DNA of 64,000 bases from Alphaproteobacteria bacterium. GTDB taxonomy: Bacteria > Pseudomonadota > Alphaproteobacteria > Ferrovibrionales > Ferrovibrionaceae. Positions 1 to 64,000 of this stretch are shown here, in pieces. The notes under the pieces were generated by a model. It searched no databases and had not been told where the DNA came from. It saw nothing but the letters and a program-made list of their open reading frames with translations. The stretch's first letter is position 1, and each line of letters starts with the position of its first letter. The position numbers were made by a program, and so were the translations under genes. The stretch spans positions 434,001 to 498,000 of the forward strand of contig JAFKFH010000003.1 in the NCBI GenBank assembly GCA_017307375.1, given 5' to 3'.

Positions 1-2
1 CG

Positions 3-92
3 ACGCTGCTGGCCCAGCCCGGTCCCGACGGGACCTATCGCTGGGACATCGTCATGCAGGGCGACAACGAGACGGTGTTCTTCGACGTCTGA
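3..92 (+). CDS. C-terminal end of a probable ABC transporter substrate-binding protein (5' cut by window)
   Basis: Only the last 29 codons are present. The frame is open from base 3 to a TGA at 90-92. It is followed after 13 bp by the ATG of a LivH-type permease with a good ribosome binding site. The tail reads as a mixed polar/aromatic segment (YRWDIVMQGDNETVFFDV). In this gene order the position just before livH is normally the periplasmic binding protein of a branched-chain-amino-acid-type importer. The identity is inferred from position, because the visible residues carry no diagnostic motif. Confidence 0.5.
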   Translation, partial: TLLAQPGPDGTYRWDIVMQGDNETVFFDV

Positions 93-105
93 CGGGGAGA
101 AGGGC

Positions 106-969
106 ATGCTGCTCAGCCTGGCCAACATACTGTTCAACGGCGTCGCCTACGGGATGCTGTTGTTCCTGATCGCGGTCGGGCTGTCGGTGACGATGGGCCT
201 GATGGGTTTCGCCAATCTGGCCCATGGCGCCTTCGCGATGCTCGGCGGCTATGTCACCGCGACGCTGATGGCGAAGGCCGGATGGCCGTTCTTCGCCACC
301 CTGCCCGCGGCCTTCGTGCTGGTCGCGCTGGCCAGCCTCGTGCTCGAGCGCGCGCTCTACCGCCGGCTCTACCGCGCCGGCGAACTCGACCAGGTCCTGC
401 TGACCATCGGCGTCGTGTTCATGGCGGTCGCCGGCGCCACCTTCGTCTGGGGGCCGAGCCAGGCCCCGATCCGGGTGCCTGCCTATCTGACCGGCACCGT
501 CGCGATCGGCCCGTTCGACTGGGGCGTTTACCGCCTGTTCCTGATCGCGATGGGGGCGCTGGTCACCCTGGCGCTGATCGTCGGCCTCGAACGCACGCGC
601 TTCGGCGCGATGATCCGCGCCGCGGTCGACAATCCGCGCATGGCCACCGGCCTCGGCATCAATGTCGACCGCGTCTTCTCGATCACCTTCATGCTGGGCT
701 CGGGCCTCGCCGGGCTCGGCGGCGCGCTCGGCGTCAACCTGATCGGCCTCGATCCGTCCTTCCCGATCAAGTACCTGGTCTACTTCCTGATCGTCGTCGC
801 CGTCGGCGGCCTCGGCTCGATCAAGGGGTCGCTGATCGCGGCGATCGTGCTGGGCGTCTGCGACGTCGCCGGCAAGTACTACCTGCCCGATACCGGGGCC
901 TTCATCATCTATGTCATCATGGTCTCGCTGCTGCTGTGGCGGCCGCTCGGCCTGTTCGGGCGGCGGTGA
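106..969 (+). CDS. livH: branched-chain amino acid-type ABC transporter permease (LivH family)
   Basis: This is an inner-membrane permease of 287 residues, the usual length for LivH. The protein is almost wholly hydrophobic. It carries the early LivH-type segment GLSVTMGLMGFANLAHGAF (residues about 25-45) and ends in LLLWRPLGLFGRR, the typical LivH terminus. The ATG at 106 has GGAGAAGG just upstream. It is the first complete gene of a run (livH, livM, livG, livF, pcaB, pcaD, pcaC) with gaps of only a few bases. The transported solute is therefore more likely an aromatic acid or ring-cleavage intermediate than an amino acid. That substrate assignment is inference. Confidence 0.9.
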   Translation: MLLSLANILFNGVAYGMLLFLIAVGLSVTMGLMGFANLAHGAFAMLGGYVTATLMAKAGWPFFATLPAAFVLVALASLVLERALYRRLYRAGELDQVLLTIGVVFMAVAGATFVWGPSQAPIRVPAYLTGTVAIGPFDWGVYRLFLIAMGALVTLALIVGLERTRFGAMIRAAVDNPRMATGLGINVDRVFSITFMLGSGLAGLGGALGVNLIGLDPSFPIKYLVYFLIVVAVGGLGSIKGSLIAAIVLGVCDVAGKYYLPDTGAFIIYVIMVSLLLWRPLGLFGRR

Positions 970-974
970 CGGAA

Positions 975-1997
975 ATGACGATGACCGCAACCACCGACCG
1001 CACCCTGCCGGACCCGGCCGACCGCCGCGCCGCCGCCCACGCCTTCATCGCCGGCCAGGCCCGCTGGCGCTGGCCCGAGGCGGTATTCTGGCTGGTCGCG
1101 GCCGCGTCGCTCGTGATCTTCCCGCACAGCCTGGTGCTGGCCGCGCAGGTCCTGATCGCCGGGCTGTTCGCGCTGTCGCTCGACCTGATCCTCGGCCTCG
1201 GCGGCATCGTCTCGCTGGGCCATGCGGCCTTCTTCGGCCTCGGCGCCTACACCGCCGGGCTGCTTGCCGCCCACGGCTGGAACGAGCCGCTGACCGGCCT
1301 CGTCGCCGCCGGTCTCGTCGCCGGGCTGGTCGGGTTCGCCACCTCGTTCATCGTCGTGCGGCTGAAGGGCATCGCGCTGCTGATGGTCACCATGGGCGTG
1401 GCGCTGCTGCTGCACGAGGTGGCGCAGAAAGCCCATGCGATCACCGGCGGCGACGACGGGCTGCAGGGCATCTCGATGGCGCCGATCCTCGGCCTGTTTT
1501 CCTTCGACCTCTACGGCCGCACCGCCTTCATCTATACCCTGGCCGTGGTCTTCGCCTGCTTCCTGGTCGCCCGCCGCCTCTACAATTCGCCGTTCGGCCT
1601 GGCCCTGAAGGGCATGCGCGAGAACGGGCGCCGGGTGCCGGCGATCGGCGGTTCGATCCGCCGCCATTCGGCGCTGATCTACACGATCGCCGCGGTGATG
1701 GCCGGCATCGCCGGCGGCCTGCTGGCCCAGACCACCGAGTTCGTCTCGGTCGAGGTGCTGGGCTTCCAGCGCTCGGCCGAGGTGCTGATCATGCTGGTGC
1801 TGGGTGGGGCCGGGCTGCTCTATGGCGGTTTCGTCGGGGCCGCGGTGTTCCTGGTCGCGCGCCAGATCCTGTCCGGCATCGACCAGACCTACTGGTTCTT
1901 CTGGCTCGGGCTGATGCTGGTGCTGGTCGTGCTGTTCGCGCGCAACGGCCTGCTCGGCGGCGCCAAGGCGCTGCTGGCCCGGTGGCGGAGGGCGTGA
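975..1997 (+). CDS. livM: branched-chain amino acid-type ABC transporter permease (LivM family)
   Basis: This is the second inner-membrane permease of the importer, 340 residues. About 50 polar residues precede the first hydrophobic segment. The family stretch LSLDLILGLGGIVSLGHAAFFGLGAYTA is present near residues 65-95, and the multi-span core runs to the C-terminus. The open frame extends far upstream, but that part overlaps livH in another frame. I take the ATG at 975, 5 bp after the livH stop; a second ATG at 981 is equally possible. LivM pairs with LivH to form the channel and docks on LivG and LivF. Confidence 0.88.
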   Translation: MTMTATTDRTLPDPADRRAAAHAFIAGQARWRWPEAVFWLVAAASLVIFPHSLVLAAQVLIAGLFALSLDLILGLGGIVSLGHAAFFGLGAYTAGLLAAHGWNEPLTGLVAAGLVAGLVGFATSFIVVRLKGIALLMVTMGVALLLHEVAQKAHAITGGDDGLQGISMAPILGLFSFDLYGRTAFIYTLAVVFACFLVARRLYNSPFGLALKGMRENGRRVPAIGGSIRRHSALIYTIAAVMAGIAGGLLAQTTEFVSVEVLGFQRSAEVLIMLVLGGAGLLYGGFVGAAVFLVARQILSGIDQTYWFFWLGLMLVLVVLFARNGLLGGAKALLARWRRA

Positions 1998-1999
1998 CG

Positions 2000-2752
2000 A
2001 TGACTTCGGCCCTCCAGACCGCCGGGCTGTGCCGCAATTTCGGTGCGCTGGCCGTTACCCAGAATGTCGACTTCGTGCTGCCGGTCGGCGCCCGCCAGGC
2101 GCTGATCGGCCCGAACGGCGCCGGCAAGACCACCTTCATCAACCTGCTGACCGGGCTGTTGCAGCCTTCGGCCGGCCGGATCCGGTTGGGCGGCGAGGAC
2201 ATCACCGCGCTGGCGCCGGAAATGCGGGTCCGGCGCGGCCTGGTCCGCACCTTCCAGATCAACACGCTGTTCCCGGCGCTCACCCCGCTCGAGGCGGTGA
2301 CGCTCGCCCGGCTCGAACAGCGAGGCGCCAGCCGCCGCTGGCTCGGCGCGCTGTCGGGCCAGCGCGCCGCGATCGACGAGGCCTACGACCTGCTCGAGCG
2401 CATCGGGCTCGGCGCCGACGCACTGCAGGAAACCCGCTCGCTGCCCTACGGCAAGCAGCGCCTGCTGGAAATCGCGCTGGCGCTGGCCTGCGAGCCCCGC
2501 GTGCTGCTGCTCGACGAGCCGGCGGCCGGCGTGCCGGCCCGCGAATCGGCCGAATTGTTCGAGGTCATCGCCCGCCTGCCGCGCGACCTCTCGATCCTGT
2601 TCATCGAGCACGACATGGAACTCGTCTTCCGTTTCGCCGAGCGCATCACCGTGCTGGTCGCCGGCGCCGTGCTGACCGAGGGCACGCCGGCCGAGATCGC
2701 CAGCGACCCCCAGGTCCGCCAGGTCTATCTGGGGAGTGCCGGTCATGGCTGA
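2000..2752 (+). CDS. livG: ABC transporter ATP-binding protein (LivG family)
   Basis: This is a cytoplasmic ATPase of 250 residues. Walker A is GPNGAGKTT near residue 38, the Q-loop is in VRTFQ near residue 90, and Walker B is VLLLDEPAAGVP near residue 170. The signature is the LivG-type form LPYGKQRLLEIA rather than LSGGQ. The His switch is in FIEHDME. The ATG at 2000 lies 2 bp after livM, with GGAGGG at 1987-1992. It energises uptake through LivHM together with LivF. Confidence 0.9.
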   Translation: MTSALQTAGLCRNFGALAVTQNVDFVLPVGARQALIGPNGAGKTTFINLLTGLLQPSAGRIRLGGEDITALAPEMRVRRGLVRTFQINTLFPALTPLEAVTLARLEQRGASRRWLGALSGQRAAIDEAYDLLERIGLGADALQETRSLPYGKQRLLEIALALACEPRVLLLDEPAAGVPARESAELFEVIARLPRDLSILFIEHDMELVFRFAERITVLVAGAVLTEGTPAEIASDPQVRQVYLGSAGHG

Positions 2753-3467
2753 CGCGCTGCTGGACGTCTCCGGCCTCAATGCCGGCTATGGCGAAGCCCT
2801 GGTGCTCGAAGACGTCGCCTTCTCGATGGCCGAGGGCGAGGCGCTGGCGCTGCTCGGGCGCAACGGCGTCGGCAAGTCGACGCTGATCGCGACCCTGATG
2901 GGCCAGACCCAGCGGCGCTCGGGCACCATCCGGCTGCGCGGCCGCGGCATCGAGGCGCTGCCCGCCCATCGCCGGCCCGGCGCCGGGCTCGGCTGGGTGC
3001 CGCAGGAACGCGACATCTTCCCGTCGCTGACGGTGGAGGAGAACCTGACCGTCGCCGCCCGCCCCGGCCCCTGGGACCTCGCCCGCGTCTGGGCGCTGTT
3101 CCCCCGCCTGCAGGAGCGCCGCGCCAATCTCGGCAACCAGCTGTCGGGCGGCGAGCAGCAGATGCTGTCGATCGCCCGTGCGCTGATGCTCAATCCCGTG
3201 CTGATGCTGCTGGACGAACCGCTCGAGGGTCTGGCTCCGGTCATCGTCGAGGAACTGGCCGCCGCGATCCGCCGCATGGTCGAGGCCGAGGGCCTCGCGC
3301 TGATCCTGGTCGAGCAGCATGCGCATGTGGCGCTGGAGCTGACCTCCCGCGCGCTGGTGCTGGAGCGCGGGCGGGTGGTGCACCGCGCCGCCTCGGCCGA
3401 GCTGATCGCGGATCACGCCGCGCTCGACCGCTATATCGGCATGCGCCAGGGCCGGCAGGCGGCCTGA
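2745..3467 (+). CDS. livF: ABC transporter ATP-binding protein (LivF family)
   Basis: This is the second ATPase of the importer, 240 residues. Walker A is GRNGVGKST, the signature is the canonical LSGGEQQ, and Walker B is LMLLDEPLEGLAP followed by a Glu-rich helix. The ATG at 2745 overlaps the livG stop by 8 bp and has GGGGAG at 2731-2736, so translation is probably coupled. A GTG at 2736 is also in frame but would place the ribosome binding site inside the gene. It ends 2 bp before pcaB, which ties transporter and catabolic enzymes into one transcript. Confidence 0.9.
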   Translation: MADALLDVSGLNAGYGEALVLEDVAFSMAEGEALALLGRNGVGKSTLIATLMGQTQRRSGTIRLRGRGIEALPAHRRPGAGLGWVPQERDIFPSLTVEENLTVAARPGPWDLARVWALFPRLQERRANLGNQLSGGEQQMLSIARALMLNPVLMLLDEPLEGLAPVIVEELAAAIRRMVEAEGLALILVEQHAHVALELTSRALVLERGRVVHRAASAELIADHAALDRYIGMRQGRQAA

Positions 3468-3469
3468 CG

Positions 3470-4804
3470 ATGGATCGCCTGCTCGATCCGCTGTTCGGCG
3501 TCGGTGCCGTCGATGCCGCCTTCGCCGACCTGGCCCGGCTGCAGGGCATGCTGGATTTCGAGGCGGCGCTGGCCCGGGCCGAGGCGCGGCTGGGCCTCAT
3601 TCCCGAACGGGCGGTCGCGATCATCCAGGCCGCCTGCGATGCCCGCCGCTTCGATCTCGACGCGCTCGGCCGCGAGGCGGCAGCGGCCGGCAACCCGGCG
3701 ATCCCGATGGTCAAGGCGCTGACCGCGCGGGTCAAGGCGGCCGATCCCGAGGCCGCGCGCTACGTCCATTGGGGCGCGACCAGCCAGGATGCGATGGATA
3801 CCGGGCTGGTGCTCCAGCTGCGCGTCGCCATCGAATACCTGCAGGGCGACCTGGCCCGGCTGGCCGAGGCGCTCGCGCTGCTCGCGCGCGACCATCGCCG
3901 CACCGCCCTGGCCGGGCGCACCTGGCTGCAGCAGGCGCTGCCGACCACGCTGGGACGCAAGGCGGCCGGCTGGCTCGACGCCGTCACCCGCCAGCGCGCG
4001 CGGCTCGGGGAATTGCGGCCGCGGCTGATGGTCGTGCAGTTCGGCGGCGCCGCCGGCACGCTCGCCGCCCTGGGGGAACACGGCATGGACGTCGCCGCCG
4101 CGCTGGCGGCCGAACTGCATCTTGCCGCGCCCGCCCTGCCCTGGCATGCCGAACGCGACCGGGTGGTCGAATTCGGCTGCTGGTGCGGCATGACCGTCGG
4201 CACGGTGGCCAAGATCGCCCGCGACATCGCGCTGATGATGCAGACCGAGATCGCCGAGACCTTCGAGCCGACCGGCCACGGCCGCGGCGGTTCGTCGACC
4301 ATGCCGCACAAGCGCAACCCGGTCGGCGCCGCCGTCGTGCTGTCCGCCGCCCATCGCGCGCCCGGCCTGGTCGCCACGCTGGTCGGGGCGATGCCGCAGG
4401 AACACGAACGCGGCCTCGGCGGCTGGCATGCCGAATGGACGGCGCTGCCCGATCTGGTGCGGCTCACCGCCGGCGCGCTCAAGGTCACCGCCGACACCGT
4501 CGCTGGTCTCGAGGTGCGGCCCGAGCGGATGCGTGAGAACCTCGATGTCACCGACGGCCTGTTGATGGCCGAGGCGGTGATGATGGCGCTGGCCGACCGC
4601 CTCGGGCGTCTTGCCGCCCACGAGCGGGTCGAGGCCGCCTGCAAGAAGGCCGTCTCGCAAGGCCGCTCGCTACGCGACGTGCTGGCCGACGAGGCCGACA
4701 TCGCCGGGGCGGTCGATCTCGACGCCTTGTTCGACCCGCTGGGTTATGTGGGCACGGTCGACCGCATGATCGACGCAGCCCTTGCCCGCCACCATCAGGA
4801 TTGA
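3470..4804 (+). CDS. pcaB: 3-carboxy-cis,cis-muconate cycloisomerase
   Basis: This cytoplasmic enzyme of the protocatechuate branch lactonises 3-carboxy-cis,cis-muconate to 4-carboxymuconolactone. It has 444 residues and belongs to the fumarase/aspartase superfamily. The superfamily signature GSSTMPHKRNP is near residue 275, and the conserved YVHWGATSQDAMDTG is near residues 98-112. The assignment to pcaB rather than argininosuccinate or adenylosuccinate lyase rests on its neighbours pcaD and pcaC and on overall sequence character. It starts 2 bp after livF. Confidence 0.9.
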   Translation: MDRLLDPLFGVGAVDAAFADLARLQGMLDFEAALARAEARLGLIPERAVAIIQAACDARRFDLDALGREAAAAGNPAIPMVKALTARVKAADPEAARYVHWGATSQDAMDTGLVLQLRVAIEYLQGDLARLAEALALLARDHRRTALAGRTWLQQALPTTLGRKAAGWLDAVTRQRARLGELRPRLMVVQFGGAAGTLAALGEHGMDVAAALAAELHLAAPALPWHAERDRVVEFGCWCGMTVGTVAKIARDIALMMQTEIAETFEPTGHGRGGSSTMPHKRNPVGAAVVLSAAHRAPGLVATLVGAMPQEHERGLGGWHAEWTALPDLVRLTAGALKVTADTVAGLEVRPERMRENLDVTDGLLMAEAVMMALADRLGRLAAHERVEAACKKAVSQGRSLRDVLADEADIAGAVDLDALFDPLGYVGTVDRMIDAALARHHQD

Positions 4805-4814
4805 GGGGAACCCG

Positions 4815-5609
4815 ATGACCCAGTTCGTCGACGTCGACGGCATCCGCCTGCATGTCCGGCTCGATGGTCCGGAAGCTGCGCCGCCGCTGGTGCTGGCCAA
4901 TTCGCTCGGCACCGACCTGACCATGTGGGATCCGCAGGTTCAGGCGCTGGCGCGCACGCACCGCCTGATCCGCTTCGATACCCGCGGCCACGGCAAGTCG
5001 GCGGTACCGCCGGGGCCTTATGCGGTGCCCGCCCTGGCCCGGGACGTGCTGGGGCTCGTCGGCCGGCTCGGCTATGACCGCGTCGATTTCTGCGGCCTGT
5101 CGCTCGGCGGCATGATCGGCCTCTATCTCGCCCGCACCGCGCCGGATCGCATCGGCCGCGTCGCGCTGTGCAATACGGCGGCGCTGATCGGCCCGGCGAC
5201 GGTGTGGGATACCCGCATCAAGACGGTGAACGAGACTGGCATGGCGGCGATCGCCGCCGGCGTCATCGACCGCTGGTTCACCAAGGGCTTCCAGGAACGG
5301 GATCCGGCGGCCGTCGCCCGGGTGCGCGACGTCATGCTCGGCACCGATCCGGCAGGTTATACCGCCGCCTGCGCCGCGGTGCGCGACATGGATCAGCGCG
5401 CGGGCCTCGCCGAGGTGCGCTGCCCCGCGCTGGTGATCGTCGGCGAGCACGACCTCGCCACCACCCCGGCGCAGGGCGAGGAACTGGCGGCCGGCATCGC
5501 CGGCGCCCGGCTCGTGCGCCTCGACGCCGCCCATATCTCCAACATCGAGCAGCCCGCCGCCTTCACCGCGGCGGTGACGGAATTCTTCGGAGGGTCGACC
5601 CATGGATGA
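4815..5609 (+). CDS. pcaD: 3-oxoadipate enol-lactonase
   Basis: This alpha/beta hydrolase (264 residues) hydrolyses 3-oxoadipate enol-lactone to 3-oxoadipate. The nucleophile elbow GLSLGG has its Ser near residue 96. The acid Asp lies in VGEHDLATTP and the catalytic His in DAAHISNIEQP. The chosen ATG at 4815 has GAGGGGAA upstream; an in-frame GTG at 4782 lies inside pcaB and is less likely. The stop overlaps the start of pcaC by 8 bp. Together pcaB-D-C cover the steps from carboxymuconate to 3-oxoadipate, with PcaC acting between PcaB and PcaD. Confidence 0.92.
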   Translation: MTQFVDVDGIRLHVRLDGPEAAPPLVLANSLGTDLTMWDPQVQALARTHRLIRFDTRGHGKSAVPPGPYAVPALARDVLGLVGRLGYDRVDFCGLSLGGMIGLYLARTAPDRIGRVALCNTAALIGPATVWDTRIKTVNETGMAAIAAGVIDRWFTKGFQERDPAAVARVRDVMLGTDPAGYTAACAAVRDMDQRAGLAEVRCPALVIVGEHDLATTPAQGEELAAGIAGARLVRLDAAHISNIEQPAAFTAAVTEFFGGSTHG

Positions 5610-5991
5610 TCGCGAACGCTACGAAGCCGGCATGACCGTGCGCCGCGCGGTGCTCGGCGACGCCCATGTCGACCGCACCCTGACCCGGCGCAATGCGTTC
5701 AACGAAGAATTCCAGGACATGATCACGCGCTATGCCTGGGGCGAGATCTGGACCCGCCCCGGCCTGCCGCGGCACACCCGCAGCCTGATCACCCTGGCGC
5801 TGATGATCGCGCTGAACAAGCCCGAGGAATTCCAGATGCATGTGCGCGCCGCCTTCAACAACGGCGTCACCCGCGACGAGATCAAGGAAGTGCTGATGCA
5901 GACGGCGATCTATGCCGGCGTGCCGGCGGCCAACGCCGCCTTCCACCAGGCCGAGCAGGTCTTCGCGGCGATGGACGCCGAGAAAAAGTGA
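5602..5991 (+). CDS. pcaC: 4-carboxymuconolactone decarboxylase
   Basis: This small all-helical enzyme (129 residues) decarboxylates 4-carboxymuconolactone to 3-oxoadipate enol-lactone. The family core RHTRSLITLALMIALNKPEEF and the later segment LMQTAIYAGVPAANAAF match the stand-alone PcaC length and layout. It lacks the CxxC of the related AhpD proteins. GGAGGG at about 5589 precedes the ATG at 5602. It is the last gene of the liv-pca run. Its TGA is immediately followed by the convergent stop of the tautomerase gene, with no base between them. Confidence 0.93.
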   Translation: MDDRERYEAGMTVRRAVLGDAHVDRTLTRRNAFNEEFQDMITRYAWGEIWTRPGLPRHTRSLITLALMIALNKPEEFQMHVRAAFNNGVTRDEIKEVLMQTAIYAGVPAANAAFHQAEQVFAAMDAEKK

Positions 5992-6336
5992 TCAGCGGCC
6001 GCCGAGCGACCAGCCGGCGGCCGGAATCTCCAGCAGCACGATGTCGAGATCGGCGCGCGGCAGGCCGTGCGCCTCGCCCACCTCGCCCAGCGCCGCCATC
6101 AGCCCGCGCTTCATCGCGTCGCTGCGGCCGGTGAACATCCGCATTTCGATCACCGTATAGCGCGGGCCGCGATCGGCCGGGCCGACGAAGCCGTCGGCAT
6201 CATGCTCGTTGACCCAGAGGCTGAAGGCGGTCGGGCGGCTGTCGAGGGCCTGGACCGCGGCCGCGCGCAGGTCGGCCAGCAGCTTGCCGCGGTCGGCGAT
6301 CCAGCCCCGGGCGGTGGTGACGACGATCTGCGGCAT
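5992..6336 (-). CDS. tautomerase superfamily protein
   Basis: This protein has 114 residues beginning MPQIVVTTARGW. After removal of Met the N-terminal Pro is exposed, which is the catalytic base of the 4-oxalocrotonate tautomerase/MIF superfamily. The length fits a fused two-unit member rather than the ~62-residue 4-OT monomer. The start at 6336 has AGAGGTAA upstream. It sits 20 bp downstream of guanine deaminase on the same strand and is probably in one transcript with it and the lipoprotein gene. The substrate is unknown. It lies beside the pca operon but is transcribed toward it, so a role in aromatic metabolism is not required. Confidence 0.75.
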   Translation of the reverse strand: MPQIVVTTARGWIADRGKLLADLRAAAVQALDSRPTAFSLWVNEHDADGFVGPADRGPRYTVIEMRMFTGRSDAMKRGLMAALGEVGEAHGLPRADLDIVLLEIPAAGWSLGGR

Positions 6337-6356
6337 CGGTTACCTCTGAATTCCGG

Positions 6357-7646
6357 TCATTGCGGCCGGCCCTGGACGTAGGTCGCCCGGACCGAGCGCT
6401 CGTCGCCGAGCGTCATCAGCACGAACAGCTCTTCCTCCAGGTCGCGTACCGTTTCCATGCGATGGGCCATCGCGCGCGTCGCCGCGGCATCGAGCACGAC
6501 GAGGTCGGCATAGGCGCCGGGCTCGATCCGGCCGATCTCGTCGACCATGCCGAGCGCCGCGGCATTGCCGCGCGTCATCTGGTCGAAGGCCCTGAGCGCC
6601 GGCAGGTTCTGGCCCTGCAGCTGCAGCACCTTGTAGCCCTCGGCCGCGGTGCGCAGCATCGAATAGCTGGTGCCGCCGCCGACATCGGTGGCCAGGCCAA
6701 TACGCAAGCGCTCGCCTTCCAGCCGGCGCCAGTCGAACAGGCCCGAGCCGATGAACAGGTTCGAGGTCGGGCAGAACACCGCGACCGAGCCGGTCTCGGC
6801 CATCCGCGCGATCTCGGCCGGCTCCAGGTGGATGCAGTGGCCGAACAGCGCGCCGGGGCCGAGCAGGCCGTGGCGGTCGTAGACGTCGAGATAGTCGCGC
6901 GCCTCGGGAAACAGCGCCTTGGTCGCGGCGATCTCGTTCAGGTTTTCCGACAGATGGGTCTGCATGTGGCAGGACGGGTGCTCGGCCATCAGCGCGCCGG
7001 CGGCGGCGAGCTCGCCCGGCGTCGAGGTGATGGCAAAGCGCGGCGTCACGGCATAGCGCTGGCGCGCCTGGCCGTGCCAGCGGGCGATCAACGCCTTGGA
7101 ATCGTCATAGGCCGCTTGCGCCGTGTCGCACAGTGCCGGCGGCGCGTTGCGGTCCATCATCACCTTGCCGGCGATCATCGCGGTGCCGCGCCGCGCCGAT
7201 TCGGTGAAGAAGGCTTCGGCCGAGGCGGCATGGACGCTGCCGTAGACCACCGCTGTCGTGGTGCCGTTGCGCAGCAGTTCGTCGAGGAAGAAGCGCGCCC
7301 CGGCGGCGGCATGGGCGGGATCGGCGTATTTCTGCTCCTCGACGAAGGTGTAGCGTTCGAGCCAGTCGAGCAGCTGGGCGCCGTAGGAGGCGATCACCTG
7401 GGTCTGCGGCAGGTGGATGTGCAGGTCGATCAGCCCGGGCAGGATCAACTGGTCGGGCCAGGCGTCGACCGTGGTGCCGGGCGGCAGGCCGCGCACGATC
7501 TCGGGCGTCGGCCCGACCGCGGCGATCCGCCCGTCGACCACATGCACGATGCCGTCGGCGATGTAGCGATAGCTGTCGCTGTCGCCCTGCCCTTCCGGCT
7601 GGCGCAGGAACGTCAGGATCCGGCCGCGGATCGCCCGCGTCGACAT
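6357..7646 (-). CDS. guaD: guanine deaminase
   Basis: This amidohydrolase (429 residues) converts guanine to xanthine and ammonia in purine salvage or breakdown. Metal-binding and substrate motifs are in order: PGLIDLHIHLPQ (HxH), the segment LLDWLERYTFVEEQKY typical of guanine deaminase, HMQTHLSEN, GHCIHLE and ATDVGGG. The C-terminal strand carries the usual GAYADLVVLD. The ATG at 7646 is 5 bp from the stop of the upstream lipoprotein gene. No other purine catabolic gene is present in the window. Confidence 0.92.
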   Translation of the reverse strand: MSTRAIRGRILTFLRQPEGQGDSDSYRYIADGIVHVVDGRIAAVGPTPEIVRGLPPGTTVDAWPDQLILPGLIDLHIHLPQTQVIASYGAQLLDWLERYTFVEEQKYADPAHAAAGARFFLDELLRNGTTTAVVYGSVHAASAEAFFTESARRGTAMIAGKVMMDRNAPPALCDTAQAAYDDSKALIARWHGQARQRYAVTPRFAITSTPGELAAAGALMAEHPSCHMQTHLSENLNEIAATKALFPEARDYLDVYDRHGLLGPGALFGHCIHLEPAEIARMAETGSVAVFCPTSNLFIGSGLFDWRRLEGERLRIGLATDVGGGTSYSMLRTAAEGYKVLQLQGQNLPALRAFDQMTRGNAAALGMVDEIGRIEPGAYADLVVLDAAATRAMAHRMETVRDLEEELFVLMTLGDERSVRATYVQGRPQ

Positions 7647-7651
7647 GGCGT

Positions 7652-8068
7652 TCAGCCCCCGACCAGCTTCAGGCAGCGCGCGACGGTGGCGCCGCAGGCG
7701 TCGAGATTGGGTCGCCCCGTCTCGGTCCGCCCGCGCATGCGCAGCTGGACCACCTTGCCGCCGCGCAGCACGAAGGTGGTTTCGCAGACCCGGTAGTATT
7801 CGTAGGTCGGCTGGGGCTGGGCCATGCCGATCGGGTTGGGCCGGGCCGGGGTTTCGACCGTCAGTTCCCGCGTCGTCTCGCGCGGATAGACCAGCAGGCG
7901 GTTGCCGCCGTCGATCAGCCGCTGGTCGGGCTGGCCGGCACAGGCCAGCACCTGGTCCTCGGTCAGGCCGATCAGCGATTTCTGGGCGGCCTCGGCCATC
8001 TCGGTCTGCCGCGACGCGCAGGCGGCGACCAGGGGCAGCAGCAGCAGGGTAATGAGCGCACGGGTCAT
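7652..8068 (-). CDS. small outer-membrane-type lipoprotein, function unknown
   Basis: This protein has 138 residues with a lipoprotein signal: a hydrophobic segment LITLLLLPLVAAC with a lipobox (LVAAC) near residues 13-17. Past the Cys, the motif GLTEDQVLACAGQPDQR resembles the GMTxxQVxxxLGxP element of SmpA/BamE-type lipoproteins. The rest predicts beta strands (YEYYRVCETTFVLRGGKVVQL). The BamE-like resemblance is weak and covers only that motif. It lies just upstream of guaD with a 5-bp gap; whether the two functions are linked is unclear. Confidence 0.75.
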   Translation of the reverse strand: MTRALITLLLLPLVAACASRQTEMAEAAQKSLIGLTEDQVLACAGQPDQRLIDGGNRLLVYPRETTRELTVETPARPNPIGMAQPQPTYEYYRVCETTFVLRGGKVVQLRMRGRTETGRPNLDACGATVARCLKLVGG

Positions 8069-8238
8069 GGCCTGAGACTGGCCGAGGCCTGCGGCCCCGT
8101 CAAATCCTTACCCCCGCCTCATGCGCGACGCGCATGGCCGGACTGCGCGGCAACCGGTGGCGGGCGGCGGCCTGATCGGCCACACTGCCGCCCCATAATG
8201 CCGAACCAGTCGCTTCAGGGATCCAAGGAAACGTCCGC

Positions 8239-9456
8239 ATGACCTCGGCCGCCGATGCCCTCGGTCCCGCCAACCGGGACACCCGCGTCACCGCCCTGAT
8301 CGGGCTCGCCCACGGCTTCAGCCATTTCTACCAGCTGGTGCTGCCGCCGCTGTTCCCGTTCCTGGTCAAGGATTTCGGCGTCGGCTACACCGAGCTCGGC
8401 CTGGTCATGACGGTGTTCTACGTCACCTCCGGCCTGATGCAGACCGTGGCGGGCTTCCTGGTCGATCATTTCGGCGCGCGCAAGGTGCTGTTCGCCGGGC
8501 TGGCCGTCTATGCCGGCGCCATCGCGCTGTTCGGCCTGGCCCCCTCGGTCTGGGCGATGGTGCCGCTCGCCATCGTCGCCGGCATGGGCAATTCGGTCTT
8601 CCATCCGGCCGACTATTCGATCCTGGGCTCGTCGGTCTCGGAAAAGCGCATGGGCCGCGCTTTCGGCCTGCACACCTTCGGCGGCAATCTCGGCTGGGCG
8701 GCGGCGCCGCCGGCCATGCTGTTCCTGGCCGACCAGTTCGGCTGGCGGGTCGCGCTGATCGTCGCCGGCGTTGCCGGCTATGTCGTGCTGTTCCTGCTGT
8801 GGCGCGACCGCGACGAACTGCGCCATGAATCGCGGCGCAAGTCCCGCCCGGACGAGAAGCTGACACCCGCCGCGGTGCTGGCCGTGTTCTCGTCCTGGCC
8901 GGTGGTCATGTGCTTCACCTACTTCCTGCTGATGTCGTTCTCGCTGATCGGCGTGCAGAACTTCCTGCCGCCGATCCTGGCCAAGCTGAACGGCACGCCG
9001 CTCGCGGTCGGCTCGACCGCGCTGACCGGTTTCCTGCTCGGCTCGGCCGCCGGGGTGCTGGCCGGCGGCTGGCTGGCCGACCGGATGACCCGCCATGAAA
9101 TCATCGTCGCCGGCGGCATCCTCACCGCCGCGCCGCTGCTGCTCTGGCTCGGCCATGCCGATTTCGCCGCGGCCGTCCTGATCGCCGTGACGACGATCGC
9201 CGGCCTCGCCATCGGCATCACCACGCCGTCGCGCGACATGCTGGTACGCTCGGCGTCGCCGCGCGGCGCCACCGGCCGGGTCTTCGGCTTCGTCTATTCC
9301 GGCCTCGACGCCGGTTCGGCCATCGCGCCGCCGATCATCGGCTACCTGATCGACGGCGGCCGGCCGGGCCTCGTCTTCTGGCTGATGTCGGTCTCGCTGC
9401 TGCTGGCGGTGTTCACCGCCATCGGCCTGCGCCAGGCCGCCCAGGCGAGGGCATGA
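8239..9456 (+). CDS. MFS transporter, Fsr (fosmidomycin resistance)-like
   Basis: This is a 12-span inner-membrane major facilitator of 405 residues. Near the N-terminus, GLAHGFSHFYQLVLPPLFPFL resembles the opening of Fsr-type MFS proteins, and the MFS motif DHFGARKV follows the second span. Another DRMTRHE-type loop lies after span 8. It probably exports a small molecule by proton antiport; the substrate cannot be read from sequence. It is followed by a GST-like gene 4 bp later, so the two may be co-transcribed. Confidence 0.82.
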   Translation: MTSAADALGPANRDTRVTALIGLAHGFSHFYQLVLPPLFPFLVKDFGVGYTELGLVMTVFYVTSGLMQTVAGFLVDHFGARKVLFAGLAVYAGAIALFGLAPSVWAMVPLAIVAGMGNSVFHPADYSILGSSVSEKRMGRAFGLHTFGGNLGWAAAPPAMLFLADQFGWRVALIVAGVAGYVVLFLLWRDRDELRHESRRKSRPDEKLTPAAVLAVFSSWPVVMCFTYFLLMSFSLIGVQNFLPPILAKLNGTPLAVGSTALTGFLLGSAAGVLAGGWLADRMTRHEIIVAGGILTAAPLLLWLGHADFAAAVLIAVTTIAGLAIGITTPSRDMLVRSASPRGATGRVFGFVYSGLDAGSAIAPPIIGYLIDGGRPGLVFWLMSVSLLLAVFTAIGLRQAAQARA

Positions 9457-9460
9457 CGTC

Positions 9461-10150
9461 ATGACCATCCAGCTCTACGATCTCGCCGGCCAGCACGACG
9501 ACCTGCGGTTCAGCCCGTTCTGCTGGCGGGTCAAGCTGGCGCTGGCCCACAAGGGCCTCGCCTTCGAGACCATTCCCTGGCGCTTCACCGAAACCGAGGC
9601 GATCGCCTTTTCCGGCCAGGGCCTTGTGCCGGTGCTGCGCGACGGGGACACCGTCGTCCATGACAGCTGGGACATCGCCCGCTATCTCGACCGGGCCTAT
9701 CCCGATCGCCCGGCCCTGTTCGAAGGGCCCGAGGCCGAGGCGCTGGCCCGTTTCCTGGTCGGCTGGTCGGGCACCCAGATCCAGCCGCTGCTGATGCGGA
9801 TGATCGTCCTCGACCTGTTCGGCTGCATCCACGAAGGCGACCGCGACTATTTCCGCCGCTCGCGCGAGGCGCGGCTGGGCAAGCCGCTCGAACAGGCGGT
9901 CATGCCGGCCGAGGAAGGCGTGGCCGAACTCGGCCGCCGGCTGGAGCCGTTGCGCTTCACCCTGCGCGAACGCCCGTTCATCGCCGGCGATCGCCCGGCC
10001 TTCGCCGACTACATCGTCTTCGGCAGCTTCATGTGGGCGCGCTGCGTCTCGCCGCTCGCGCTGCTGGCCGCGGACGATCCCGTCCATGCCTGGCGCGAGC
10101 GGATGCTCGACCTCCATGGCGGGCTGGCGCGCGCCGCCCGCACGGTCTGA
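9461..10150 (+). CDS. glutathione S-transferase family protein
   Basis: This cytoplasmic protein has 229 residues. The N-terminal thioredoxin-like domain has FSPFCWRVKLAL (candidate catalytic Ser/Cys at the helix start). The cis-Pro is in GLVPVLRDGDTVVHDSWDI, where HDSWDIARYLD is the glutathione-binding stretch. An all-helical C-terminal domain follows, with FADYIVFGSFMWAR. Substrate is unknown; beta-etherase and isomerase relatives share this layout, which would suit an aromatic-degrading organism. It starts 4 bp after the MFS gene and ends 10 bp before the convergent HugZ-like gene. Confidence 0.85.
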   Translation: MTIQLYDLAGQHDDLRFSPFCWRVKLALAHKGLAFETIPWRFTETEAIAFSGQGLVPVLRDGDTVVHDSWDIARYLDRAYPDRPALFEGPEAEALARFLVGWSGTQIQPLLMRMIVLDLFGCIHEGDRDYFRRSREARLGKPLEQAVMPAEEGVAELGRRLEPLRFTLRERPFIAGDRPAFADYIVFGSFMWARCVSPLALLAADDPVHAWRERMLDLHGGLARAARTV

Positions 10151-10160
10151 CCGCCGCGAT

Positions 10161-10871
10161 TCAGCCGCCGCCGCGCGCCAGCCGGACCAGCCGCACCAGC
10201 TCCTTGCGGGCCAGTTCGGCATCGGTGACCGCGACGTCGAAATCGAGCCGCAGATGCCGGTCGTGGCCCAGGATGTCGCAGCCCTCCGGGTCGATGCCGC
10301 AAAGCCGCCAGCCCGCCGCCTCGGGCTGGCCCAGCAGTGTCGTGGCGTAGAGCTGCACCGCGTCGGCGTGATCGGCGTTCATGTGCTCGAGGATGCCGGG
10401 TTCGGCCTCGGCCAGCGCCGGGGCGGGCGGCACGGCCAGATCGGCGCCGTCGATCCAGCGGATCTTGCCGAAACCGGCGACCAGGTGGCCGCGATCGACC
10501 GCCATGCGCCAGAACGAGAAATCGGCAAAACCGGCATAGAGCGCCGCCGACGGCAGCCGGGCGAGATAGCGTGCCTTTGCCCTGTCGTCGGACAAGGGTT
10601 CAAGCCGACCGACCAGCGACAGCCGGGGCCGGGTCAGCGGCTCGGGCTGGCCCGAGGCACCGTCGACCAGCAGCGAGGCCCGGGGGTCGGCCAGGATCGC
10701 CCGGGTATGTTCGGCCAGCCCCGAGATCAGCAGGACCGGCGCCCCGGACTGGTCGGTCGCGATCTCGACCAGCGAGGCATAGGGGATGCCGCCATCCGGC
10801 AGAACGGTGGCGAGAGCCGCCGTCCGGACGCCGCGGATCAACCGCCGGGCCGCCTTGTTTTCGTCACGCAT
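10161..10871 (-). CDS. HugZ-like pyridoxamine 5'-phosphate oxidase-fold protein
   Basis: This protein has 236 residues in two parts. The N-terminal FMN-binding split-barrel domain (about 1-150) has AALATVLPDGGIPYASLV and LLISGLAEHTRAILADPRASLLV. The C-terminal DUF2470-type domain has ILEHMNADHADAVQLYA. This is the domain set of HugZ heme-utilisation proteins. Heme binding or degradation is plausible from the family, but no heme uptake gene is nearby. The gene diverges from chvI, with 56 bp between the starts. Confidence 0.85.
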   Translation of the reverse strand: MRDENKAARRLIRGVRTAALATVLPDGGIPYASLVEIATDQSGAPVLLISGLAEHTRAILADPRASLLVDGASGQPEPLTRPRLSLVGRLEPLSDDRAKARYLARLPSAALYAGFADFSFWRMAVDRGHLVAGFGKIRWIDGADLAVPPAPALAEAEPGILEHMNADHADAVQLYATTLLGQPEAAGWRLCGIDPEGCDILGHDRHLRLDFDVAVTDAELARKELVRLVRLARGGG

Positions 10872-10927
10872 GGTTCGGAGTATAACCCCTCGTATAGGCC
10901 CAGAGCTTCGAGAAGGAAGACAGTCCC

Positions 10928-11629
10928 GTGAGCGCCACTATTGCCCTGGTCGACGACGATCGCAACATCCTGACCTCGGTGTCGATCGCCCTGGAAGCCG
11001 AGGGTTTCAAGGTCCGGACCTATAACGACGGCGCCGACGCGTTGAAGGGCCTGGCCGCCCAGCCGGCCGACCTGGTCGTGCTCGACATCAAGATGCCGCG
11101 GCTGGACGGTATGGAGACGCTGCAGCGCCTGCGCCGCGGCTCGAACGTGCCGGTGATCTTCCTGACCTCCAAGGACGACGAGATCGACGAGGCGCTGGGC
11201 CTGAAAATGGGCGCCGACGACTACATCACCAAGCCGTTCTCCCAGCGGCTGCTGATCGAGCGGATCCGCGCCGTGCTGCGCCGGGCAGAGGCGAGCCGCC
11301 AGGGCGACACGCCGGAGGCGGCCGAGCGGATGATGCTGCGCGGCGACCTCAGCCTCGACCCCGCCCGCCACTGGTGCTCGTGGAAGGGCCATCCGATCAC
11401 CCTGACAGTGACCGAGTTCCTGCTGCTGGAAGCCCTCGCCCAGCGCCCCGGCCATGTGAAGAGCCGCGACCAGCTGATGGACGCGGCCTATGACGACAAC
11501 ATCTATGTCGACGACCGCACGATCGACAGCCACATCAAGCGGCTGCGCAAGAAGTTCAAGGCGGTCGACGACGATTTCGACGCGATCGAGACCCTCTACG
11601 GCGTCGGTTACCGCTACAAGGGCGAATGA
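10928..11629 (+). CDS. chvI: response regulator ChvI (OmpR family)
   Basis: This is a transcription factor of 233 residues. The receiver domain (1-120) has acidic residues in VDDDRN, phospho-acceptor Asp in [13 protein letters not shown], Thr in [11 protein letters not shown], and Lys in DDYITKPFS. The C-terminal winged helix ends [17 protein letters not shown] and [10 protein letters not shown]. The sequence [24 protein letters not shown] is typical of the alphaproteobacterial ChvI group, which controls envelope and acid-stress responses. The start is a GTG at 10928 after AGAAGGA. It lies 18 bp upstream of chvG. Confidence 0.92.
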
Positions 11630-11647
11630 CCGCGCGGCGCTGATCCG

Positions 11648-13258
11648 TTGACCTCCCCTCCCCTGCGGCGCCGGCGCCGGCTGCGGCTGTTCTCGCCGCT
11701 GACCGTCCGGATTCTCGCGATCAACCTGCTGGCGCCGGTGCTGCTGGTGGCGGGGGTGCTTTATCTCGACCAGTATCGGACCGGGCTGATCGACGCCCAG
11801 ATCGACGCGCTGTTCATCCAGGGCGACCTGATGGCCGGCGCGCTGGCCGAGGCCGCCGTGGTGCCCGGCCAGTCCGGGCCGCGCCTCGACGACGACATCG
11901 CCCGCCAGATCGTGCGCCGGCTGGGCACGGCGTCGGAAACCCGGGTCCGGCTGTTCGACCGGTCGGGCGGCATGGTCGCCGACAGCCGGCTGCTGATCGC
12001 GACCAACCGCGACGTCGTCTATCGCGCGCTGCCGCCGCCCGAGCAGCCGGGGCCGCTGACCCGCGCCTGGCGCTGGACCGGACAGGCGATGGAATCGCTG
12101 TTCTCCTCGCCGTCCGAACTGCCACCCTACGAGGAAGTGCCGCTGCCGCGCGCCGAGACCTATGACGAAGTGCTGGACGCGCTGGCCGGCGATACCGCGT
12201 CGTCGCTGCGCGATGCCGGCGACGGGCGCATCATCATCTCGGTGGCAGTGCCGGTGCAAGGCCTGCGGCGTGTCGTCGGCGGGCTGCTGCTCGACACCGA
12301 TTCGACCGAGATCGAGGCCCGGGTGCGATCGGAACGGCTCAACATCCTGATCCTGTTCACCCTCACCTTCGTCGTCACCACCGCGTTGTCGCTGTTCCTG
12401 GCCTCGACCATCGCCCGGCCGGTGCGGCTGCTGGCCGCCGCCGCCGAGCGCGTCGCCGGCTCGACCGAGCGGCAGGAGCAGATCCCGGACTTCACCAGCC
12501 GTCGCGACGAGATCGGCGACCTGTCCGAGGCGCTGTCGGAAATGACCCGCACGCTGTACGCCCGGCTCGACGCGATCGAGAGCTTCGCCGCCGACGTCTC
12601 GCACGAGATCAAGAACCCGCTGACCTCGATCCGCTCGGCCATCGAGACGATGGAACGGACCCAGGACCCGGAAAAACAGGCCCGGCTGTTCGACATCATC
12701 AAGCAGGATGTCGGGCGGCTGAACCGGCTGATCTCGGACATTTCCGACGCCTCGCGCCTCGATGCCGAACTCTCCCGCGTCAAGGCGGAGCCGGTCGACC
12801 TGTCGCTACTGCTGTCGGCCGCCGTCCAGCCCTATCACGAAGCGGCCAACCCGAACGGTCCGGTCGTCGAGCTGCATCTGCCGGAAACCGACCCGCTGAT
12901 CGTCAGGGGGCTGGAGGGGCGGCTGGGCCAGGTGGTGCGCAACCTGCTGGCCAACGCCGTCTCGTTCAGCCCGCCTGCCGGCCGCATCATCATCACGGCC
13001 TGGCGCGAGACCGGGCGGGTCATCGTCACCGTCGAGGACGAGGGTCCCGGCATCCCGCCGGACAAGTTCGAGGCGATCTTCGACCGCTTCTATTCCGAAC
13101 GGCCGGCGGGCGAGGCCTTCGGCACCCATTCCGGGCTGGGCCTGTCGATCTCGCGCCAGATCGTCGAGCGGCTGGGTGGCAGCCTGACCGCCGAAAACCG
13201 CCTGGACGAGGATGGCGACATCGACGGCGCCCGCTTCGTGCTGCGCCTGCCGGGATAG
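11648..13258 (+). CDS. chvG: sensor histidine kinase ChvG
   Basis: This inner-membrane kinase (536 residues) is the partner of ChvI. TM1 is near residues 20-40 and is followed by a periplasmic sensor of about 190 residues. TM2 is near 235-255 and leads into a HAMP domain (ASTIARPVRLLAAAAERVAG). The H-box is ADVSHEIKNPLTSIRS, the N-box VRNLLANAVSFSP, and the G-boxes EDEGPGIPP and HSGLGLSIS. The start is TTG at 11648, since no ATG lies near TM1. ChvGI followed by hprK is a conserved order in Rhizobiales and Rhodospirillales. Confidence 0.92.
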   Translation: MTSPPLRRRRRLRLFSPLTVRILAINLLAPVLLVAGVLYLDQYRTGLIDAQIDALFIQGDLMAGALAEAAVVPGQSGPRLDDDIARQIVRRLGTASETRVRLFDRSGGMVADSRLLIATNRDVVYRALPPPEQPGPLTRAWRWTGQAMESLFSSPSELPPYEEVPLPRAETYDEVLDALAGDTASSLRDAGDGRIIISVAVPVQGLRRVVGGLLLDTDSTEIEARVRSERLNILILFTLTFVVTTALSLFLASTIARPVRLLAAAAERVAGSTERQEQIPDFTSRRDEIGDLSEALSEMTRTLYARLDAIESFAADVSHEIKNPLTSIRSAIETMERTQDPEKQARLFDIIKQDVGRLNRLISDISDASRLDAELSRVKAEPVDLSLLLSAAVQPYHEAANPNGPVVELHLPETDPLIVRGLEGRLGQVVRNLLANAVSFSPPAGRIIITAWRETGRVIVTVEDEGPGIPPDKFEAIFDRFYSERPAGEAFGTHSGLGLSISRQIVERLGGSLTAENRLDEDGDIDGARFVLRLPG

Positions 13259-13542
13259 GGGCTGATAACGGCCCGGTGATCGGCCTTGTCCGCGCGGCGC
13301 CTGACCCCATATGCCCACATGTTGGACGCCCGGATTTGGAATAACCGGGGCGGGGCATCGAACCCGGTGCCGTCGCGCCGGGTCCCCGCAGGCCGCCGCC
13401 GGCCTCGACGGGAAACAGTCGACGATGATGAAATTGATGCGACGGGCCCGATTTCGGGCCTGCACAACCGTGTGGGGTCGACCATTGACACCCGGGCCGG
13501 GGCAACGCAGTGTGTCGCGCCATGGTGGGTGAGAGGGGCAGC

Positions 13543-14013
13543 GTGCACGCGACCTGCGTGGCGAGCGAGGGGCTCGGTTTGCTGCTGAGAGGACCGTCCG
13601 GTGCGGGTAAGTCGGATCTGGCGTTGCGTCTGATCGACGGCGGAGCCGAATTGGTCGCCGACGATCAAGTCATGTTGGAACGCCGCGGCGACCAGGTCGT
13701 CGCCAGCGCGCCTTCGGCATTGCTGGGGCTGATCGAAATGCGTGGCTTCGGGCCGGTGCTCATCCCCTGCCTGCCCGAGGTGGCGCTGGGGCTGGTCGTC
13801 GATCTCGTCGACCGCCCGGCGGTCGAGCGGCTGCCCGCGCCTGCCCGCATCCGGCTTTGCGGTGTTGCCCTGCCCCATCTGCGCCTGCATGCCTTCGACG
13901 ATGCCACCCCGGCCAAGCTGCGCCTTTGCGCCCGGCTGGTCCGGGACGGCCGGCTGGCGCCGGTCGCGGCCGTGCATGGCCCGGCCATCGGCCAGGTTTC
14001 CGGTCGGTCATGA
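13543..14013 (+). CDS. hprK: HPr kinase/phosphorylase, short alphaproteobacterial form
   Basis: This is a cytoplasmic kinase that phosphorylates a Ser of HPr. It has 156 residues and corresponds only to the C-terminal catalytic domain of Firmicute HprK. The P-loop is GPSGAGKSDLALRLID, and the stretch GAELVADDQVMLE follows. I take GTG 13543, which is preceded by GAGAGGGG at 13531-13538. An ATG at 13522 and a GTG at 13510 are also in frame but lack a ribosome binding site. A perfect TTGACA at 13485-13490 may be the -35 of its promoter, but the matching -10 is poor. The stop overlaps the ATG of rapZ (ATGA). Confidence 0.9.
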   Translation: MHATCVASEGLGLLLRGPSGAGKSDLALRLIDGGAELVADDQVMLERRGDQVVASAPSALLGLIEMRGFGPVLIPCLPEVALGLVVDLVDRPAVERLPAPARIRLCGVALPHLRLHAFDDATPAKLRLCARLVRDGRLAPVAAVHGPAIGQVSGRS

Positions 14014-14906
14014 CCTTGTCGATCACCCGTCTCGTCTTCGTCACCGGCCTTTCGGGTGCCGGCCGGTCGTCGGCCCTGAAGGTGCTGGAAGACCTCGGCT
14101 ACGAGGCGATCGACAATCTGCCGCTGTTCCTGTTGCGCGGCCTCGCCGACGATGCCGGGCCGGAAGAGGGCCTGGAGCGTCGCGCCGGCACCCGGGCGCT
14201 GGCGATCGGCATCGACACGCGCAGCCGCGGCTTCACGGCCGACGGCTTCATCGAGGTGCTGGCCCGGTTTCGCCAGCATCGCGGCTTCAGCGTCTCGCTT
14301 CTCTATCTGGAGGCCGACGACACGGTGCTGCGCACGCGGTTCAGTGCGACGCGCCGCCGCCATCCGCTGGCGGCCGACCGCACGGTCGAGGACGGCATCG
14401 CCATCGAACGCCAGATTATGGCGCCGATCCGCGCCGCTGCCGACCAGGTGCTCGACACCTCGATCCTGTCGCTGCCCGAATTCCGCCGGGTCATCACGGC
14501 GTCCCACGACCTCGAACGCGGCCCGGGCCTCGGCCTCAGCGTCGTGTCGTTTTCCTATCGCCAGGGCTTGCCGCGCGAAGCCGACCTCGTCTTCGACGTC
14601 CGCTTCCTCGACAATCCCTTCTACAAGCCCGGCTTGAAGGCAAAGACCGGCGATGATCCGGAGGTCGGCGCGTTCATTGCCGCCGATCCTGCCTGGCCAC
14701 CGTTCTTTGCCGCCTTCTCGGATCTTATTCTCAGCCTGATCCCGGCCTATGGCCGCGAGGGCAAGTCCTATCTCACCATAGCCGTCGGATGCACCGGCGG
14801 CCGCCACCGCTCGGTCTATACCGCCGAGCGCCTGGTCGAGCGGCTGGCCGCCGCCGGCCATCGCGTCAGCCTGCATCATCGCGATCGCGATCATGGCGGG
14901 GAGTGA
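14010..14906 (+). CDS. rapZ: RNase adapter protein RapZ (YvcJ family)
   Basis: This nucleotide-binding protein has 298 residues. The P-loop is GLSGAGRSSALKVLEDLGY, and EAIDNLPLFLL follows. The C-terminal motif YLTIAVGCTGGRHRSVY belongs to the ligand-binding domain that senses GlcN6P in E. coli RapZ. In enteric bacteria it directs RNase E to the GlmZ sRNA. The alphaproteobacterial role is less clear, and the coupling to hprK suggests it belongs with PTS signalling. The true ATG is 14010, overlapping the hprK stop by 4 bp. Confidence 0.92.
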   Translation: MTLSITRLVFVTGLSGAGRSSALKVLEDLGYEAIDNLPLFLLRGLADDAGPEEGLERRAGTRALAIGIDTRSRGFTADGFIEVLARFRQHRGFSVSLLYLEADDTVLRTRFSATRRRHPLAADRTVEDGIAIERQIMAPIRAAADQVLDTSILSLPEFRRVITASHDLERGPGLGLSVVSFSYRQGLPREADLVFDVRFLDNPFYKPGLKAKTGDDPEVGAFIAADPAWPPFFAAFSDLILSLIPAYGREGKSYLTIAVGCTGGRHRSVYTAERLVERLAAAGHRVSLHHRDRDHGGE

Positions 14907-14939
14907 CGCGACGTGGCGCGATGAGCGAATGAGGAACGG

Positions 14940-15344
14940 ATGATTGGCCTTGTACTGGTCACCCACGGGCGGCTCGCTGCCGAATTCATCGCCGCGACCG
15001 AACACGTCGTCGGCAAGCAGCCCGACATGCGCGCGGTCTGCATCGGCCCGGACGACGACATGGAAATGCGGCGGGCGGACATCCTGGCCGCCGTTGCTGC
15101 GGTCGATTCGGGCGAAGGGGTCATCGTGCTGACCGACATGTTCGGGGGCACGCCCTCCAATCTTGCCATCTCGATCATGGACCAGGGCAAGATCGAGGTG
15201 ATTGCCGGCATCAACCTGCCGATGCTGATCAAGCTTGCCTCGGTGCGGACCAAGGCCGACCTGCACGCTTCGGTGATCGCGGCGCAGGAGGCGGGGCGCA
15301 AGTACATCAACGTCGCCTCCAAGCTGCTGGCGTCGAACGCGTGA
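14940..15344 (+). CDS. PTS EIIA component, mannose/fructose family
   Basis: This protein has 134 residues with the EIIA-Man fold. The phosphorylatable His lies in LVLVTHGRLAAEF near residue 10, and the later motif VIVLTDMFGGTPSN is diagnostic. It receives phosphate from HPr. No EIIB, IIC or IID partner follows, so it is probably a regulatory EIIA (as in PTS-Ntr-like relays) rather than part of a sugar importer. HPr lies 16 bp downstream. Confidence 0.92.
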   Translation: MIGLVLVTHGRLAAEFIAATEHVVGKQPDMRAVCIGPDDDMEMRRADILAAVAAVDSGEGVIVLTDMFGGTPSNLAISIMDQGKIEVIAGINLPMLIKLASVRTKADLHASVIAAQEAGRKYINVASKLLASNA

Positions 15345-15360
15345 GAGGGCGGACGCCGAG

Positions 15361-15639
15361 ATGAGCGACCCGATTTCCCGCACCGTCACCATCGTCAACC
15401 AGCGCGGGCTGCATGCCCGCGCCGCGTCGAAGTTCGCGACCGCCTCCGGCCAGTTCAAATCCGAGGTCACGGTCGAGAAGGATGGTCAGACCGTCACCGG
15501 CCTGTCGATCATGGGGCTGATGATGCTGGCCGCCGGCATCGGTTCGGAGATCACGATCCACGTGCGCGGCGAGGATGCGCGGGAAGCGATCGAATCGCTG
15601 ACGGCCCTGGTGGAAAGCCGATTCGGCGAGAACGAATAA
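15361..15639 (+). CDS. ptsH: phosphocarrier protein HPr
   Basis: This phosphocarrier has 92 residues. The active-site His lies in NQRGLHARAASKF near residue 20. The regulatory Ser lies in TVTGLSIMGLMMLAA, which is the target of the HprK encoded 1.3 kb upstream. Having both sites means it can be phosphorylated by EI and by HprK. EI (ptsP or ptsI) is not in the window. YciI follows 16 bp downstream. Confidence 0.95.
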   Translation: MSDPISRTVTIVNQRGLHARAASKFATASGQFKSEVTVEKDGQTVTGLSIMGLMMLAAGIGSEITIHVRGEDAREAIESLTALVESRFGENE

Positions 15640-15655
15640 TCTTCAGGAGAACGAC

Positions 15656-15943
15656 ATGCAGCAGTTCCAGATCCTGGCATGGGACGGCACCGATGCCGAG
15701 GCGCCGGCCCGCCGCCAGGCGGTGCGCGACGCCCATCTCGAACGCGCCCGCGGCGCCAAGGCCGCCGGCCAGATCATCGTCGGCGGCCCGATCCTGAATG
15801 CCGAGGGCGGCATGATCGGCTCGACCATGATGGTGGCGATGGAAGACCGCGCCGCCCTCGACCGATGGATCGCCGAGGATCCCTACACCCGCGGCAATGT
15901 CTGGCAGCGTTTCGACATCTGGCCGATCCGCGTCGCGGTCTAG
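15656..15943 (+). CDS. YciI family protein
   Basis: This is a small cytoplasmic protein of 95 residues with the YciI ferredoxin-like fold. RRQAVRDAHLERARGAKAAGQI holds the conserved His and Asp-rich region. GGPILNAEGGMIGSTMMVAMEDRAALDRWIAEDPY matches the family core. The molecular role of YciI proteins is not settled; some are dioxygenase-like or degradative. AGGAGAA precedes the ATG at 15656. It is the last gene before a strong terminator at 15976, so it may be co-transcribed with the EIIA and HPr genes. Confidence 0.88.
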   Translation: MQQFQILAWDGTDAEAPARRQAVRDAHLERARGAKAAGQIIVGGPILNAEGGMIGSTMMVAMEDRAALDRWIAEDPYTRGNVWQRFDIWPIRVAV

Positions 15944-15975
15944 TCGCCGTCCTTTCACTTCGCCTTCGATCTAGC

Positions 15976-16001
15976 AACGGCCCCGGAAACGGGGCCGTTT
16001 T
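15976..16001 (+). terminator. Rho-independent terminator after the hprK-rapZ-EIIA-HPr-yciI group
   Basis: A perfect 10-bp stem (AACGGCCCCG / CGGGGCCGTT) encloses a GAAA tetraloop and runs into TTTT. It lies 33 bp after the YciI stop. Confidence 0.9.
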
Positions 16002-16003
16002 AC

Positions 16004-16669
16004 TGCCGGCCGTGTAATGCCGCAGACGACGCTGCTGTGCCGTCGCCGACCGTGACCAATCGATGACGTCCGATGACTGTCCGCGCGTGTGTTCGGACGG
16101 GCGCGGCTCGACCATCCCGGGCCCTCTGAAGGTCACCGGCATGGCTTGACCGGGGCGGGATGCGAGAGTCCTGCCGCTGCTATTGCAGGGGTGTCGTTGA
16201 ATCCATTTGAGTCTTCACCGATCACGACAGTGTTTAGGCTTTTTTAATGATGATCGTCTCAGGATTACGTCAAATCCGCGCGAAATAATTAGCTTCCGCG
16301 CCGCCCGCGAGGACTCTGTGGCTCCCAGGTTACAGGGCCGTGAAAGAGTCTTCGCGTTCTGGATTCTTCCCCGTTGCGAGTCCGAAACGAGTCCGCTTAT
16401 GCTCGGGTCCTTCGTTGATCACGGGGGCCGTCGAGGCCCTTATCACACAAGGCGAACGGTTTTGGGCGGGTTCCTGGCGGGGGCCCGGGCAGAGGGTTCG
16501 CGTTGTCTTTTTTGTAGGGATGCGGCCGCTGCCCGGCGGGGGCAAGCCGCATTCGGCGTCGTAACGAGCGGGGGCAGTCAGTGTCGGGCGTAGCCTGCAT
16601 AGGTCGGGTCGAAGTGTTGCGAGCAGAGTTTGCTGATGCAGGGTCGCGCGTACTGGGAGGGACCAAGGT
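16004..16669. other. gene-free region upstream of the rhodanese-dnaA pair
   Basis: I find no convincing gene in these 0.66 kb. Short open frames are present but have no recognisable motif or ribosome binding site. The stretch 16200-16300 is clearly richer in A+T than its surroundings and includes a T-run at 16243-16248. Seven GANTC sites lie between 16166 and 16393. Another T-run at 16507-16512 follows a 6-bp pairing of GCGAAC with GTTCGC. No canonical DnaA box (TTATNCACA) is present. The region probably holds the promoter of the rhodanese-dnaA unit, and may hold a small RNA. Confidence 0.6.
16166..16393. promoter_or_regulatory. cluster of seven GANTC (CcrM-type) sites upstream of dnaA
   Basis: GANTC occurs at 16166, 16209, 16312, 16346, 16362, 16378 and 16389 (first base of each). 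That is seven sites in 228 bp, where roughly one per 350 bp is expected by chance at about 69% GC. GANTC is the methylation target of the alphaproteobacterial cell-cycle methyltransferase CcrM, and methylation state controls dnaA transcription in Caulobacter. Function here is inferred from position. Confidence 0.5.
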
Positions 16670-17116
16670 ATGACGATGGCGAAACCGGGTGAGGCCGTTG
16701 CCGGCTATGCGGGCGACGTGACCCCTGAGGCTGCCTGGGAAGCGTTGCGCGCGGAGGCGAAGGCGGTCCTGGTGGACGTGCGGTCCGATGCGGAATGGAG
16801 TTTTGTCGGCCTGCCCGACCTGTCGTCGCTGGGCAAGGACGTGGTGCGCGCCGCCTGGGCGACGTTCCCCGGCATGAAGCCGAATCCCGACTTCGCGGCG
16901 ACGGTGGCCGCGCAGGGCGTGAGCCCCGATTCGGCGATTTATTTCCTGTGCCGTTCCGGCGCCCGTTCGGCTTCGGCTGCCCGGGCGATGACGGCGCTGG
17001 GCTATGCCCGCTGCTACAACATCCTGGGCGGATTCGAAGGCGATCTCGATTCGCAGCGGCATCGCGGCCAGGTCAACGGCTGGAAGCTTGCGGGTCTGCC
17101 GTGGGCGCAGTCGTGA
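16670..17116 (+). CDS. rhodanese-like domain protein
   Basis: This protein has 148 residues and a single rhodanese domain. VLVDVRSDAEW is near residue 35, and the active-site loop CRSGARSASAARAM has its Cys near residue 92. NILGGFEGDLD follows. It may act as a sulfurtransferase. GGGAGGGACCAAGG lies before the ATG at 16670. It ends 14 bp before the chosen dnaA start, so it is almost certainly on the dnaA transcript. Confidence 0.9.
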   Translation: MTMAKPGEAVAGYAGDVTPEAAWEALRAEAKAVLVDVRSDAEWSFVGLPDLSSLGKDVVRAAWATFPGMKPNPDFAATVAAQGVSPDSAIYFLCRSGARSASAARAMTALGYARCYNILGGFEGDLDSQRHRGQVNGWKLAGLPWAQS

Positions 17117-17130
17117 CCGTGGGGGCGATG

Positions 17131-18585
17131 ATGAGCGAAACGCTGCGCCCGGACGGCATCGACGAACAATGGGTTCAGGTGCGCACGCGCCTGCGCCAGG
17201 AAGTCGGCGACGCGGCGTTCAACTCGTGGCTGAAGCCGCTCGGTCTCGTCGGCATCGCCGACTCGGCGGTGACCCTCAGCGCGCCGACGCGCTTCATGCG
17301 TGACTGGGTGCAGAGCCATTATCTCGATCGCATCCGCGAGTTGTGGAAGGTCGAGCGCCCCGGTGTGCGCGCCGTCTCGCTGCAGGTGAAGGCGGCGATC
17401 CGCAAGACCGGTGTGGCGCGCGGCGACGCCCTGCCGGCGCCCGAGCCGATGGCCGGCGCCCTGCCCGGCCCCGGTGCCGCCAGCCCGGCATCGCGGCCCG
17501 TCGTCGTTGCCTCGTCGCAGCGCGGCGACGTCCGGCCGGAGGAACCGACCGAGCGCCAGCTTTCCGCCCCGCTCGACCCGCGCTTCACCTTCGACAGCTT
17601 CGTCGTCGGCAAGTCGAACGAATTCGCCCATGCCGCGGCGCGCCGCGTCGCCGAATCGGAGACGGTCGCCTTCAACCCGCTGTTTCTTTACGGCGGGGTC
17701 GGGCTGGGCAAGACCCATCTGATGCATGCGATCGGGTGGCATATCCGCCAGCGTTTTCCGAACCGCAAGGTGATCTACCTGTCGGCGGAGAAGTTCCTGT
17801 ATGAATTCGTCCGTGCGGTCCGTTTCCAGGACACCATGGCGTTCAAGGAAACCTTCCGCTCGGTCGACGTGCTGATGATCGACGACATCCAGTTCATCGC
17901 CGGCAAGAACAATACGCAGGAAGAATTCTTCCATACCTTCAACGCGCTGTGCGACCGGCACCGCCAGATCATCATCTCGGGCGACCGGTCGCCGTCCGAC
18001 CTCGACGGCATCGAGGAACGGATCCGCTCGCGACTGGGCTGGGGCCTCGTGGCCGACGTCCAGCCGACCGATTACGAGCTGCGGCTGGCGATCCTGCAGG
18101 CCAAGGCCGAACGGGCGGGCTGGCGGAACCTGGCGCCGAAGGTGCTGGAATTCCTCGCCCATCGCATCACTTCAAATGTGCGCGAACTCGAAGGGGCGCT
18201 GAACCGGCTGGTCGCCTACGCCAACCTCGTCGGCCGGCCGATCACGCTCGAGACCGCCCAGGAAGTGCTGCAGGACCTGCTGCGCGCCAACGACCGCCGG
18301 GTCACCATCGAGGAGATCCAGAAGAAGGTGGCCGAGCACTACAACATCAAGTTCATGGACATGACCTCGGCCCGCCGTGCCCGGGTCGTGGCCCGGCCGC
18401 GCCAGGTGGCGATGTACCTCGCCAAGCAGCTGACCTCGCGCTCGTTGCCCGAGATCGGGCGCAAGTTCGGGGGCCGCGACCACACCACGGTCATGCACGC
18501 GGTCAAGAAGATCGAGCAGCTCCGCTCGACCGACTCGGCCTTCGCCGAGGATATCGACCTGCTGAAGCGGATGCTCGAAGCCTGA
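17131..18585 (+). CDS. dnaA: chromosomal replication initiator protein DnaA
   Basis: This is the initiator ATPase that binds DnaA boxes and opens oriC, 484 residues. Domain I (1-75) includes [12 protein letters not shown]. Domain II is a Pro/Ala-rich linker (about 90-145). The AAA+ core has Walker [16 protein letters not shown] near residue 188, Walker [10 protein letters not shown] near 248, and sensor segments. Domain IV carries the DnaA signature [16 protein letters not shown] near residue 450. The ATG at 17131 has GGGGG at 17121-17125. An ATG at 17128, and a GTG at 17113 that would overlap the rhodanese stop, are also in frame. Confidence 0.96.
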
Positions 18586-18594
18586 AATCCCTTC

Positions 18595-18625
18595 TTGACC
18601 CTCCCACCATGGGAAGGTTGAGACT
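18595..18625 (+). promoter_or_regulatory. CueR-type promoter/operator of cueR
   Basis: TTGACC (18595-18600) is separated by 19 bp from a weak -10 (GAGACT, 18620-18625). That is the overlong spacer typical of MerR-family promoters. The spacer holds the dyad ACCCTCCC (18598-18605) / GGGAAGGT (18611-18618), arms matching 7 of 8. This fits the known copA/CueR operator form ACCTTCC-N-GGAAGGT. With this -10, transcription would start at or within a few bases of the cueR ATG. Confidence 0.75.
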
Positions 18626-18631
18626 GGTGCC

Positions 18632-19048
18632 ATGGGCATGAACATCGGGACCGCGGCCCGCGCCTCCGGCGTGTCGGCCAAGATGATCCGCTACTACGAG
18701 GAGATCGGCCTGCTGCCGCAGGCCGATCGCAGCGCCGCAGGCTATCGCGTCTATGGCCCGCGCGAGTTGCATACGCTGCGTTTCATCCGGCGCTCGCGCG
18801 GACTCGGCTTCTCGATGCCGCAGATCGCGACCTTGCTGGCCCTGTGGCAGGACACGGGCCGCAGCTCGGCCGAGGTCAAGGCCATCGCGATGGATCATGT
18901 CGCCGAACTCGACGCCAAGATCGCCGAGCTCGCCTCGATTCGCGACACGCTGAAACATCTCGCCGGCTGCTGCCACGGCGACGACCGGCCGGACTGTCCG
19001 ATCCTCGACGGCCTGGCCCTCGACGAACCGGTCGCGCCGGTCAGCTGA
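18632..19048 (+). CDS. cueR: copper-responsive MerR family regulator CueR
   Basis: This dimeric activator has 138 residues. The MerR helix-turn-helix is [21 protein letters not shown], followed by [17 protein letters not shown] and a dimerisation helix. The metal loop ends [12 protein letters not shown], with two Cys separated by seven residues as in the Cu(I)-binding loop of E. coli CueR. The Ser in RSSAEVK matches the position linked to monovalent metals. Two ATGs, 18632 and 18638, are possible and neither has a ribosome binding site. No copA or multicopper oxidase gene is adjacent. The 3' end overlaps convergent gntK by 8 bp. Confidence 0.9.
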
Positions 19049-19544
19049 ACCGGGCTGCGACCCGTTCGGCAATCACCTCGGCGGGCAGCGCGATGTCATG
19101 GGTTTCTGCCGATTCGTCCGGTTCGGGCGGCTCCAGCGCCGCGAACTGGCTGTCGATCAGGCTGGCCGGCATGAAATGGCCGCTGCGGCCTTCCATGCGC
19201 CGGGCGATCAGTGCCGGCGGTCCGGCCAGGTGGACGAAATGCACCGGCAGGCCGTCTCCGCGCAGAATGTCGCGATAACGGCGCTTCAGCGCCGAGCAGG
19301 AAACCACCAATCCCGCGCCCCGGGCAGCCGCCGTGGCAATGCGCTGGCCCAGCGCTTCCAGCCAGGGCCGGCGGTCGTCGTCGGTCAGCGGAATGCCCGA
19401 CCGCATCTTCGCGACATTGTCCGGGGGGTGGTACTCGTCACCCTCGATAAAGTTGTATTGCAGGCGGTGGGCAACATCACGGCCGATCACGGTCTTGCCG
19501 CAGCCGCAGACACCCATGACAACGAGGATCGATCGTGCCTCCAT
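19041..19544 (-). CDS. gntK: gluconokinase
   Basis: This cytoplasmic kinase (167 residues) phosphorylates gluconate to 6-phosphogluconate. The P-loop is [12 protein letters not shown]. The substrate region [22 protein letters not shown] is diagnostic of GntK, and [25 protein letters not shown] and [21 protein letters not shown] follow. It is divergent from the LacI-type regulator gene, with a GntR-like operator 7 bp before its start codon. No gluconate transporter is adjacent; a GntP-family permease lies 34 kb away. Confidence 0.95.
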
Positions 19545-19550
19545 CTGGTC

Positions 19551-19566
19551 ATGTTAGCGCTAATAT
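19551..19566. promoter_or_regulatory. GntR-type operator between gntK and gntR
   Basis: ATGTTAGCGCTAATAT is palindromic at 14 of 16 positions, with a perfect TTAGCGCTAA core. It resembles the ATGTTA-N4-TAACAT form bound by E. coli GntR. It overlaps the expected start of gntK transcription and lies 45 bp before the gntR ATG, so one site could control both genes. Confidence 0.75.
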
Positions 19567-19567
19567 G

Positions 19568-19573
19568 ATTATA
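19568..19573 (-). promoter_or_regulatory. -10 element of gntK
   Basis: The minus strand reads TATAAT, a perfect -10, ending 2 bp before the operator. The predicted transcription start falls inside the operator, as expected for repression. No good -35 is visible. The plus strand offers TATACT at 19570-19575 as a -10 for gntR, so the two promoters would be back to back. Confidence 0.6.
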
Positions 19574-19611
19574 CTGTAAATGCCCAGGCCGGAATTTTGT
19601 GCTTTTCTGCG

Positions 19612-20667
19612 ATGACCGTGACCAGAGCTTCGCCCCCACGCAAACCGCGCTCCTCCCGCACCGGCCGCGCCACGATGGCGGATGTGGCCGAGCGCGTCGG
19701 CGTCTCGGCCATGACGGTCAGCCGCGCCTTCAAGACCCCCGACCGTGTCGCCGATTCGCTGCGCGAACGGATCCAGGCGGCGGCCCGCGATCTCGGCTAT
19801 CTGCCCAATCGGGCGGCAAGCCAACTCGCCTCGGCCCGGTCGATGACGATCGCGGTGCTGATCCCGTCGCTGACCAACACCGTCTTCATCGACACGGTCG
19901 CCGGCATCCACCAGGTCATGCACCCGGAGGGCTACCAGATCCTGATCGGCGTCACCGGCTATTCCGGCGACGGCGAGGAACGCTTGCTCGAAACCTATCT
20001 CGAATACAATCCCGACGGCCTGTTGCTCACCGGGCTCGGCCACAGCGCCGCGACCTGGACGCGGCTGCGCGGCCTGGCCATCCCGACCGTACACATGATG
20101 GAACTGTCCGACCGGCCCGACATCTATGCCGTCGGCCTGTCGCAGATCGAGGGTGGTCAGGCCATGACCCGCCGGCTGATCGAACGCGGCTATCGCCGCA
20201 TCGGCTTCGTCGCCGCCCAGCTCGACGAACGCACGATCCGCCGCGGCGAGGGCTATCGCCGCGCGATGCAGGAAGCCGGGCTCTACGACGCCAACCTCGA
20301 ACTCCTGTCGCCCGAACCGTCGTCGATCGGCTTCGGGGCCGAACTGCTCGACCGCATGCTGGCGCAGGCGCCCGACTGCGATGCGCTGTTCTTCTGCAAC
20401 GACGATCTGGCCCAGGGCGCGATCTATCGCTGCCGTCGGCTCGGCATCGCGGTGCCCGACCGGCTGGCCATCGCCGGCTTCAACGACCTCGCCGCCTCGG
20501 CCTGGACCGTCCCGGCCCTGACCACGGTGGCGACGCCCCGCTTTGCCATCGGGCGCGAGGCGGCATCGATGCTGCTGTCGCTGTTGCGCGGCAAGCGGCC
20601 CGAGCGGACCTGCCTCGATCTCGGCTTCACCGTGATGGAGCGCGAGACCACGGGAACCAGGACCTAG
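19612..20667 (+). CDS. gntR: LacI family transcriptional regulator (GntR, gluconate repressor type)
   Basis: This repressor has 351 residues. After a basic N-terminal tail comes the LacI-type helix-turn-helix TMADVAERVGVSAMTVSRAFK (about 18-38). A hinge helix LGYLPNRAASQLA and a periplasmic-binding-protein-like sensor domain follow (DGLLLTG, FFCNDDLAQGAI, IAGFNDL). The divergent gntK gene and the operator between them identify it as a gluconate-type GntR of the LacI family, not the unrelated GntR winged-helix family. ATG 19612 is chosen; GTG 19597 is also in frame. Confidence 0.88.
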   Translation: MTVTRASPPRKPRSSRTGRATMADVAERVGVSAMTVSRAFKTPDRVADSLRERIQAAARDLGYLPNRAASQLASARSMTIAVLIPSLTNTVFIDTVAGIHQVMHPEGYQILIGVTGYSGDGEERLLETYLEYNPDGLLLTGLGHSAATWTRLRGLAIPTVHMMELSDRPDIYAVGLSQIEGGQAMTRRLIERGYRRIGFVAAQLDERTIRRGEGYRRAMQEAGLYDANLELLSPEPSSIGFGAELLDRMLAQAPDCDALFFCNDDLAQGAIYRCRRLGIAVPDRLAIAGFNDLAASAWTVPALTTVATPRFAIGREAASMLLSLLRGKRPERTCLDLGFTVMERETTGTRT

Positions 20668-20674
20668 TCGGCCG

Positions 20675-21895
20675 TTAGGCCGCTGCGACGCCGACCACCC
20701 CGCCTGCCACCAGCGTCTCGATCTCGGCGGCGGCCAGGCCCATCCCCGTCAGGATCGCGCGACTGTCCTGGCCGAGCGCCGGCGGCGGTGCCGGTTGCGG
20801 CGTGAAATCCGGGCCCTTCATCGGCAGGCCGAGGCCCTTCGGTGCCGGCGGATAGCCGGGCAGCGGCGGCAGGTCGATCAGCGCGGGGCCGAGGTTCGGG
20901 TAGACAGCGTCGAGGAATTCGCCGATGCCGCGCACCTTGGCCGCGGGCACGCCGGCCTGGTTCAGTCTGGCCTCCCAGGTCTCGGCGTCGGCGGTGGCGA
21001 AGGTGGCGGCGAGTTCCTGGCGCAGCAGCGTTTCGTTGCCGGCGCTCATGAAGCCCGCCGCCCGGCCGGGTGGCGTGGCAAAGCGCGGATCGTCGATCAG
21101 GTCGGCGCGTCCGATGGTGCGGGCCAGCCGCTCGAACTGGGCGCGGGTGTTGGCGCCGGTGGCGATCCAGCCATCGGCCGTCGCGAACGTGTCCGAGGCC
21201 GGGCTGCCGGCGAAGCCGCGGTTGCCGACACGCTGCGGCGCCTGCCCGGCCAGCAGCCAGCCCGAGGCGGCGCTGAACATCAGCTGCAAGGCCGCGTCGA
21301 CCATCGAGACGGTGATCGCGGTGCCCCGGCCGGTCTGCGCCCGCTGCATCAGCGCCGCCAGGATCGCGAAAGCCGTCGACTGGCCGGTGGCGATGTCGAC
21401 GATGGGGCCGCCCATCTTCATCGGCGCCGCCGCGGGATCGTCGCCGTTGACCAGCATCATGCCGGTTGCCGCCTGGATCACATGGTCATAGGCCGGGCGC
21501 TCGTTGCCCCAGCCGGAGACCGAGCAATGGACCAGCCGCGGATTGGCGGCCATCAGCGTCGCGGCGTCCAGCCCCTTCTTCGCCATCGTGCCGGGCCGCA
21601 TGTTCTCGATCACCACGTCGACCTCGCCGGCCAGGCGCCGCAGCAGGGCGATGCCTTCGGGCCGGCCGAGATCGAGGGCAAGCGAGCGCTTGCCGGCGTT
21701 CATCGCGACGAAGCCCGGGGCAAAGCCTGGCGGGGTGGTGCCGCGATGGGCATGGCGCATGACGTCGCCGATGCCCGGCCGCTCGACCTTGATCACCTCG
21801 GCGCCGAGCAGCGCCAGCTGATAGGTCGCATAGGGCCCCGCCAGCACATGGGTGATGTCGAGCACGCGAATACCCGATAACGGACCAGAGGTCAT
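20675..21895 (-). CDS. class III CoA-transferase (CaiB/BaiF family)
   Basis: This cytoplasmic enzyme of 406 residues moves CoA between carboxylic acids. The start MTSGPLSGIRVLDITHVLAGPYATYQLALLGAEVIKVE is the family opening. The catalytic Asp is expected in the segment KRSLALDLGRPEG near residue 70-80 or in the loop beyond it, and VHCSVSGWGNERPAYDHVIQA is conserved. The ATG at 21895 overlaps the permease stop (ATGA). It is the last gene of the ABC operon, suggesting the imported substrate is an acid that is activated to a CoA ester. Confidence 0.9.
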   Translation of the reverse strand: MTSGPLSGIRVLDITHVLAGPYATYQLALLGAEVIKVERPGIGDVMRHAHRGTTPPGFAPGFVAMNAGKRSLALDLGRPEGIALLRRLAGEVDVVIENMRPGTMAKKGLDAATLMAANPRLVHCSVSGWGNERPAYDHVIQAATGMMLVNGDDPAAAPMKMGGPIVDIATGQSTAFAILAALMQRAQTGRGTAITVSMVDAALQLMFSAASGWLLAGQAPQRVGNRGFAGSPASDTFATADGWIATGANTRAQFERLARTIGRADLIDDPRFATPPGRAAGFMSAGNETLLRQELAATFATADAETWEARLNQAGVPAAKVRGIGEFLDAVYPNLGPALIDLPPLPGYPPAPKGLGLPMKGPDFTPQPAPPPALGQDSRAILTGMGLAAAEIETLVAGGVVGVAAA

Positions 21896-23574
21896 TGGCG
21901 AACCCTCACGAACAGATGCAGCGGCAGGAAGACGGCAAGCGTGAGACCAAGCAGCAGGATGGTCAGGGCCGCGCTTTCGCCCATGCGGCTCTCGCTCCAG
22001 AAATTGAAGATGACGACGGCGAGCGTCAGCGTGTCGGCCGAGCCGCCGCCGAGGAACAGCGGCGTGTTGAGATCGCGCAGGCCGGACAGGAAGACCAGGG
22101 CGAAGGCGCCGAGCAGCACCGGCCGCAGCAACGGCAGCAGGACGGCGCGGATCCGCGTGAACCGGCCGGCGCCGCAGATGACGGCGGCTTCCTCCAGGCT
22201 GCGGTCGACCTGGCCCAGCCCGTCGCCGATATTGCGCAGGGCCAGCGGCAGCGAGCGCGCGGCCTGCGCCATCGCGATCAGCAGCAATCCGCCATAGAGG
22301 CCCATCGGCGACTTGATCCAGGCCCAGATCACGCCGATGACGAACGCGGTGCCCGGCACCAGCACCGTCAGATAGGCGGCGCCGGACAGCACGGTGCGGC
22401 CGGGCAGGGCGGTGCGGCGGGCGAGATAGGCGACGGCGAAGGCGAGCAGCAGCACCATGCCTGCCTCCATCCCGGCGATGCCCAGCGTATTGCCGACGAT
22501 GCGCCAGATGTCGCGATACTCGGTCAGGACATAGGAAAAATTGCCGAACGACAGGTCCTTCAACGAGGCGCCGCCGAACCAGGCGGTATTCAGCGACATC
22601 CACAGGATGATCGCGTAGGGCAGGATGACCGCAAGGATCGACACCAGCACGGCGAAGGCCGCGGCCAGCGGCCGGGCCCGGCCGAGCGGCAGCAGCGATG
22701 GCCGCCGGCCCTTGCCGCCGATCACGGCAAAGCGCGCGGCATCGCGGCGTCGCCGCGTCAGCCACAACAACCCGCCCAGCAGGAAGGCGACCAGACAGAA
22801 CAGCACGCCCATGGCGGCTGCCACCTCGTAGCGCGGCGGGAAGCCGTTGAGGAACAGGTAGAGCTGCGTGGCGAAGACGTAGAGGCGCGCCGGCATGCCG
22901 AGGATCGCCGGCGTCGCAAACAGCCCCCAGCTGATGATCAGCGAGAAGATCGAGGCCGCGATCAGGCTGGGCGCCACCAGCGGCAGGGTGACGCGGCGGA
23001 TCACGGTGAAGGACGAGGCGCCGGTCACGCGCGCGGCTTCCTCATAGGCGCCGTCGAGCCCGGCCAGTGCCGCCTCGACCGTCAGGAACACATAGGCGTA
23101 GAGAAACAGGCTCGAGACATAGATCATGCCCGCCATCGAATGGATGTTGAGCGGCTTGACGCCGATCAGCGCCTCGAGGGCGAGGTTGAGATAGCCGGCA
23201 TTGGGGCTGGCCAGGAAGACATAGGCCATCGCGGTCAGCCAGGGCGGGCTGACGAAGGCGAAGAGGGCGGTGAAGCGGACCAGCGCCTTGCCCGGCAGAT
23301 CGGTGCGCGCGACCAGCACGGCGAGCGCCACGCCGAGCACCAGGCTCAAGAGGGTGGTGCCGAGCGCGTAGATCCACGAATTGACCAGCACGCCGGCGAA
23401 CGAGAAGCGTTCGAACAGTTCGACATAGCGCCCGAAGCCGAGCGTGCCGCCGGCCTGCTTCAGGCTGCCGATGCCGAGCCAGGCGATCGGCAGCAGGTTG
23501 AGGATGGCGACGCCGGCGGCCGCGAGCGCGAAAGCGAGCCAGAGGGCGAAGGGGAAACGTCGCAGCGCGGTCAT
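21892..23574 (-). CDS. ABC transporter permease, fused two-domain iron/phosphonate type
   Basis: This inner-membrane protein of 560 residues contains two permease units in one chain, as in FbpB/SfuB-type and 2-aminoethylphosphonate-type transporters. Each half has about six spans and an EAA loop: YEEAARVTGASSFTVIRRV near residue 180, and LEEAAVICGAGRFTRIRAV near residue 470. A basic linker RRRRDAARF sits near 280. Its start overlaps the ATPase stop by 4 bp and its stop overlaps the CoA-transferase start by 4 bp, so the three are translationally coupled. Confidence 0.9.
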   Translation of the reverse strand: MTALRRFPFALWLAFALAAAGVAILNLLPIAWLGIGSLKQAGGTLGFGRYVELFERFSFAGVLVNSWIYALGTTLLSLVLGVALAVLVARTDLPGKALVRFTALFAFVSPPWLTAMAYVFLASPNAGYLNLALEALIGVKPLNIHSMAGMIYVSSLFLYAYVFLTVEAALAGLDGAYEEAARVTGASSFTVIRRVTLPLVAPSLIAASIFSLIISWGLFATPAILGMPARLYVFATQLYLFLNGFPPRYEVAAAMGVLFCLVAFLLGGLLWLTRRRRDAARFAVIGGKGRRPSLLPLGRARPLAAAFAVLVSILAVILPYAIILWMSLNTAWFGGASLKDLSFGNFSYVLTEYRDIWRIVGNTLGIAGMEAGMVLLLAFAVAYLARRTALPGRTVLSGAAYLTVLVPGTAFVIGVIWAWIKSPMGLYGGLLLIAMAQAARSLPLALRNIGDGLGQVDRSLEEAAVICGAGRFTRIRAVLLPLLRPVLLGAFALVFLSGLRDLNTPLFLGGGSADTLTLAVVIFNFWSESRMGESAALTILLLGLTLAVFLPLHLFVRVRQ

Positions 23575-24632
23575 GCGGCAAAACAGCTTGCAGCGCTGCC
23601 GTCGACGGCGATCCGCACGTCGGCGCCGAGATCGTATTCGGGGCCGCCCAGCGGCTGATCGACCACCAGGACGCGGTCGCCGACCAGGACGCGATAGCGC
23701 AGCGCCTCGCCGAGGAACTCGACGCTGTCGACCCGCGCCAGCGGGCCGTTGGCGTCGCCGTTCGCTGCGCCCAGTCGAAGATCGCCCGGCCGCAGATAAA
23801 GGACCACCGGGCTGCCGGCCGGCTGCGCATGGTCGATGCCGACCACGCCGCCGCCGGCCAGGGCGACCAGGCCGCCGGCGCGTGCCGCACCGTCCAGCCG
23901 GTTGACGGCGCCGAGGAACCGGGCGATCTCCGGCGAGGCCGGCCGCGCATGCAGCGCGCGCGGATCGGCTGCCTGGCGCACCCGGCCCGCCTCCATCACC
24001 AGTATCAGGTCGGACAGTGCCAGCGCCTCGGCCTGATCGTGGGTGACGGCGACCATCGTGGTGCCGGTCTCGCGCTGGATGCGGCGCAACTCGGCGCGCA
24101 TTTCCTCGCGCAGATGGGCGTCGAGATTGGCCAGCGGCTCGTCGAGCAGCAGCAGGGCCGGGTGATAGGCAAGGCAGCGCGCCAGCACCACGCGCTGCAT
24201 CTGGCCGCCGGAGAGTTCGCCGGGATAGCGCCGGCCGTAGCCGGGCAGGCGTACCAGGTCCAGTGCCTCCTCGATCCGGCGTGCGGTCTTGGCGGCATTC
24301 CAGCCCCGCACCTTCAGCCCGAAGGCGACGTTCTCGGCCACCGTCATATGCGGCCAGATCGCATAGGACTGGAACATCATGCCGAGCTCGCGCCGCTCCG
24401 GCGGCACCAGCACGCGGCCCCGTTCGGCAAACACCGTGGCCTGGCCGATCGCGATCGTGCCGTCGTCCGGCGTCTCCAGCCCGGCGATGCAGCGGAGCAG
24501 GGTGGTCTTGCCGCAGCCCGAAGGCCCGAGCAGGCCGAGCACCGCGCCCGAGGGAAGCTCGAAGGACACGTCGTCGACGGCGCGCACCGCGCCGAAGGCC
24601 TTGACCAGGCCCGATACGGTTACCGCGCTCAT
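23571..24632 (-). CDS. ABC transporter ATP-binding protein, iron/spermidine/phosphonate type
   Basis: This ATPase has 353 residues. Walker A is LLGPSGCGKTTLLR, the Q-loop is in GMMFQSYAIWPHM, the signature is ELSGGQMQRV, Walker B is LLLLDEPLANLD, and the His switch is in VAVTHDQAEA. A C-terminal TOBE-like domain (about 240-353) has VVLYLRPGDLRLG. This is the PotA/FbpC type that serves importers with a separate binding protein. The binding protein gene ends 10 bp upstream. Confidence 0.92.
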   Translation of the reverse strand: MSAVTVSGLVKAFGAVRAVDDVSFELPSGAVLGLLGPSGCGKTTLLRCIAGLETPDDGTIAIGQATVFAERGRVLVPPERRELGMMFQSYAIWPHMTVAENVAFGLKVRGWNAAKTARRIEEALDLVRLPGYGRRYPGELSGGQMQRVVLARCLAYHPALLLLDEPLANLDAHLREEMRAELRRIQRETGTTMVAVTHDQAEALALSDLILVMEAGRVRQAADPRALHARPASPEIARFLGAVNRLDGAARAGGLVALAGGGVVGIDHAQPAGSPVVLYLRPGDLRLGAANGDANGPLARVDSVEFLGEALRYRVLVGDRVLVVDQPLGGPEYDLGADVRIAVDGSAASCFAA

Positions 24633-24642
24633 CGCCCTGCCT

Positions 24643-25686
24643 TCAGCCCATCAGCTTGCGCCAGCGATCCAGCATCTCGCCGCGCTGGGCAGCGAGCTGG
24701 CGGGTGTCCGGCCGGATGATCTTCAGACTGTCGAGCGGCGGGATGCCGGCGGGCGGCGTCAGGCCGGCCGCCGAGCCGTAGATGCCGGTCGCCTTGGCGA
24801 TCGCCTCCTGGTACCCGGCCGACAGCGCATGGTTGAGGAATACGCGCGCCGCGTTGGGATGCGGCGCATTGCGCGCGATCACCATGCAGCCATCGGCCAT
24901 CACCGTGCCGTCGGAGGGCCAGACGATCGCCGCCGGCGCGCCCTGGCCGATATTGGTATAGGCCCAGCTTTGCGCCACCACGCAGATGGCCTTCTCGCCG
25001 CGCGCCACGGCCTGCATGGCCTCGGCCTGCAGCCGCATCTCGGCAACGTCGTTGGCCCGCAGCTTCTCGATGAAGTCCCAGCCGTAGAGGTCCAGCCAGG
25101 CCTTGATCAGGATCGTGGTCGAACCGGCGTTTTCCGGCGCGCCGAGCAGAACCTGGCTCTTGTATTCGGGCTTGGCCAGGTCGGCATAGGATTTCGGCGC
25201 CTTGTCCGGCGTCAGCATCTTCGTGTTGTAGGTGATGACCAGGCCGAACAGCCCGGATGGCGCGATCAGCGGGTTGTCGGCCAGGACCTGCGGCGCCAGC
25301 TTGGCCATGTTGGGCACCGCCACCGGTGCCAGCAGCTGCTGGTCCTCGAGATAGAGGCCGAGCGCATTGTCGGTCAGCGTCATCACGTCGACCGCCGGCT
25401 TGCCCGCCTGCGCCTCGGTCTCGTATTTGCGGACGACGATCTCGCCGCCGCCCGGCCGGGCATAGCGGACCTTGATGCCGTATTCCGCTTCGAAGCGCTG
25501 CATCAGCGGCTCTTCCATGCGGGCGATGCCGCTGGAATAGAGCGAGATTTCACCCTCCTTCTTCGCGGCCTCGACCACCCGGGCCCAGTCGGCGGCATCG
25601 GGTATCGCCGCGGCGGTAAGCGCCCGGTTGGCGGCCAGCGCGCCGAACGCGGTCAATCCGGCAAGTGCGGTCCTGCGGGTGAGCAT
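24643..25686 (-). CDS. ABC transporter substrate-binding protein (iron-type family 1 fold), Tat-like signal
   Basis: This periplasmic protein has 347 residues. The N-terminus MLTRRTALAGLTAFGALAA carries a twin Arg before the hydrophobic stretch, so export may be by Tat. The body resembles Fe(III)/thiamine/phosphonate binding proteins: EAAKKEGEISLYSS, RYARPGGGEIVVRKYETE, and YNTKMLTPDKAPKSYADLAKPEY. Tyrosines for iron binding are not evident, so the ligand may be an organic anion. GGAGGAAA precedes the ATG at 25686. The first 34 bp overlap the 3' end of the regulator gene. Confidence 0.88.
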   Translation of the reverse strand: MLTRRTALAGLTAFGALAANRALTAAAIPDAADWARVVEAAKKEGEISLYSSGIARMEEPLMQRFEAEYGIKVRYARPGGGEIVVRKYETEAQAGKPAVDVMTLTDNALGLYLEDQQLLAPVAVPNMAKLAPQVLADNPLIAPSGLFGLVITYNTKMLTPDKAPKSYADLAKPEYKSQVLLGAPENAGSTTILIKAWLDLYGWDFIEKLRANDVAEMRLQAEAMQAVARGEKAICVVAQSWAYTNIGQGAPAAIVWPSDGTVMADGCMVIARNAPHPNAARVFLNHALSAGYQEAIAKATGIYGSAAGLTPPAGIPPLDSLKIIRPDTRQLAAQRGEMLDRWRKLMG

Positions 25687-26381
25687 GGCGTTTCCTCCGG
25701 TTGCGTCCCCGGTATCCCGAGGATCCTTCTGATGACGGACTGGTTGAGCTCGACGATGCGCCACGCCTCGATCGAGGCGGTCTCGGCGTCGCGGGTGTGG
25801 ATGGCATCGTTCATCCGCGCGCTCATCTCCAGCAGGGCGCGGCGATGGGCCGGGATCGAATGCATAAGGATCGCGTAGTAGCGATAGGCCTGCCGGTTCA
25901 TGCGGCCCATCGTCGCCTTCAGCCGGGCATTGCCCGAATGGGCCAGGGCATAGGCCGAGGCGGCCTGGATCGCGCGGGCGAACTCGCGCGGGTCGACATC
26001 GGGTTCGCCGGCGGCGATCCGCCGGATCTCCTGCCCCAGGGCGATGTAGCCGTCCATCTCGGCCGCGGTCGCCCGCCGCACGAACAGGCGGATGGCCAGC
26101 GCGTAGAGCGACCCGCGCACCTCGAACATGTCGATGATCTCGTCGGGCTGCAGCTGGATCACCGAAGCGCCGAGGCGCGGGCGGATCACCGCCAGTTCCT
26201 CGCGCGCCAGGATCTGCAGCGCCTCGCGCACCGGCCCGCGGCTGACGCCGAAGCGGCGGGCGATGACCTCCTCGGACAGCCGCTCGCCCGGTTTCCACAG
26301 GCCTTGCTCGATCTCGTCGCCGATCTGGGTGGCGATATGACGGGCAAGCGACAGCGGCAGATCGGCGGCAGCGAGCGACAT
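25653..26381 (-). CDS. GntR family transcriptional regulator (FCD/FadR subfamily)
   Basis: This regulator has 242 residues. The winged helix (about 15-75) has LWKPGERLSEEVIARRFGVSRGPVREALQIL. A helical FCD ligand domain follows, with DMFEVRGSLYALAIRLFVRRAT and the metal-site type His in NDAIHTRD. FCD regulators commonly bind organic acids, which fits the CoA-transferase at the end of the operon. The 3' end overlaps the binding protein gene by 34 bp. It is the first gene of the operon and probably controls it. Confidence 0.9.
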   Translation of the reverse strand: MSLAAADLPLSLARHIATQIGDEIEQGLWKPGERLSEEVIARRFGVSRGPVREALQILAREELAVIRPRLGASVIQLQPDEIIDMFEVRGSLYALAIRLFVRRATAAEMDGYIALGQEIRRIAAGEPDVDPREFARAIQAASAYALAHSGNARLKATMGRMNRQAYRYYAILMHSIPAHRRALLEMSARMNDAIHTRDAETASIEAWRIVELNQSVIRRILGIPGTQPEETPCSPAGPHLPD

Positions 26382-26552
26382 GGGCGCAGGTTAGGGCGCG
26401 CGAATGTCTACTGTCAACAAATAAAGCAATAAAATTTCAATATTGGACTCTTTTCCGGGTCTAGTGCTGCGGCCGCTTGCCGTATCGGGTTTTTGGTCTA
26501 GCGTTTAGTCGTCAGAGTGAGATCCAACACAAACATGAGGGGCGTCAGACCG

Positions 26553-28217
26553 ATGGATCCCAGCAAGCTCGTCCCCTTCACCGGGTACTACCAGATGGAT
26601 GTGGCGCCAGGCGCCTTCCTGTCGATCGACACCACCGTGGCCGTAGCGACCCAGCCGCCGGCCGACAGCATCGACGTCACCATCAGCCTGTCGATGGATG
26701 GGGCGACGGCGACGACCTTCACCGCGGCCGACGGCATCGCCTTCGACGGCGCGACCCTGACCATTCCCAACCTCGTGAATCTCGTGTTCACCCGCGACTA
26801 TCAGGCGGGCCGGCTGGTCTCGTTCGCCGGGCAGGTCGGGGGATCGACGGTGACCGGCAGCACCTACTACAACGCCGTGCCGCTGGCCGCCTTCGTCGGA
26901 AACTACTTCGACGTGGTCACCGGAAAGCCGGTCCTCGCCATCGCCGGTCCGGACGATATCCGGTTCGATTTCGCGATCTTCGCCGGCGGGGGTGCGCTGC
27001 AGCCGGTCGCTGGTTACCGCTACAATCCCGGCATGTTCGTGCTGAGTTTCAGCGGGGCGGACGGCTCCGCCTTCACGGTGATGCTGGGCACGGCCGGCGC
27101 GGGCGGGCTTGCCGCCAGCATCATGACCGACACGGCGCAGCGCTACGCGCTGTCGATCCTGTCGGCATCGCCGACCCTGCCTGCGATCGTCCTGCCCGCC
27201 GACCAGTACGGCCATGCCGGGGCGCCGACCGAATGGTGGTGGCATGTCGGCACGCTGCAGACGGCGACGGGACGGAAGTTCGGTTTCGAGGTCAATGCCT
27301 GCGGCGTGCTCGATGCGATGGTCTTCACCGAGATCGCCATCGCCGACGTCGAGAACCAGGTCCACTACCAGATCGTCAACGACCAGATCGGCTATGCGCC
27401 CGCCTGGGCCGAGACCGATCCGACCAAGCCCTGGTTCGTTGCGATCCCCGGTCCCGCGACGGATCCGACCAACGGTGCGGTGACGATGACGGCGATCGGT
27501 GGCAACCCGCTGAACATGGCGGTGCAGGCGCAGTTCACCGATGCCGCGACCGGCATCGCCTGCCGGATCGACCTGCAACTGTTCCAGCAGGGGCCGCCGC
27601 TGCTGGTCTGGGGTACCGGCGTGCAGGTGCTGAAGCCCGGCACCGATCCGATCAAGGATAACAATTTCTATTATTCGCTGACCAACCTCGCCGCCTCCGG
27701 CTCGATCACCATCGGCACCGAGACGTTTCCCGTCACCGGCCTGACCTGGATGGATCACGAATACGGTGCCTTCCCCGATCCCGGGCCGGGCAAGAAGAAC
27801 GTCTGGACCCTCCAGGACATCCAGCTCGCCAACGGCCTGCATCTGTCGAACTACACGGCCTTCGGACAGCAGCCGCAGGCCGGGGTGGCGATGCCGTCGA
27901 ATGCGACGCTGCTGCTGCCGGACGGCCAGAGCGTCTTCGTGCCGACGACGACGACGCCGTCGGATCCGATGACCATCGGCGACACCACCTATTTCGCCAC
28001 CTACACGGTGCGGATGCAGTCTGCCGGCAACGCCTATGTCGAATTCGTCGTCAGGAATATATGCCCCAACCAGGTCTTCGTCGATCCGCTGAAGATCAAC
28101 TCGGGCTACGAGGGTGTCGCCGACTGCGACATGATCGCCGTCTATCAGCTGAACGCCCGCCACAAGATCGAGCTCGAGGTGTCGTCCGGGCCGGCCTGGA
28201 TCGAACAGAGTCTGTGA
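26553..28217 (+). CDS. lipocalin-like (AttH/CrtC-type) protein with a duplicated N-terminal region
   Basis: This protein has 554 residues and no signal peptide. The C-terminal part (about 195-554) shows AttH/CrtC-type lipocalin features: APTEWWWHVGTLQTATGRKFGFEV, YYSLTNLAASGSI, and GLTWMDHEYGAFPDP. The N-terminal 190 residues seem to hold two related beta-rich units, one opening LVPFTGYYQMD (about 5) and one opening LAAFVGNYFDV (about 110). I do not recognise that part. ATG 26553 is preceded by GAGGGG; ATG 26535 and GTG 26517 are alternatives. AttH-like proteins include hydratases and secreted proteins, so no reaction can be assigned. Confidence 0.75.
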   Translation: MDPSKLVPFTGYYQMDVAPGAFLSIDTTVAVATQPPADSIDVTISLSMDGATATTFTAADGIAFDGATLTIPNLVNLVFTRDYQAGRLVSFAGQVGGSTVTGSTYYNAVPLAAFVGNYFDVVTGKPVLAIAGPDDIRFDFAIFAGGGALQPVAGYRYNPGMFVLSFSGADGSAFTVMLGTAGAGGLAASIMTDTAQRYALSILSASPTLPAIVLPADQYGHAGAPTEWWWHVGTLQTATGRKFGFEVNACGVLDAMVFTEIAIADVENQVHYQIVNDQIGYAPAWAETDPTKPWFVAIPGPATDPTNGAVTMTAIGGNPLNMAVQAQFTDAATGIACRIDLQLFQQGPPLLVWGTGVQVLKPGTDPIKDNNFYYSLTNLAASGSITIGTETFPVTGLTWMDHEYGAFPDPGPGKKNVWTLQDIQLANGLHLSNYTAFGQQPQAGVAMPSNATLLLPDGQSVFVPTTTTPSDPMTIGDTTYFATYTVRMQSAGNAYVEFVVRNICPNQVFVDPLKINSGYEGVADCDMIAVYQLNARHKIELEVSSGPAWIEQSL

Positions 28218-28223
28218 GGCCAC

Positions 28224-28251
28224 AAAAAAGCGGGCGCCCGTGGGCGCCCGC
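28224..28251 (-). terminator. Rho-independent terminator of the LivK-like gene
   Basis: A 10-bp stem (GCGGGCGCCC / GGGCGCCCGC) with a 2-nt loop, 28230-28251, is flanked on its left by six A. Read on the minus strand this is a GC hairpin followed by TTTTTT, placed 28 bp after the stop of the minus-strand gene ending at 28279. The plus-strand gene ending at 28217 has no T-run here. Confidence 0.85.
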
Positions 28252-28278
28252 TGGCGGCGGATATCGTGCCGGATCGGA

Positions 28279-29439
28279 TCAGCGCGGATCCTTGACCGCG
28301 GCGATCTGGTCGAATTCGACGTTGTAGAGCTTGCCGTCGACCTTCTCGACCTTGCGGATGTAGATGGTCTGGGTGATGTCGCGGGTCTCGGGTTCGATCG
28401 TCACCGGGCCGCGCGGGCTGGTCCAGGCCATGCCCTTGGCCGCGCCGATGAAGCTGTCGGCGTCGGCCTTGCCGCCGGTCTTGGCCAGCACGTCGAAGAT
28501 CAGCTTCATGCCGTCATAGCCGCCGACCGACATGAAGTTCGGACGCATGCCGCCATTGGCCTTCTCGAAGGCGGCGACATAGGTCTTGTTCTCCGGCGAC
28601 GGATGGGCGGCCGAATAGAAATGCGCGGTGATGGTGCCGATCGCGGCATCGCCCATCGCCGGCAGGATGTCGTCGTCGGTGACGTCGCCGGTGGCGATCA
28701 GCTTGATCGTCTTGCCCAGGCCGCGATCGCCGAATTCCTTCATGAACGAGGCGCCCTCGCCGGACGGCAGGAAGGCGAAGATCGCATCGGGCGCCGAATC
28801 CTTGGCTTTCTGCAGGAACGGGCCGTAATCGGGATTCTTGAGCGGGATGCGCACCGCCTCGACCACCGTGCCGCCCGATTCGGTGAACGCCTTCTTGAAG
28901 GTCCCCTCGGCCTCGATGCCCGGCGAATAGTCGGTGACGACCGAGAATACCTTCTTGATGTTGTTCTTCGCCGCCCATTGCGCGATCGCCCAGGCCGACT
29001 GGGCCAGGGTGCCGGAGGTGCGGGTGGCGGTCGGCGACTTCGCGGTGATGATCGACGAGGCGGCGGCCATCACCACCATCGGCTTCTTCGCCTGCTCGGC
29101 CAGCGGCGCGGTGGCGAGCGCCAGCGGCGTCAGCCCGAAGCCGGCCAGGATGTCGACGTTGTCCTTGACGATCAGTTCCTGCGCCAGGCGCTTGGTGGTG
29201 TCCGGGGCGACCCCGGTATCGTCCTTCAGGATCACCTCGACCTCGCGGCCGGCAACCTTGTTGCCGTTCTGCGCCAGATAGAGCTTCACCGCGGCGTCGA
29301 CCTGCTTGCCGGTCGAGGCGAACGGCCCCGACATCGGCAGGATCAGCCCGACCTTGATCGGATCGGCGGCAAGGGCCGTGCCCGCCGCCAAAACCATGCT
29401 GAGCGCGGCACCCGCCGCGAGGCGTGACAACCAGGTCAT
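28279..29439 (-). CDS. branched-chain amino acid-type ABC substrate-binding protein, orphan
   Basis: This periplasmic protein has 386 residues with a Sec signal peptide cleaved after AAGTALA. The mature part is a LivK/Peripla_BP_6 fold: DPIKVGLILPMSGPFASTGKQ, VEVILKDDTGVAPDTTKRLAQELI, and NIKKVFSVVTDYSPGIEA. No permease or ATPase is adjacent. It lies 43 bp downstream of vanA on the same strand and is probably co-transcribed, so vanillate or a related aromatic acid is a likely ligand. It would need permeases encoded elsewhere, such as those at 106-3467. Confidence 0.9.
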   Translation of the reverse strand: MTWLSRLAAGAALSMVLAAGTALAADPIKVGLILPMSGPFASTGKQVDAAVKLYLAQNGNKVAGREVEVILKDDTGVAPDTTKRLAQELIVKDNVDILAGFGLTPLALATAPLAEQAKKPMVVMAAASSIITAKSPTATRTSGTLAQSAWAIAQWAAKNNIKKVFSVVTDYSPGIEAEGTFKKAFTESGGTVVEAVRIPLKNPDYGPFLQKAKDSAPDAIFAFLPSGEGASFMKEFGDRGLGKTIKLIATGDVTDDDILPAMGDAAIGTITAHFYSAAHPSPENKTYVAAFEKANGGMRPNFMSVGGYDGMKLIFDVLAKTGGKADADSFIGAAKGMAWTSPRGPVTIEPETRDITQTIYIRKVEKVDGKLYNVEFDQIAAVKDPR

Positions 29440-29482
29440 CTTGTTTTTCCTCCCACGTGTTCGTCGAATCCGTCCCGGGGCG

Positions 29483-30508
29483 TCAGGCCCCGGCGGCAGA
29501 GCGTTCCTCGATCATCCGCCGCACCCTGAGCGAACCGGCGTCGAGGTTGATGTTGATCATGCGGTAGTCCGGTGATTCCAGCATCGCCTGCTGCTGGGCC
29601 TGAACGATCACCTTGTCCTCGCCGAAGATGCGCGTGATCGACGCCTTCATGTCGGCGGTCAGCGACGCATCGTCGAGACAGAAGCTTCGCGCATTCGCCC
29701 AGAAATACCAGCAGCTTGTGTCGGTGGCGGGCGTGATCGAGTTCAGGATCATCGCATTGATGCCCTTCGACCGGTCGCCTTCCGGCGCGCCGGTGCCGGT
29801 CTCGGCCACGCCGACATCGATGACGACCGAGCAGGGCTTGACGTAGCGCGCGATCTGCCAGCGGTCGCAATGCCCGCCATAGTCGCGGGCCCGCCGCATC
29901 AGCCCGGCCCAGAACGGCGCCGGCTCATGGTCGTGCACCCAGCGCGAGACCGTCACCGTGTCGCCGTCGAACGACGTCTTGATCGGGGCCGAGGGCAGGC
30001 GGTGGTCGCCGATCGAGGTCGGATGGACATAGGTCTCGTGGCTGAGGTCGAGCAGGTTGTCGATCAGCAGGCGATAGTCGCAGGCGACTTCCATCACGTC
30101 GCCGTCGCCGGTCCAGGCCGGATCGTCGTTCCAGTGCAGGTCGGGCACGTCGGACGGATCGGCCAGCGCCGGATCGCCGACCCAGACCCAGACGAAGCGG
30201 TGCCGCTCGACCACCGGATAGCTGGTGACCCGGGCCTGCGGCGAGACCCGCTCCTGGCTCGGCACCTTCACGCACTGGCCGGTGCGGTCATAGGTCAGTC
30301 CGTGATAGCCGCAGACCAGGGTGTCGCCCTCGAGCCGCCCGTGGCTCAGCGGCAGCAGGCGATGGCAGCAGCGATCGGCCAGCGCGACGGCGCTGCCGTC
30401 CTCCAGGCGATAGAACACCATCGGCAGATTGCAGATTCGGCGGGCCAGCAGGCTGCGCCCGACCTCGCGGCCCCAAGCGGCCACGTACCATGCGTTTTGC
30501 ATGAACAT
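29483..30508 (-). CDS. vanA: Rieske aromatic oxygenase, vanillate O-demethylase oxygenase subunit type
   Basis: This protein has 341 residues. It opens MFMQNAWYVAAWGREV, as in VanA. The Rieske [2Fe-2S] motif CCHRLLPLSHGRL...CGYHGLTY (CxH and CxxH) is near residues 46-66. The mononuclear iron site is in NLLDLSHETYVHPTSIGD (two His) plus a later Asp. It demethylates vanillate to protocatechuate with a reductase partner. vanB is not adjacent. AGGGAGAG precedes ATG 30508; an in-frame start at 30622 would cover the operator and is rejected. A VanR-type operator lies just upstream, which supports the substrate. Confidence 0.85.
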   Translation of the reverse strand: MFMQNAWYVAAWGREVGRSLLARRICNLPMVFYRLEDGSAVALADRCCHRLLPLSHGRLEGDTLVCGYHGLTYDRTGQCVKVPSQERVSPQARVTSYPVVERHRFVWVWVGDPALADPSDVPDLHWNDDPAWTGDGDVMEVACDYRLLIDNLLDLSHETYVHPTSIGDHRLPSAPIKTSFDGDTVTVSRWVHDHEPAPFWAGLMRRARDYGGHCDRWQIARYVKPCSVVIDVGVAETGTGAPEGDRSKGINAMILNSITPATDTSCWYFWANARSFCLDDASLTADMKASITRIFGEDKVIVQAQQQAMLESPDYRMININLDAGSLRVRRMIEERSAAGA

Positions 30509-30539
30509 GGATCTCTCCCTAACAAGATCGTTTGACATC

Positions 30540-30551
30540 ATTGTATCCAAT
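30540..30551 (-). promoter_or_regulatory. VanR-type operator overlapping the vanA promoter
   Basis: The minus strand reads ATTGGATACAAT, two mismatches from the known VanR operator ATTGGATCCAAT. Its last six bases, TACAAT, form a good -10 (5 of 6) for vanA, 32 bp before the vanA ATG. Binding would block RNA polymerase. Confidence 0.75.
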
Positions 30552-30655
30552 GGCTCGCGTCGAGCAACAGGAATTCGTATAACGAACCGGCGTACGCAGT
30601 TCGCACCCGCAAAATTCGGCATTGTTCATGAGCGATGCTTTCGCGCCACTTCCTC

Positions 30656-30667
30656 ATTGGATACAAT
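30656..30667 (+). promoter_or_regulatory. VanR-type operator overlapping the vanR promoter
   Basis: The plus strand reads ATTGGATACAAT, identical to the vanA operator read on its own strand, 116 bp away. The TACAAT end is a -10 whose start point would fall at about the vanR ATG (30674), giving a leaderless or nearly leaderless message. Confidence 0.75.
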
Positions 30668-30673
30668 AGGAGC

Positions 30674-31399
30674 ATGAAGCCCGATGCCCTCAGCCGCTCG
30701 TCGCAACAGCAGCGCATCCTGCTGAAGCTGCGCGAGATGATCCTCAACGGCGAATTGGCGCCGGGGGCCCGGGTTGCCGAAATTCCGGTTGCCGAACGCC
30801 TCGGCGTGTCGCGCACCCCGGTGCGCTACGCTCTCGGGGTGCTGGCGGGCGAGGGGCTGATCGTCGCGACCGACAACGGCCGCGGCTTCCTGGTTCGCGG
30901 CTTCTCGCTCAAGGACATCATCGACGCCATCGAACTGCGCGGCGTGCTGGAGGGGATGGCCGCCCGGCTGGTGGCCGAGGGCGGCTGGACCGCAAGCCTG
31001 GGCGGAGAACTCGCCCAATGCCTGGAGGAGGGCGAGGCCGTCATCGCCCCCGGCCGGCTGCAAGCCGAATCGGGCGAGCGCTGGGCCGGGATCAACGAAC
31101 GCTTCCACCGGCTGATCGTCCATGCCTGCGGCAGCCAGCCGCTGATCAATGCCGTCATGCTGAACGACAAGCTGCCCTTCGCCTCGGCCAAGGCGTTTCT
31201 GGGCGTCACCCGCGACCCGGCGATCCTGCGGCGGCAATACGAGATCCTGCTGATGGCCCAGCGCCAGCATCAGGCGATCGTCGAGGCGCTCTCCCAGGGC
31301 AAGGGCGCGCGGGCCGAGGGGCTGATGCGCGAGCACGCCCATGCCGCGATCGACAACATCCTGCTGTTCCGCGGCGAGATTCCGGGGCTGGCGCCCTGA
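30674..31399 (+). CDS. vanR: GntR family transcriptional regulator VanR
   Basis: This repressor has 241 residues. The winged helix holds GELAPGARVAEIPVAERLGVSRTPVRYAL (about 20-50), and an FCD-type helical domain follows with ELRGVLEGMAARLVAEGG. The AEIPVAERLGVSRTPVRYAL wording, the divergent vanA gene and the two VanR operators identify it as VanR, which releases DNA on vanillate. ATG 30674 is chosen because the upstream ATG 30635 would put the operator inside the gene. AGGAG stands only 1 nt before it, too close for normal use. Confidence 0.85.
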   Translation: MKPDALSRSSQQQRILLKLREMILNGELAPGARVAEIPVAERLGVSRTPVRYALGVLAGEGLIVATDNGRGFLVRGFSLKDIIDAIELRGVLEGMAARLVAEGGWTASLGGELAQCLEEGEAVIAPGRLQAESGERWAGINERFHRLIVHACGSQPLINAVMLNDKLPFASAKAFLGVTRDPAILRRQYEILLMAQRQHQAIVEALSQGKGARAEGLMREHAHAAIDNILLFRGEIPGLAP

Positions 31400-31414
31400 G
31401 GCTTGTCTCCCGCG

Positions 31415-31448
31415 CGGTTGCCACGTAAGAACGATTGTGCGGCAACCG
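31415..31448. promoter_or_regulatory. inverted repeat upstream of the IclR-type gene, candidate operator
   Basis: CGGTTGCC (31415-31422) and GGCAACCG (31441-31448) are perfect 8-bp inverted arms 18 bp apart. The second ends 13 bp before the start codon of the regulator gene at 31462. Autoregulation is the likely use. No T-run follows, so it is not a terminator for vanR. Confidence 0.5.
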
Positions 31449-31461
31449 AACAGAGGCAGGC

Positions 31462-32247
31462 ATGACCGACGACGGTCCCGAAGGGGGGCAGGACTCCAAG
31501 GAGTTCGTCAATTCGCTGGCGCGCGGCCTGTCGGTCCTGCAGAGCTTCGGGCGCGATGCCCGGCGGATGACGCTGTCGGAAGTGGCCGAGCGGACGAGCC
31601 TGAACCGTGCCGCCGCCCGTCGCTCGCTGCTCACCCTCGTCGAACTCGGGTTCGTCGCCACCGACGGCAAGTATTTCGAGCTGACGCCGCGGGTCCTGAC
31701 GCTCGGCTTCGCCTATCTATCCTCGCTCGAATTCTGGGAAGCAGCCCGCCCGGTGCTCGACGCGGTCTCGCGCGACCTGGAGGAGAGCTGCTCGGCGGCG
31801 GTGCTCGACGGTGCCGAGATCGTCTATGTCGCGCGCGCCGCGGCCCGCCACCGCCTGCTGTCGATCGCGCTGACGATCGGCACGCGGCTGCCGGCCCATG
31901 CGACGTCGATGGGCCAGATCCTGCTGGCCGGGCTCGACCACAAGGCGCTGGACCGCTATTTCGCCGCCGCCGACCTGCGCCGTTTCACCCCGACCACCCT
32001 GACCGCCCGCGCCGAGATCGAGGCGCGGCTGGCGGCCGTGCGGGCGGCGGGCCATGTCACGGTCGACCAGGAATTCGAAATCGGCCTGCGCTCGATCGCC
32101 GTGCCGATCCGCCAGCGCGACGGCACGGTGGCCGCGGCGCTCAACGTCTCGACCCATGCCGCGCGCTGCGATCTCGGCCAGATGGAAGAACGCTTCCTGC
32201 CCCGGCTGCGTCAGGCGGCCGAGGAACTGTCGCGCATCCTCGCCTGA
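31462..32247 (+). CDS. pcaR: IclR family transcriptional regulator, PcaR/PobR type
   Basis: This regulator has 261 residues. The IclR helix-turn-helix is EFVNSLARGLSVLQSFGRDARRMTLSEVAERTSLNRAAARRSL, and an effector domain follows (ATSMGQILLAGLD, DQEFEIGLRSIAVPI). EFVNSLARGLSVLQSF with NRAAARR is typical of the PcaR/PcaU/PobR group that activates beta-ketoadipate pathway genes. AGAGGCAGG precedes ATG 31462. Its position beside vanAR and 26 kb from pcaBDC fits, but the target is inferred. The 3' end overlaps the convergent DUF2161 gene by 37 bp. Confidence 0.8.
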   Translation: MTDDGPEGGQDSKEFVNSLARGLSVLQSFGRDARRMTLSEVAERTSLNRAAARRSLLTLVELGFVATDGKYFELTPRVLTLGFAYLSSLEFWEAARPVLDAVSRDLEESCSAAVLDGAEIVYVARAAARHRLLSIALTIGTRLPAHATSMGQILLAGLDHKALDRYFAAADLRRFTPTTLTARAEIEARLAAVRAAGHVTVDQEFEIGLRSIAVPIRQRDGTVAAALNVSTHAARCDLGQMEERFLPRLRQAAEELSRILA

Positions 32248-32903
32248 TCGGGCGGCGGCTGCCAGTGGGCCAGCGCCAGCCGGCCGGTCTCGGTCAGGCC
32301 ATAGACCCCGCGGCTGACCCGTTCGAACCAGCCATAGACATTGTGCTGCAGGATCCCGGCGGCGTCGGCCGCCAGCGGCTTGAGGTCGCGCGGCCGGCCC
32401 GGCGCTGACGCCAGCGCCGCGGCGCAGGCCAGGGCTCGCTGGCGATAGGCGGTCATCACCGGGCTGCGGGTCGATCCGCCGGCGGTCGGGTCGCCCAGGC
32501 GCCGACGATGCTCGGTCATCAGCCGCGAGCGGCGCTTCAGGTTGGCGCGCGGCTGCCATTGCGCCGGCTCGGCCAGCGCCGCGACGCTGCCGCCGGGCGA
32601 CACCACCAGCAGCCCCAGCCCCAGCCGGCGGCAGAGCTTGATCACCCGGGGATCGCGCTCACGGCCGCGTCCGTTGGCCGAGGCCGGCACGGCGACCCAG
32701 ATTTCATCGCAGGCCGGCATGCGGTCGACCGCCTGCAGCACCAGTTCGAGATTGAAGCCGAGCTTGAGCTCGGCGATGACCAGCAGCGGCGGTTCGCCCT
32801 CGCGCAGCGCGACGATGTCGCAATTCCCGATCTCGCCCTTGACGTTGTAGCCGAGCCCTTCCAGGAACCGCTTGACCGGCGCATAGAGCGCGGTTTCCGT
32901 CAA
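32211..32903 (-). CDS. DUF2161 protein, PD-(D/E)XK nuclease-like
   Basis: This protein has 230 residues. The N-terminal half has the restriction-like core: GEIGNCDIVALREG (Asp) followed by LLVIAELKLGFN (ExK) and a helix with QAVD. This is the PD-(D/E)XK pattern. The C-terminal half (about 150-230) resembles a small winged helix: ILQHNVYGWFERVSRGVYGLTETGR. The start is a TTG at 32903 that overlaps the polA stop (TTGA). The coupling to DNA polymerase I suggests a DNA repair role, which is inference. Confidence 0.78.
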   Translation of the reverse strand: MTETALYAPVKRFLEGLGYNVKGEIGNCDIVALREGEPPLLVIAELKLGFNLELVLQAVDRMPACDEIWVAVPASANGRGRERDPRVIKLCRRLGLGLLVVSPGGSVAALAEPAQWQPRANLKRRSRLMTEHRRRLGDPTAGGSTRSPVMTAYRQRALACAAALASAPGRPRDLKPLAADAAGILQHNVYGWFERVSRGVYGLTETGRLALAHWQPPPDQARMRDSSSAA

Positions 32904-35689
32904 TGGGCGGCGCCCCAGTCGCGGGCCAGGCCGGTCTCGACCGTCAGCGGCACCGACAGCGCGGCGGCCCCCTCCATCACCGACTTGACCAGGGCCGCGG
33001 TTTCCCCGGCCTCGCCCTCGGGCAGCTCGAACACCAGTTCGTCATGCACCTGCAGCAGCATCCGCGCCTTCAGCCCGGCCCGGGCCAGGGCACGCGGCAG
33101 GCGGTTCATCGCCCGCTTGATGATGTCGGCCGCCGAGCCCTGGATCGGCGCGTTGATCGCCGCGCGTTCCTGGAAGGCGCGCTCGGCCGGGTTCTTCGAA
33201 TTGATGCCCGACAGCCAGCAGCGCCGGCCGAAGATCGTCGAGACGAAGCCGTTCTCGTGCGCCTCGGTCTTGGTGCGGTCCATATAGGCGCGGATGCCCG
33301 GGAAACGCTGGAAATAGGCATCGATGAAACCGGCGGCCTCGCGCTGGGGGATGCCCAGCTGCTGGCTGAGGCCGAAGGCCGACATGCCGTAGATGATGCC
33401 GAAATTGATCGCCTTGGCCCGTCGGCGGACCATCGCATCCATCCCCTCGATCGGCACGTCGAAGACCTGGCTTGCGGTCAGGGCATGGATGTCGATGCCG
33501 GCGGCGAAGGCATCCTTCAGCGCCGCGATATCGGCGATATGGGCGAGCAGGCGCAGCTCGATCTGCGAATAGTCGGCCGAGAGCAGCAGATGGCCCGGGG
33601 CGGCGACGAACGCGTTGCGGATCTTGCGCCCTTCCTCGGTGCGGATCGGGATGTTCTGCAGGTTCGGATCCGACGACGACAGGCGTCCGGTCGAGGTCGC
33701 GGCGAGCGCATAGGAGGTATGGACGCGTCCGGTCTCGGGGCTCATCGCGTCGCGCAGGGCGTCGGTGTAGGTGCCCTTCAGCTTGGACAGCTGCCGCCAG
33801 TCGAGGATCACCTTCGGCAGCTCGTGTCCCTGCGCGGCCAGCGTCTCCAGCACGTCGGCCGCGGTGCCGTAGGCGCCGGTCTTGGTCTTCTTGGCCCCGG
33901 CCAGCGACATCTTGTCGAACAGGATCTCGCCGAGCTGCTTGGGCGACCCCAGGTTGAAGGTCTCGCCCGCCAGTTCATGGGCGCGGCGCTCCAGCTCGGC
34001 CATGCGCTGGGCGAAGTCGGTCGACAGCCGGATCAGCGCGTCGCGGTCGACGACGATGCCGGCCGCCTCCATCCCGGCGATGACGCCGGCCAGCGGGCGC
34101 TCGATCGTCTCGTAGAGGCCGGTCAGCCTTTCGGCCAGCAGGCGCGGCTTCAGCACCCGGTGCAGTCGCAGGGTGATGTCGGCATCCTCGGCCGCGTAGG
34201 CCAGCGCCTTGTCCATCGGCACCCGGTCGAAGGTGATGCGCGCCTTGCCGGTGCCGGTGACGGAATCGTAGCTGATGCACTGATGGTCGAGATGCAGCCG
34301 CGCCAGCTCGTCCATCCCGTGGCCGTGGCGGCCGCCGTCCAGCACGTAGGAAATCAGCATGGTGTCGTCATAGGGCGCCACGACGGCGCCGTGACGGCCC
34401 AGCATCACCATGTCGTATTTCAGGTTCTGCCCGACCTTCAGGATCGCCGGATCGGCCAGCATGTCCTGGAGCAGCCCGACCGCGGTCGCCGCGTCGAGCT
34501 GCGGCTGCACCCGCTGGCCGAAATCGTCGACATGGTTGACCGGGATGTAGCAGGCCTCGCCCGGCGCGGTCGACAGCGAGATGCCGACCAGCGTCGCCTT
34601 CATCGGTTCGAGCGACGTGGTCTCGGTATCGACGGCGACCAGCCCGGTTGCCCGGGCCCGCGCGATCCAGCCCTGCAGCGCGGTCTCGTCCAGCACCAGC
34701 GCATAATTCTGCGTCACCGCCTCGACCGTCTCGGCCGTCGCCTGGACCGGCAGTTCCGGGCGCGATTCGACGACGGCGGCGGCGCCGAACTGGGATTCGA
34801 TGCGCCGGCGCAGGGTCGAGAATTCCATCAGGTCGCAGAAGGCCAGGATCGTCGCCGCGACCGGCGGATGCAGGGTCAGCGCGTCGAGGTCGACGTCGAG
34901 CGGCACGTCGTCGCGCAGGGTGACGAGCTGCTTGGACAGCCGCGCCTTGTCGGCATGGGCGATCAGGCTTTCGCGCCGCTTCGGCTGCTTGATCTCGGCC
35001 GCCCGCTCCAGCAGCGTTTCCAGGTTGCCATAGGTGTTGATCAGCTCGGCCGCCGTCTTCACGCCGATCCCGGGCACGCCCGGCACGTTGTCCGAACTGT
35101 CGCCGGCCAGCGCCTGGACATCGACGACGCGCTCGGGCGCGACGCCGAATTTTTCCCGCACCTCGGGCTCGCCGATCGGCTTGTCCTTCATCGGGTCGTG
35201 CAGGCGCACGCCGTTGCCGACCAGCTGCATCAGATCCTTGTCGGACGAGATGACGACGACTTCCATGCCGGCGGCGACGCCCTGCCGGGCCAGGGTGGCG
35301 ATCACGTCGTCGGCCTCGAATCCCTCCCGCTCCAGGCAGGGCAGGCCGAAGGCGCGCGTGGCGTCGCGCATCAGCGGGAATTGCGGCACCAGGTCTTCCG
35401 GCGGTTCCGACCGGTTGGCCTTGTAGAGATCGTAGAGTTCGTTGCGGAAGGTTCCGCCCTTCGGGTCGAAGACGACCGCCATATGCGTCGCCTGCCCCGC
35501 CTGCCGCGCCTGCTCGAGCAGGCGGTTGATCATGTTGCAGAACCCGGCGACGGCGCCGATCGGCAGGCCGTCGGACTTGCGGGTCAGCGGCGGCAGGGCG
35601 TGATAGGCGCGGAAGATGTAGCCCGAGCCGTCGATCAGATACAGGCGGTGGGCGGCCGGCTTGGCCTCGGTCGCGGGGGTGTCGGTCAT
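32900..35689 (-). CDS. polA: DNA polymerase I
   Basis: This enzyme has 929 residues, the full three-domain length. The 5'-3' exonuclease (1-280) has YLIDGSGYIFRAYHALPP and EADDVIATLA. The 3'-5' exonuclease keeps the DxE motif in AVDTETTSLEP near residue 354, so proofreading is probably active. In the polymerase, motif A is DYSQIELRLLAHI (Asp at 706), motif B RRRAKAINFGIIYGMS, and motif C QVHDELVFE (Asp at 883). ATG 35689 opens MTDTPATEAKP; the frame upstream is not needed. It fills gaps in excision repair and Okazaki fragment processing. Confidence 0.97.
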   Translation of the reverse strand: MTDTPATEAKPAAHRLYLIDGSGYIFRAYHALPPLTRKSDGLPIGAVAGFCNMINRLLEQARQAGQATHMAVVFDPKGGTFRNELYDLYKANRSEPPEDLVPQFPLMRDATRAFGLPCLEREGFEADDVIATLARQGVAAGMEVVVISSDKDLMQLVGNGVRLHDPMKDKPIGEPEVREKFGVAPERVVDVQALAGDSSDNVPGVPGIGVKTAAELINTYGNLETLLERAAEIKQPKRRESLIAHADKARLSKQLVTLRDDVPLDVDLDALTLHPPVAATILAFCDLMEFSTLRRRIESQFGAAAVVESRPELPVQATAETVEAVTQNYALVLDETALQGWIARARATGLVAVDTETTSLEPMKATLVGISLSTAPGEACYIPVNHVDDFGQRVQPQLDAATAVGLLQDMLADPAILKVGQNLKYDMVMLGRHGAVVAPYDDTMLISYVLDGGRHGHGMDELARLHLDHQCISYDSVTGTGKARITFDRVPMDKALAYAAEDADITLRLHRVLKPRLLAERLTGLYETIERPLAGVIAGMEAAGIVVDRDALIRLSTDFAQRMAELERRAHELAGETFNLGSPKQLGEILFDKMSLAGAKKTKTGAYGTAADVLETLAAQGHELPKVILDWRQLSKLKGTYTDALRDAMSPETGRVHTSYALAATSTGRLSSSDPNLQNIPIRTEEGRKIRNAFVAAPGHLLLSADYSQIELRLLAHIADIAALKDAFAAGIDIHALTASQVFDVPIEGMDAMVRRRAKAINFGIIYGMSAFGLSQQLGIPQREAAGFIDAYFQRFPGIRAYMDRTKTEAHENGFVSTIFGRRCWLSGINSKNPAERAFQERAAINAPIQGSAADIIKRAMNRLPRALARAGLKARMLLQVHDELVFELPEGEAGETAALVKSVMEGAAALSVPLTVETGLARDWGAAH

Positions 35690-35733
35690 GGCCGGGACGA
35701 TGGCAGAGCCCGCGCCCCGCGGCAAGCTTCGCT

Positions 35734-36108
35734 CTAGCAGTGCACCTGGTCGATCCGGTGGACGCGGGCGAACAGGTCATGGGCGCGGCGGGCGATGCGC
35801 ACGAAGCGCATCGGCAGCACGTTGCCTGGATCGTCGATCGGGGCGACGTGATGGTCGTTGACCATCAGCGGTTCATGACCGGCGGCGGCTGCCGCCTCTT
35901 CCTCCTCGGCCGCCTTGCGGGCGAGCACCCAGGCCATCACGCTGACCAGCCGCGAGGTGGTGCGCATCGATTCGATGGTCAGGAGACAGGCATCCGAGCG
36001 TGAGAGCTGGTGGCGGTCGCGCGGCTCGCCGACGGCCGCATAATCGCGGGCATCTTCCAGCAGAACCATCGTCTCGTTGTAGAGCCGGTCGACGAAGACT
36101 GACTGCAT
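35734..36108 (-). CDS. DUF1465 family protein
   Basis: This protein has 124 residues from the chosen start and is helical, with MQSVFVDRLYNETMVLLEDARDYAAVGEP and the conserved ESMRTTSRLVSVMAWVLARKA. A Glu/Ala-rich acidic stretch (EEEEAAAAAG) follows, and RIARRAHDLFARVHRID closes the chain. The family is found mainly in alphaproteobacteria and has no established biochemical role. ATG 36108 has GAGG at a good distance; the in-frame ATG at 36183 (149 residues) has none but lies 7 bp after the upstream gene. It is 44 bp upstream of polA. Confidence 0.75.
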   Translation of the reverse strand: MQSVFVDRLYNETMVLLEDARDYAAVGEPRDRHQLSRSDACLLTIESMRTTSRLVSVMAWVLARKAAEEEEAAAAAGHEPLMVNDHHVAPIDDPGNVLPMRFVRIARRAHDLFARVHRIDQVHC

Positions 36109-36189
36109 CGAATGGACCTCACGACTGTCCAGGACCCAAGCGTCACCCGTGAGCGCGCCCAGCGTCAACAGGGTTTTGGTCATGAAACG

Positions 36190-36822
36190 TCAATCTTGCT
36201 GACTTGGATCCCGCACCGCGGTAGCACCGTCCGGAAGGCTGTACGTCAGTGTCAGTTCCTCGCGGTGGCCGGCCACCGCCGGACCGTAGGACAGCGTCGC
36301 GCCCCGGCCCTGACCGTCGGTCAGGATGACCAGCCTGGTCCCGTCGGGGAAGGCCTGGTCGACCAGCAGTCCCAGCCGGTTTTCGCCGTACGAGGCGAGG
36401 TGGTCGCGCAACAGCACCGCCGCCTCGGCCAGTTCGCCGGGCATGGCGTCGTCCAGCGGCCAGGCCAGCGTGATCCGAACGAGCCCCCGCCGGGGGTCGA
36501 TAAGCCAGTTGCCCAGGGCATCGCCGCCGGCGGGGAACGGCGCGGCAAGCCGGGCCGACAGCCGGGTCCGGCCGGCTGCGTCGACGGTGCGTTCGACCGC
36601 CACGGCGCCGAAATCGCCGGCGACGGCGCGGCGCAGGGCGGCCTCGTCCATACCGAAGCGCGCCGAACGGAAACCGTCGATCGGCGCGGCCGCCCGGGTC
36701 GCGCCGGGGCGGCGCCCGCCGGTCCCGGCGACCGCTTCATCGACGTTGCCGCCATGGCCCTGGCCCCAGGCGGGGCAGACGAACAGGACGCAGGCGATGA
36801 GGGTAACGAAGCCTCTGGTCAT
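36190..36822 (-). CDS. secreted protein of unknown function
   Basis: This protein has 210 residues. A Sec signal peptide MTRGFVTLIACVLFVCPAWG is followed by a Gly-rich segment. A folded part then begins FRSARFGMDEAALRRAVAGDFG, a pattern seen in small periplasmic proteins where a DEAAL/RRAV helix follows RFGM. Beta-rich remainder. ATG 36822 has GGAGG 9 bp upstream. I do not recognise the family. It is divergent from the SCO1 gene (54 bp apart), so a shared role with it cannot be excluded. Confidence 0.7.
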   Translation of the reverse strand: MTRGFVTLIACVLFVCPAWGQGHGGNVDEAVAGTGGRRPGATRAAAPIDGFRSARFGMDEAALRRAVAGDFGAVAVERTVDAAGRTRLSARLAAPFPAGGDALGNWLIDPRRGLVRITLAWPLDDAMPGELAEAAVLLRDHLASYGENRLGLLVDQAFPDGTRLVILTDGQGRGATLSYGPAVAGHREELTLTYSLPDGATAVRDPSQQD

Positions 36823-36875
36823 CGCCGCCATCCTCCGCAACGATGTCCGCCGGTCAATCGCTTTCGGGGGTGAGA

Positions 36876-37433
36876 ATGGGACGCTGGATCCGTCGGGCAC
36901 TGCTGATGCTGCTGCCGGCCCTGATCATGCCCGCGGCGGCGCAGGACCTGAAGATCGGTGGTCCATTCGCGCTGATCGACCAGGATGGCCGCCCGGTGAC
37001 CGACGCCGATTTTCGCGGCCGGCCGCTGCTGGTCTATTTCGGCCTGACCTATTGCCCCGACATCTGCCCGACCGACCTCGCCGTCATCGCCGAGACGATG
37101 GGCCAGCTCGGCCCGGCCGCCGACGGCGTCCAGGCGCTGTTCGTCACCGTCGATCCCGAGCGCGACACGCCCGCCCAGTTGCGCGACTACACCGCCCTGT
37201 TCGATCGGCGCATCCGCGGCCTGACCGGCGATGTGAAAGCGGTCGCGGCTGCCGCCCGTGCCTATCGCGTCACCTACGCGAAATACGATATCCAGGGGCC
37301 GCTCGATTACCGCATGGACCATTCCGCCTACATCTACCTGATGAATCGTGACGGTCGTTTCGTGGCGCGCTTCCCGCAGGGCACGGCGCCCGAAACCCTC
37401 GCCGACGCGCTGCGCGCCCAGCTCGGGTCCTGA
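36876..37433 (+). CDS. SCO1/SenC family copper chaperone
   Basis: This membrane-anchored or secreted protein has 185 residues. The hydrophobic N-terminus RALLMLLPALIMPAAA precedes a thioredoxin fold with the Cu-binding CxxxC in LTYCPDICPTDLAVI and the distal His in MDHSAYIYLMN. It delivers copper to the CuA site of cytochrome c oxidase subunit II. ATG 36876 follows a GGGGGTGAG site. No oxidase genes are in the window. Confidence 0.93.
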   Translation: MGRWIRRALLMLLPALIMPAAAQDLKIGGPFALIDQDGRPVTDADFRGRPLLVYFGLTYCPDICPTDLAVIAETMGQLGPAADGVQALFVTVDPERDTPAQLRDYTALFDRRIRGLTGDVKAVAAAARAYRVTYAKYDIQGPLDYRMDHSAYIYLMNRDGRFVARFPQGTAPETLADALRAQLGS

Positions 37434-37517
37434 CGCCGTTGACGTCCGGAACCGAACTGCCCGGGACGCGGTTTTCGCCCCATCGCCCAGACGTTCCTTT
37501 TCGCGATGGAGGCAGGA

Positions 37518-37592
37518 ATGCGGTATCTGTTGCTATGGCTGCTCGGCGTGCCGATCCCGGTACTGATCCTGATCTATTTCCTGTTCCGCTGA
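37518..37592 (+). CDS. 24-residue single-span membrane microprotein
   Basis: ATG at 37518 with GGAGGCAGG immediately upstream opens a 24-codon frame ending TGA at 37592. The product MRYLLLWLLGVPIPVLILIY plus four more residues is one hydrophobic helix with a positive start and end. It ends 4 bp before the GTG of the YihY gene. The strong ribosome binding site and clean hydrophobic helix argue that it is real. Function is unknown, and it could also act only as a leader that couples YihY translation. Confidence 0.55.
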   Translation: MRYLLLWLLGVPIPVLILIYFLFR

Positions 37593-37596
37593 TCGC

Positions 37597-38520
37597 GTGC
37601 CGGTGCCTGCCGCCTTGCGGAATTTTGCCGTGACGGCGGGGCACCGTCCGTTGTGGCGGCGCATCCCCGGGCGCACCGGCGCCGTGCTGTGGCGGGCCAC
37701 CAAGGCCTTCGTCGCCCATGACGGCCTCGAACTGTCCGGCCACATGGCCTTCACCGCGATCCTGGCGCTGTTTCCCTTCCTGATCTTCCTGACCGCGCTG
37801 GCCGGTTTCGTCGGCGACGCGACGATGGCCGAACGCTTCGTCTCGTTCATGCTGGAATTCGGCCCCGGCCCGGTCACCGACGTGCTGGCGCCGGTGGTGC
37901 GCGACGTGCTGACCCAGCAGCGCGGCGACATCCTCACCGTCGGTATCGTCCTGGCGCTGTGGACCGCGTCGAGCGGGGTCGAGGCATTGCGGCTGCTGCT
38001 CAACCGGTCCTACGGGGTGGTCGAGGACCGCCCGATCTGGAAACTGCGGCTGCAGAGCGTGATGCTGGTCCTGGTCGGGGCGATCTTCGCCCTGCTGATC
38101 TCGGTGATCATCGTGCTCGGCCCGGTGATCTGGCATCTGCTGGAACGGTTTTCCGCGGTCAGCCCGTTCAAGGAGGATCTGTGGTTCCTCGCCCGCTACG
38201 GCTTCGCTTCGGTGATGCTGATCGTCGGGCTGTCGGCGCTGCACCGGCTGTTGCCGCGCCGGCGCAAGCCGATGGCCCAGCTGTGGCCGGGCGTGATCCT
38301 GACCTGCGTGGTGTGGCTGCTGGTCGCCGCGGCCTTCTCGATCTACGTCACCAAGCTTGCGACCTACAGCGTGACCTACGGCAGCCTGGGCGGCGTGATC
38401 GCGACGCTGATCTTCTTCTATGTCACCGCGATCATCTTCGCCTTCGGCGCCGAGGTGAACGGCGCGCTGTTCCCCGGCCCTAGAGATCCCGCCGCAGATA
38501 GGTCAGTACCCCGCCGCTGA
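37597..38520 (+). CDS. YihY/virulence factor BrkB family membrane protein
   Basis: This inner-membrane protein has 307 residues and about six spans. The family stretch GLELSGHMAFTAILALFPFLIFLTALAGF is near residue 45. WTASSGVEALRLLLNRSYGVVEDRP is near 125, and the C-terminal YGSLGGVIATLIFFYVTAIIFAFGAEVNG is conserved. Despite the old name it is not an RNase BN; its transport role is unproven. The start is GTG 37597, 4 bp after the microprotein. The end overlaps the convergent GNAT gene by 41 bp. Confidence 0.9.
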   Translation: MPVPAALRNFAVTAGHRPLWRRIPGRTGAVLWRATKAFVAHDGLELSGHMAFTAILALFPFLIFLTALAGFVGDATMAERFVSFMLEFGPGPVTDVLAPVVRDVLTQQRGDILTVGIVLALWTASSGVEALRLLLNRSYGVVEDRPIWKLRLQSVMLVLVGAIFALLISVIIVLGPVIWHLLERFSAVSPFKEDLWFLARYGFASVMLIVGLSALHRLLPRRRKPMAQLWPGVILTCVVWLLVAAAFSIYVTKLATYSVTYGSLGGVIATLIFFYVTAIIFAFGAEVNGALFPGPRDPAADRSVPRR

Positions 38521-38899
38521 GATAGCCGCGCCGCTCGAATTCGACGACGAAGCCGCGCGCCAGGTAATAATCGCGCGCGGCGGCGGCCATCGTGTTGACG
38601 GTGAGAAAGGCCAGGCCGATGTCGCGGCAATGGGCCGCCGCCGCGTCGAGGAGCCGTCGGCCCAGCCCCTGACCGCGATGGCCCGGCGCGACGTAGAACA
38701 GGTCGATGAAGCCGCCGCCGGCGTGGCCGAAGCCCGTCAGCCCCGCCACCAGCGCGTCGCCGTCGGCCAGGAAGAAGGCGAAGGGCTGCGGGGCGGGATC
38801 GCCGGTGCCCGCCGCCTCGCCGGCCTGCAGGCCGCGGATCAGGAAATCGAGTTGCGGGCCGGTCGCCCGTTCCTGCGCGATCAGCCGCAGGTCAGTCAC
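38480..38899 (-). CDS. GNAT family N-acetyltransferase
   Basis: This protein has 139 residues with one GNAT domain. FIDLFYVAPGHRGQGLGRRLLDAAAAHCRD is the acetyl-CoA-binding motif A. FLTVNTMAAAARDYYLARGFVVEFERRGYLSGG is motif B. The acceptor is unknown. The real start is probably GTG 38899, which overlaps the yajQ stop by 8 bp; the longer frame upstream lies inside yajQ. The gene is therefore translationally coupled to yajQ. Confidence 0.82.
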   Translation of the reverse strand: MTDLRLIAQERATGPQLDFLIRGLQAGEAAGTGDPAPQPFAFFLADGDALVAGLTGFGHAGGGFIDLFYVAPGHRGQGLGRRLLDAAAAHCRDIGLAFLTVNTMAAAARDYYLARGFVVEFERRGYLSGGVLTYLRRDL

Positions 38900-39377
38900 G
38901 GAAATTGTCGTATTGCAGCGGCATCTCGATATCCATGCCCTTGACATGCGCGATCGCCGCCTGCAGGTCGTCGCGCTGCTTGCCGGTGACGCGCAGCTCG
39001 TCACCCTGGATCGAGGCCTGGACCTTCAGCTTCGAATCCTTCAGCGACTTGACGATCTTCTTGGCCAGCTCCTTGTCGATGCCCTGCTTGACGACCACGA
39101 CCTGGCGCACGGTGTTGCCCGACGCCTTCTCCTCGTCCTTCCATTCCAGGCAGCCGGGATCGAGCTTGCGGCGCACGAAATAGCCCTTCAGCAATTCCTG
39201 CATCTGCTTCAGCTTGAGCTGGTCGTCGGCGTTGATCGTGATGGTTTCGTCCTTGCGCTCGATCGTGCATTTCGACCCCTTGAAATCGAAGCGCGTGCCG
39301 ACCTCGCGCACCACGCCCTGGACGGCGTTGTCGACCTCGGCGAGGTCGGTCTTGGAAACGATGTCGAAGCTCGGCAT
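38892..39377 (-). CDS. yajQ: YajQ family nucleotide-binding protein
   Basis: This protein has 161 residues and two ferredoxin-like repeats. It opens MPSFDIVSKTDLAEVDNAVQ, and DFKGSKCTIERKDETITINADD and KLDPGCLEWKDEEKASGNTVRQVV follow. YajQ proteins bind RNA or nucleotides; the Xanthomonas homologue binds cyclic di-GMP and acts in regulation. ATG 39377 has GGGAGTGAT upstream. The gene is divergent from the MFS gene. Confidence 0.93.
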   Translation of the reverse strand: MPSFDIVSKTDLAEVDNAVQGVVREVGTRFDFKGSKCTIERKDETITINADDQLKLKQMQELLKGYFVRRKLDPGCLEWKDEEKASGNTVRQVVVVKQGIDKELAKKIVKSLKDSKLKVQASIQGDELRVTGKQRDDLQAAIAHVKGMDIEMPLQYDNFRD

Positions 39378-39450
39378 GGCGATCACTCCCGGGTCGAAAT
39401 TGCGGGCGCGACCATAGCGCAACTCGGCCGCCTTGCACTAGAATCGCGCC

Positions 39451-40647
39451 ATGTCCGGTTTTGCCGTCGCCCTCGTCATGGTCGCGATCGAGATCGCGGC
39501 CCTGTTGCCGCTTGCGACCTTTCCCGCGCTGCTGCCGCAGTTCGTCGCCGCCTGGGGCCTCAGCAATACCGAGGCCGGCACGATCAACGGCGTCTTCTAC
39601 ATCGGCTACATGCTGGCCGTGCCCTTCCTGATGGCCTGGACCGACCGGATCGACGCCCGCCGTATCCTGATCGGCGGGCTCGCCCTGTCGGCGTTCGGCA
39701 ATCTCGGCTTCGCCGCCTTCGCCGACGGCGTCGGCAGCGGCATGGCCTGGCGCTTCGTCGCCGGCATCGGGCTTGCCGGCGTCTACATGCCCGGCCTGCG
39801 GGCCCTGACCGACCGGCTGGGCCAGATCGACCAGAGCCGGGCGGTCACCTTCTACACCGCGAACTATTCGGTCGGCGTCGGCCTCTCCTATCTGCTGGCC
39901 GGGCTGGCCGACGCCGCCTGGGGCTGGCGCTGGGCCGCGGCCATCGCGGGCGTCGGCCCGCTGATCGCGATTGTCCCCGCCCTGCTGCTGCTGGCGCCGC
40001 ATGCGCCACCGCCGGCCAAGGGGCCGCGACGGCTGCTCGATTTCCGCCCGGTGATCGCCAACCCGGTGATCCTCGCCTTCGTGCTGGCCTATGGCGCCCA
40101 CGGGTTCGAGCTGACGGCCATGCGCGGCTGGGTCACGGCCTTCCTGGAAAGCTGCCTTGCCCGCCTCGGCCAGTCGCCGGGGGTCTTCACCCCGACCATC
40201 GTCGCCGCGCTGGTCACGGTGATCGGCCTGCCCGCCTCGCTCCTCGGCAACGAGCTGGCGATGCGCCTCGGCCGCCGCGTCGCGCTGATCGGCATGATGA
40301 CCGCCTCCGGCCTCGTCGGCCTGGTCCTCGGGCTGCTGGCCGGGTTCGATTACGGCCTCGTCGTCGCCGTCACCCTGGTCTATGCGGTGCTGGTGGCGGC
40401 CGATTCCGGCGCGCTGACCGCCGGGGTCGTCGCCGCCTCGACCCCGGAGACCCGCGGTGCGGTGCTGGCGGTGCATTCGACCGTCGGTTTCGGCACGTCG
40501 TTCCTGGGGCCGTTCGCGGTCGGCGTCACCCTCGATGCCGCCGGCGGGGCGATGGCGCCCGGCGCCTGGGCCTATGCCTTTGCGATCATGGCGGCGGGTG
40601 TGCTGGCCGGGCCGCTGGTCCTGTGGCGGCTGACCGGACGCCCTTGA
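39451..40647 (+). CDS. MFS transporter
   Basis: This is a 12-span inner-membrane protein of 398 residues. Motif A-like DRIDARRILIGG lies after span 2. GVYMPGLRALTDRLGQIDQSRAVTF follows span 4. The second half starts near residue 205 after a short PPPAKGPRRLL linker, and RLGRRVALIGMM is its motif A copy. The general CynX/NimT-like feel is only suggestive. Substrate is unknown. Confidence 0.85.
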   Translation: MSGFAVALVMVAIEIAALLPLATFPALLPQFVAAWGLSNTEAGTINGVFYIGYMLAVPFLMAWTDRIDARRILIGGLALSAFGNLGFAAFADGVGSGMAWRFVAGIGLAGVYMPGLRALTDRLGQIDQSRAVTFYTANYSVGVGLSYLLAGLADAAWGWRWAAAIAGVGPLIAIVPALLLLAPHAPPPAKGPRRLLDFRPVIANPVILAFVLAYGAHGFELTAMRGWVTAFLESCLARLGQSPGVFTPTIVAALVTVIGLPASLLGNELAMRLGRRVALIGMMTASGLVGLVLGLLAGFDYGLVVAVTLVYAVLVAADSGALTAGVVAASTPETRGAVLAVHSTVGFGTSFLGPFAVGVTLDAAGGAMAPGAWAYAFAIMAAGVLAGPLVLWRLTGRP

Positions 40648-40738
40648 TCATGGGCCAGTCTTTTCGACGTTTCTTGGTGCTGTCGCCTGGTCCAAGAACG
40701 GCCTATCTGATCGGCCATGTCCAGCCAGGAGAACCGTG

Positions 40739-41191
40739 ATGACCGCTCGTCTCAATGCCCGCGAAGCCGCCCCCGACATCATGAAGGCCGTCGGTGCCCT
40801 GCATCTGGCCGTGGAGAATTCGGGGCTGGAGAAATCGCTGATCGAACTGGTCAAGATCCGCGGCTCGCAGATCAACGGCTGCGCCTATTGCATCCACCAG
40901 CATACGTCCGACGCGCGCAAGGCCGGCGAGCGCGACGAACGCATGCTGCTGCTGCCGGTATGGCGCGAGGCGCGGCACCTCTTCACCCCGCGCGAACAGG
41001 CCGCGCTGGCCTGGACCGAGGTGGTGACGCAGCTCGACGGCCAGCCGATCCCGGAGGCGGAATTCGCTGCGCTGCAACCGCATTTCACCGAGGCCGAGAT
41101 CGTCAAGCTGACGGTCGTCATCGGCATGATCAACCTGTGGAACCGGATCGGCGTGCCGTTCGGCATGACCCCGGACGTCAAGGCTGCGTGA
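40739..41191 (+). CDS. carboxymuconolactone decarboxylase/AhpD-family protein
   Basis: This protein has 150 residues. It carries the AhpD-type redox motif CAYCIHQH (CxxC with a nearby His) near residue 45, inside a helical CMD domain (LIELVKIRGSQING). This differs from PcaC at 5602, which lacks the Cys pair, so peroxidase-like activity is more likely than lactone decarboxylation. AGGAGA precedes ATG 40739. Confidence 0.9.
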   Translation: MTARLNAREAAPDIMKAVGALHLAVENSGLEKSLIELVKIRGSQINGCAYCIHQHTSDARKAGERDERMLLLPVWREARHLFTPREQAALAWTEVVTQLDGQPIPEAEFAALQPHFTEAEIVKLTVVIGMINLWNRIGVPFGMTPDVKAA

Positions 41192-41210
41192 CGGTCGGGT
41201 CTTCCGACGA

Positions 41211-42179
41211 TCAGGCCTTCGCCCGCGGGTGGGCGGCGTTGTAGATCGCCATCAGCCGGGCGGTGTCGACCGCGGTATAGCGCTGGGTCGTGGTCAGCGA
41301 GGCATGGCCCAGCAGATCCTGGATCGCGCGCAGGTCGCCGCCTGCGCCCAGCAGGTGGGTGGCGAAACTGTGGCGCAGCGCATGCGGCGTCGCCTCCGGC
41401 CCCAGCCCCAGCGCCGACCGCAGGTGCCGCATCTGCTTTTCGACGATCGCGGGGTCGAGCCGGCCGCCGCGCGCGCCGCGGAACAGCGGATCGTCCGGGC
41501 CGATCCGGTAGGGGCAGAGCCGCAGATACTCGGCCACCGCCTGGCGCACCTGCGGCAGGATCGGCACCAGCCGCTGCTTGGCGCCCTTGCCGGTGACGAT
41601 CAGCGTCTCGCCGGTCGGCGCGTCGCGGCCGTTCAGGCCCAGCGCCTCGCCCAGCCGCAGCCCGCAACCGTAGAGCAGCGTCATCACCGCGACGTCGCGG
41701 GCCGCGATCCACGGTTCTTCCGACAGCGCCTCGACCGTCTCGACCACGCCCAGCGCCTGGTCGGGGGTCAGCGGCCGCGGCACTGCCTGTTTCAGCCTGG
41801 GGGTGCGCACCGTGTTGATCGCGGCATTGGCGACCAGCCCGTCGCGTTCGAGCCGGCGGAAGAAGCCCCGCACCGTCGACAGGCCGCGCGCGACCGAGGC
41901 CGGTTCGAGTCCGGCCTGGCGCCGCCGCGCCAGCCAGCCGCGCAGATCGGCCTGGCGCAGCGCCTGCAGGTCCGCCAGGGTCGGCGGCCCGCCGAGATGC
42001 GGGGTGAGAAAGGCAAAGAAGCCGGCCAGGTCCTGGACATAGGCGCGCAGCGTATGGTCGCTCATCCGCCGCTCGGCGGCGAGATGCGAAAACCACGCCT
42101 GCACCGCCGCGCGCACATCGTCGGCGGCGACGATGTCGCGGTCGAGCGCCTGGCTCAGCTCGGCGGCAGATCGAGCCAC
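41211..42179 (-). CDS. xerC: tyrosine recombinase XerC
   Basis: This recombinase has 322 residues. The N-terminal SAM-like DNA-binding domain (25-115) contains LRAYVQDLAGFFAFL. The catalytic domain has the first Arg in LYGCGLRLGEALGL, HxxR in HALRHSFATHLLGAGG, the next His in LLGHASLTTTQRY, and the Tyr in QRYTAVD. It acts at dif to resolve chromosome dimers, together with XerD. The GTG at 42179 overlaps the DUF484 gene by 25 bp, a typical neighbour of xerC. Confidence 0.93.
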   Translation of the reverse strand: MARSAAELSQALDRDIVAADDVRAAVQAWFSHLAAERRMSDHTLRAYVQDLAGFFAFLTPHLGGPPTLADLQALRQADLRGWLARRRQAGLEPASVARGLSTVRGFFRRLERDGLVANAAINTVRTPRLKQAVPRPLTPDQALGVVETVEALSEEPWIAARDVAVMTLLYGCGLRLGEALGLNGRDAPTGETLIVTGKGAKQRLVPILPQVRQAVAEYLRLCPYRIGPDDPLFRGARGGRLDPAIVEKQMRHLRSALGLGPEATPHALRHSFATHLLGAGGDLRAIQDLLGHASLTTTQRYTAVDTARLMAIYNAAHPRAKA

Positions 42180-42874
42180 TGGCGGATCAGCCGGGCCAGG
42201 GCCTTGGCAAAGAAGCTCAGGAGCTCGGTCCCCTGGCCGGCGTGGAACTTGCCGGTTTCGCGGGCGCCCAGCGCCAGCAGGCCGATCGGGGCGGCCGCGG
42301 AAAACTCCAGCCGGACCAGCGCGTCCGACTGCACGAGGCTGGCGGCCGGGCCGTAGAGCACGTCGGTATGCAGCGCCTGCTCGCGCAGCTGCACCGCGCG
42401 GCCGGCGCCGATCAGCCGGTCGACCGCGCCATGGGGCAAGGCGAACACGCCCTGGGTCGACACCTTGGGCATCGCGCCGTCGGCCGCCTCGACGCAGAGC
42501 GAGACGGCATCGACACCGAGAAGCTCGGCGCAGTCCTGGGTGGCGATGTGGATCAGATGCTCGAAGGTGGTGGCATCGAGCATCAGCAGCACGGCTTCGT
42601 GCACCCGCCCGGTGATCGTCATGTTCTCGCGCGTCGCCTGGATCAGCGCCTCGCGCGTCGAGGTCAGCTGGGCGACGTCGCGCCGCAGCCGCTCCAGCAT
42701 GAAGGCCTGCAGGTCCAGCGCCCCGTTGCCCTGGTGCGGCGACGGCGGCGCCAGCACCTGGGCGAGGTCGGGATGCTTGACCAGGAAATCGGGATGGTCG
42801 CGCAGCCAGGCGGCGACGGCGGTCGCATCGAGGCGCTCGGGCACCGCCGTCGCCGACTCGATGCGACCGGTCAT
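42155..42874 (-). CDS. DUF484 family protein
   Basis: This protein has 239 residues. It opens with a helical segment VAAWLRDHPDFLVKHPDLAQVL typical of DUF484, then a coiled-coil-like helix DLQAFMLERLRRDVAQLTSTREALI. A GAF-like domain follows. DUF484 genes commonly lie next to xerC or xerD, as here. Biochemical role is unknown. The start ATG is 42874, 4 bp from the transaldolase stop. Confidence 0.88.
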   Translation of the reverse strand: MTGRIESATAVPERLDATAVAAWLRDHPDFLVKHPDLAQVLAPPSPHQGNGALDLQAFMLERLRRDVAQLTSTREALIQATRENMTITGRVHEAVLLMLDATTFEHLIHIATQDCAELLGVDAVSLCVEAADGAMPKVSTQGVFALPHGAVDRLIGAGRAVQLREQALHTDVLYGPAASLVQSDALVRLEFSAAAPIGLLALGARETGKFHAGQGTELLSFFAKALARLIRQWLDLPPS

Positions 42875-42878
42875 CGGC

Positions 42879-43541
42879 TCAGGCCCCGGTGATCGACTGG
42901 CCGGTTTTCTGCCAGTCGGCCAGGAAGGCGGCCAGGCCCTTGTCGGTCAGCGGATGCTTTACCAGGGCCTTCAGCACGTTGGCCGGCACCGTGCAGACGT
43001 CGGCGCCGAGCTTGGCGGCCTCGACGATATGCATCGGATGGCGGATCGAGGCGACCAGCACCTCGGTCGTGATCGCGTTGTAGTTCGCGTAGATCTCGAC
43101 GATGTCGGCGATCAGCTGCATGCCGTCCTGGCCGATGTCGTCCAGCCGGCCGACGAACGGCGACACGAAGGTGGCGCCGGCCTTGGCCGCCAGGATCGCC
43201 TGGGTCGGCGAGAAGCACAGGGTCACGTTGACCATGGTGCCTTCGTCGGTCAGCGTCCGGCAGGTCTTGAGGCCCTCGAGCGTCAGCGGCACCTTGACGG
43301 CGACGTTCTCGGCGATGTCGCGCAGGCGGCGGCCCTCGGCCAGCATGCCCTCGTAATCGGTCGCGGTGACTTCGGCCGAGACCGGGCCCGAGGTCAGCGC
43401 GCAGATTTCCTTGACGATGGTGATGAAGTCGCGGCCCGCCTTGGCGATCAGCGACGGGTTGGTGGTCACGCCATCGATCAGGCCGGCCTCCGCCAGTTCG
43501 CGGATCTCGGTGACGTCGGCGGTATCGACGAAAAACTTCAT
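42879..43541 (-). CDS. fsa: transaldolase/fructose-6-phosphate aldolase (small TalC-type)
   Basis: This enzyme has 220 residues. It opens [36 protein letters not shown], the small-transaldolase hallmark. The Schiff-base Lys lies in [13 protein letters not shown] near residue 86. [32 protein letters not shown] follows. Members act as transaldolases of the pentose phosphate pathway or as fructose-6-phosphate aldolases; sequence alone does not settle which. Confidence 0.93.
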
Positions 43542-43665
43542 AGTCGGGCAGGCTCCGAAGGTGTGTCGGCCTGGGCGGCCATCGGGCCGCCCGCCGGTTG
43601 GTTGCTTTGGGTCTTCTTGGCCGGCTTGCCGCCCGGCGCGGGCGGGACGTATGGTGCGCCCCGCG

Positions 43666-45873
43666 ATGTCGCCCTTTCCTAGCATCAACCTCGACCAGGG
43701 GCCAGAGCGAGTCTCGGTCCTGCTGCCTCTGCCGCTGGCGGGCTGCTACACCTATGCCCGGCCGGCCCATCTCGACCTCGGCCCCGGCGACATCGTCGCG
43801 GTGCCGTTGGGCGGACGATTGATCGTCGGGGTGGTGTGGGACGAGGCGCCGGACGACGGGGTCGCCGCCAACCGTCTGAAACCCGTCGCCGACAAGTTCG
43901 ACGTGCCGCCGATGCTGGCCGATCTGCGCCGCTTCGTCGAATGGCTCGCCGCCTACACGCTGAACCCGATGGGCGCGGTGCTGCGCATGTGCCTGTCCTC
44001 GCACGCGGCGCTGGAACCGCTGCAGGGCCGGCAGCGCACCGGCTATGTGCTGGCCGGGCCGCCGCCGGAAAAGCTGACCGACGCCCGCAGGCGGGTTATC
44101 CATCTGCTGGCCGAGGGGCCGGCGCGCACGCTGCAGGAACTGTGCTTCGAGGCCGGCTGCGGCGCCGGGGTGGTCAAGGGGCTGGTGACCGCCGGCACGC
44201 TGCAGGCGGTGACGCTGGCGCCGCCGGTGGCATTCGAGGCGCCGGATACCCTGCGCGCCGGGCCGGACCTGTCGCCCGACCAGGCGGCCGCCGCCGAACA
44301 CCTGGTCGGCCATGTCATGCGCCATGAATTCTCGGTGGCGCTGCTGCACGGGGTGACCGGGGCGGGCAAGACGGAAGTCTATTTCGAGGCGGTGGCGGCG
44401 GCCCTGCGCGACGGCCGCCAGGTGCTGGTGCTGCTGCCTGAGATCGCGCTGACCGCCCAGTGGCTGGAGCGCTTCCACGGGCGCTTCGGCGTCCGCCCCG
44501 CGGAATGGCATTCCGACCTCACCGGCCGCCGCCGGCGCGAGACCTGGCGGGCGATCGCCGAGGGCGAGGCCCGCGTCGTGGTCGGTGCCCGCTCGGCCCT
44601 CTTCCTGCCCTACCGCGCGCTCGGCCTGATCATCGTCGACGAGGAGCACGACGCCTCCTTCAAGCAGGAGGACGGCGTCATCTACCATGCCCGCGACATG
44701 GCGGTGGTCCGCGCCAAGATGGGCGACCTGCCGGTGGTGCTGTCCTCGGCGACGCCAAGCCTGGAAACGCTGTGGAATTGCGAGCACGGGCGCTACGAGC
44801 GCTATCCGCTGACCCGGCGCCATGCTGAAGCCGTTCTACCCGAGGTTGCGGCGATCGACCTGCGCCGCCATCCGCCGCCGAATCGGCAGAAATTTCTGGC
44901 CCCGCCGCTGATCGAGGCGATCCGGGAGGCGCTGGGCCGCGGCGAGCAGGCGATGCTGTTCCTCAACCGCCGCGGTTACGCCCCGCTGACGCTGTGCGGC
45001 GCCTGCGGCCACCGGCTGCAATGTCCGAACTGCACCGCCTGGCTGGTCGAGCATCGCTATCTCAACCGGTTGATGTGCCATCACTGCGGCTTCCAGGCCG
45101 CGGTGCCCGACAATTGCCCGCATTGCCACGCCGAGGCGCGCTTCAAGCCCTGCGGCCCGGGGGTCGAGCGGGTGATGGAGGAGGCGGGCGAGCACTTCCC
45201 CGCGGCGCGGATCGCGCTGATGGCGTCGGATACGCTGACCAGCCCGAAGGCCGCCGCCGACATGGTCGCGGCGATCGGGCGGGGCGAGTTCGACCTGGTG
45301 GTCGGCACCCAGATCGTCGCCAAGGGCCATCATTTCCCGCTGCTGACCGTCGTCGGGGTCATCGATGCCGATCTCGGCCTCGCCGGCGGCGACCTGCGGG
45401 CGGCCGAGCGCACCCACCAGCTCCTGACCCAGGTCGCCGGGCGCGCCGGGCGGGCCGAACGGCCGGGCAGGGTGTTCCTGCAGACCTACACCCCCGAACA
45501 CCCGGTGATGCAGGCGCTGATCGCCGGCGATGCCGACCGCTTCGTCGCCGCCGAGATGGCGGCGCGCCGCGAGGCGCGGGCCCCGCCCTATGGCCGCTAT
45601 GCGGCGCTGATCCTCTCCGGCCCCGACGAGCGCGAGGTGGCCGAGGCCGCCCGCCACATCGCCCGCATCGCCCCGCGCCGGCCCGACATGGCGGTGCTGG
45701 GCCCGGCGCCGGCGCCGCTCAGCCTGCTGCGCGGCCGCTACCGCTACCGCTTCCTGATCAAGGCGGGGCGCGACCTCGCCCTGCAGGCGGTGCTGCGCGA
45801 CTGGCTCGCCCCGCTCAAGCTCGGCTCGAACCTCAGGCTCGCCGTCGACATCGACCCGCAATCCTTCATGTGA
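43666..45873 (+). CDS. priA: primosomal protein N' (replication restart helicase PriA)
   Basis: This helicase has 735 residues. A 3'-binding domain (1-105) opens [16 protein letters not shown]. Walker A is [14 protein letters not shown] near residue 230, and the DEAH-type box is [13 protein letters not shown]. Eight Cys in the zinc region ([13 protein letters not shown]... CHHCGF... CPHC) are near residues 445-490. [13 protein letters not shown] and the later helicase motifs follow. It reloads the replisome at stalled forks. ATG 43666 is chosen; ATG 43651 is also in frame. Confidence 0.95.
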
Positions 45874-45957
45874 CCGCCGTTTTTCGTCCCTTTCTTGTCA
45901 CCACCCGGCTCGCGGGCGGCGCGTTATCGTGGTGTCCGTGTTCACAAGGAGGACACC

Positions 45958-46242
45958 ATGTTGCAGCGCATCCGTTCCCGCCTGACGTTTTCTGCCGGTC
46001 TGCTCGCCGCGGCGATCGCGCTGGCGGCGGGTCCGGCCCTCGCCCACGATCACGGCCATGGCCACGGCCCCAAGAAACGGGGCTATTACTACTACGCCCC
46101 GCCGCCGGTCGTCGTGTACCAGCAGGCGCGCCCGGTCTATGTCGCGCCGCCCCCGCCGCCGCCGGTCTACTACGCCCCGCCGCCGGTGGTCTATGCGCCG
46201 CCGCCGCCCTCGCTCAACGTGGTGATTCCGCTGCGCTTCTGA
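45958..46242 (+). CDS. small secreted Pro/Tyr/Val-rich protein
   Basis: This protein has 94 residues. A Sec signal ends near ALA-H (residue 28). The mature part opens with a His/Gly tract (HDHGHGHGPKKRG) and continues as low-complexity Pro, Tyr and Val (YYAPPPVVVYQQARP and later repeats), ending SLNVVIPLRF. It is predicted to be disordered and extracytoplasmic. AAGGAGG precedes ATG 45958. Similar PXPV-like proteins occur widely, but I know no function. The His tract could bind metal, which is speculation. Confidence 0.75.
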   Translation: MLQRIRSRLTFSAGLLAAAIALAAGPALAHDHGHGHGPKKRGYYYYAPPPVVVYQQARPVYVAPPPPPPVYYAPPPVVYAPPPPSLNVVIPLRF

Positions 46243-46313
46243 CGCCCGAGACAAGAAGACCACCCTCCGTATGACCCTGCCCCCGGGACGATCCCTCCCG
46301 GGGGGCACTCCGC

Positions 46314-46359
46314 GGCCGGCCATGGACCCCTCCCTGCCATGGCCGGCCCCGATCTTTTT
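46314..46359 (+). terminator. strong terminator ahead of the atp operon
   Basis: A perfect 12-bp inverted repeat, GGCCGGCCATGG (46314-46325) and CCATGGCCGGCC (46337-46348), has an 11-nt loop. It is followed by a T-run at 46355-46359. A second GC-rich hairpin (CCCCGGGA / TCCCGGGG) lies just upstream. This ends the transcript of the Pro/Tyr-rich gene. The remaining 230 bp to atpH hold no gene. Confidence 0.85.
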
Positions 46360-46524
46360 CAGGATCGGTCGAAGTGCTGGCATTACCTGCCAAGTCGCGC
46401 CGCGCCGCCGCGGCGAATAGCTTCGCAAATACCGTGCCTATCAGTGTTGCGCGCCCGCAGACCCTATGGTAGGTAAGCGCGACTTTTCCGGACGGGGTCC
46501 TCCACGGGCCGCGCACGTCAGGCA

Positions 46525-46551
46525 TTGTCCACGTCATTTCAACGGTTTAAT
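46525..46551 (+). promoter_or_regulatory. possible atp operon promoter
   Basis: TTGTCC (46525-46530, 4 of 6 to -35) is followed after 15 bp by TTTAAT (46546-46551, 5 of 6 to -10). The spacer is short, so this is only a candidate. Transcription would start about 36 bp before the atpH TTG. Confidence 0.3.
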
Positions 46552-46593
46552 TGGGTGCCGGCCCGCGGCGCCCTCGTCTCAAGGATCCAGGCC

Positions 46594-47153
46594 TTGACCG
46601 CTGACAGCTCGACCATCTCCGGCGTCGCCGGGCGCTACGCGACCGCGCTGTTCGACCTTGCGCAGGAAGCCGGCGCTGTCGATGCCGTCGCCGCCGACCT
46701 CGCCAAGATCGAAGCCATGATCGCCGAATCCAGCGAACTGGCCCATCTGGTGCGCTCGCCGGTGTTCTCGCGCGACGAACAGGGCCGGGCGCTTGCCGCC
46801 GTGCTCGATCGCGCCGGCATCGGCGACCTCGTCCGCCGCTTCCTCGGCGTGGTGGCCGCCAACCGGCGGCTGTTCTCGCTGCCCCAGACCATTCGCGCCT
46901 TCCGTCAGCTCGTCGCCGCCCAGCGCGGCCAGATGACGGCGCGCGTCAATACCGCGACGCCGCTTTCGGACCCGCAGATCGCGGCGCTGAAGTCGGCCCT
47001 GTCGCAAGCGGCGAAGGCCGATGTCGATCTCGACATCTGGGTCGATCCCGCGCTGATCGGCGGTGTGGTCGTGCAGCTGGGCTCGCGCCTGGTTGACGCC
47101 TCGGTCCGCACTAAACTGCAGAATTTGAAGAACGCGATGAAAGGGGTTGGGTG

Positions 47154-47154
<1 letters not shown>
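46594..47154 (+). CDS. atpH: F1 ATP synthase subunit delta
   Basis: This is the peripheral stalk subunit joining F1 to the b subunits, 186 residues, the normal length. It opens with [24 protein letters not shown] and ends [23 protein letters not shown]. The start is TTG 46594, with AAGGA at 46581-46585. An in-frame TTG at 46525 would add 23 residues without family support. The stop overlaps the atpA ATG (TGATG). F0 genes are absent, as is usual for alphaproteobacteria. Confidence 0.93.
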
Positions 47155-48683
<1,529 letters not shown>

Positions 48684-48693
48684 CGAGGTTCCG

Positions 48694-51028
<2,335 letters not shown>

Positions 51029-51062
51029 GCTGCCGTCCCGGCGTAGAGGAGGCTGTTGAGCC

Positions 51063-51473
51063 ATGGCTGATCGAGTGCATTTGGAGTTGGTCTCGCCCGA
51101 GCGGTTGCTGCTCGCGGTCGATGCCGACACGGTGGTCCTGCCCGGTGCCGACGGCGATTTCGGCGTCCTCGCCGACCATGCCCCGCTGATCTCGACCCTG
51201 CGCCCCGGCGTGATCGAGGTCTATGAGGGCGAGAAGGTCGTCGATCGCCTGTTCGTGGCCGGCGGCGTCGCCGAGGTGCTCGAGGGCAGCCGGGTCACCG
51301 TGCTGGCCACGACCGCGGTCAAGATCGCGGAGATCGAGCGGGCCAAGGTCGAGCAGGCGCTGAAGGATGCCCGCGAAGACCACGACGATGCCAAGGACGA
51401 CGATATCCGCGCCAAGCATGCCTCGAGGATCGAGGAACTGATGGCGATGCTGGAAAGCGTCGACGGACCCTGA
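51063..51473 (+). CDS. atpC: F1 ATP synthase subunit epsilon
   Basis: This subunit has 136 residues. It regulates rotation and links gamma to the c-ring. It opens ADRVHLELVSPERLLLAVDADTVVLPGADGDFGVLADHAPLI, the beta-sandwich core. The C-terminal helical pair (about 90-136) is rich in charged residues. It is the last gene of atpHAGDC, and a terminator follows. Confidence 0.97.
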   Translation: MADRVHLELVSPERLLLAVDADTVVLPGADGDFGVLADHAPLISTLRPGVIEVYEGEKVVDRLFVAGGVAEVLEGSRVTVLATTAVKIAEIERAKVEQALKDAREDHDDAKDDDIRAKHASRIEELMAMLESVDGP

Positions 51474-51509
51474 AGTCGGCGGAACCCCACCGGTTCCGGT
51501 TTGCGAAAC

Positions 51510-51551
51510 ACGGGGCGGAAGGCACGCAAGTGCCCCGCCCCGTTGCTTTTT
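51510..51551 (+). terminator. Rho-independent terminator of the atp operon
   Basis: A long GC stem (CGGGGCGG, then GGCAC) pairs with GTGCC and CCGCCCCG around a GCAA tetraloop. The AA after the first arm forms a small bulge. TTTTT follows at 51547-51551. It lies 37 bp after atpC. Confidence 0.9.
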
Positions 51552-51579
51552 CCGACCTGACGGCTTAACTCAATCTGTC

Positions 51580-52398
51580 ATGCGACCGCACTGGACGTTG
51601 GACGACATTCCCTGGGACCGCTTCGATCGTTCGAAGGTCGACCCCGAGATCCTGCGCGCCGTCAAGGCAGCCTCGCTGGTCGAGCGCAATGCCGACGACT
51701 ACGTCGCCTATCTCGAACAGGTCTTTCCCGACGACGCCGAGCTGCTGGCCGCGATGCGCCGCTGGGGCGTCGAGGAGAACCAGCATGGCGAGGCGCTGGC
51801 CCAATGGTGCCGCCTGGCCGATCCCGAGTTCGATTTCGCCGCGGCCCGTGCGCGGTTCGCTGCGGGCTTCCAGCTGCCGCAGGATGTCGACGCCTCGGTT
51901 CGCGGCAGCAAGGCGGGCGAGCTGATCGCCCGCTGCATCGTCGAGACCGGCACGTCGTCCTTCTATTCGGCGATCCGCGATGCGACCGACGAACCGGTGC
52001 TGAAGGCCGTCTGCAACCGGGTCGCCGGCGACGAATTCCGCCACTACAAGCTGTTCTACGACCATTATCGCCGCTACCAGCAGCATGATCGCCTGTCGCT
52101 GCCGGCGAAGCTCAAGGTGGCGTTGGGCCGCATCGTCGAGACCTCGGACGACGAACTGCCGATGGCGTATTACTGTGCCAACGCGCTGACCGAACCCTAC
52201 GACCGGCGCCGCCACGGCGCCGCCTATGCCAGCCGCGCCTATGGCCTCTATCGCCAGGGCCATGTCCAGCGCGCGGTCGGCATGGTCTGCAAGGCCTGCG
52301 ACATCGACCCCCAGGGCCGCATCGCCGGCTGGGCCGCGAAGCTCTTCTGGTTCGTCCTGCGCCGCCGCACCCGCCAGCTCGAACGCATCGCCGCCTGA
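51580..52398 (+). CDS. ferritin-like domain protein
   Basis: This protein has 272 residues. Helices carry di-iron-type motifs: EENQHGEAL near residue 66-74 and GDEFRHYKLF near residue 150, with further Glu in IVETGTSSFYSA. That is the ExxH pattern of rubrerythrin and acyl-ACP desaturase relatives. The C-terminal part is helical with a basic end. Substrate unknown. It begins 28 bp after the atp terminator, so it needs its own promoter, which I cannot identify. Confidence 0.78.
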   Translation: MRPHWTLDDIPWDRFDRSKVDPEILRAVKAASLVERNADDYVAYLEQVFPDDAELLAAMRRWGVEENQHGEALAQWCRLADPEFDFAAARARFAAGFQLPQDVDASVRGSKAGELIARCIVETGTSSFYSAIRDATDEPVLKAVCNRVAGDEFRHYKLFYDHYRRYQQHDRLSLPAKLKVALGRIVETSDDELPMAYYCANALTEPYDRRRHGAAYASRAYGLYRQGHVQRAVGMVCKACDIDPQGRIAGWAAKLFWFVLRRRTRQLERIAA

Positions 52399-52444
52399 CG
52401 ACCGGTCTACCCGCTATGCTTCGCATGCGGGATAAATATTGCGT

Positions 52445-52455
52445 ATACGAAGTAT
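52445..52455. promoter_or_regulatory. inverted repeat, candidate MarR operator
   Basis: ATAC-GAA-GTAT is a perfect short inverted repeat 17 bp before the MarR-type start codon, in an A+T-rich patch. TATCCT (52453-52458) could be the -10, so binding would overlap the promoter of the marR/enoyl-CoA hydratase pair. Confidence 0.4.
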
Positions 52456-52472
52456 CCTGCTAGCATGGCCGG

Positions 52473-52904
52473 ATGAACCGCCGGCTGTTCTACCAGCTCA
52501 ACCGCGCGCAGCGCGCCCTGACCCGCACGGCGGATGCCGGGCTGCGCCGCGATCTCGGCGTCACGGCGGTGCAACTCGGCGCCCTGTTTGCGCTGGCGGA
52601 GCAGGACGGCATGGTCCTGCGGGACCTCGGCCGTACCCTGGCGCTGGCCAATTCGGCGATCTCGGGCCTGGCCGACCGGCTGGAGCGCGAAGGACTCGCC
52701 GAACGCCGTCCCGATCCGCGCGACGGCCGCGCCTTCCGCCTGCATCTCACCGCCCGCGGCCGCGCGCTGACGCAGGCGGCGAAACCCTTCCTCGGCCGCT
52801 TCAACGACCGTATCGAGGATGGCTTCACCCCGGCCGAACTCGATACCGTTGCCCGCTTCCTCTCGACCCTCACCGACCGCTTCAAGGATGACGACGATGA
52901 CTGA
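52473..52904 (+). CDS. MarR family transcriptional regulator
   Basis: This regulator has 143 residues. The winged helix has LGALFALAEQDGMVLRDLGRTLALANSAISGLADRLEREGLAERRPDPRDGR, and the wing AFRLHLTARGRAL follows. The gene overlaps the enoyl-CoA hydratase start by 8 bp and probably controls it. An acyl-CoA or free acid inducer would fit but is not shown by sequence. Confidence 0.9.
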   Translation: MNRRLFYQLNRAQRALTRTADAGLRRDLGVTAVQLGALFALAEQDGMVLRDLGRTLALANSAISGLADRLEREGLAERRPDPRDGRAFRLHLTARGRALTQAAKPFLGRFNDRIEDGFTPAELDTVARFLSTLTDRFKDDDDD

Positions 52905-53661
52905 GACCCTGCCAGGGATTCTGACCGAGATCGCGGGCGGCGTGATGACGCTGACCTTCAACCGCCCGGACAAGAAGAACGCGCTGACCTCGGAGATGTA
53001 TGCCGCGCTGGCCGACGGCTTTGCCGCGGCCGAGGCCGATCCGGCGGTGCGGGTGATCCTGCTGACCGGCGCCGGCGGGGCCTTCACGGCCGGCAACGAT
53101 CTGCAGGATTTTCTCGCCCGTCCGCCGCAAGGCGACGAGGCGCCGGTATCGCGGTTCCTGCGGGCGCTTGCCACCGCGAGCAAGCCGCTGGTCGCCGCGG
53201 TTCAGGGCGTGGCGGTCGGCGTCGGCACCACCATGCTGCTGCATTGCGACCTGGTCTATGCCGGGGAAAGCGCGCGGCTGTCGATGCCCTTCGTCAATCT
53301 GGGCCTGGTGCCGGAAGCGGCATCGAGCCTGTTGCTGCCACGTCTGGCCGGCCACCAGAAGGCCGCCGAGCTGCTGATGTTCGGCGAGCCGATCGACGCG
53401 CGCGCCGCCCGCGAGATCGGCCTGGTGGCCGACGTCTTCGACGATGCCGTGCTGGTCGCCGAGGTGCGGGCGCGCACTGCCAAGCTTGCCGCCAAGGCGC
53501 CGGAAGCCCTGCGGCTGACCAAGCGGCTGATGAAGGCGCCGAAGGCGACCGTCGCCGAGCAGATGGCCGAGGAAGGCGCGCTTTTCCGCGAGCGGCTGCA
53601 TTCGGCCGAGGCGCGCGAGGCGTTCACCGCCTTCATGGAAAAGCGCGCGCCGCGCTTCTGA
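52897..53661 (+). CDS. enoyl-CoA hydratase/isomerase family protein
   Basis: This crotonase-fold protein has 254 residues. MTLTFNRPDKKNALTSEMY opens the fold. The first oxyanion segment is LTGAGGAFTAGNDLQDF near residue 60-75, and the second VQGVAVGVGTTMLLHCDLVYAGESARL is near 105-130. One catalytic Glu position is Val/Pro-like (VPEAA keeps Glu later), so hydratase versus isomerase cannot be told. AAGGA precedes ATG 52897. Confidence 0.9.
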   Translation: MTETLPGILTEIAGGVMTLTFNRPDKKNALTSEMYAALADGFAAAEADPAVRVILLTGAGGAFTAGNDLQDFLARPPQGDEAPVSRFLRALATASKPLVAAVQGVAVGVGTTMLLHCDLVYAGESARLSMPFVNLGLVPEAASSLLLPRLAGHQKAAELLMFGEPIDARAAREIGLVADVFDDAVLVAEVRARTAKLAAKAPEALRLTKRLMKAPKATVAEQMAEEGALFRERLHSAEAREAFTAFMEKRAPRF

Positions 53662-53664
53662 CCG

Positions 53665-54996
53665 TCAGACGATGGCGGCGAGCACGGCCAGGGTCGCGAT
53701 CGCCGCCAGCGCCTGCACCAGCGTGCCGAGCGAGATCAGCACGAGACCGCCGCCGACGCGCAGCCGCGCGGTGCCGGCCACCAGCCAGAAATAGCCGTCG
53801 TTGACATGGCTGACCGCCATCGCGCCGGCGCCGATCGCCAGCGTCGCGGCGGCCCGCCCGGTCTCGCTGTCCAGGCCCAGCATGTCCAGCGCCGGCACGA
53901 CCATGCCGGCGGCGGTGATCACGGCGACCAGCGTCGATCCCTGCAGCGTCTTCATGATCGCGGCGACCAGGAACGGCACCAGCAGCCCGCCATGCCAGGT
54001 CAGCAGCCGTTCGGCGATCAGCTCGGCCATGCCGGTTTCCTGCAGCACCTTCTCGAACCCGCCGGCGGCACCGACGATCAGCAGCAGGCCCGCCGCCCGC
54101 AGGATCGCCTGCCCGACCCAGCCGTCCTCGGCGACGACGACCGCGTCCCAGCGCCAGGTCAGTATCAGGCAAAGCCCGACGCCCGCGGCCAGCAGCATCA
54201 CCGGGCGGCCGACGCCGATCAGCAGCTCGCGCGCCGGCCCGCCGCCGAACGGTTCGGACGCGATCTGCCCCAGGGTCTGCACGATCAGCAGGCCGAGCAT
54301 CGCGACGACCGGCAGCAGTGCCGCGGCAAGATGGCGCGGCCGCGGGACCGGCGGGGCGATCGGCCTGGGCAGGTCGTCGGGCAGGGCGATGCGCCGTCCG
54401 GCCAGCGCGACCCAGGCGGCGCCGGCCGCCGCGGCGACCAGCGCGGTGGGCAACCCCAGGGCCAGCACCCGCATCGGCGACGCCTCGAGGATGGCGACGC
54501 CGGCGATCGGGCCCGGTGCCGGCAGGATCAGGCCATGGCCGGCGACCAGCGCCAGGGCAAGGCCGACCGCCGCGACCACGGCGCCGCCGCGCGCGCTCCA
54601 GCCTGCCGCCTCGCGCCAGGCCGCCAGCGCGGCGAAAGCCGCCGAAGGCGAGGATGCCAGGCCCGAGACGAGGCCCACCAGCGTCATCGCCGGCGGGGCG
54701 CCGCGCCGGCGGGCCCAGCCGGTCGCCCAGGCGGCTAGCCGTGCCCCGGCCCCGGTCCGTTCGGCGATCGTCGCGACGATGGCGCCGGCGATGATGGCAA
54801 GCCCGGTGGTGTTCACCGCCTGCGCGAAGCCGTTGCCGAAGGCGCGGCCGAGCTGGGCGGTCCCCATGCCGGCGGCATAGCCGAAGGCCAGCGCGACGCC
54901 CGACAGTGCCAGCAGCGGATGCAGCCGCCGGCTGGCGCCCAGCAGGCTGAGCGCGGCGACGGCAGCCAGCAGGTAGAAAGCTTGCAGAAAGGGCAT
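53665..54996 (-). CDS. GntP family permease
   Basis: This inner-membrane protein has 443 residues and about 12 spans. The GntP-type motifs are ASSPSAAFAAL near residue 115, the segment TLQGSTLVAVITAAGM, and MAVSHVNDGYFWLVAG near residue 385. GntP carriers move gluconate or related sugar acids with protons. gntRK lie 34 kb away, so gluconate is plausible but not shown. It is convergent with the enoyl-CoA hydratase gene, with 3 bp between the stops. Confidence 0.88.
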   Translation of the reverse strand: MPFLQAFYLLAAVAALSLLGASRRLHPLLALSGVALAFGYAAGMGTAQLGRAFGNGFAQAVNTTGLAIIAGAIVATIAERTGAGARLAAWATGWARRRGAPPAMTLVGLVSGLASSPSAAFAALAAWREAAGWSARGGAVVAAVGLALALVAGHGLILPAPGPIAGVAILEASPMRVLALGLPTALVAAAAGAAWVALAGRRIALPDDLPRPIAPPVPRPRHLAAALLPVVAMLGLLIVQTLGQIASEPFGGGPARELLIGVGRPVMLLAAGVGLCLILTWRWDAVVVAEDGWVGQAILRAAGLLLIVGAAGGFEKVLQETGMAELIAERLLTWHGGLLVPFLVAAIMKTLQGSTLVAVITAAGMVVPALDMLGLDSETGRAAATLAIGAGAMAVSHVNDGYFWLVAGTARLRVGGGLVLISLGTLVQALAAIATLAVLAAIV

Positions 54997-55104
54997 CGAT
55001 GGCGGGTCCGGACCGGAGAGGGAAGGGCCTGCGATATTGCTTGAAGCCGAGGCGCGAGGCTACTGTGGCGGCATCGTTTCCTACAACGCGAAAGGCGCGC
55101 GTCC

Positions 55105-56358
55105 TTGATCCCGATTCCGGTCCTTCGCGCGCTGTTTCTCGCCGTCTTCGCCCTGTGCCTCGCCGGCCGCGCCGCCGCCGACCAGCCGGCGCCCGGCTTC
55201 GTCCGGGTCGAGGGCCGCAACTTCGTGACGCCGGACGGCCGGCCGATCCTGCTGAAGGGAATCAGCCTGGGCAACTGGCTGGTGCCCGAAGGCTATATGT
55301 GGAAATTCAAGGTTGCGTTGTCGCCCCGCCAGATCGGCCGCGCGGTCGAACGCATGCTCGGCCCGCAGGAGGCGGAAGCGTTCTGGCGGCGGTTTCGCGA
55401 GGAATACGTCACCGAGGCCGATATCCGCTTCATCAAGGCGGCCGGCTTCAACACGATCCGGGTGCCGCTGCATTTCGCCGAGTTCACGACGCCGGCCGCG
55501 CCGGGCGAGACGCCGCGCTTCGAGGGCGACGGCTATCGCCTGCTCGACCGCGTGATCGGCTGGGCCAAGGCCGCGGGGCTCTACGTCATCGTCGACCTGC
55601 ATGCCGCGCCGGGTGGCCAGACCGGCATCAACCAGGACGACAGCCCGGGCTATCCGCTGACCTTCTATGTTCCGGCGCACCGCCGGCTGACGGTCGCGCT
55701 GTGGCGGCATCTCGCCCAGCGCTATCGCGACGAGACGACGATTCTCGGCTGGGACCTGCTGAACGAGCCGATCTCGCCCTATCACGACATGGATTTTCTC
55801 AATCCCCGGCTCGAACCGTTCTACCGCGAGATCATCCAGGCGATCCGCGAGGTCGACCCCAACCACATCGCCATCATGGCGGGCGGCCAGTGGTCGACCA
55901 ATTTCAGCGTGTTCGGCGCGCCCTTCGCCCCGAACCTCGCCTATACCTACCACAAGTTCTGGGCCGCCTTGACCCGCGACCAGGTGCAGCCCTATGTCGA
56001 CTTCTCGCATCGCTGGAACGTGCCGATCTTCCTCGGCGAGACCGGCGAGCTGACCGACGACTGGAACCGCGGCTATCGGCTGCTGAACGAGGCCCACAAC
56101 ATTTCCTGGTCGTTCTGGACCTACAAGAACCTCGATTCGTCGTCGACCGTGGTCTCGATCCCGCGCCCCGACGGCTGGGACGAGGTGATCGCCATGGCCG
56201 ACACGCCGGACAAGGCGAAACCGATCCCGCGCGAGCGGGCGGTCGCGATCTTCCAGCAGTATCTGGCCGGCCTCAGCCTCGAGCAGGCCGACATCCGCTG
56301 GAGCTATCTCGCCTCGCTCGGCCTGGCCGACAGCCCGGCGGCGCTGAAGAAACCATAG
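55105..56358 (+). CDS. secreted glycoside hydrolase family 5 protein
   Basis: This protein has 417 residues with a Sec signal (LRALFLAVFALCLAGRAAA). The GH5 barrel follows: LLKGISLGNWLVPEGY, NTIRVPLHFAEF, and LYVIVDLHAAPGGQTG. The acid/base Glu lies in GWDLLNEPISP (Glu 221) and the nucleophile in IFLGETGEL (Glu 312). It resembles the exo-beta-1,3-glucanase/cellulase part of the family. The start is TTG 55105 after GAAAGG. The substrate polysaccharide is not certain. Confidence 0.9.
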   Translation: MIPIPVLRALFLAVFALCLAGRAAADQPAPGFVRVEGRNFVTPDGRPILLKGISLGNWLVPEGYMWKFKVALSPRQIGRAVERMLGPQEAEAFWRRFREEYVTEADIRFIKAAGFNTIRVPLHFAEFTTPAAPGETPRFEGDGYRLLDRVIGWAKAAGLYVIVDLHAAPGGQTGINQDDSPGYPLTFYVPAHRRLTVALWRHLAQRYRDETTILGWDLLNEPISPYHDMDFLNPRLEPFYREIIQAIREVDPNHIAIMAGGQWSTNFSVFGAPFAPNLAYTYHKFWAALTRDQVQPYVDFSHRWNVPIFLGETGELTDDWNRGYRLLNEAHNISWSFWTYKNLDSSSTVVSIPRPDGWDEVIAMADTPDKAKPIPRERAVAIFQQYLAGLSLEQADIRWSYLASLGLADSPAALKKP

Positions 56359-56399
56359 AAAAGAAACGCGGAGCCGTTCGCCGGGATGACGACCGGCAA

Positions 56400-57176
56400 T
56401 CAGGGCATCAGCCGGTTTTCGGTCAGCCAGCCGAAGATGCGGTCGAACATCAGATCCTCGGCCGGTTCGCCGAACATGAAATGGCTGAGGCCCGGGACGA
56501 CGTCGTAGGTCGCGTGCCGGCGGTAGCGATGGGCGATCGAGCGGACCGTGCCGGGCGAGCAGACGCGGTCGTCGCTGCCGGCCAGGCACAGCACCGGGCA
56601 GGCGACCTTGCGGGCGTCGACGGCGCTGGCATGGGTCGCATCGAGGCCCCAGTGCATCACCTCGAACAGCACGCGGCCCGATTCGGGGCCGAGCTGGGCG
56701 AAGGCTGCGCGGGCGCCGGCCTCGTCGAACTTGTCGAGCGAATAGGCACGCGCGATCTGCCAGTCGGGCCACAGCGTCTTGTCCCAGAAGCTGCCGGCCT
56801 GATAGAGGCCCAGCGCGCTCAGCACTTCCAGCGTGGTGGCCGGAAACACCCCCCAGGGGGCGACGGGGCCAAGCAGCACCGCGGCGCGTGCCCGATCCAG
56901 CGCGGCGAGCTGCTGGGCGAGCAGCCCGCCCAGCGAGTGCCCGATGACGATCGGCGCCTGGTCGAGATGCACGGTGACGGCAAGCAGGTCGGACAGATAG
57001 TCGGCCAGCGACAGCCGACCGAGCGCCTGGCCACCACGTTCGGGGCGCTTCTTGCCGTGCAGCGGCAGGTCGTGGGCGATGACGCGGAAACCGGCCTCGG
57101 TCAGCCGCCGGCCCAACCGGGCGAAGATCCAGCCGCCGGCGAAGGCGCCGTGGATCAGCAGGACCGTGCGGCTCAT
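56400..57176 (-). CDS. alpha/beta hydrolase
   Basis: This protein has 258 residues. The oxyanion region is VLLIHGAFAGGWIF. The nucleophile elbow GHSLGGLLAQQ has its Ser near residue 82. The acid lies in LAGSDDRVCSP and the His in GLSHFMFGE. No signal peptide, so it is cytoplasmic. The natural ester or thioester substrate is unknown. ATG 57176 is chosen; a GTG at 57185 overlaps the rppH stop region. Confidence 0.88.
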   Translation of the reverse strand: MSRTVLLIHGAFAGGWIFARLGRRLTEAGFRVIAHDLPLHGKKRPERGGQALGRLSLADYLSDLLAVTVHLDQAPIVIGHSLGGLLAQQLAALDRARAAVLLGPVAPWGVFPATTLEVLSALGLYQAGSFWDKTLWPDWQIARAYSLDKFDEAGARAAFAQLGPESGRVLFEVMHWGLDATHASAVDARKVACPVLCLAGSDDRVCSPGTVRSIAHRYRRHATYDVVPGLSHFMFGEPAEDLMFDRIFGWLTENRLMP

Positions 57177-57186
57177 GCCCGCCACG

Positions 57187-57672
57187 TCATGCGGGGATCG
57201 CCAGCCCGGCGAATTCCGCGACCACCATCTCGTACAGCGGCCGCTTGAACGGCACGATCAGCGACGGCGTCAGCCCGAGCGGCACCCAGCGCCAGTCGGC
57301 GAATTCCGCTTCGTGCGTGTCGAGGTCGATATCGTCGTCGTCGCCCAGAAAGCGCAGCGCGAACCACATCTGCCGCTGGCCGCGATAGCGACCGTGCCAG
57401 ACCTTGTCGGCGATGTCGCGCGGCAGGTCGTATTCGAGCCAGCCGCGGCTCTGGCCGATGATCTCGGCCTTGGTGGTGCCGACCTCCTCGCCCAGCTCGC
57501 GCAGCGCGGCCTCGGCCGGCGTCTCGCCCGCGTCGATGCCGCCCTGCGGCATCTGCCAGGCCGCCTCGTCGGTGTCGGTGCGGCGGCCGACGAAGACATG
57601 GCCCTCGCGGTTGAACAGGGCGATGCCGACCCCTTCGCGATAAGGGCGTTCGGCAAACGTTATCGACGACAT
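57187..57672 (-). CDS. rppH: RNA pyrophosphohydrolase (Nudix)
   Basis: This enzyme has 161 residues. It removes pyrophosphate from triphosphorylated 5' RNA ends, which triggers decay. The opening YREGVGIALFNREGHVFVGRR and AWQMPQGGIDAGETPAEAALRELGEEVGT contain the Nudix box with REUxEExGU. The later YDLPRDIADKVWHGRYRGQRQMWF is typical of RppH. ATG 57672 is 23 bp downstream of the deacetylase stop at 57696. Confidence 0.94.
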   Translation of the reverse strand: MSSITFAERPYREGVGIALFNREGHVFVGRRTDTDEAAWQMPQGGIDAGETPAEAALRELGEEVGTTKAEIIGQSRGWLEYDLPRDIADKVWHGRYRGQRQMWFALRFLGDDDDIDLDTHEAEFADWRWVPLGLTPSLIVPFKRPLYEMVVAEFAGLAIPA

Positions 57673-57695
57673 GGACTCCCCCAACAGGACTAAGG

Positions 57696-59066
57696 TCATT
57701 CGCGCTGGCGGCCGACCACGGCCGATACCGGCGCGAGGGCGACGCCGCGCCGGTACAGCTCGGCATGCCAGGCGATCAGGCGGTCGACGGTCAGCGGCAT
57801 GCCCGACGCGATCCCGACCGAGGCCCCGGACGCCTTGGCCAGCCGCTCCAGCTCGTCCAGCTTGGTATCGATCGCGGTGGTTGTCGCCTCGGAATCGACG
57901 AACCGGTTGTTCAGCGCCATGGCCATGCCGATGTCGCGGCCGATCCGCGGGCCGAGGCCCTTGGTCGACGACCGGCTGTCGACGAACAGCAGCCCGCGTT
58001 CCTGGATGCGGCCGAGCATCCGGCGGGCCGCCGCCTCGTCCTGCAGCGGCTTGGTGCCGAGCACGTCGATCAGGCCGACATACCCGGCCCCGCGCGACAT
58101 GATCCAGTCGAGCCGCGCCTCGTTGTCGGCCGGCGTCAGCGAGGTGTAGAGGGCGCGCGGACCGGGGTCGCTGGCCGGGTAGTCGGTCGGCTCGAGCGGC
58201 AGTTCGGTCAGGGTTTCGAACCCCTTGGCGCGGGCGCGGTTGAACAGCTCGCGCACGTTCGGCGCATAGGGCGAGATCGCCAGGGTGAAGCCGGGCGGCA
58301 GCCGGTCGAGCACCTGGTCGGTCTGGCCGCGCAACAGGCCGAGGCCGGTGACGACGACGGCGACGCGGACGCGATTCAGCCGGTCGTTGAACGGCCGGCC
58401 ATAGACCTGCCAGGGTATACGCCCGTCCTTGCCGATCATCGGCACCAGGCCGTTGCGGGTCTGCAGCTGCAGGGCGGCATCCGGCGCCGCGGGCAGGCCG
58501 CCCGACGGCCCGGTCTCGTATTCGGAGGCGGTAGCCGCTTCGGGTGCGCCGCGCTGCTCGGCCGGTGTCGCGCTGATCGGGGCGCCACGGTCGTCGGTCG
58601 CCTGGACCTGGGCCGGGGCCAGGGCCAGCACCAGGCTGTCGTCGTGGCGTGCCGGGGGCGGGGCGACGATCAGCCAGGCGGCAACCCCGCCGACGGTGAG
58701 CAGCAGCACGGCCCAGGCGCCGTAGAGCAGCTTGCGCCGCAGCGGCCAGCGCTCCTCGAGTTCGTCGTCGCCCTGGGCGATCAGTGCCGCCGGATCGATC
58801 CCGCGTTTCCAGAAGGCGAGCCGCTGCCACCAGCGCGGCTTCTGCTCCTCCCAGCCGAAGGCATCCTCGAATTCGTTGCGCGGCTTGCGGGTGAACAGGC
58901 CCTTGCCGCGATCGCGCAGCCGCTGCCAGCGCGACCGGTCATCCTCGGCGACCGGATCGGCCAGCCGCTCCATGTCGGGCGGCAATTCCAACTCGGGAAC
59001 GGCCTGGGCCTTGTCCCGGTTGGCATCGATCGCCTGCAGGCGGGCGATGAAATCGCTGGTGGCCAT
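57696..59066 (-). CDS. divergent polysaccharide deacetylase family protein
   Basis: This membrane-anchored protein has 456 residues. The cytoplasmic N-terminus (1-105) is charged, with one span near residues 112-132 (LLYGAWAVLLLTVGGVAAWLIVA). The C-terminal part is the divergent deacetylase domain: IPWQVYGRPFND, VAVVVTGLGLLRGQTDQVLDRLPPGFTLAISPY, LPLEPTDYPASDPGPRALYTSL, and YVGLIDVLGTK. Polysaccharide deacetylation is uncertain for this branch, whose metal ligands are partly changed. It sits between ctpA and rppH, a common order in alphaproteobacteria. Confidence 0.9.
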   Translation of the reverse strand: MATSDFIARLQAIDANRDKAQAVPELELPPDMERLADPVAEDDRSRWQRLRDRGKGLFTRKPRNEFEDAFGWEEQKPRWWQRLAFWKRGIDPAALIAQGDDELEERWPLRRKLLYGAWAVLLLTVGGVAAWLIVAPPPARHDDSLVLALAPAQVQATDDRGAPISATPAEQRGAPEAATASEYETGPSGGLPAAPDAALQLQTRNGLVPMIGKDGRIPWQVYGRPFNDRLNRVRVAVVVTGLGLLRGQTDQVLDRLPPGFTLAISPYAPNVRELFNRARAKGFETLTELPLEPTDYPASDPGPRALYTSLTPADNEARLDWIMSRGAGYVGLIDVLGTKPLQDEAAARRMLGRIQERGLLFVDSRSSTKGLGPRIGRDIGMAMALNNRFVDSEATTTAIDTKLDELERLAKASGASVGIASGMPLTVDRLIAWHAELYRRGVALAPVSAVVGRQRE

Positions 59067-59115
59067 CGTCGCGGCCGGGGATCAGCGTTTCATCGCGCGC
59101 GTCGCTCTCCCGCCG

Positions 59116-60450
59116 TCAGTTCGCCTTCGGCGCAGCCGGCGCGGCCGGAGCCGCCTGCGCGGTCACCGGCGCGATGCCGTTCAGCAGGTTGATCGCCTGC
59201 TGCAGCTGCGGGTCGGACTTCAGATCGGTCGGGATCGGGCCGGCCTCGCGCGGGCTGTTGTCGTCGCCGCGCTCGGCCTGGTCTTCGTCGCGCTGCCCGC
59301 CGAGATGCTTGGGCAGGTCGGCTTCGGACGGGCGCTTGGCCATGTTCTGGCCGTCGTCGACGCCCTGGCGGACGATGTAGTCGGGATCGATGCCCTTGGC
59401 CTGGATCGACCGGCCCGAGGGCGTGTAGTAGCGGGCCGTGGTCAGGCGCAGCGCCCCCTGGCCCTGCAGCGGGATGATGGTCTGGACCGAGCCCTTGCCG
59501 AACGACTTGGTGCCCAGGATCGCGGCCCGCTTGTGGTCCTGCAGCGCGCCGGCGACGATTTCCGAGGCCGAGGCCGAACCGCCGTTGATCAGCACCACGA
59601 CCGGCTTGCCGTCGACGATGTCGGGGCCCTTGGCGTTGTAGCGCTGGGCATCCTCGGCGCGGCGGCCGCGGGTCGAGACGATCTCGCCCTTTTCCAGGAA
59701 GTCGTTGGAGACCGCGATCGCCTGGTCGAGCAGGCCGCCGGGGTTGTTGCGCAGGTCGATGACCCAGCCCTTGACCTTGGACGGGCCGATCTCGGCCTTC
59801 AGCTGCTCGACCGCCTTCTTCAGGCCGACGTCGGTCTGCTCGTTGAAGCTGGTGATGCGGACATACCCGACATCGCCCTCGCGGCGCGAGCGCACGGCCT
59901 GCACCTTGATCTGGGCGCGGGCCAGCTCGACATCGAACGGTTCCTGGCCTTCGCGCAGGATGGTCAGCTTGATCTTGGAGTTGACCGGGCCGCGCATCTT
60001 GTCGACCGCTTCCGACAGGGTCAGGCCCTGGATCTGGGCGCCGTCGATCTGGCTGATCAGGTCGCCGGCGCGCAGACCGGCCTTGGCGGCGGGGGTGTCG
60101 TCGATCGGGGCGACGACCTTGACCAGGCCGTTCTCCATGGTGACCTCGATGCCCAGCCCGCCGAATTCGCCGCGGGTGGTCACCTGCATGTCCCGGAAGC
60201 TCTTCGGGTTCATGTAGGAGGAATGGGGGTCGAGTCCGGCCAGCATGCCGTTGACGGCGGATTCGACCAGCTGGTCGTCCTTGACCGGGTCGACATAGTC
60301 GGCGCGCACGCGCTCGAAGACGTCGCCGAACAGGTTGAGCTGGCGGTAGGTGTCCGACGAGGCGGCGAAGGTGCCGCTAGGCGAGGTCAGGAAGGATACG
60401 GCCCCGACCAGAGCCAGGGCGGCCACGCCACCGAGGAGGAAATTGCGCAT
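59116..60450 (-). CDS. ctpA: S41 family carboxy-terminal processing protease
   Basis: This periplasmic protease has 444 residues. The signal MRNFLLGGVAALALVGAVSFL is followed by a PDZ domain (about 95-175; GGLGIEVTMENGLVKVVAPI). The S41 catalytic domain has KGWVIDLRNNPGGLLDQA, INGGSASASEIVAGAL (catalytic Ser) and LGTKSFGKGSVQTI (catalytic Lys). The C-terminal tail is Ala/Pro-rich. ATG 60450 overlaps the envC stop (ATGA). It trims or clears envelope proteins, commonly peptidoglycan enzymes. Confidence 0.95.
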   Translation of the reverse strand: MRNFLLGGVAALALVGAVSFLTSPSGTFAASSDTYRQLNLFGDVFERVRADYVDPVKDDQLVESAVNGMLAGLDPHSSYMNPKSFRDMQVTTRGEFGGLGIEVTMENGLVKVVAPIDDTPAAKAGLRAGDLISQIDGAQIQGLTLSEAVDKMRGPVNSKIKLTILREGQEPFDVELARAQIKVQAVRSRREGDVGYVRITSFNEQTDVGLKKAVEQLKAEIGPSKVKGWVIDLRNNPGGLLDQAIAVSNDFLEKGEIVSTRGRRAEDAQRYNAKGPDIVDGKPVVVLINGGSASASEIVAGALQDHKRAAILGTKSFGKGSVQTIIPLQGQGALRLTTARYYTPSGRSIQAKGIDPDYIVRQGVDDGQNMAKRPSEADLPKHLGGQRDEDQAERGDDNSPREAGPIPTDLKSDPQLQQAINLLNGIAPVTAQAAPAAPAAPKAN

Positions 60451-61769
60451 CAACCATTCGCCTTTCTGTCGCCTTGCGCCAGCCAGGGCAGCGGATTGAC
60501 CGGCTCGCCCTTGTGCCGAAGCTCTACGTATAAACCTGGTCCGCCGCCCTCCCCGGCGGTACCGGCCCGTGCATCCTGGGGCCGCGCCTCGCCCGGGCGA
60601 TCGGCCGACCCCATCCTTCCGACCGGCTCGCCGGCGACGACGCGTTGCCCCACGCTGGCGTCGATGTCGGCGAAGCCCGACAAGAGACTATGATATCCGC
60701 CGCTATGCGCGATGATCAATAGCTGCCCGTATCCTTTGAACGGGCCGGCAAAAACCACCCGGCCGGCCGCCGGCGCGGTGACCTGGGCGCCGGCGCGCGT
60801 CGCGATGACGATGCCGCGCCGCGGCGCCCCGCTCTCCGTGGTTTCGCCGTAGCGTCCGACGATGCGGCCGCGCGCCGGCAGGCTCAGCGCGGCGAGCTTC
60901 ACATTCTCGTCATCGTCGGGATCAGGGGCGGCCTGGCGGGCCGGCGGCGGGGGGGCCGACTGGGCGGCCGCCGCGGCCGCGGCGGCGCGGGCGCGCGCCT
61001 CGGCCTCGGCCCGGGCGCGCTCGGCCCGCTCGCGGGCTTCCTGTTCGCGCCGCTTGCGCTCGGCCTCGGCCAGGCGCTCGATCAGGGTCTTCAGGTCGGC
61101 GGCCTCGCGCGCCAGCGCCTGGGCGCGGCGGCCTTCCTCGCGGCTCTCGCTGGCGACCTTCAGGCGATTGGCCTGCAATTCGCCGCGCAGCCGGTCCAGC
61201 CGGGCACGCTCGTCGTCCAGCGCCGCGATCTCGCGGCCCAGCCGTTCCTGCTGGCGGGCGACGTCGGCCCGCAACGAGGCCAGCTGCACCAGGTCCTCGC
61301 GCACCGCATCGGCGCGCGCCTTGATTTCCGGGGCGACGGCGGCGAGCAGCTGGGCCGAGCGGACCATGTCGATCGCCTGGCCCGGCGCGGCCAGCAGCGC
61401 CTGCGGCGGCCGCCGGGTCAGCCGCGCCAGGGCGTCGAGCGTCAGGCCCAGCTCGGTGCGCCGGGCTTCCAGCGCCGCGGTCTTGGCCGCCTCCTCCTCC
61501 AGCAGGTTGGCCAGCCGGGCCTCGACCGCCGCGACGGCTTCTTCCTGGGCCTGGACGGTCCGGGCGACCTGGACCGATTTCTGGCGCAGCTCGACCATCT
61601 CCTGGTCCAGCTTGCGGGCCGAGGCCTCCAGTTCCTGCCGGCGCTCCTGCGATTCCTTCAGATTCTGCTGAACCTGGTTCAGCTTGTCCTTCGGCGCGTC
61701 CTGGGCCCAAGCCTCCGCCGTCCCCGCCGCCAGGGCGAGGAGGGCGAGGCCAAGGGCTAGGTCACGCAA
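60450..61769 (-). CDS. envC: EnvC-type murein hydrolase activator (degenerate LytM domain)
   Basis: This secreted protein has 439 residues. The signal LALGLALLALAAGTAEA is followed by long coiled coils (about 25-265), then an Ala-rich linker. The LytM fold (about 290-430) has RRGIVIATRAGAQVTAPAAGRVVFAGPFKGYGQLL. The first zinc motif HxxxD is replaced by RRGIVI, as in E. coli EnvC, so it probably activates amidases rather than cutting itself. The start is TTG 61769, with GGAG upstream, overlapping the gpmI stop. Confidence 0.88.
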   Translation of the reverse strand: MRDLALGLALLALAAGTAEAWAQDAPKDKLNQVQQNLKESQERRQELEASARKLDQEMVELRQKSVQVARTVQAQEEAVAAVEARLANLLEEEAAKTAALEARRTELGLTLDALARLTRRPPQALLAAPGQAIDMVRSAQLLAAVAPEIKARADAVREDLVQLASLRADVARQQERLGREIAALDDERARLDRLRGELQANRLKVASESREEGRRAQALAREAADLKTLIERLAEAERKRREQEARERAERARAEAEARARAAAAAAAAQSAPPPPARQAAPDPDDDENVKLAALSLPARGRIVGRYGETTESGAPRRGIVIATRAGAQVTAPAAGRVVFAGPFKGYGQLLIIAHSGGYHSLLSGFADIDASVGQRVVAGEPVGRMGSADRPGEARPQDARAGTAGEGGGPGLYVELRHKGEPVNPLPWLAQGDRKANG

Positions 61770-63348
61770 GCGCGCGGCGCTCCGACGGCACCGGGGTCGC
61801 CAGGCAGCGGCCGGTCATCGCCGCGGGCTGGTCCAGGCCGAGGAACGAAAGCACCGTCGGGGCGAGGTCGGCCAGCCGGCCGTTCGCCAGCTGCCAGCCC
61901 GCCGCCGGCACCGCGCCGGCCAGGACCAGCGGGACCGGGTTGGTGGTGTGCTGGGTATGCGGCGCCCCGGTCACGGGGTCGCGCATTTCCTCGAGATTGC
62001 CGTGGTCGGCGGTGATCAGCAGCACCCCGCCTGCTTCGGTCACTGCGGCCTCGACCCGCCCCAGGCAGGCATCCACCGCCTCCGCCGCCTTGACGGCGGC
62101 GGCCAGGATCCCGGAATGGCCGACCATGTCGGGATTGGCGTAGTTGACCACGATCAGGTCGTACTTGGCCGACTGGATCGCGGCGACCAGGCGGTCGGTC
62201 AGCTCGGGCGCCGACATTTCCGGCTGCAGGTCGTAGGTCGCGACCTTGGGCGAGGGCACCAGGATCCGCTCCTCGCCGGGGAAGACCTGCTCGTCGCCGC
62301 CGTTCAGGAAGAAGGTGACGTGGGCGTATTTCTCGGTCTCGGCGATGCGCAGCTGGGTCATGCCGGCCTTGGCCACGACCTCGCCCAAGGTGTCGGCGAA
62401 GCGGATCGGCGGGTAGAGCACCAGCAGCAGCGGGTCGAGCGCCGAGGAATAGCTGGTCATGCCGGCGGCGGCGGCGAAGGCCGGGCGACGGGCGCGTGCG
62501 AAGCCGTCGAACGCCGGGTCGACCAGCGCGGTCATGATCTCGCGGGCGCGGTCGGCGCGGAAATTGGCCAGCACCAGCCCGTCGCCGTCGCGCATGCCGT
62601 CATAGCCGTCCACGACCGTGGGTTGGACGAATTCGTCGGTTTCCCCCGCGGCATAGGCGGCGGCGATCGCCGCCTCGGGCGTTGCCGCCGGCCGGCCCGT
62701 GGCATCGACCAGCGCCGCGTAGGCGGCCGCGACCCGGTCCCAGCGCTTGTCGCGGTCCATCGCATAGAAGCGCCCGGTCAGGGTGGCGAAGCGCACGCCG
62801 GGCGTGTCGCCCAGGCCGGCGCGCAGCTGGGCCAGGAATCCGGCCGCGCTCTGCGGCGGGGTGTCGCGGCCGTCGAGGAAGGCGTGGATCAGCACCTCGA
62901 CGCCCTGGGCGGCGGCGACCTTGGCCAGGGCGATCAGATGATCCTGATGCGAGTGCACGCCGCCGTCCGACATCAGCCCCATCAGGTGCAGCCGGCCGCC
63001 GGCGGTCTTGGTCCGGGCGATCAGCTCGACCAGCGGCGGATTGACGGCAAAGCCGCCCTCGGCGATCGCGGTGTCGATCCGCGGCAGGTCGGGCACGGCG
63101 ATGCGCCCGGCGCCGATGTTCATGTGCCCGACCTCGGAATTGCCCATCTGCCCGTCCGGCAGGCCGACATCGCGGCCCGAGGTCATCACCTCGGCCGTCG
63201 GCGCCTGCGCGACCAGCCGGCGCCAGTTGGGCAGCCGGGCCTGGGCCAGCGCATTGTCGGTCGGGTCCTGCCGCAGGCCCCAGCCGTCCAGGATGCACAG
63301 GACGACGGGACGCGGATGCTTGGCCGGGGTAAAGGGGGCTTCGGTCAT
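61762..63348 (-). CDS. gpmI: 2,3-bisphosphoglycerate-independent phosphoglycerate mutase
   Basis: This glycolytic enzyme has 528 residues and interconverts 3- and 2-phosphoglycerate with Mn or Co. The phospho-acceptor Ser lies in LPDGQMGNSEVGHMNIGAG near residue 65. HAFLDGRDTPPQSA is near 150 and VVNYANPDMVGHSG near 405. LITADHGNLEEM holds metal ligands. ATG 63348 opens MTEAPFTPAKHPRPVVLCILDGWG; the longer upstream frame is unused. The 3' end overlaps the envC TTG by 8 bp. Confidence 0.96.
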   Translation of the reverse strand: MTEAPFTPAKHPRPVVLCILDGWGLRQDPTDNALAQARLPNWRRLVAQAPTAEVMTSGRDVGLPDGQMGNSEVGHMNIGAGRIAVPDLPRIDTAIAEGGFAVNPPLVELIARTKTAGGRLHLMGLMSDGGVHSHQDHLIALAKVAAAQGVEVLIHAFLDGRDTPPQSAAGFLAQLRAGLGDTPGVRFATLTGRFYAMDRDKRWDRVAAAYAALVDATGRPAATPEAAIAAAYAAGETDEFVQPTVVDGYDGMRDGDGLVLANFRADRAREIMTALVDPAFDGFARARRPAFAAAAGMTSYSSALDPLLLVLYPPIRFADTLGEVVAKAGMTQLRIAETEKYAHVTFFLNGGDEQVFPGEERILVPSPKVATYDLQPEMSAPELTDRLVAAIQSAKYDLIVVNYANPDMVGHSGILAAAVKAAEAVDACLGRVEAAVTEAGGVLLITADHGNLEEMRDPVTGAPHTQHTTNPVPLVLAGAVPAAGWQLANGRLADLAPTVLSFLGLDQPAAMTGRCLATPVPSERRALA

Positions 63349-63398
63349 GATGGCGCCTATATAGGGCAAAAGCCCGGCGATTTGAATTGGCCGCCGGA

Positions 63399-64000
63399 TC
63401 AAATCGTCGGCGAGGCGTCGGCCTCGGCGGAAAGCCAGTCGGCGAAGGCGGCAACCGCCGGGCGCTGCCAGTGGCTCGACGGCGCCACCAGGTAGTAGGC
63501 CCAGCCCGCCGCCAGCGTGTCGGGCAGCGGCCGGACCAGCCGCCCCTTGGCGACCAGGTCGCCGATCAGCTGGCTGCGCGCCAGCACCACGCCCTGGCCG
63601 GCGGCGGCGACGCTGATCGCGGTGGCCGAATCGGTAAAGCGCGGGCCGCGGGCCAGATGGGCCGGGGCGATCCCGGTGCCGGCCAGCCAGTGCGACCAGT
63701 CCAGCCATGGCTGGTGCGGCACCGCGTCGTGATGGTGCAGCAGCGGCAGCGCGCCCAGATCGGCCAGCCGGGTCAGCGGCGGCCGGTCGGCCAGCAATTC
63801 CGGGCTGCAGGCCGGGAAGACGACTTCGTCGGCCAGCTTGCGGGCCTGCAGCCCGGGGAACAGCCCGGCCGAATAGCGCACCGCCAGGTCGACCTCGTCG
63901 CGGCCGAAATCGATCAGCCGGCTTTCCGACCGCACCACCAGGTCCAGGGCGGGCAGCCGCCGCGCCAGCCGGCCGAGCCGCGGGCCCAGCCAGAATGCGG
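63399..64000 (-). CDS. LysR family transcriptional regulator, GcvA-like (5' end outside window)
   Basis: About 200 C-terminal residues are present; the DNA-binding domain lies beyond base 64000. The frame is open to the window edge. The visible part opens FWLGPRLGRLARRLPALDL, then RLIDFGRDEVDLAVRYSAGLFPGLQARKLADE, which is the effector-domain wording of GcvA-like LysR proteins. The target is unknown. It lies 50 bp from gpmI, where rlmH and rsfS often stand in related genomes. Confidence 0.85.
   Translation of the reverse strand, partial: AFWLGPRLGRLARRLPALDLVVRSESRLIDFGRDEVDLAVRYSAGLFPGLQARKLADEVVFPACSPELLADRPPLTRLADLGALPLLHHHDAVPHQPWLDWSHWLAGTGIAPAHLARGPRFTDSATAISVAAAGQGVVLARSQLIGDLVAKGRLVRPLPDTLAAGWAYYLVAPSSHWQRPAVAAFADWLSAEADASPTI

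Follow-up and report, generated by a model that had tools for sequence, protein, structure and literature searches.

A dense GANTC cluster at the predicted promoter of a rhodanese-dnaA unit in a Ferrovibrionaceae bacterium

E. coli has GATC sites clustered at both oriC and dnaA (the Dam/SeqA system). In Caulobacter crescentus, GANTC, the target of CcrM, occurs in the promoters of several cell-cycle genes, dnaA included (PMC2217572), and dnaA is apparently activated by full methylation (PMC2217572, PMC3973325). CcrM effects on dnaA and multiple GANTC sites at the Caulobacter origin are already on record (PMC3973325, PMC2217572). In the same species, activation at 40-60 min of the cycle is seen for start sites whose GANTC lies between -10 and -35, whereas those with GANTC outside this interval are at their lowest in these minutes; the ctrA P1 promoter is switched on by hemimethylation (PMC4287350). 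A survey of GANTC upstream of alphaproteobacterial cell-cycle genes gave 0.4-1.5 sites per promoter on average (PMC2877005).

The rhodanese-dnaA unit described here lies in a window of 64,000 nucleotides on contig C16 of a Ferrovibrionaceae genome. Upstream of the unit are eight GANTC sites in 228 bp, at 16166, 16199, 16209, 16312, 16346, 16362, 16378 and 16389. The original prediction had listed seven; all seven are where it placed them, but the count is eight, a GAATC at 16199-16203 having been overlooked. We consider that the cluster is probably a CcrM-methylated control region and the promoter of the rhodanese-dnaA transcription unit. The principle is a known one, dnaA being under CcrM control in Caulobacter; what is new is the arrangement, a variant of it. 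The features of the locus are collected in Table 1.

Table 1. Features at and around the GANTC cluster (positions in the window)
Feature	Position	Strand	Basis
HPr gene, upstream of cluster	15361-15639		
YciI-domain gene, upstream of cluster	15656-15943		
Terminator-like hairpin, 10-bp stem AACGGCCCCG/CGGGGCCGTT, GAAA loop	15976-15999	+	Read directly
GANTC cluster, eight CcrM target sites	16166-16393	.	Read directly; density statistics
A+T-rich patch between cluster halves, GC 0.38 in 60-bp windows	16200-16289	.	Composition
Proposed promoter: -35 TTGCGA (16374-16379), 18-bp spacer, -10 TATGCT (16398-16403)	16374-16403	+	Motif; relatives
Predicted to be mostly 5' leader, proposed -10 to rhodanese start	16404-16669	+	Position
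Rhodanese-domain gene, 148 aa, first of unit	16670-17116	+	PF00581, E 8.7e-11
dnaA, chromosomal replication initiator, 484 aa from ATG at 17131	17131-18585	+	PF11638, PF00308, PF08299; TIGR00362

The DnaA protein scores 577.5 bits against TIGR00362 (cut-off 343.9). A rhodanese gene stands directly before dnaA in all 15 other loci examined from the family (f1; its other genomes number 17, among which G006 lacked a match and G002 yielded no locus) and upstream of dnaA in 10 of the 80 named loci. The cluster had been described as gene-free and flanked by A+T-rich DNA, and both descriptions appear to be right. A 128-aa ORF does run across it, with flat codon-position GC (0.62/0.59/0.58, compared with 0.68/0.56/0.81 for the rhodanese gene and 0.67/0.44/0.89 for dnaA), on which ground a coding reading was rejected. 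The A+T-rich patch is possibly a regulator-binding stretch. A known RNA element in the leader was likewise rejected, there being no Rfam match at the gathering threshold between 16404 and 16669. The hairpin is placed after the HPr and YciI genes; a terminator scan did not list it among its sites. The upstream row of genes (window 10928-15943) encodes a response regulator, a sensor kinase, HPr kinase, RapZ, EIIA-man, HPr and a YciI protein.

How unusual is the cluster? The roughly ten-fold excess over chance that had been claimed was confirmed, with 8 sites against 0.84 expected from local base composition. Relative to the genome the excess is about 29-fold because the sampled genome carries just 1.19 GANTC per kb (2837 sites in 2.38 Mb of 7.54 Mb; 5.4 kb of the sample read as N, and 878,000 of the 878,576 bases of C16 are included). 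The cluster is the single densest 228-bp GANTC cluster in these 2.38 Mb, the runners-up having seven sites (C16:366333 and C16:299), six (C16:420739) and, in three clusters, five. When the 726-bp intergenic region was resampled by Markov chains trained on that region itself, GANTC sites included, at least eight GANTC arose in 1 of 5000 first-order trials and in 0 of 5000 second-order ones. The centre base is G or C in six of the eight sites, compared with 22% in the genome sample (p 0.002), and among the leading entries of the k-mer list for the intergenic region no 8-mer is repeated except GAGTCTTC, which occurs twice. Four further GANTC sites lie within 171 bp inside the rhodanese gene (window 16882-17052), extending the site-rich zone downstream. 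In the window as a whole GANTC is under-represented (80 sites vs 286 in dinucleotide shuffles), as reported for CcrM genomes (PMC3973325).

Might the cluster be functionless, reflecting no more than the usual surplus of GANTC between genes in CcrM genomes? Such an excess has been reported for the class (PMC3973325), and C16 has 1.61 GANTC per kb of intergenic DNA vs 1.05 per kb elsewhere, according to crude gene calls that misplace the dnaA start and stretch hemE across most of the oriC gap. (The oriC cluster discussed below is absent from the intergenic list because of this stretching.) From these C16 counts and the 2.38-Mb scan, however, unrelated intergenic DNA is not equally dense, contrary to a possibility that the original prediction had raised against itself. 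Moreover, composition-calibrated rates give 0.75 GANTC expected at the cluster (P for at least eight, 1.3e-6), scan simulations with these rates reached eight in 0 of 500 runs and seven in 2, and a GANTC at the -35 recurs by position in relatives. We therefore regard a functionless excess as very improbable.

The 3' end of the cluster is best read as the predicted promoter of the rhodanese-dnaA unit. The GAGTC at 16378 overlaps the -35 hexamer and its adenine is the last hexamer base, so that a direct effect of methylation on the polymerase would be allowed. The GAGTC at 16389, 11 bp downstream of 16378, lies in the spacer; the two GANTC offsets in the motif are 4 and 15. A link between the cluster and the rhodanese-dnaA unit had been proposed, and it gains substance from the placing of these last two sites within a predicted promoter of a conserved type. 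At its threshold a generic sigma-70 scan called no promoter, and so not the proposed one either.

Comparison with relatives revealed a recurrent motif upstream of dnaA, in which TAGCAT or TAGAGT comes after TTGCGASTC at the distance expected of a promoter. Counts were made on 108 of 110 dnaA loci, L083 (74 bp upstream) and L065 (none upstream) having been dropped. Of the 108, 22 (17 of them named, and counting the window's own locus) have TTGCGANTC upstream of dnaA in sense orientation, compared with 3 that have it in antisense; its rate there is 32-fold higher than elsewhere in these loci. When TAGNNT at the distance of a promoter is also required, 12 loci remain, all named, with none in antisense, a 156-fold excess; the spacer is 17 bp in 12/12 of these closest matches vs 18 bp in the window. 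On 878 kb of C16, both strands, TTGCGANTC occurs three times, once at the dnaA cluster. A looser scan gave promoter-like hits with GANTC in 20/53 cases in sense vs 1/19 on the reverse strand. In ten loci with the 17-bp spacer (L003, L005, L006, L009, L012, L013, L017, L020, L022 and L023) the -10 is TAGAGT followed by C, so that a GANTC overlaps it; both -35 and -10 are overlapped in four loci (L009, L012, L017 and L023). The same-family locus L084 (G001) has the identical two offsets, 4 and 15, with a -10 that the stricter scan did not accept. An alignment of 12 of the 16 family loci has GANTC at the -35 position in 10 rows (two with gaps nearby), the rows without it being L086 and L089. On this sequence comparison the cluster sites outside the promoter core look lineage-specific.

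GANTC upstream of dnaA was also compared over wider sets of loci. The palindrome test used the 80 named loci less three with <700 bp upstream and one of intermediate GC. In the 64 loci with GC >0.45, GANTC upstream of dnaA stands at 1.27 observed/expected, vs 0.52 in the rest of the loci, and seven other palindromes of the same composition at 0.45-0.96; at least four GANTC within 228 bp occur in 15 of the 64, and other palindromes reach this in 0-5 loci. In 12 low-GC, SAR11-like loci the value for GANTC is 0.27, i.e. there is no enrichment. A class-wide set of 60 genomes was hand-picked, among the matches listed, from 281 with a DnaA match (42 with dnaA and ppsR on one contig and 18 others; genomes in which dnaA begins a contig were left out). 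Among these listed matches the GANTC ratio is 1.10 vs 0.53-0.92 for other palindromes, at least one GANTC is upstream of dnaA in 57/60, at least four lie within 228 bp in 9/60, with none above six, and TTGCGANTC is present in 8/60. GANTC is the sole palindrome of the eight above expectation both in the 64 named loci and in the class-wide set. GANTC near dnaA is therefore common, a dense cluster is not, and TTGCGANTC is confined to some lineages. Named and unnamed loci partly overlap (e.g. L004/L102 and L026/L105). Within the family, rows of genus g4 have none to three GANTC per 700 bp, and in L268 and L269 (G003 and G007) dnaA has just 1-2 GANTC upstream and is separated from the ppsR locus by 1.2-1.4 Mb, measured in contig coordinates.

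It had also been suggested that the cluster is part of the origin. The Caulobacter origin is flanked by hemE and a ppsR/RP001 homologue (ppsR being the PEP-synthase regulator gene). An origin at the cluster would suit the adjoining A+T-rich patch, the nearby dnaA gene, the high GANTC density (as at origins) and a coarse cumulative GC-skew minimum of C16 at ~480-500 kb, nearer to the window than to the hemE-ppsR gap. The third-position GC-skew minimum of C16 is elsewhere, at 822 kb, and skew therefore decides nothing on the place of the origin; the GC-skew check called for in the original prediction was run, and is weak, confirming neither the dnaA cluster nor the hemE-ppsR gap. Gene context and DnaA boxes argue against an origin at the cluster. 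The identities of hemE and ppsR were confirmed at the flanks of C16:366.3-366.7 kb, not at the dnaA cluster, parB lies at C16:350 kb, 16 kb from this gap (a second, weaker parB is on C31), and the gap is kept in 28 relatives. Upstream of the rhodanese-dnaA unit there is no DnaA-box-like site within two mismatches of the consensus: a count allowing up to two mismatches to TTATCCACA gives 0 sites in the rhodanese-upstream gap vs 8 in that between hemE and ppsR, and the 400-bp stretches of C16 that come next have 3. At one mismatch, 5 of the 25 sites in 878 kb are in the hemE-ppsR gap and no 400-bp stretch outside it has more than one. A 14-variant DnaA-box list was drawn up after the gap had been seen and holds its forms; the plain-consensus count agrees with it. 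By gene context and DnaA boxes the hemE-ppsR gap is the presumed chromosomal oriC, and the dnaA promoter is therefore ~84 kb from it. The cluster is probably not the origin, and that it forms any part of oriC is extremely unlikely.

The presumed oriC (L130:6292-6701, or G000:C16:366292-366701) is itself rich in GANTC, with 8 sites, 7 of them in 228 bp. Within the 2.38 Mb only the dnaA region is denser in GANTC, and one other cluster equals it; C16 has no other DnaA-box cluster. Three of its GANTC sites abut CTGTGG/CCACAG of DnaA-box type, and it has no CtrA box, even with one mismatch; the dnaA upstream gap has two CtrA-like matches with one mismatch and none exact. Pooled over the hemE-ppsR gaps of 28 relatives, GANTC is found 86 times vs 49.7 expected, a ratio of 1.73 (flanks 0.43; other palindromes in the gap 0.26-0.97). 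L177, whose contig ends before hemE, was dropped from this tally, and the genome's own locus, L172, was not counted among the relatives. CtrA boxes do not replace GANTC at oriC: no relation was found in 29 genomes, own included.

These observations bring to mind the E. coli system: one protein that reads hemimethylation might bind the GANTC clusters at dnaA and oriC and sequester both. The density ranking, the abutting sites, the lack of CtrA boxes and the excess at oriC in relatives are all consistent with this, as is an older modelling paper in which Caulobacter starts a new round of replication only once its origin carries full methylation (PMC2217572). However, no SeqA homologue was found in the genome (of 14 controls, E. 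coli alone matched), the abutting arrangement is present in 2/28 relatives and the gap is free of GANTC in 3/28, and GANTC numbers at oriC and dnaA do not co-vary (n=25 genomes, rho 0.11). Nor is GANTC number related to dnaA-oriC distance (n=42 genomes among the matches listed, rho 0.14, p 0.37; the distance in L289 was computed with the contig as circular), and the idea that it rises when dnaA is near oriC was rejected. Finally, contrary to PMC2217572, a Caulobacter delta-ccrM strain keeps normal replication control (PMC3973325). The missing co-variation and distance relation, together with this normal replication, make a Dam/SeqA-like system less likely, and we consider it quite unlikely. 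A CcrM counterpart of Dam/SeqA in this lineage, also unlikely, would work without CtrA boxes at the presumed oriC: paired GANTC clusters, that at oriC interleaved with DnaA boxes and that at dnaA inside the promoter, would enforce once-per-cycle replication, and their reader would be either a factor that binds hemimethylated DNA or RNA polymerase and DnaA themselves.

What could methylate and read the sites? The original prediction presupposed a CcrM homologue, and one is encoded at C1:74.8 kb, a 371-aa frame that has N6_N4_Mtase and RAMA domains, matches the CcrM of PDB 6pbd over its residues 16-366 (E 1e-165) and is flanked by ORFs that we take, by eye, to be mutY and rnhB. Its score against the NCBIfam CcrM model, 636 bits, is below that model's own cut-off of 830. 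GcrA is encoded at C11:55.4 kb (PDB GcrA 7ye1, E 3e-28; NCBIfam GcrA model 118.6 bits, below its own cut-off of 280), and there is a second, weaker match at C38; two control genomes matched in the GcrA-family search, that of Caulobacter and, which was not expected, that of Sulfolobus. One of the eight cluster sites, 16209, fits the GcrA consensus given in the literature, YGAKTCK (PMC7987155); neither promoter-core site does, both being CGAGTCC and missing it at the last base. A Brevundimonas study, in the part available, describes a slight preference for a preceding C and otherwise no extended one, and C precedes GANTC at both core sites. Since only one site in eight fits the consensus, direct sensing by the polymerase or another reader is as likely as GcrA.

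The genome also has five matches to MucR-type proteins, and in Caulobacter MucR binds at least some unmethylated GANTC (PMC7987155). A regulator of the MucR/Ros type might accordingly bind the A+T-rich patch and shield nearby GANTC from CcrM, giving a hypomethylated switch. But nothing ties the cluster sites to MucR here, and the available text of PMC7987155 names no MucR consensus; the chance that this is how the locus works seems to us very slender.

The preferred reading is therefore a promoter under CcrM control, and dnaA transcription is likely to depend on GANTC methylation. With eight sites, two of them within the likely promoter, how active dnaA is probably depends on how recently the DNA was replicated. 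Like the original prediction, we infer, from the analogy with Caulobacter, that the rhodanese-dnaA unit would be under replication-timed control, and likewise the promoter activity, the methylation, the reader and the sign of the methylation effect. The GANTC adenines would be methylated by CcrM late in the cell cycle. Because one site is over the -35 and one in the spacer, methylation state should alter the binding of RNA polymerase or, alternatively, of a methylation-reading cofactor such as GcrA. As dnaA is ~84 kb from the presumed oriC, the region should become hemimethylated soon after replication starts, and would stay so until CcrM acts again. The sign reported for Caulobacter dnaA seems the more likely one here, full methylation being permissive and hemimethylation lowering new DnaA synthesis till the next cycle. 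That said, the start-site data in PMC4287350 mean that the spacer site could bring activation, not repression, after fork passage. The extra sites upstream would probably strengthen or buffer the methylation switch.

Other dense clusters in the sample also deserve mention. Five GANTC in ~150 bp (L164:3408-3559, on G000:C9) fall in the 3' part of a frame for a plasmid-type replication initiator (RPA, PF10134); a ParA-like gene follows closely and three GTGCCATCRGGAACC units are alongside, which makes this a third replication-control locus among the densest GANTC clusters. Seven in ~180 bp (L112:299-479, or G000:C16:299-479) are upstream of an M23 peptidase gene (ShyC/MepM-like), possibly a cell-wall gene timed to the cell cycle. 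Six in ~190 bp (G000:C16:420739-420927) lie beside a regulator named by eye as ArsR-like, amid repeats of the CGGACTTTTGTAGC type.

In the literature within reach, which takes in few of the subscription journals, and in the excerpts seen, we found no description of a CcrM site overlapping the dnaA -35 or of paired clusters. The motif that puts a CcrM site over the -35 is also present in loci bearing the names Magnetospirillum, Azospirillum and Nitrospirillum, and in others. Initiation has two genetic determinants, and each of them, dnaA as well as the presumed oriC, is marked by one of the densest GANTC clusters; the locus lets one ask whether bacteria other than Caulobacter use CcrM in controlling replication. 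Can methylation act on RNA polymerase directly? Two GANTC sites in a 30-bp promoter offer an exact, mutable target for this question.

The arrangement shares features with several known systems. As in E. coli, methylation sites are clustered at the initiator gene and at the (here presumed) origin; the sites and enzyme differ, being GANTC and CcrM rather than GATC and Dam, and E. coli has the SeqA for which no homologue was found here. At Agrobacterium repABC-Ch2/ori2, GANTC sites lie in the initiator-operon promoter and over the origin, and methylation timing has been proposed (PMC11514494), but that is a secondary origin of RepC type with three sites per region. The Caulobacter promoters ctrA P1 and podJ P2, which are linked to GcrA and CcrM, have GANTC near or between -35 and -10 (PMC4287350), and GcrA is present here too; unlike them, this promoter has core sites, CGAGTCC, that depart from YGAKTCK at the last base, and ctrA P1 and podJ P2 switch on in S phase. 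A further likeness is to Caulobacter dnaA. Here a rhodanese gene leads the unit, DnaA boxes such as those of the Caulobacter dnaA promoter (PMC2217572) are absent, and there are eight sites in 228 bp, one of them over the predicted -35. CcrM control does not require such DnaA boxes. Both are CcrM genomes with GANTC in the dnaA promoter, a predicted one in our case, and the same logic of full methylation versus hemimethylation would be expected in both (PMC2217572, PMC3973325).
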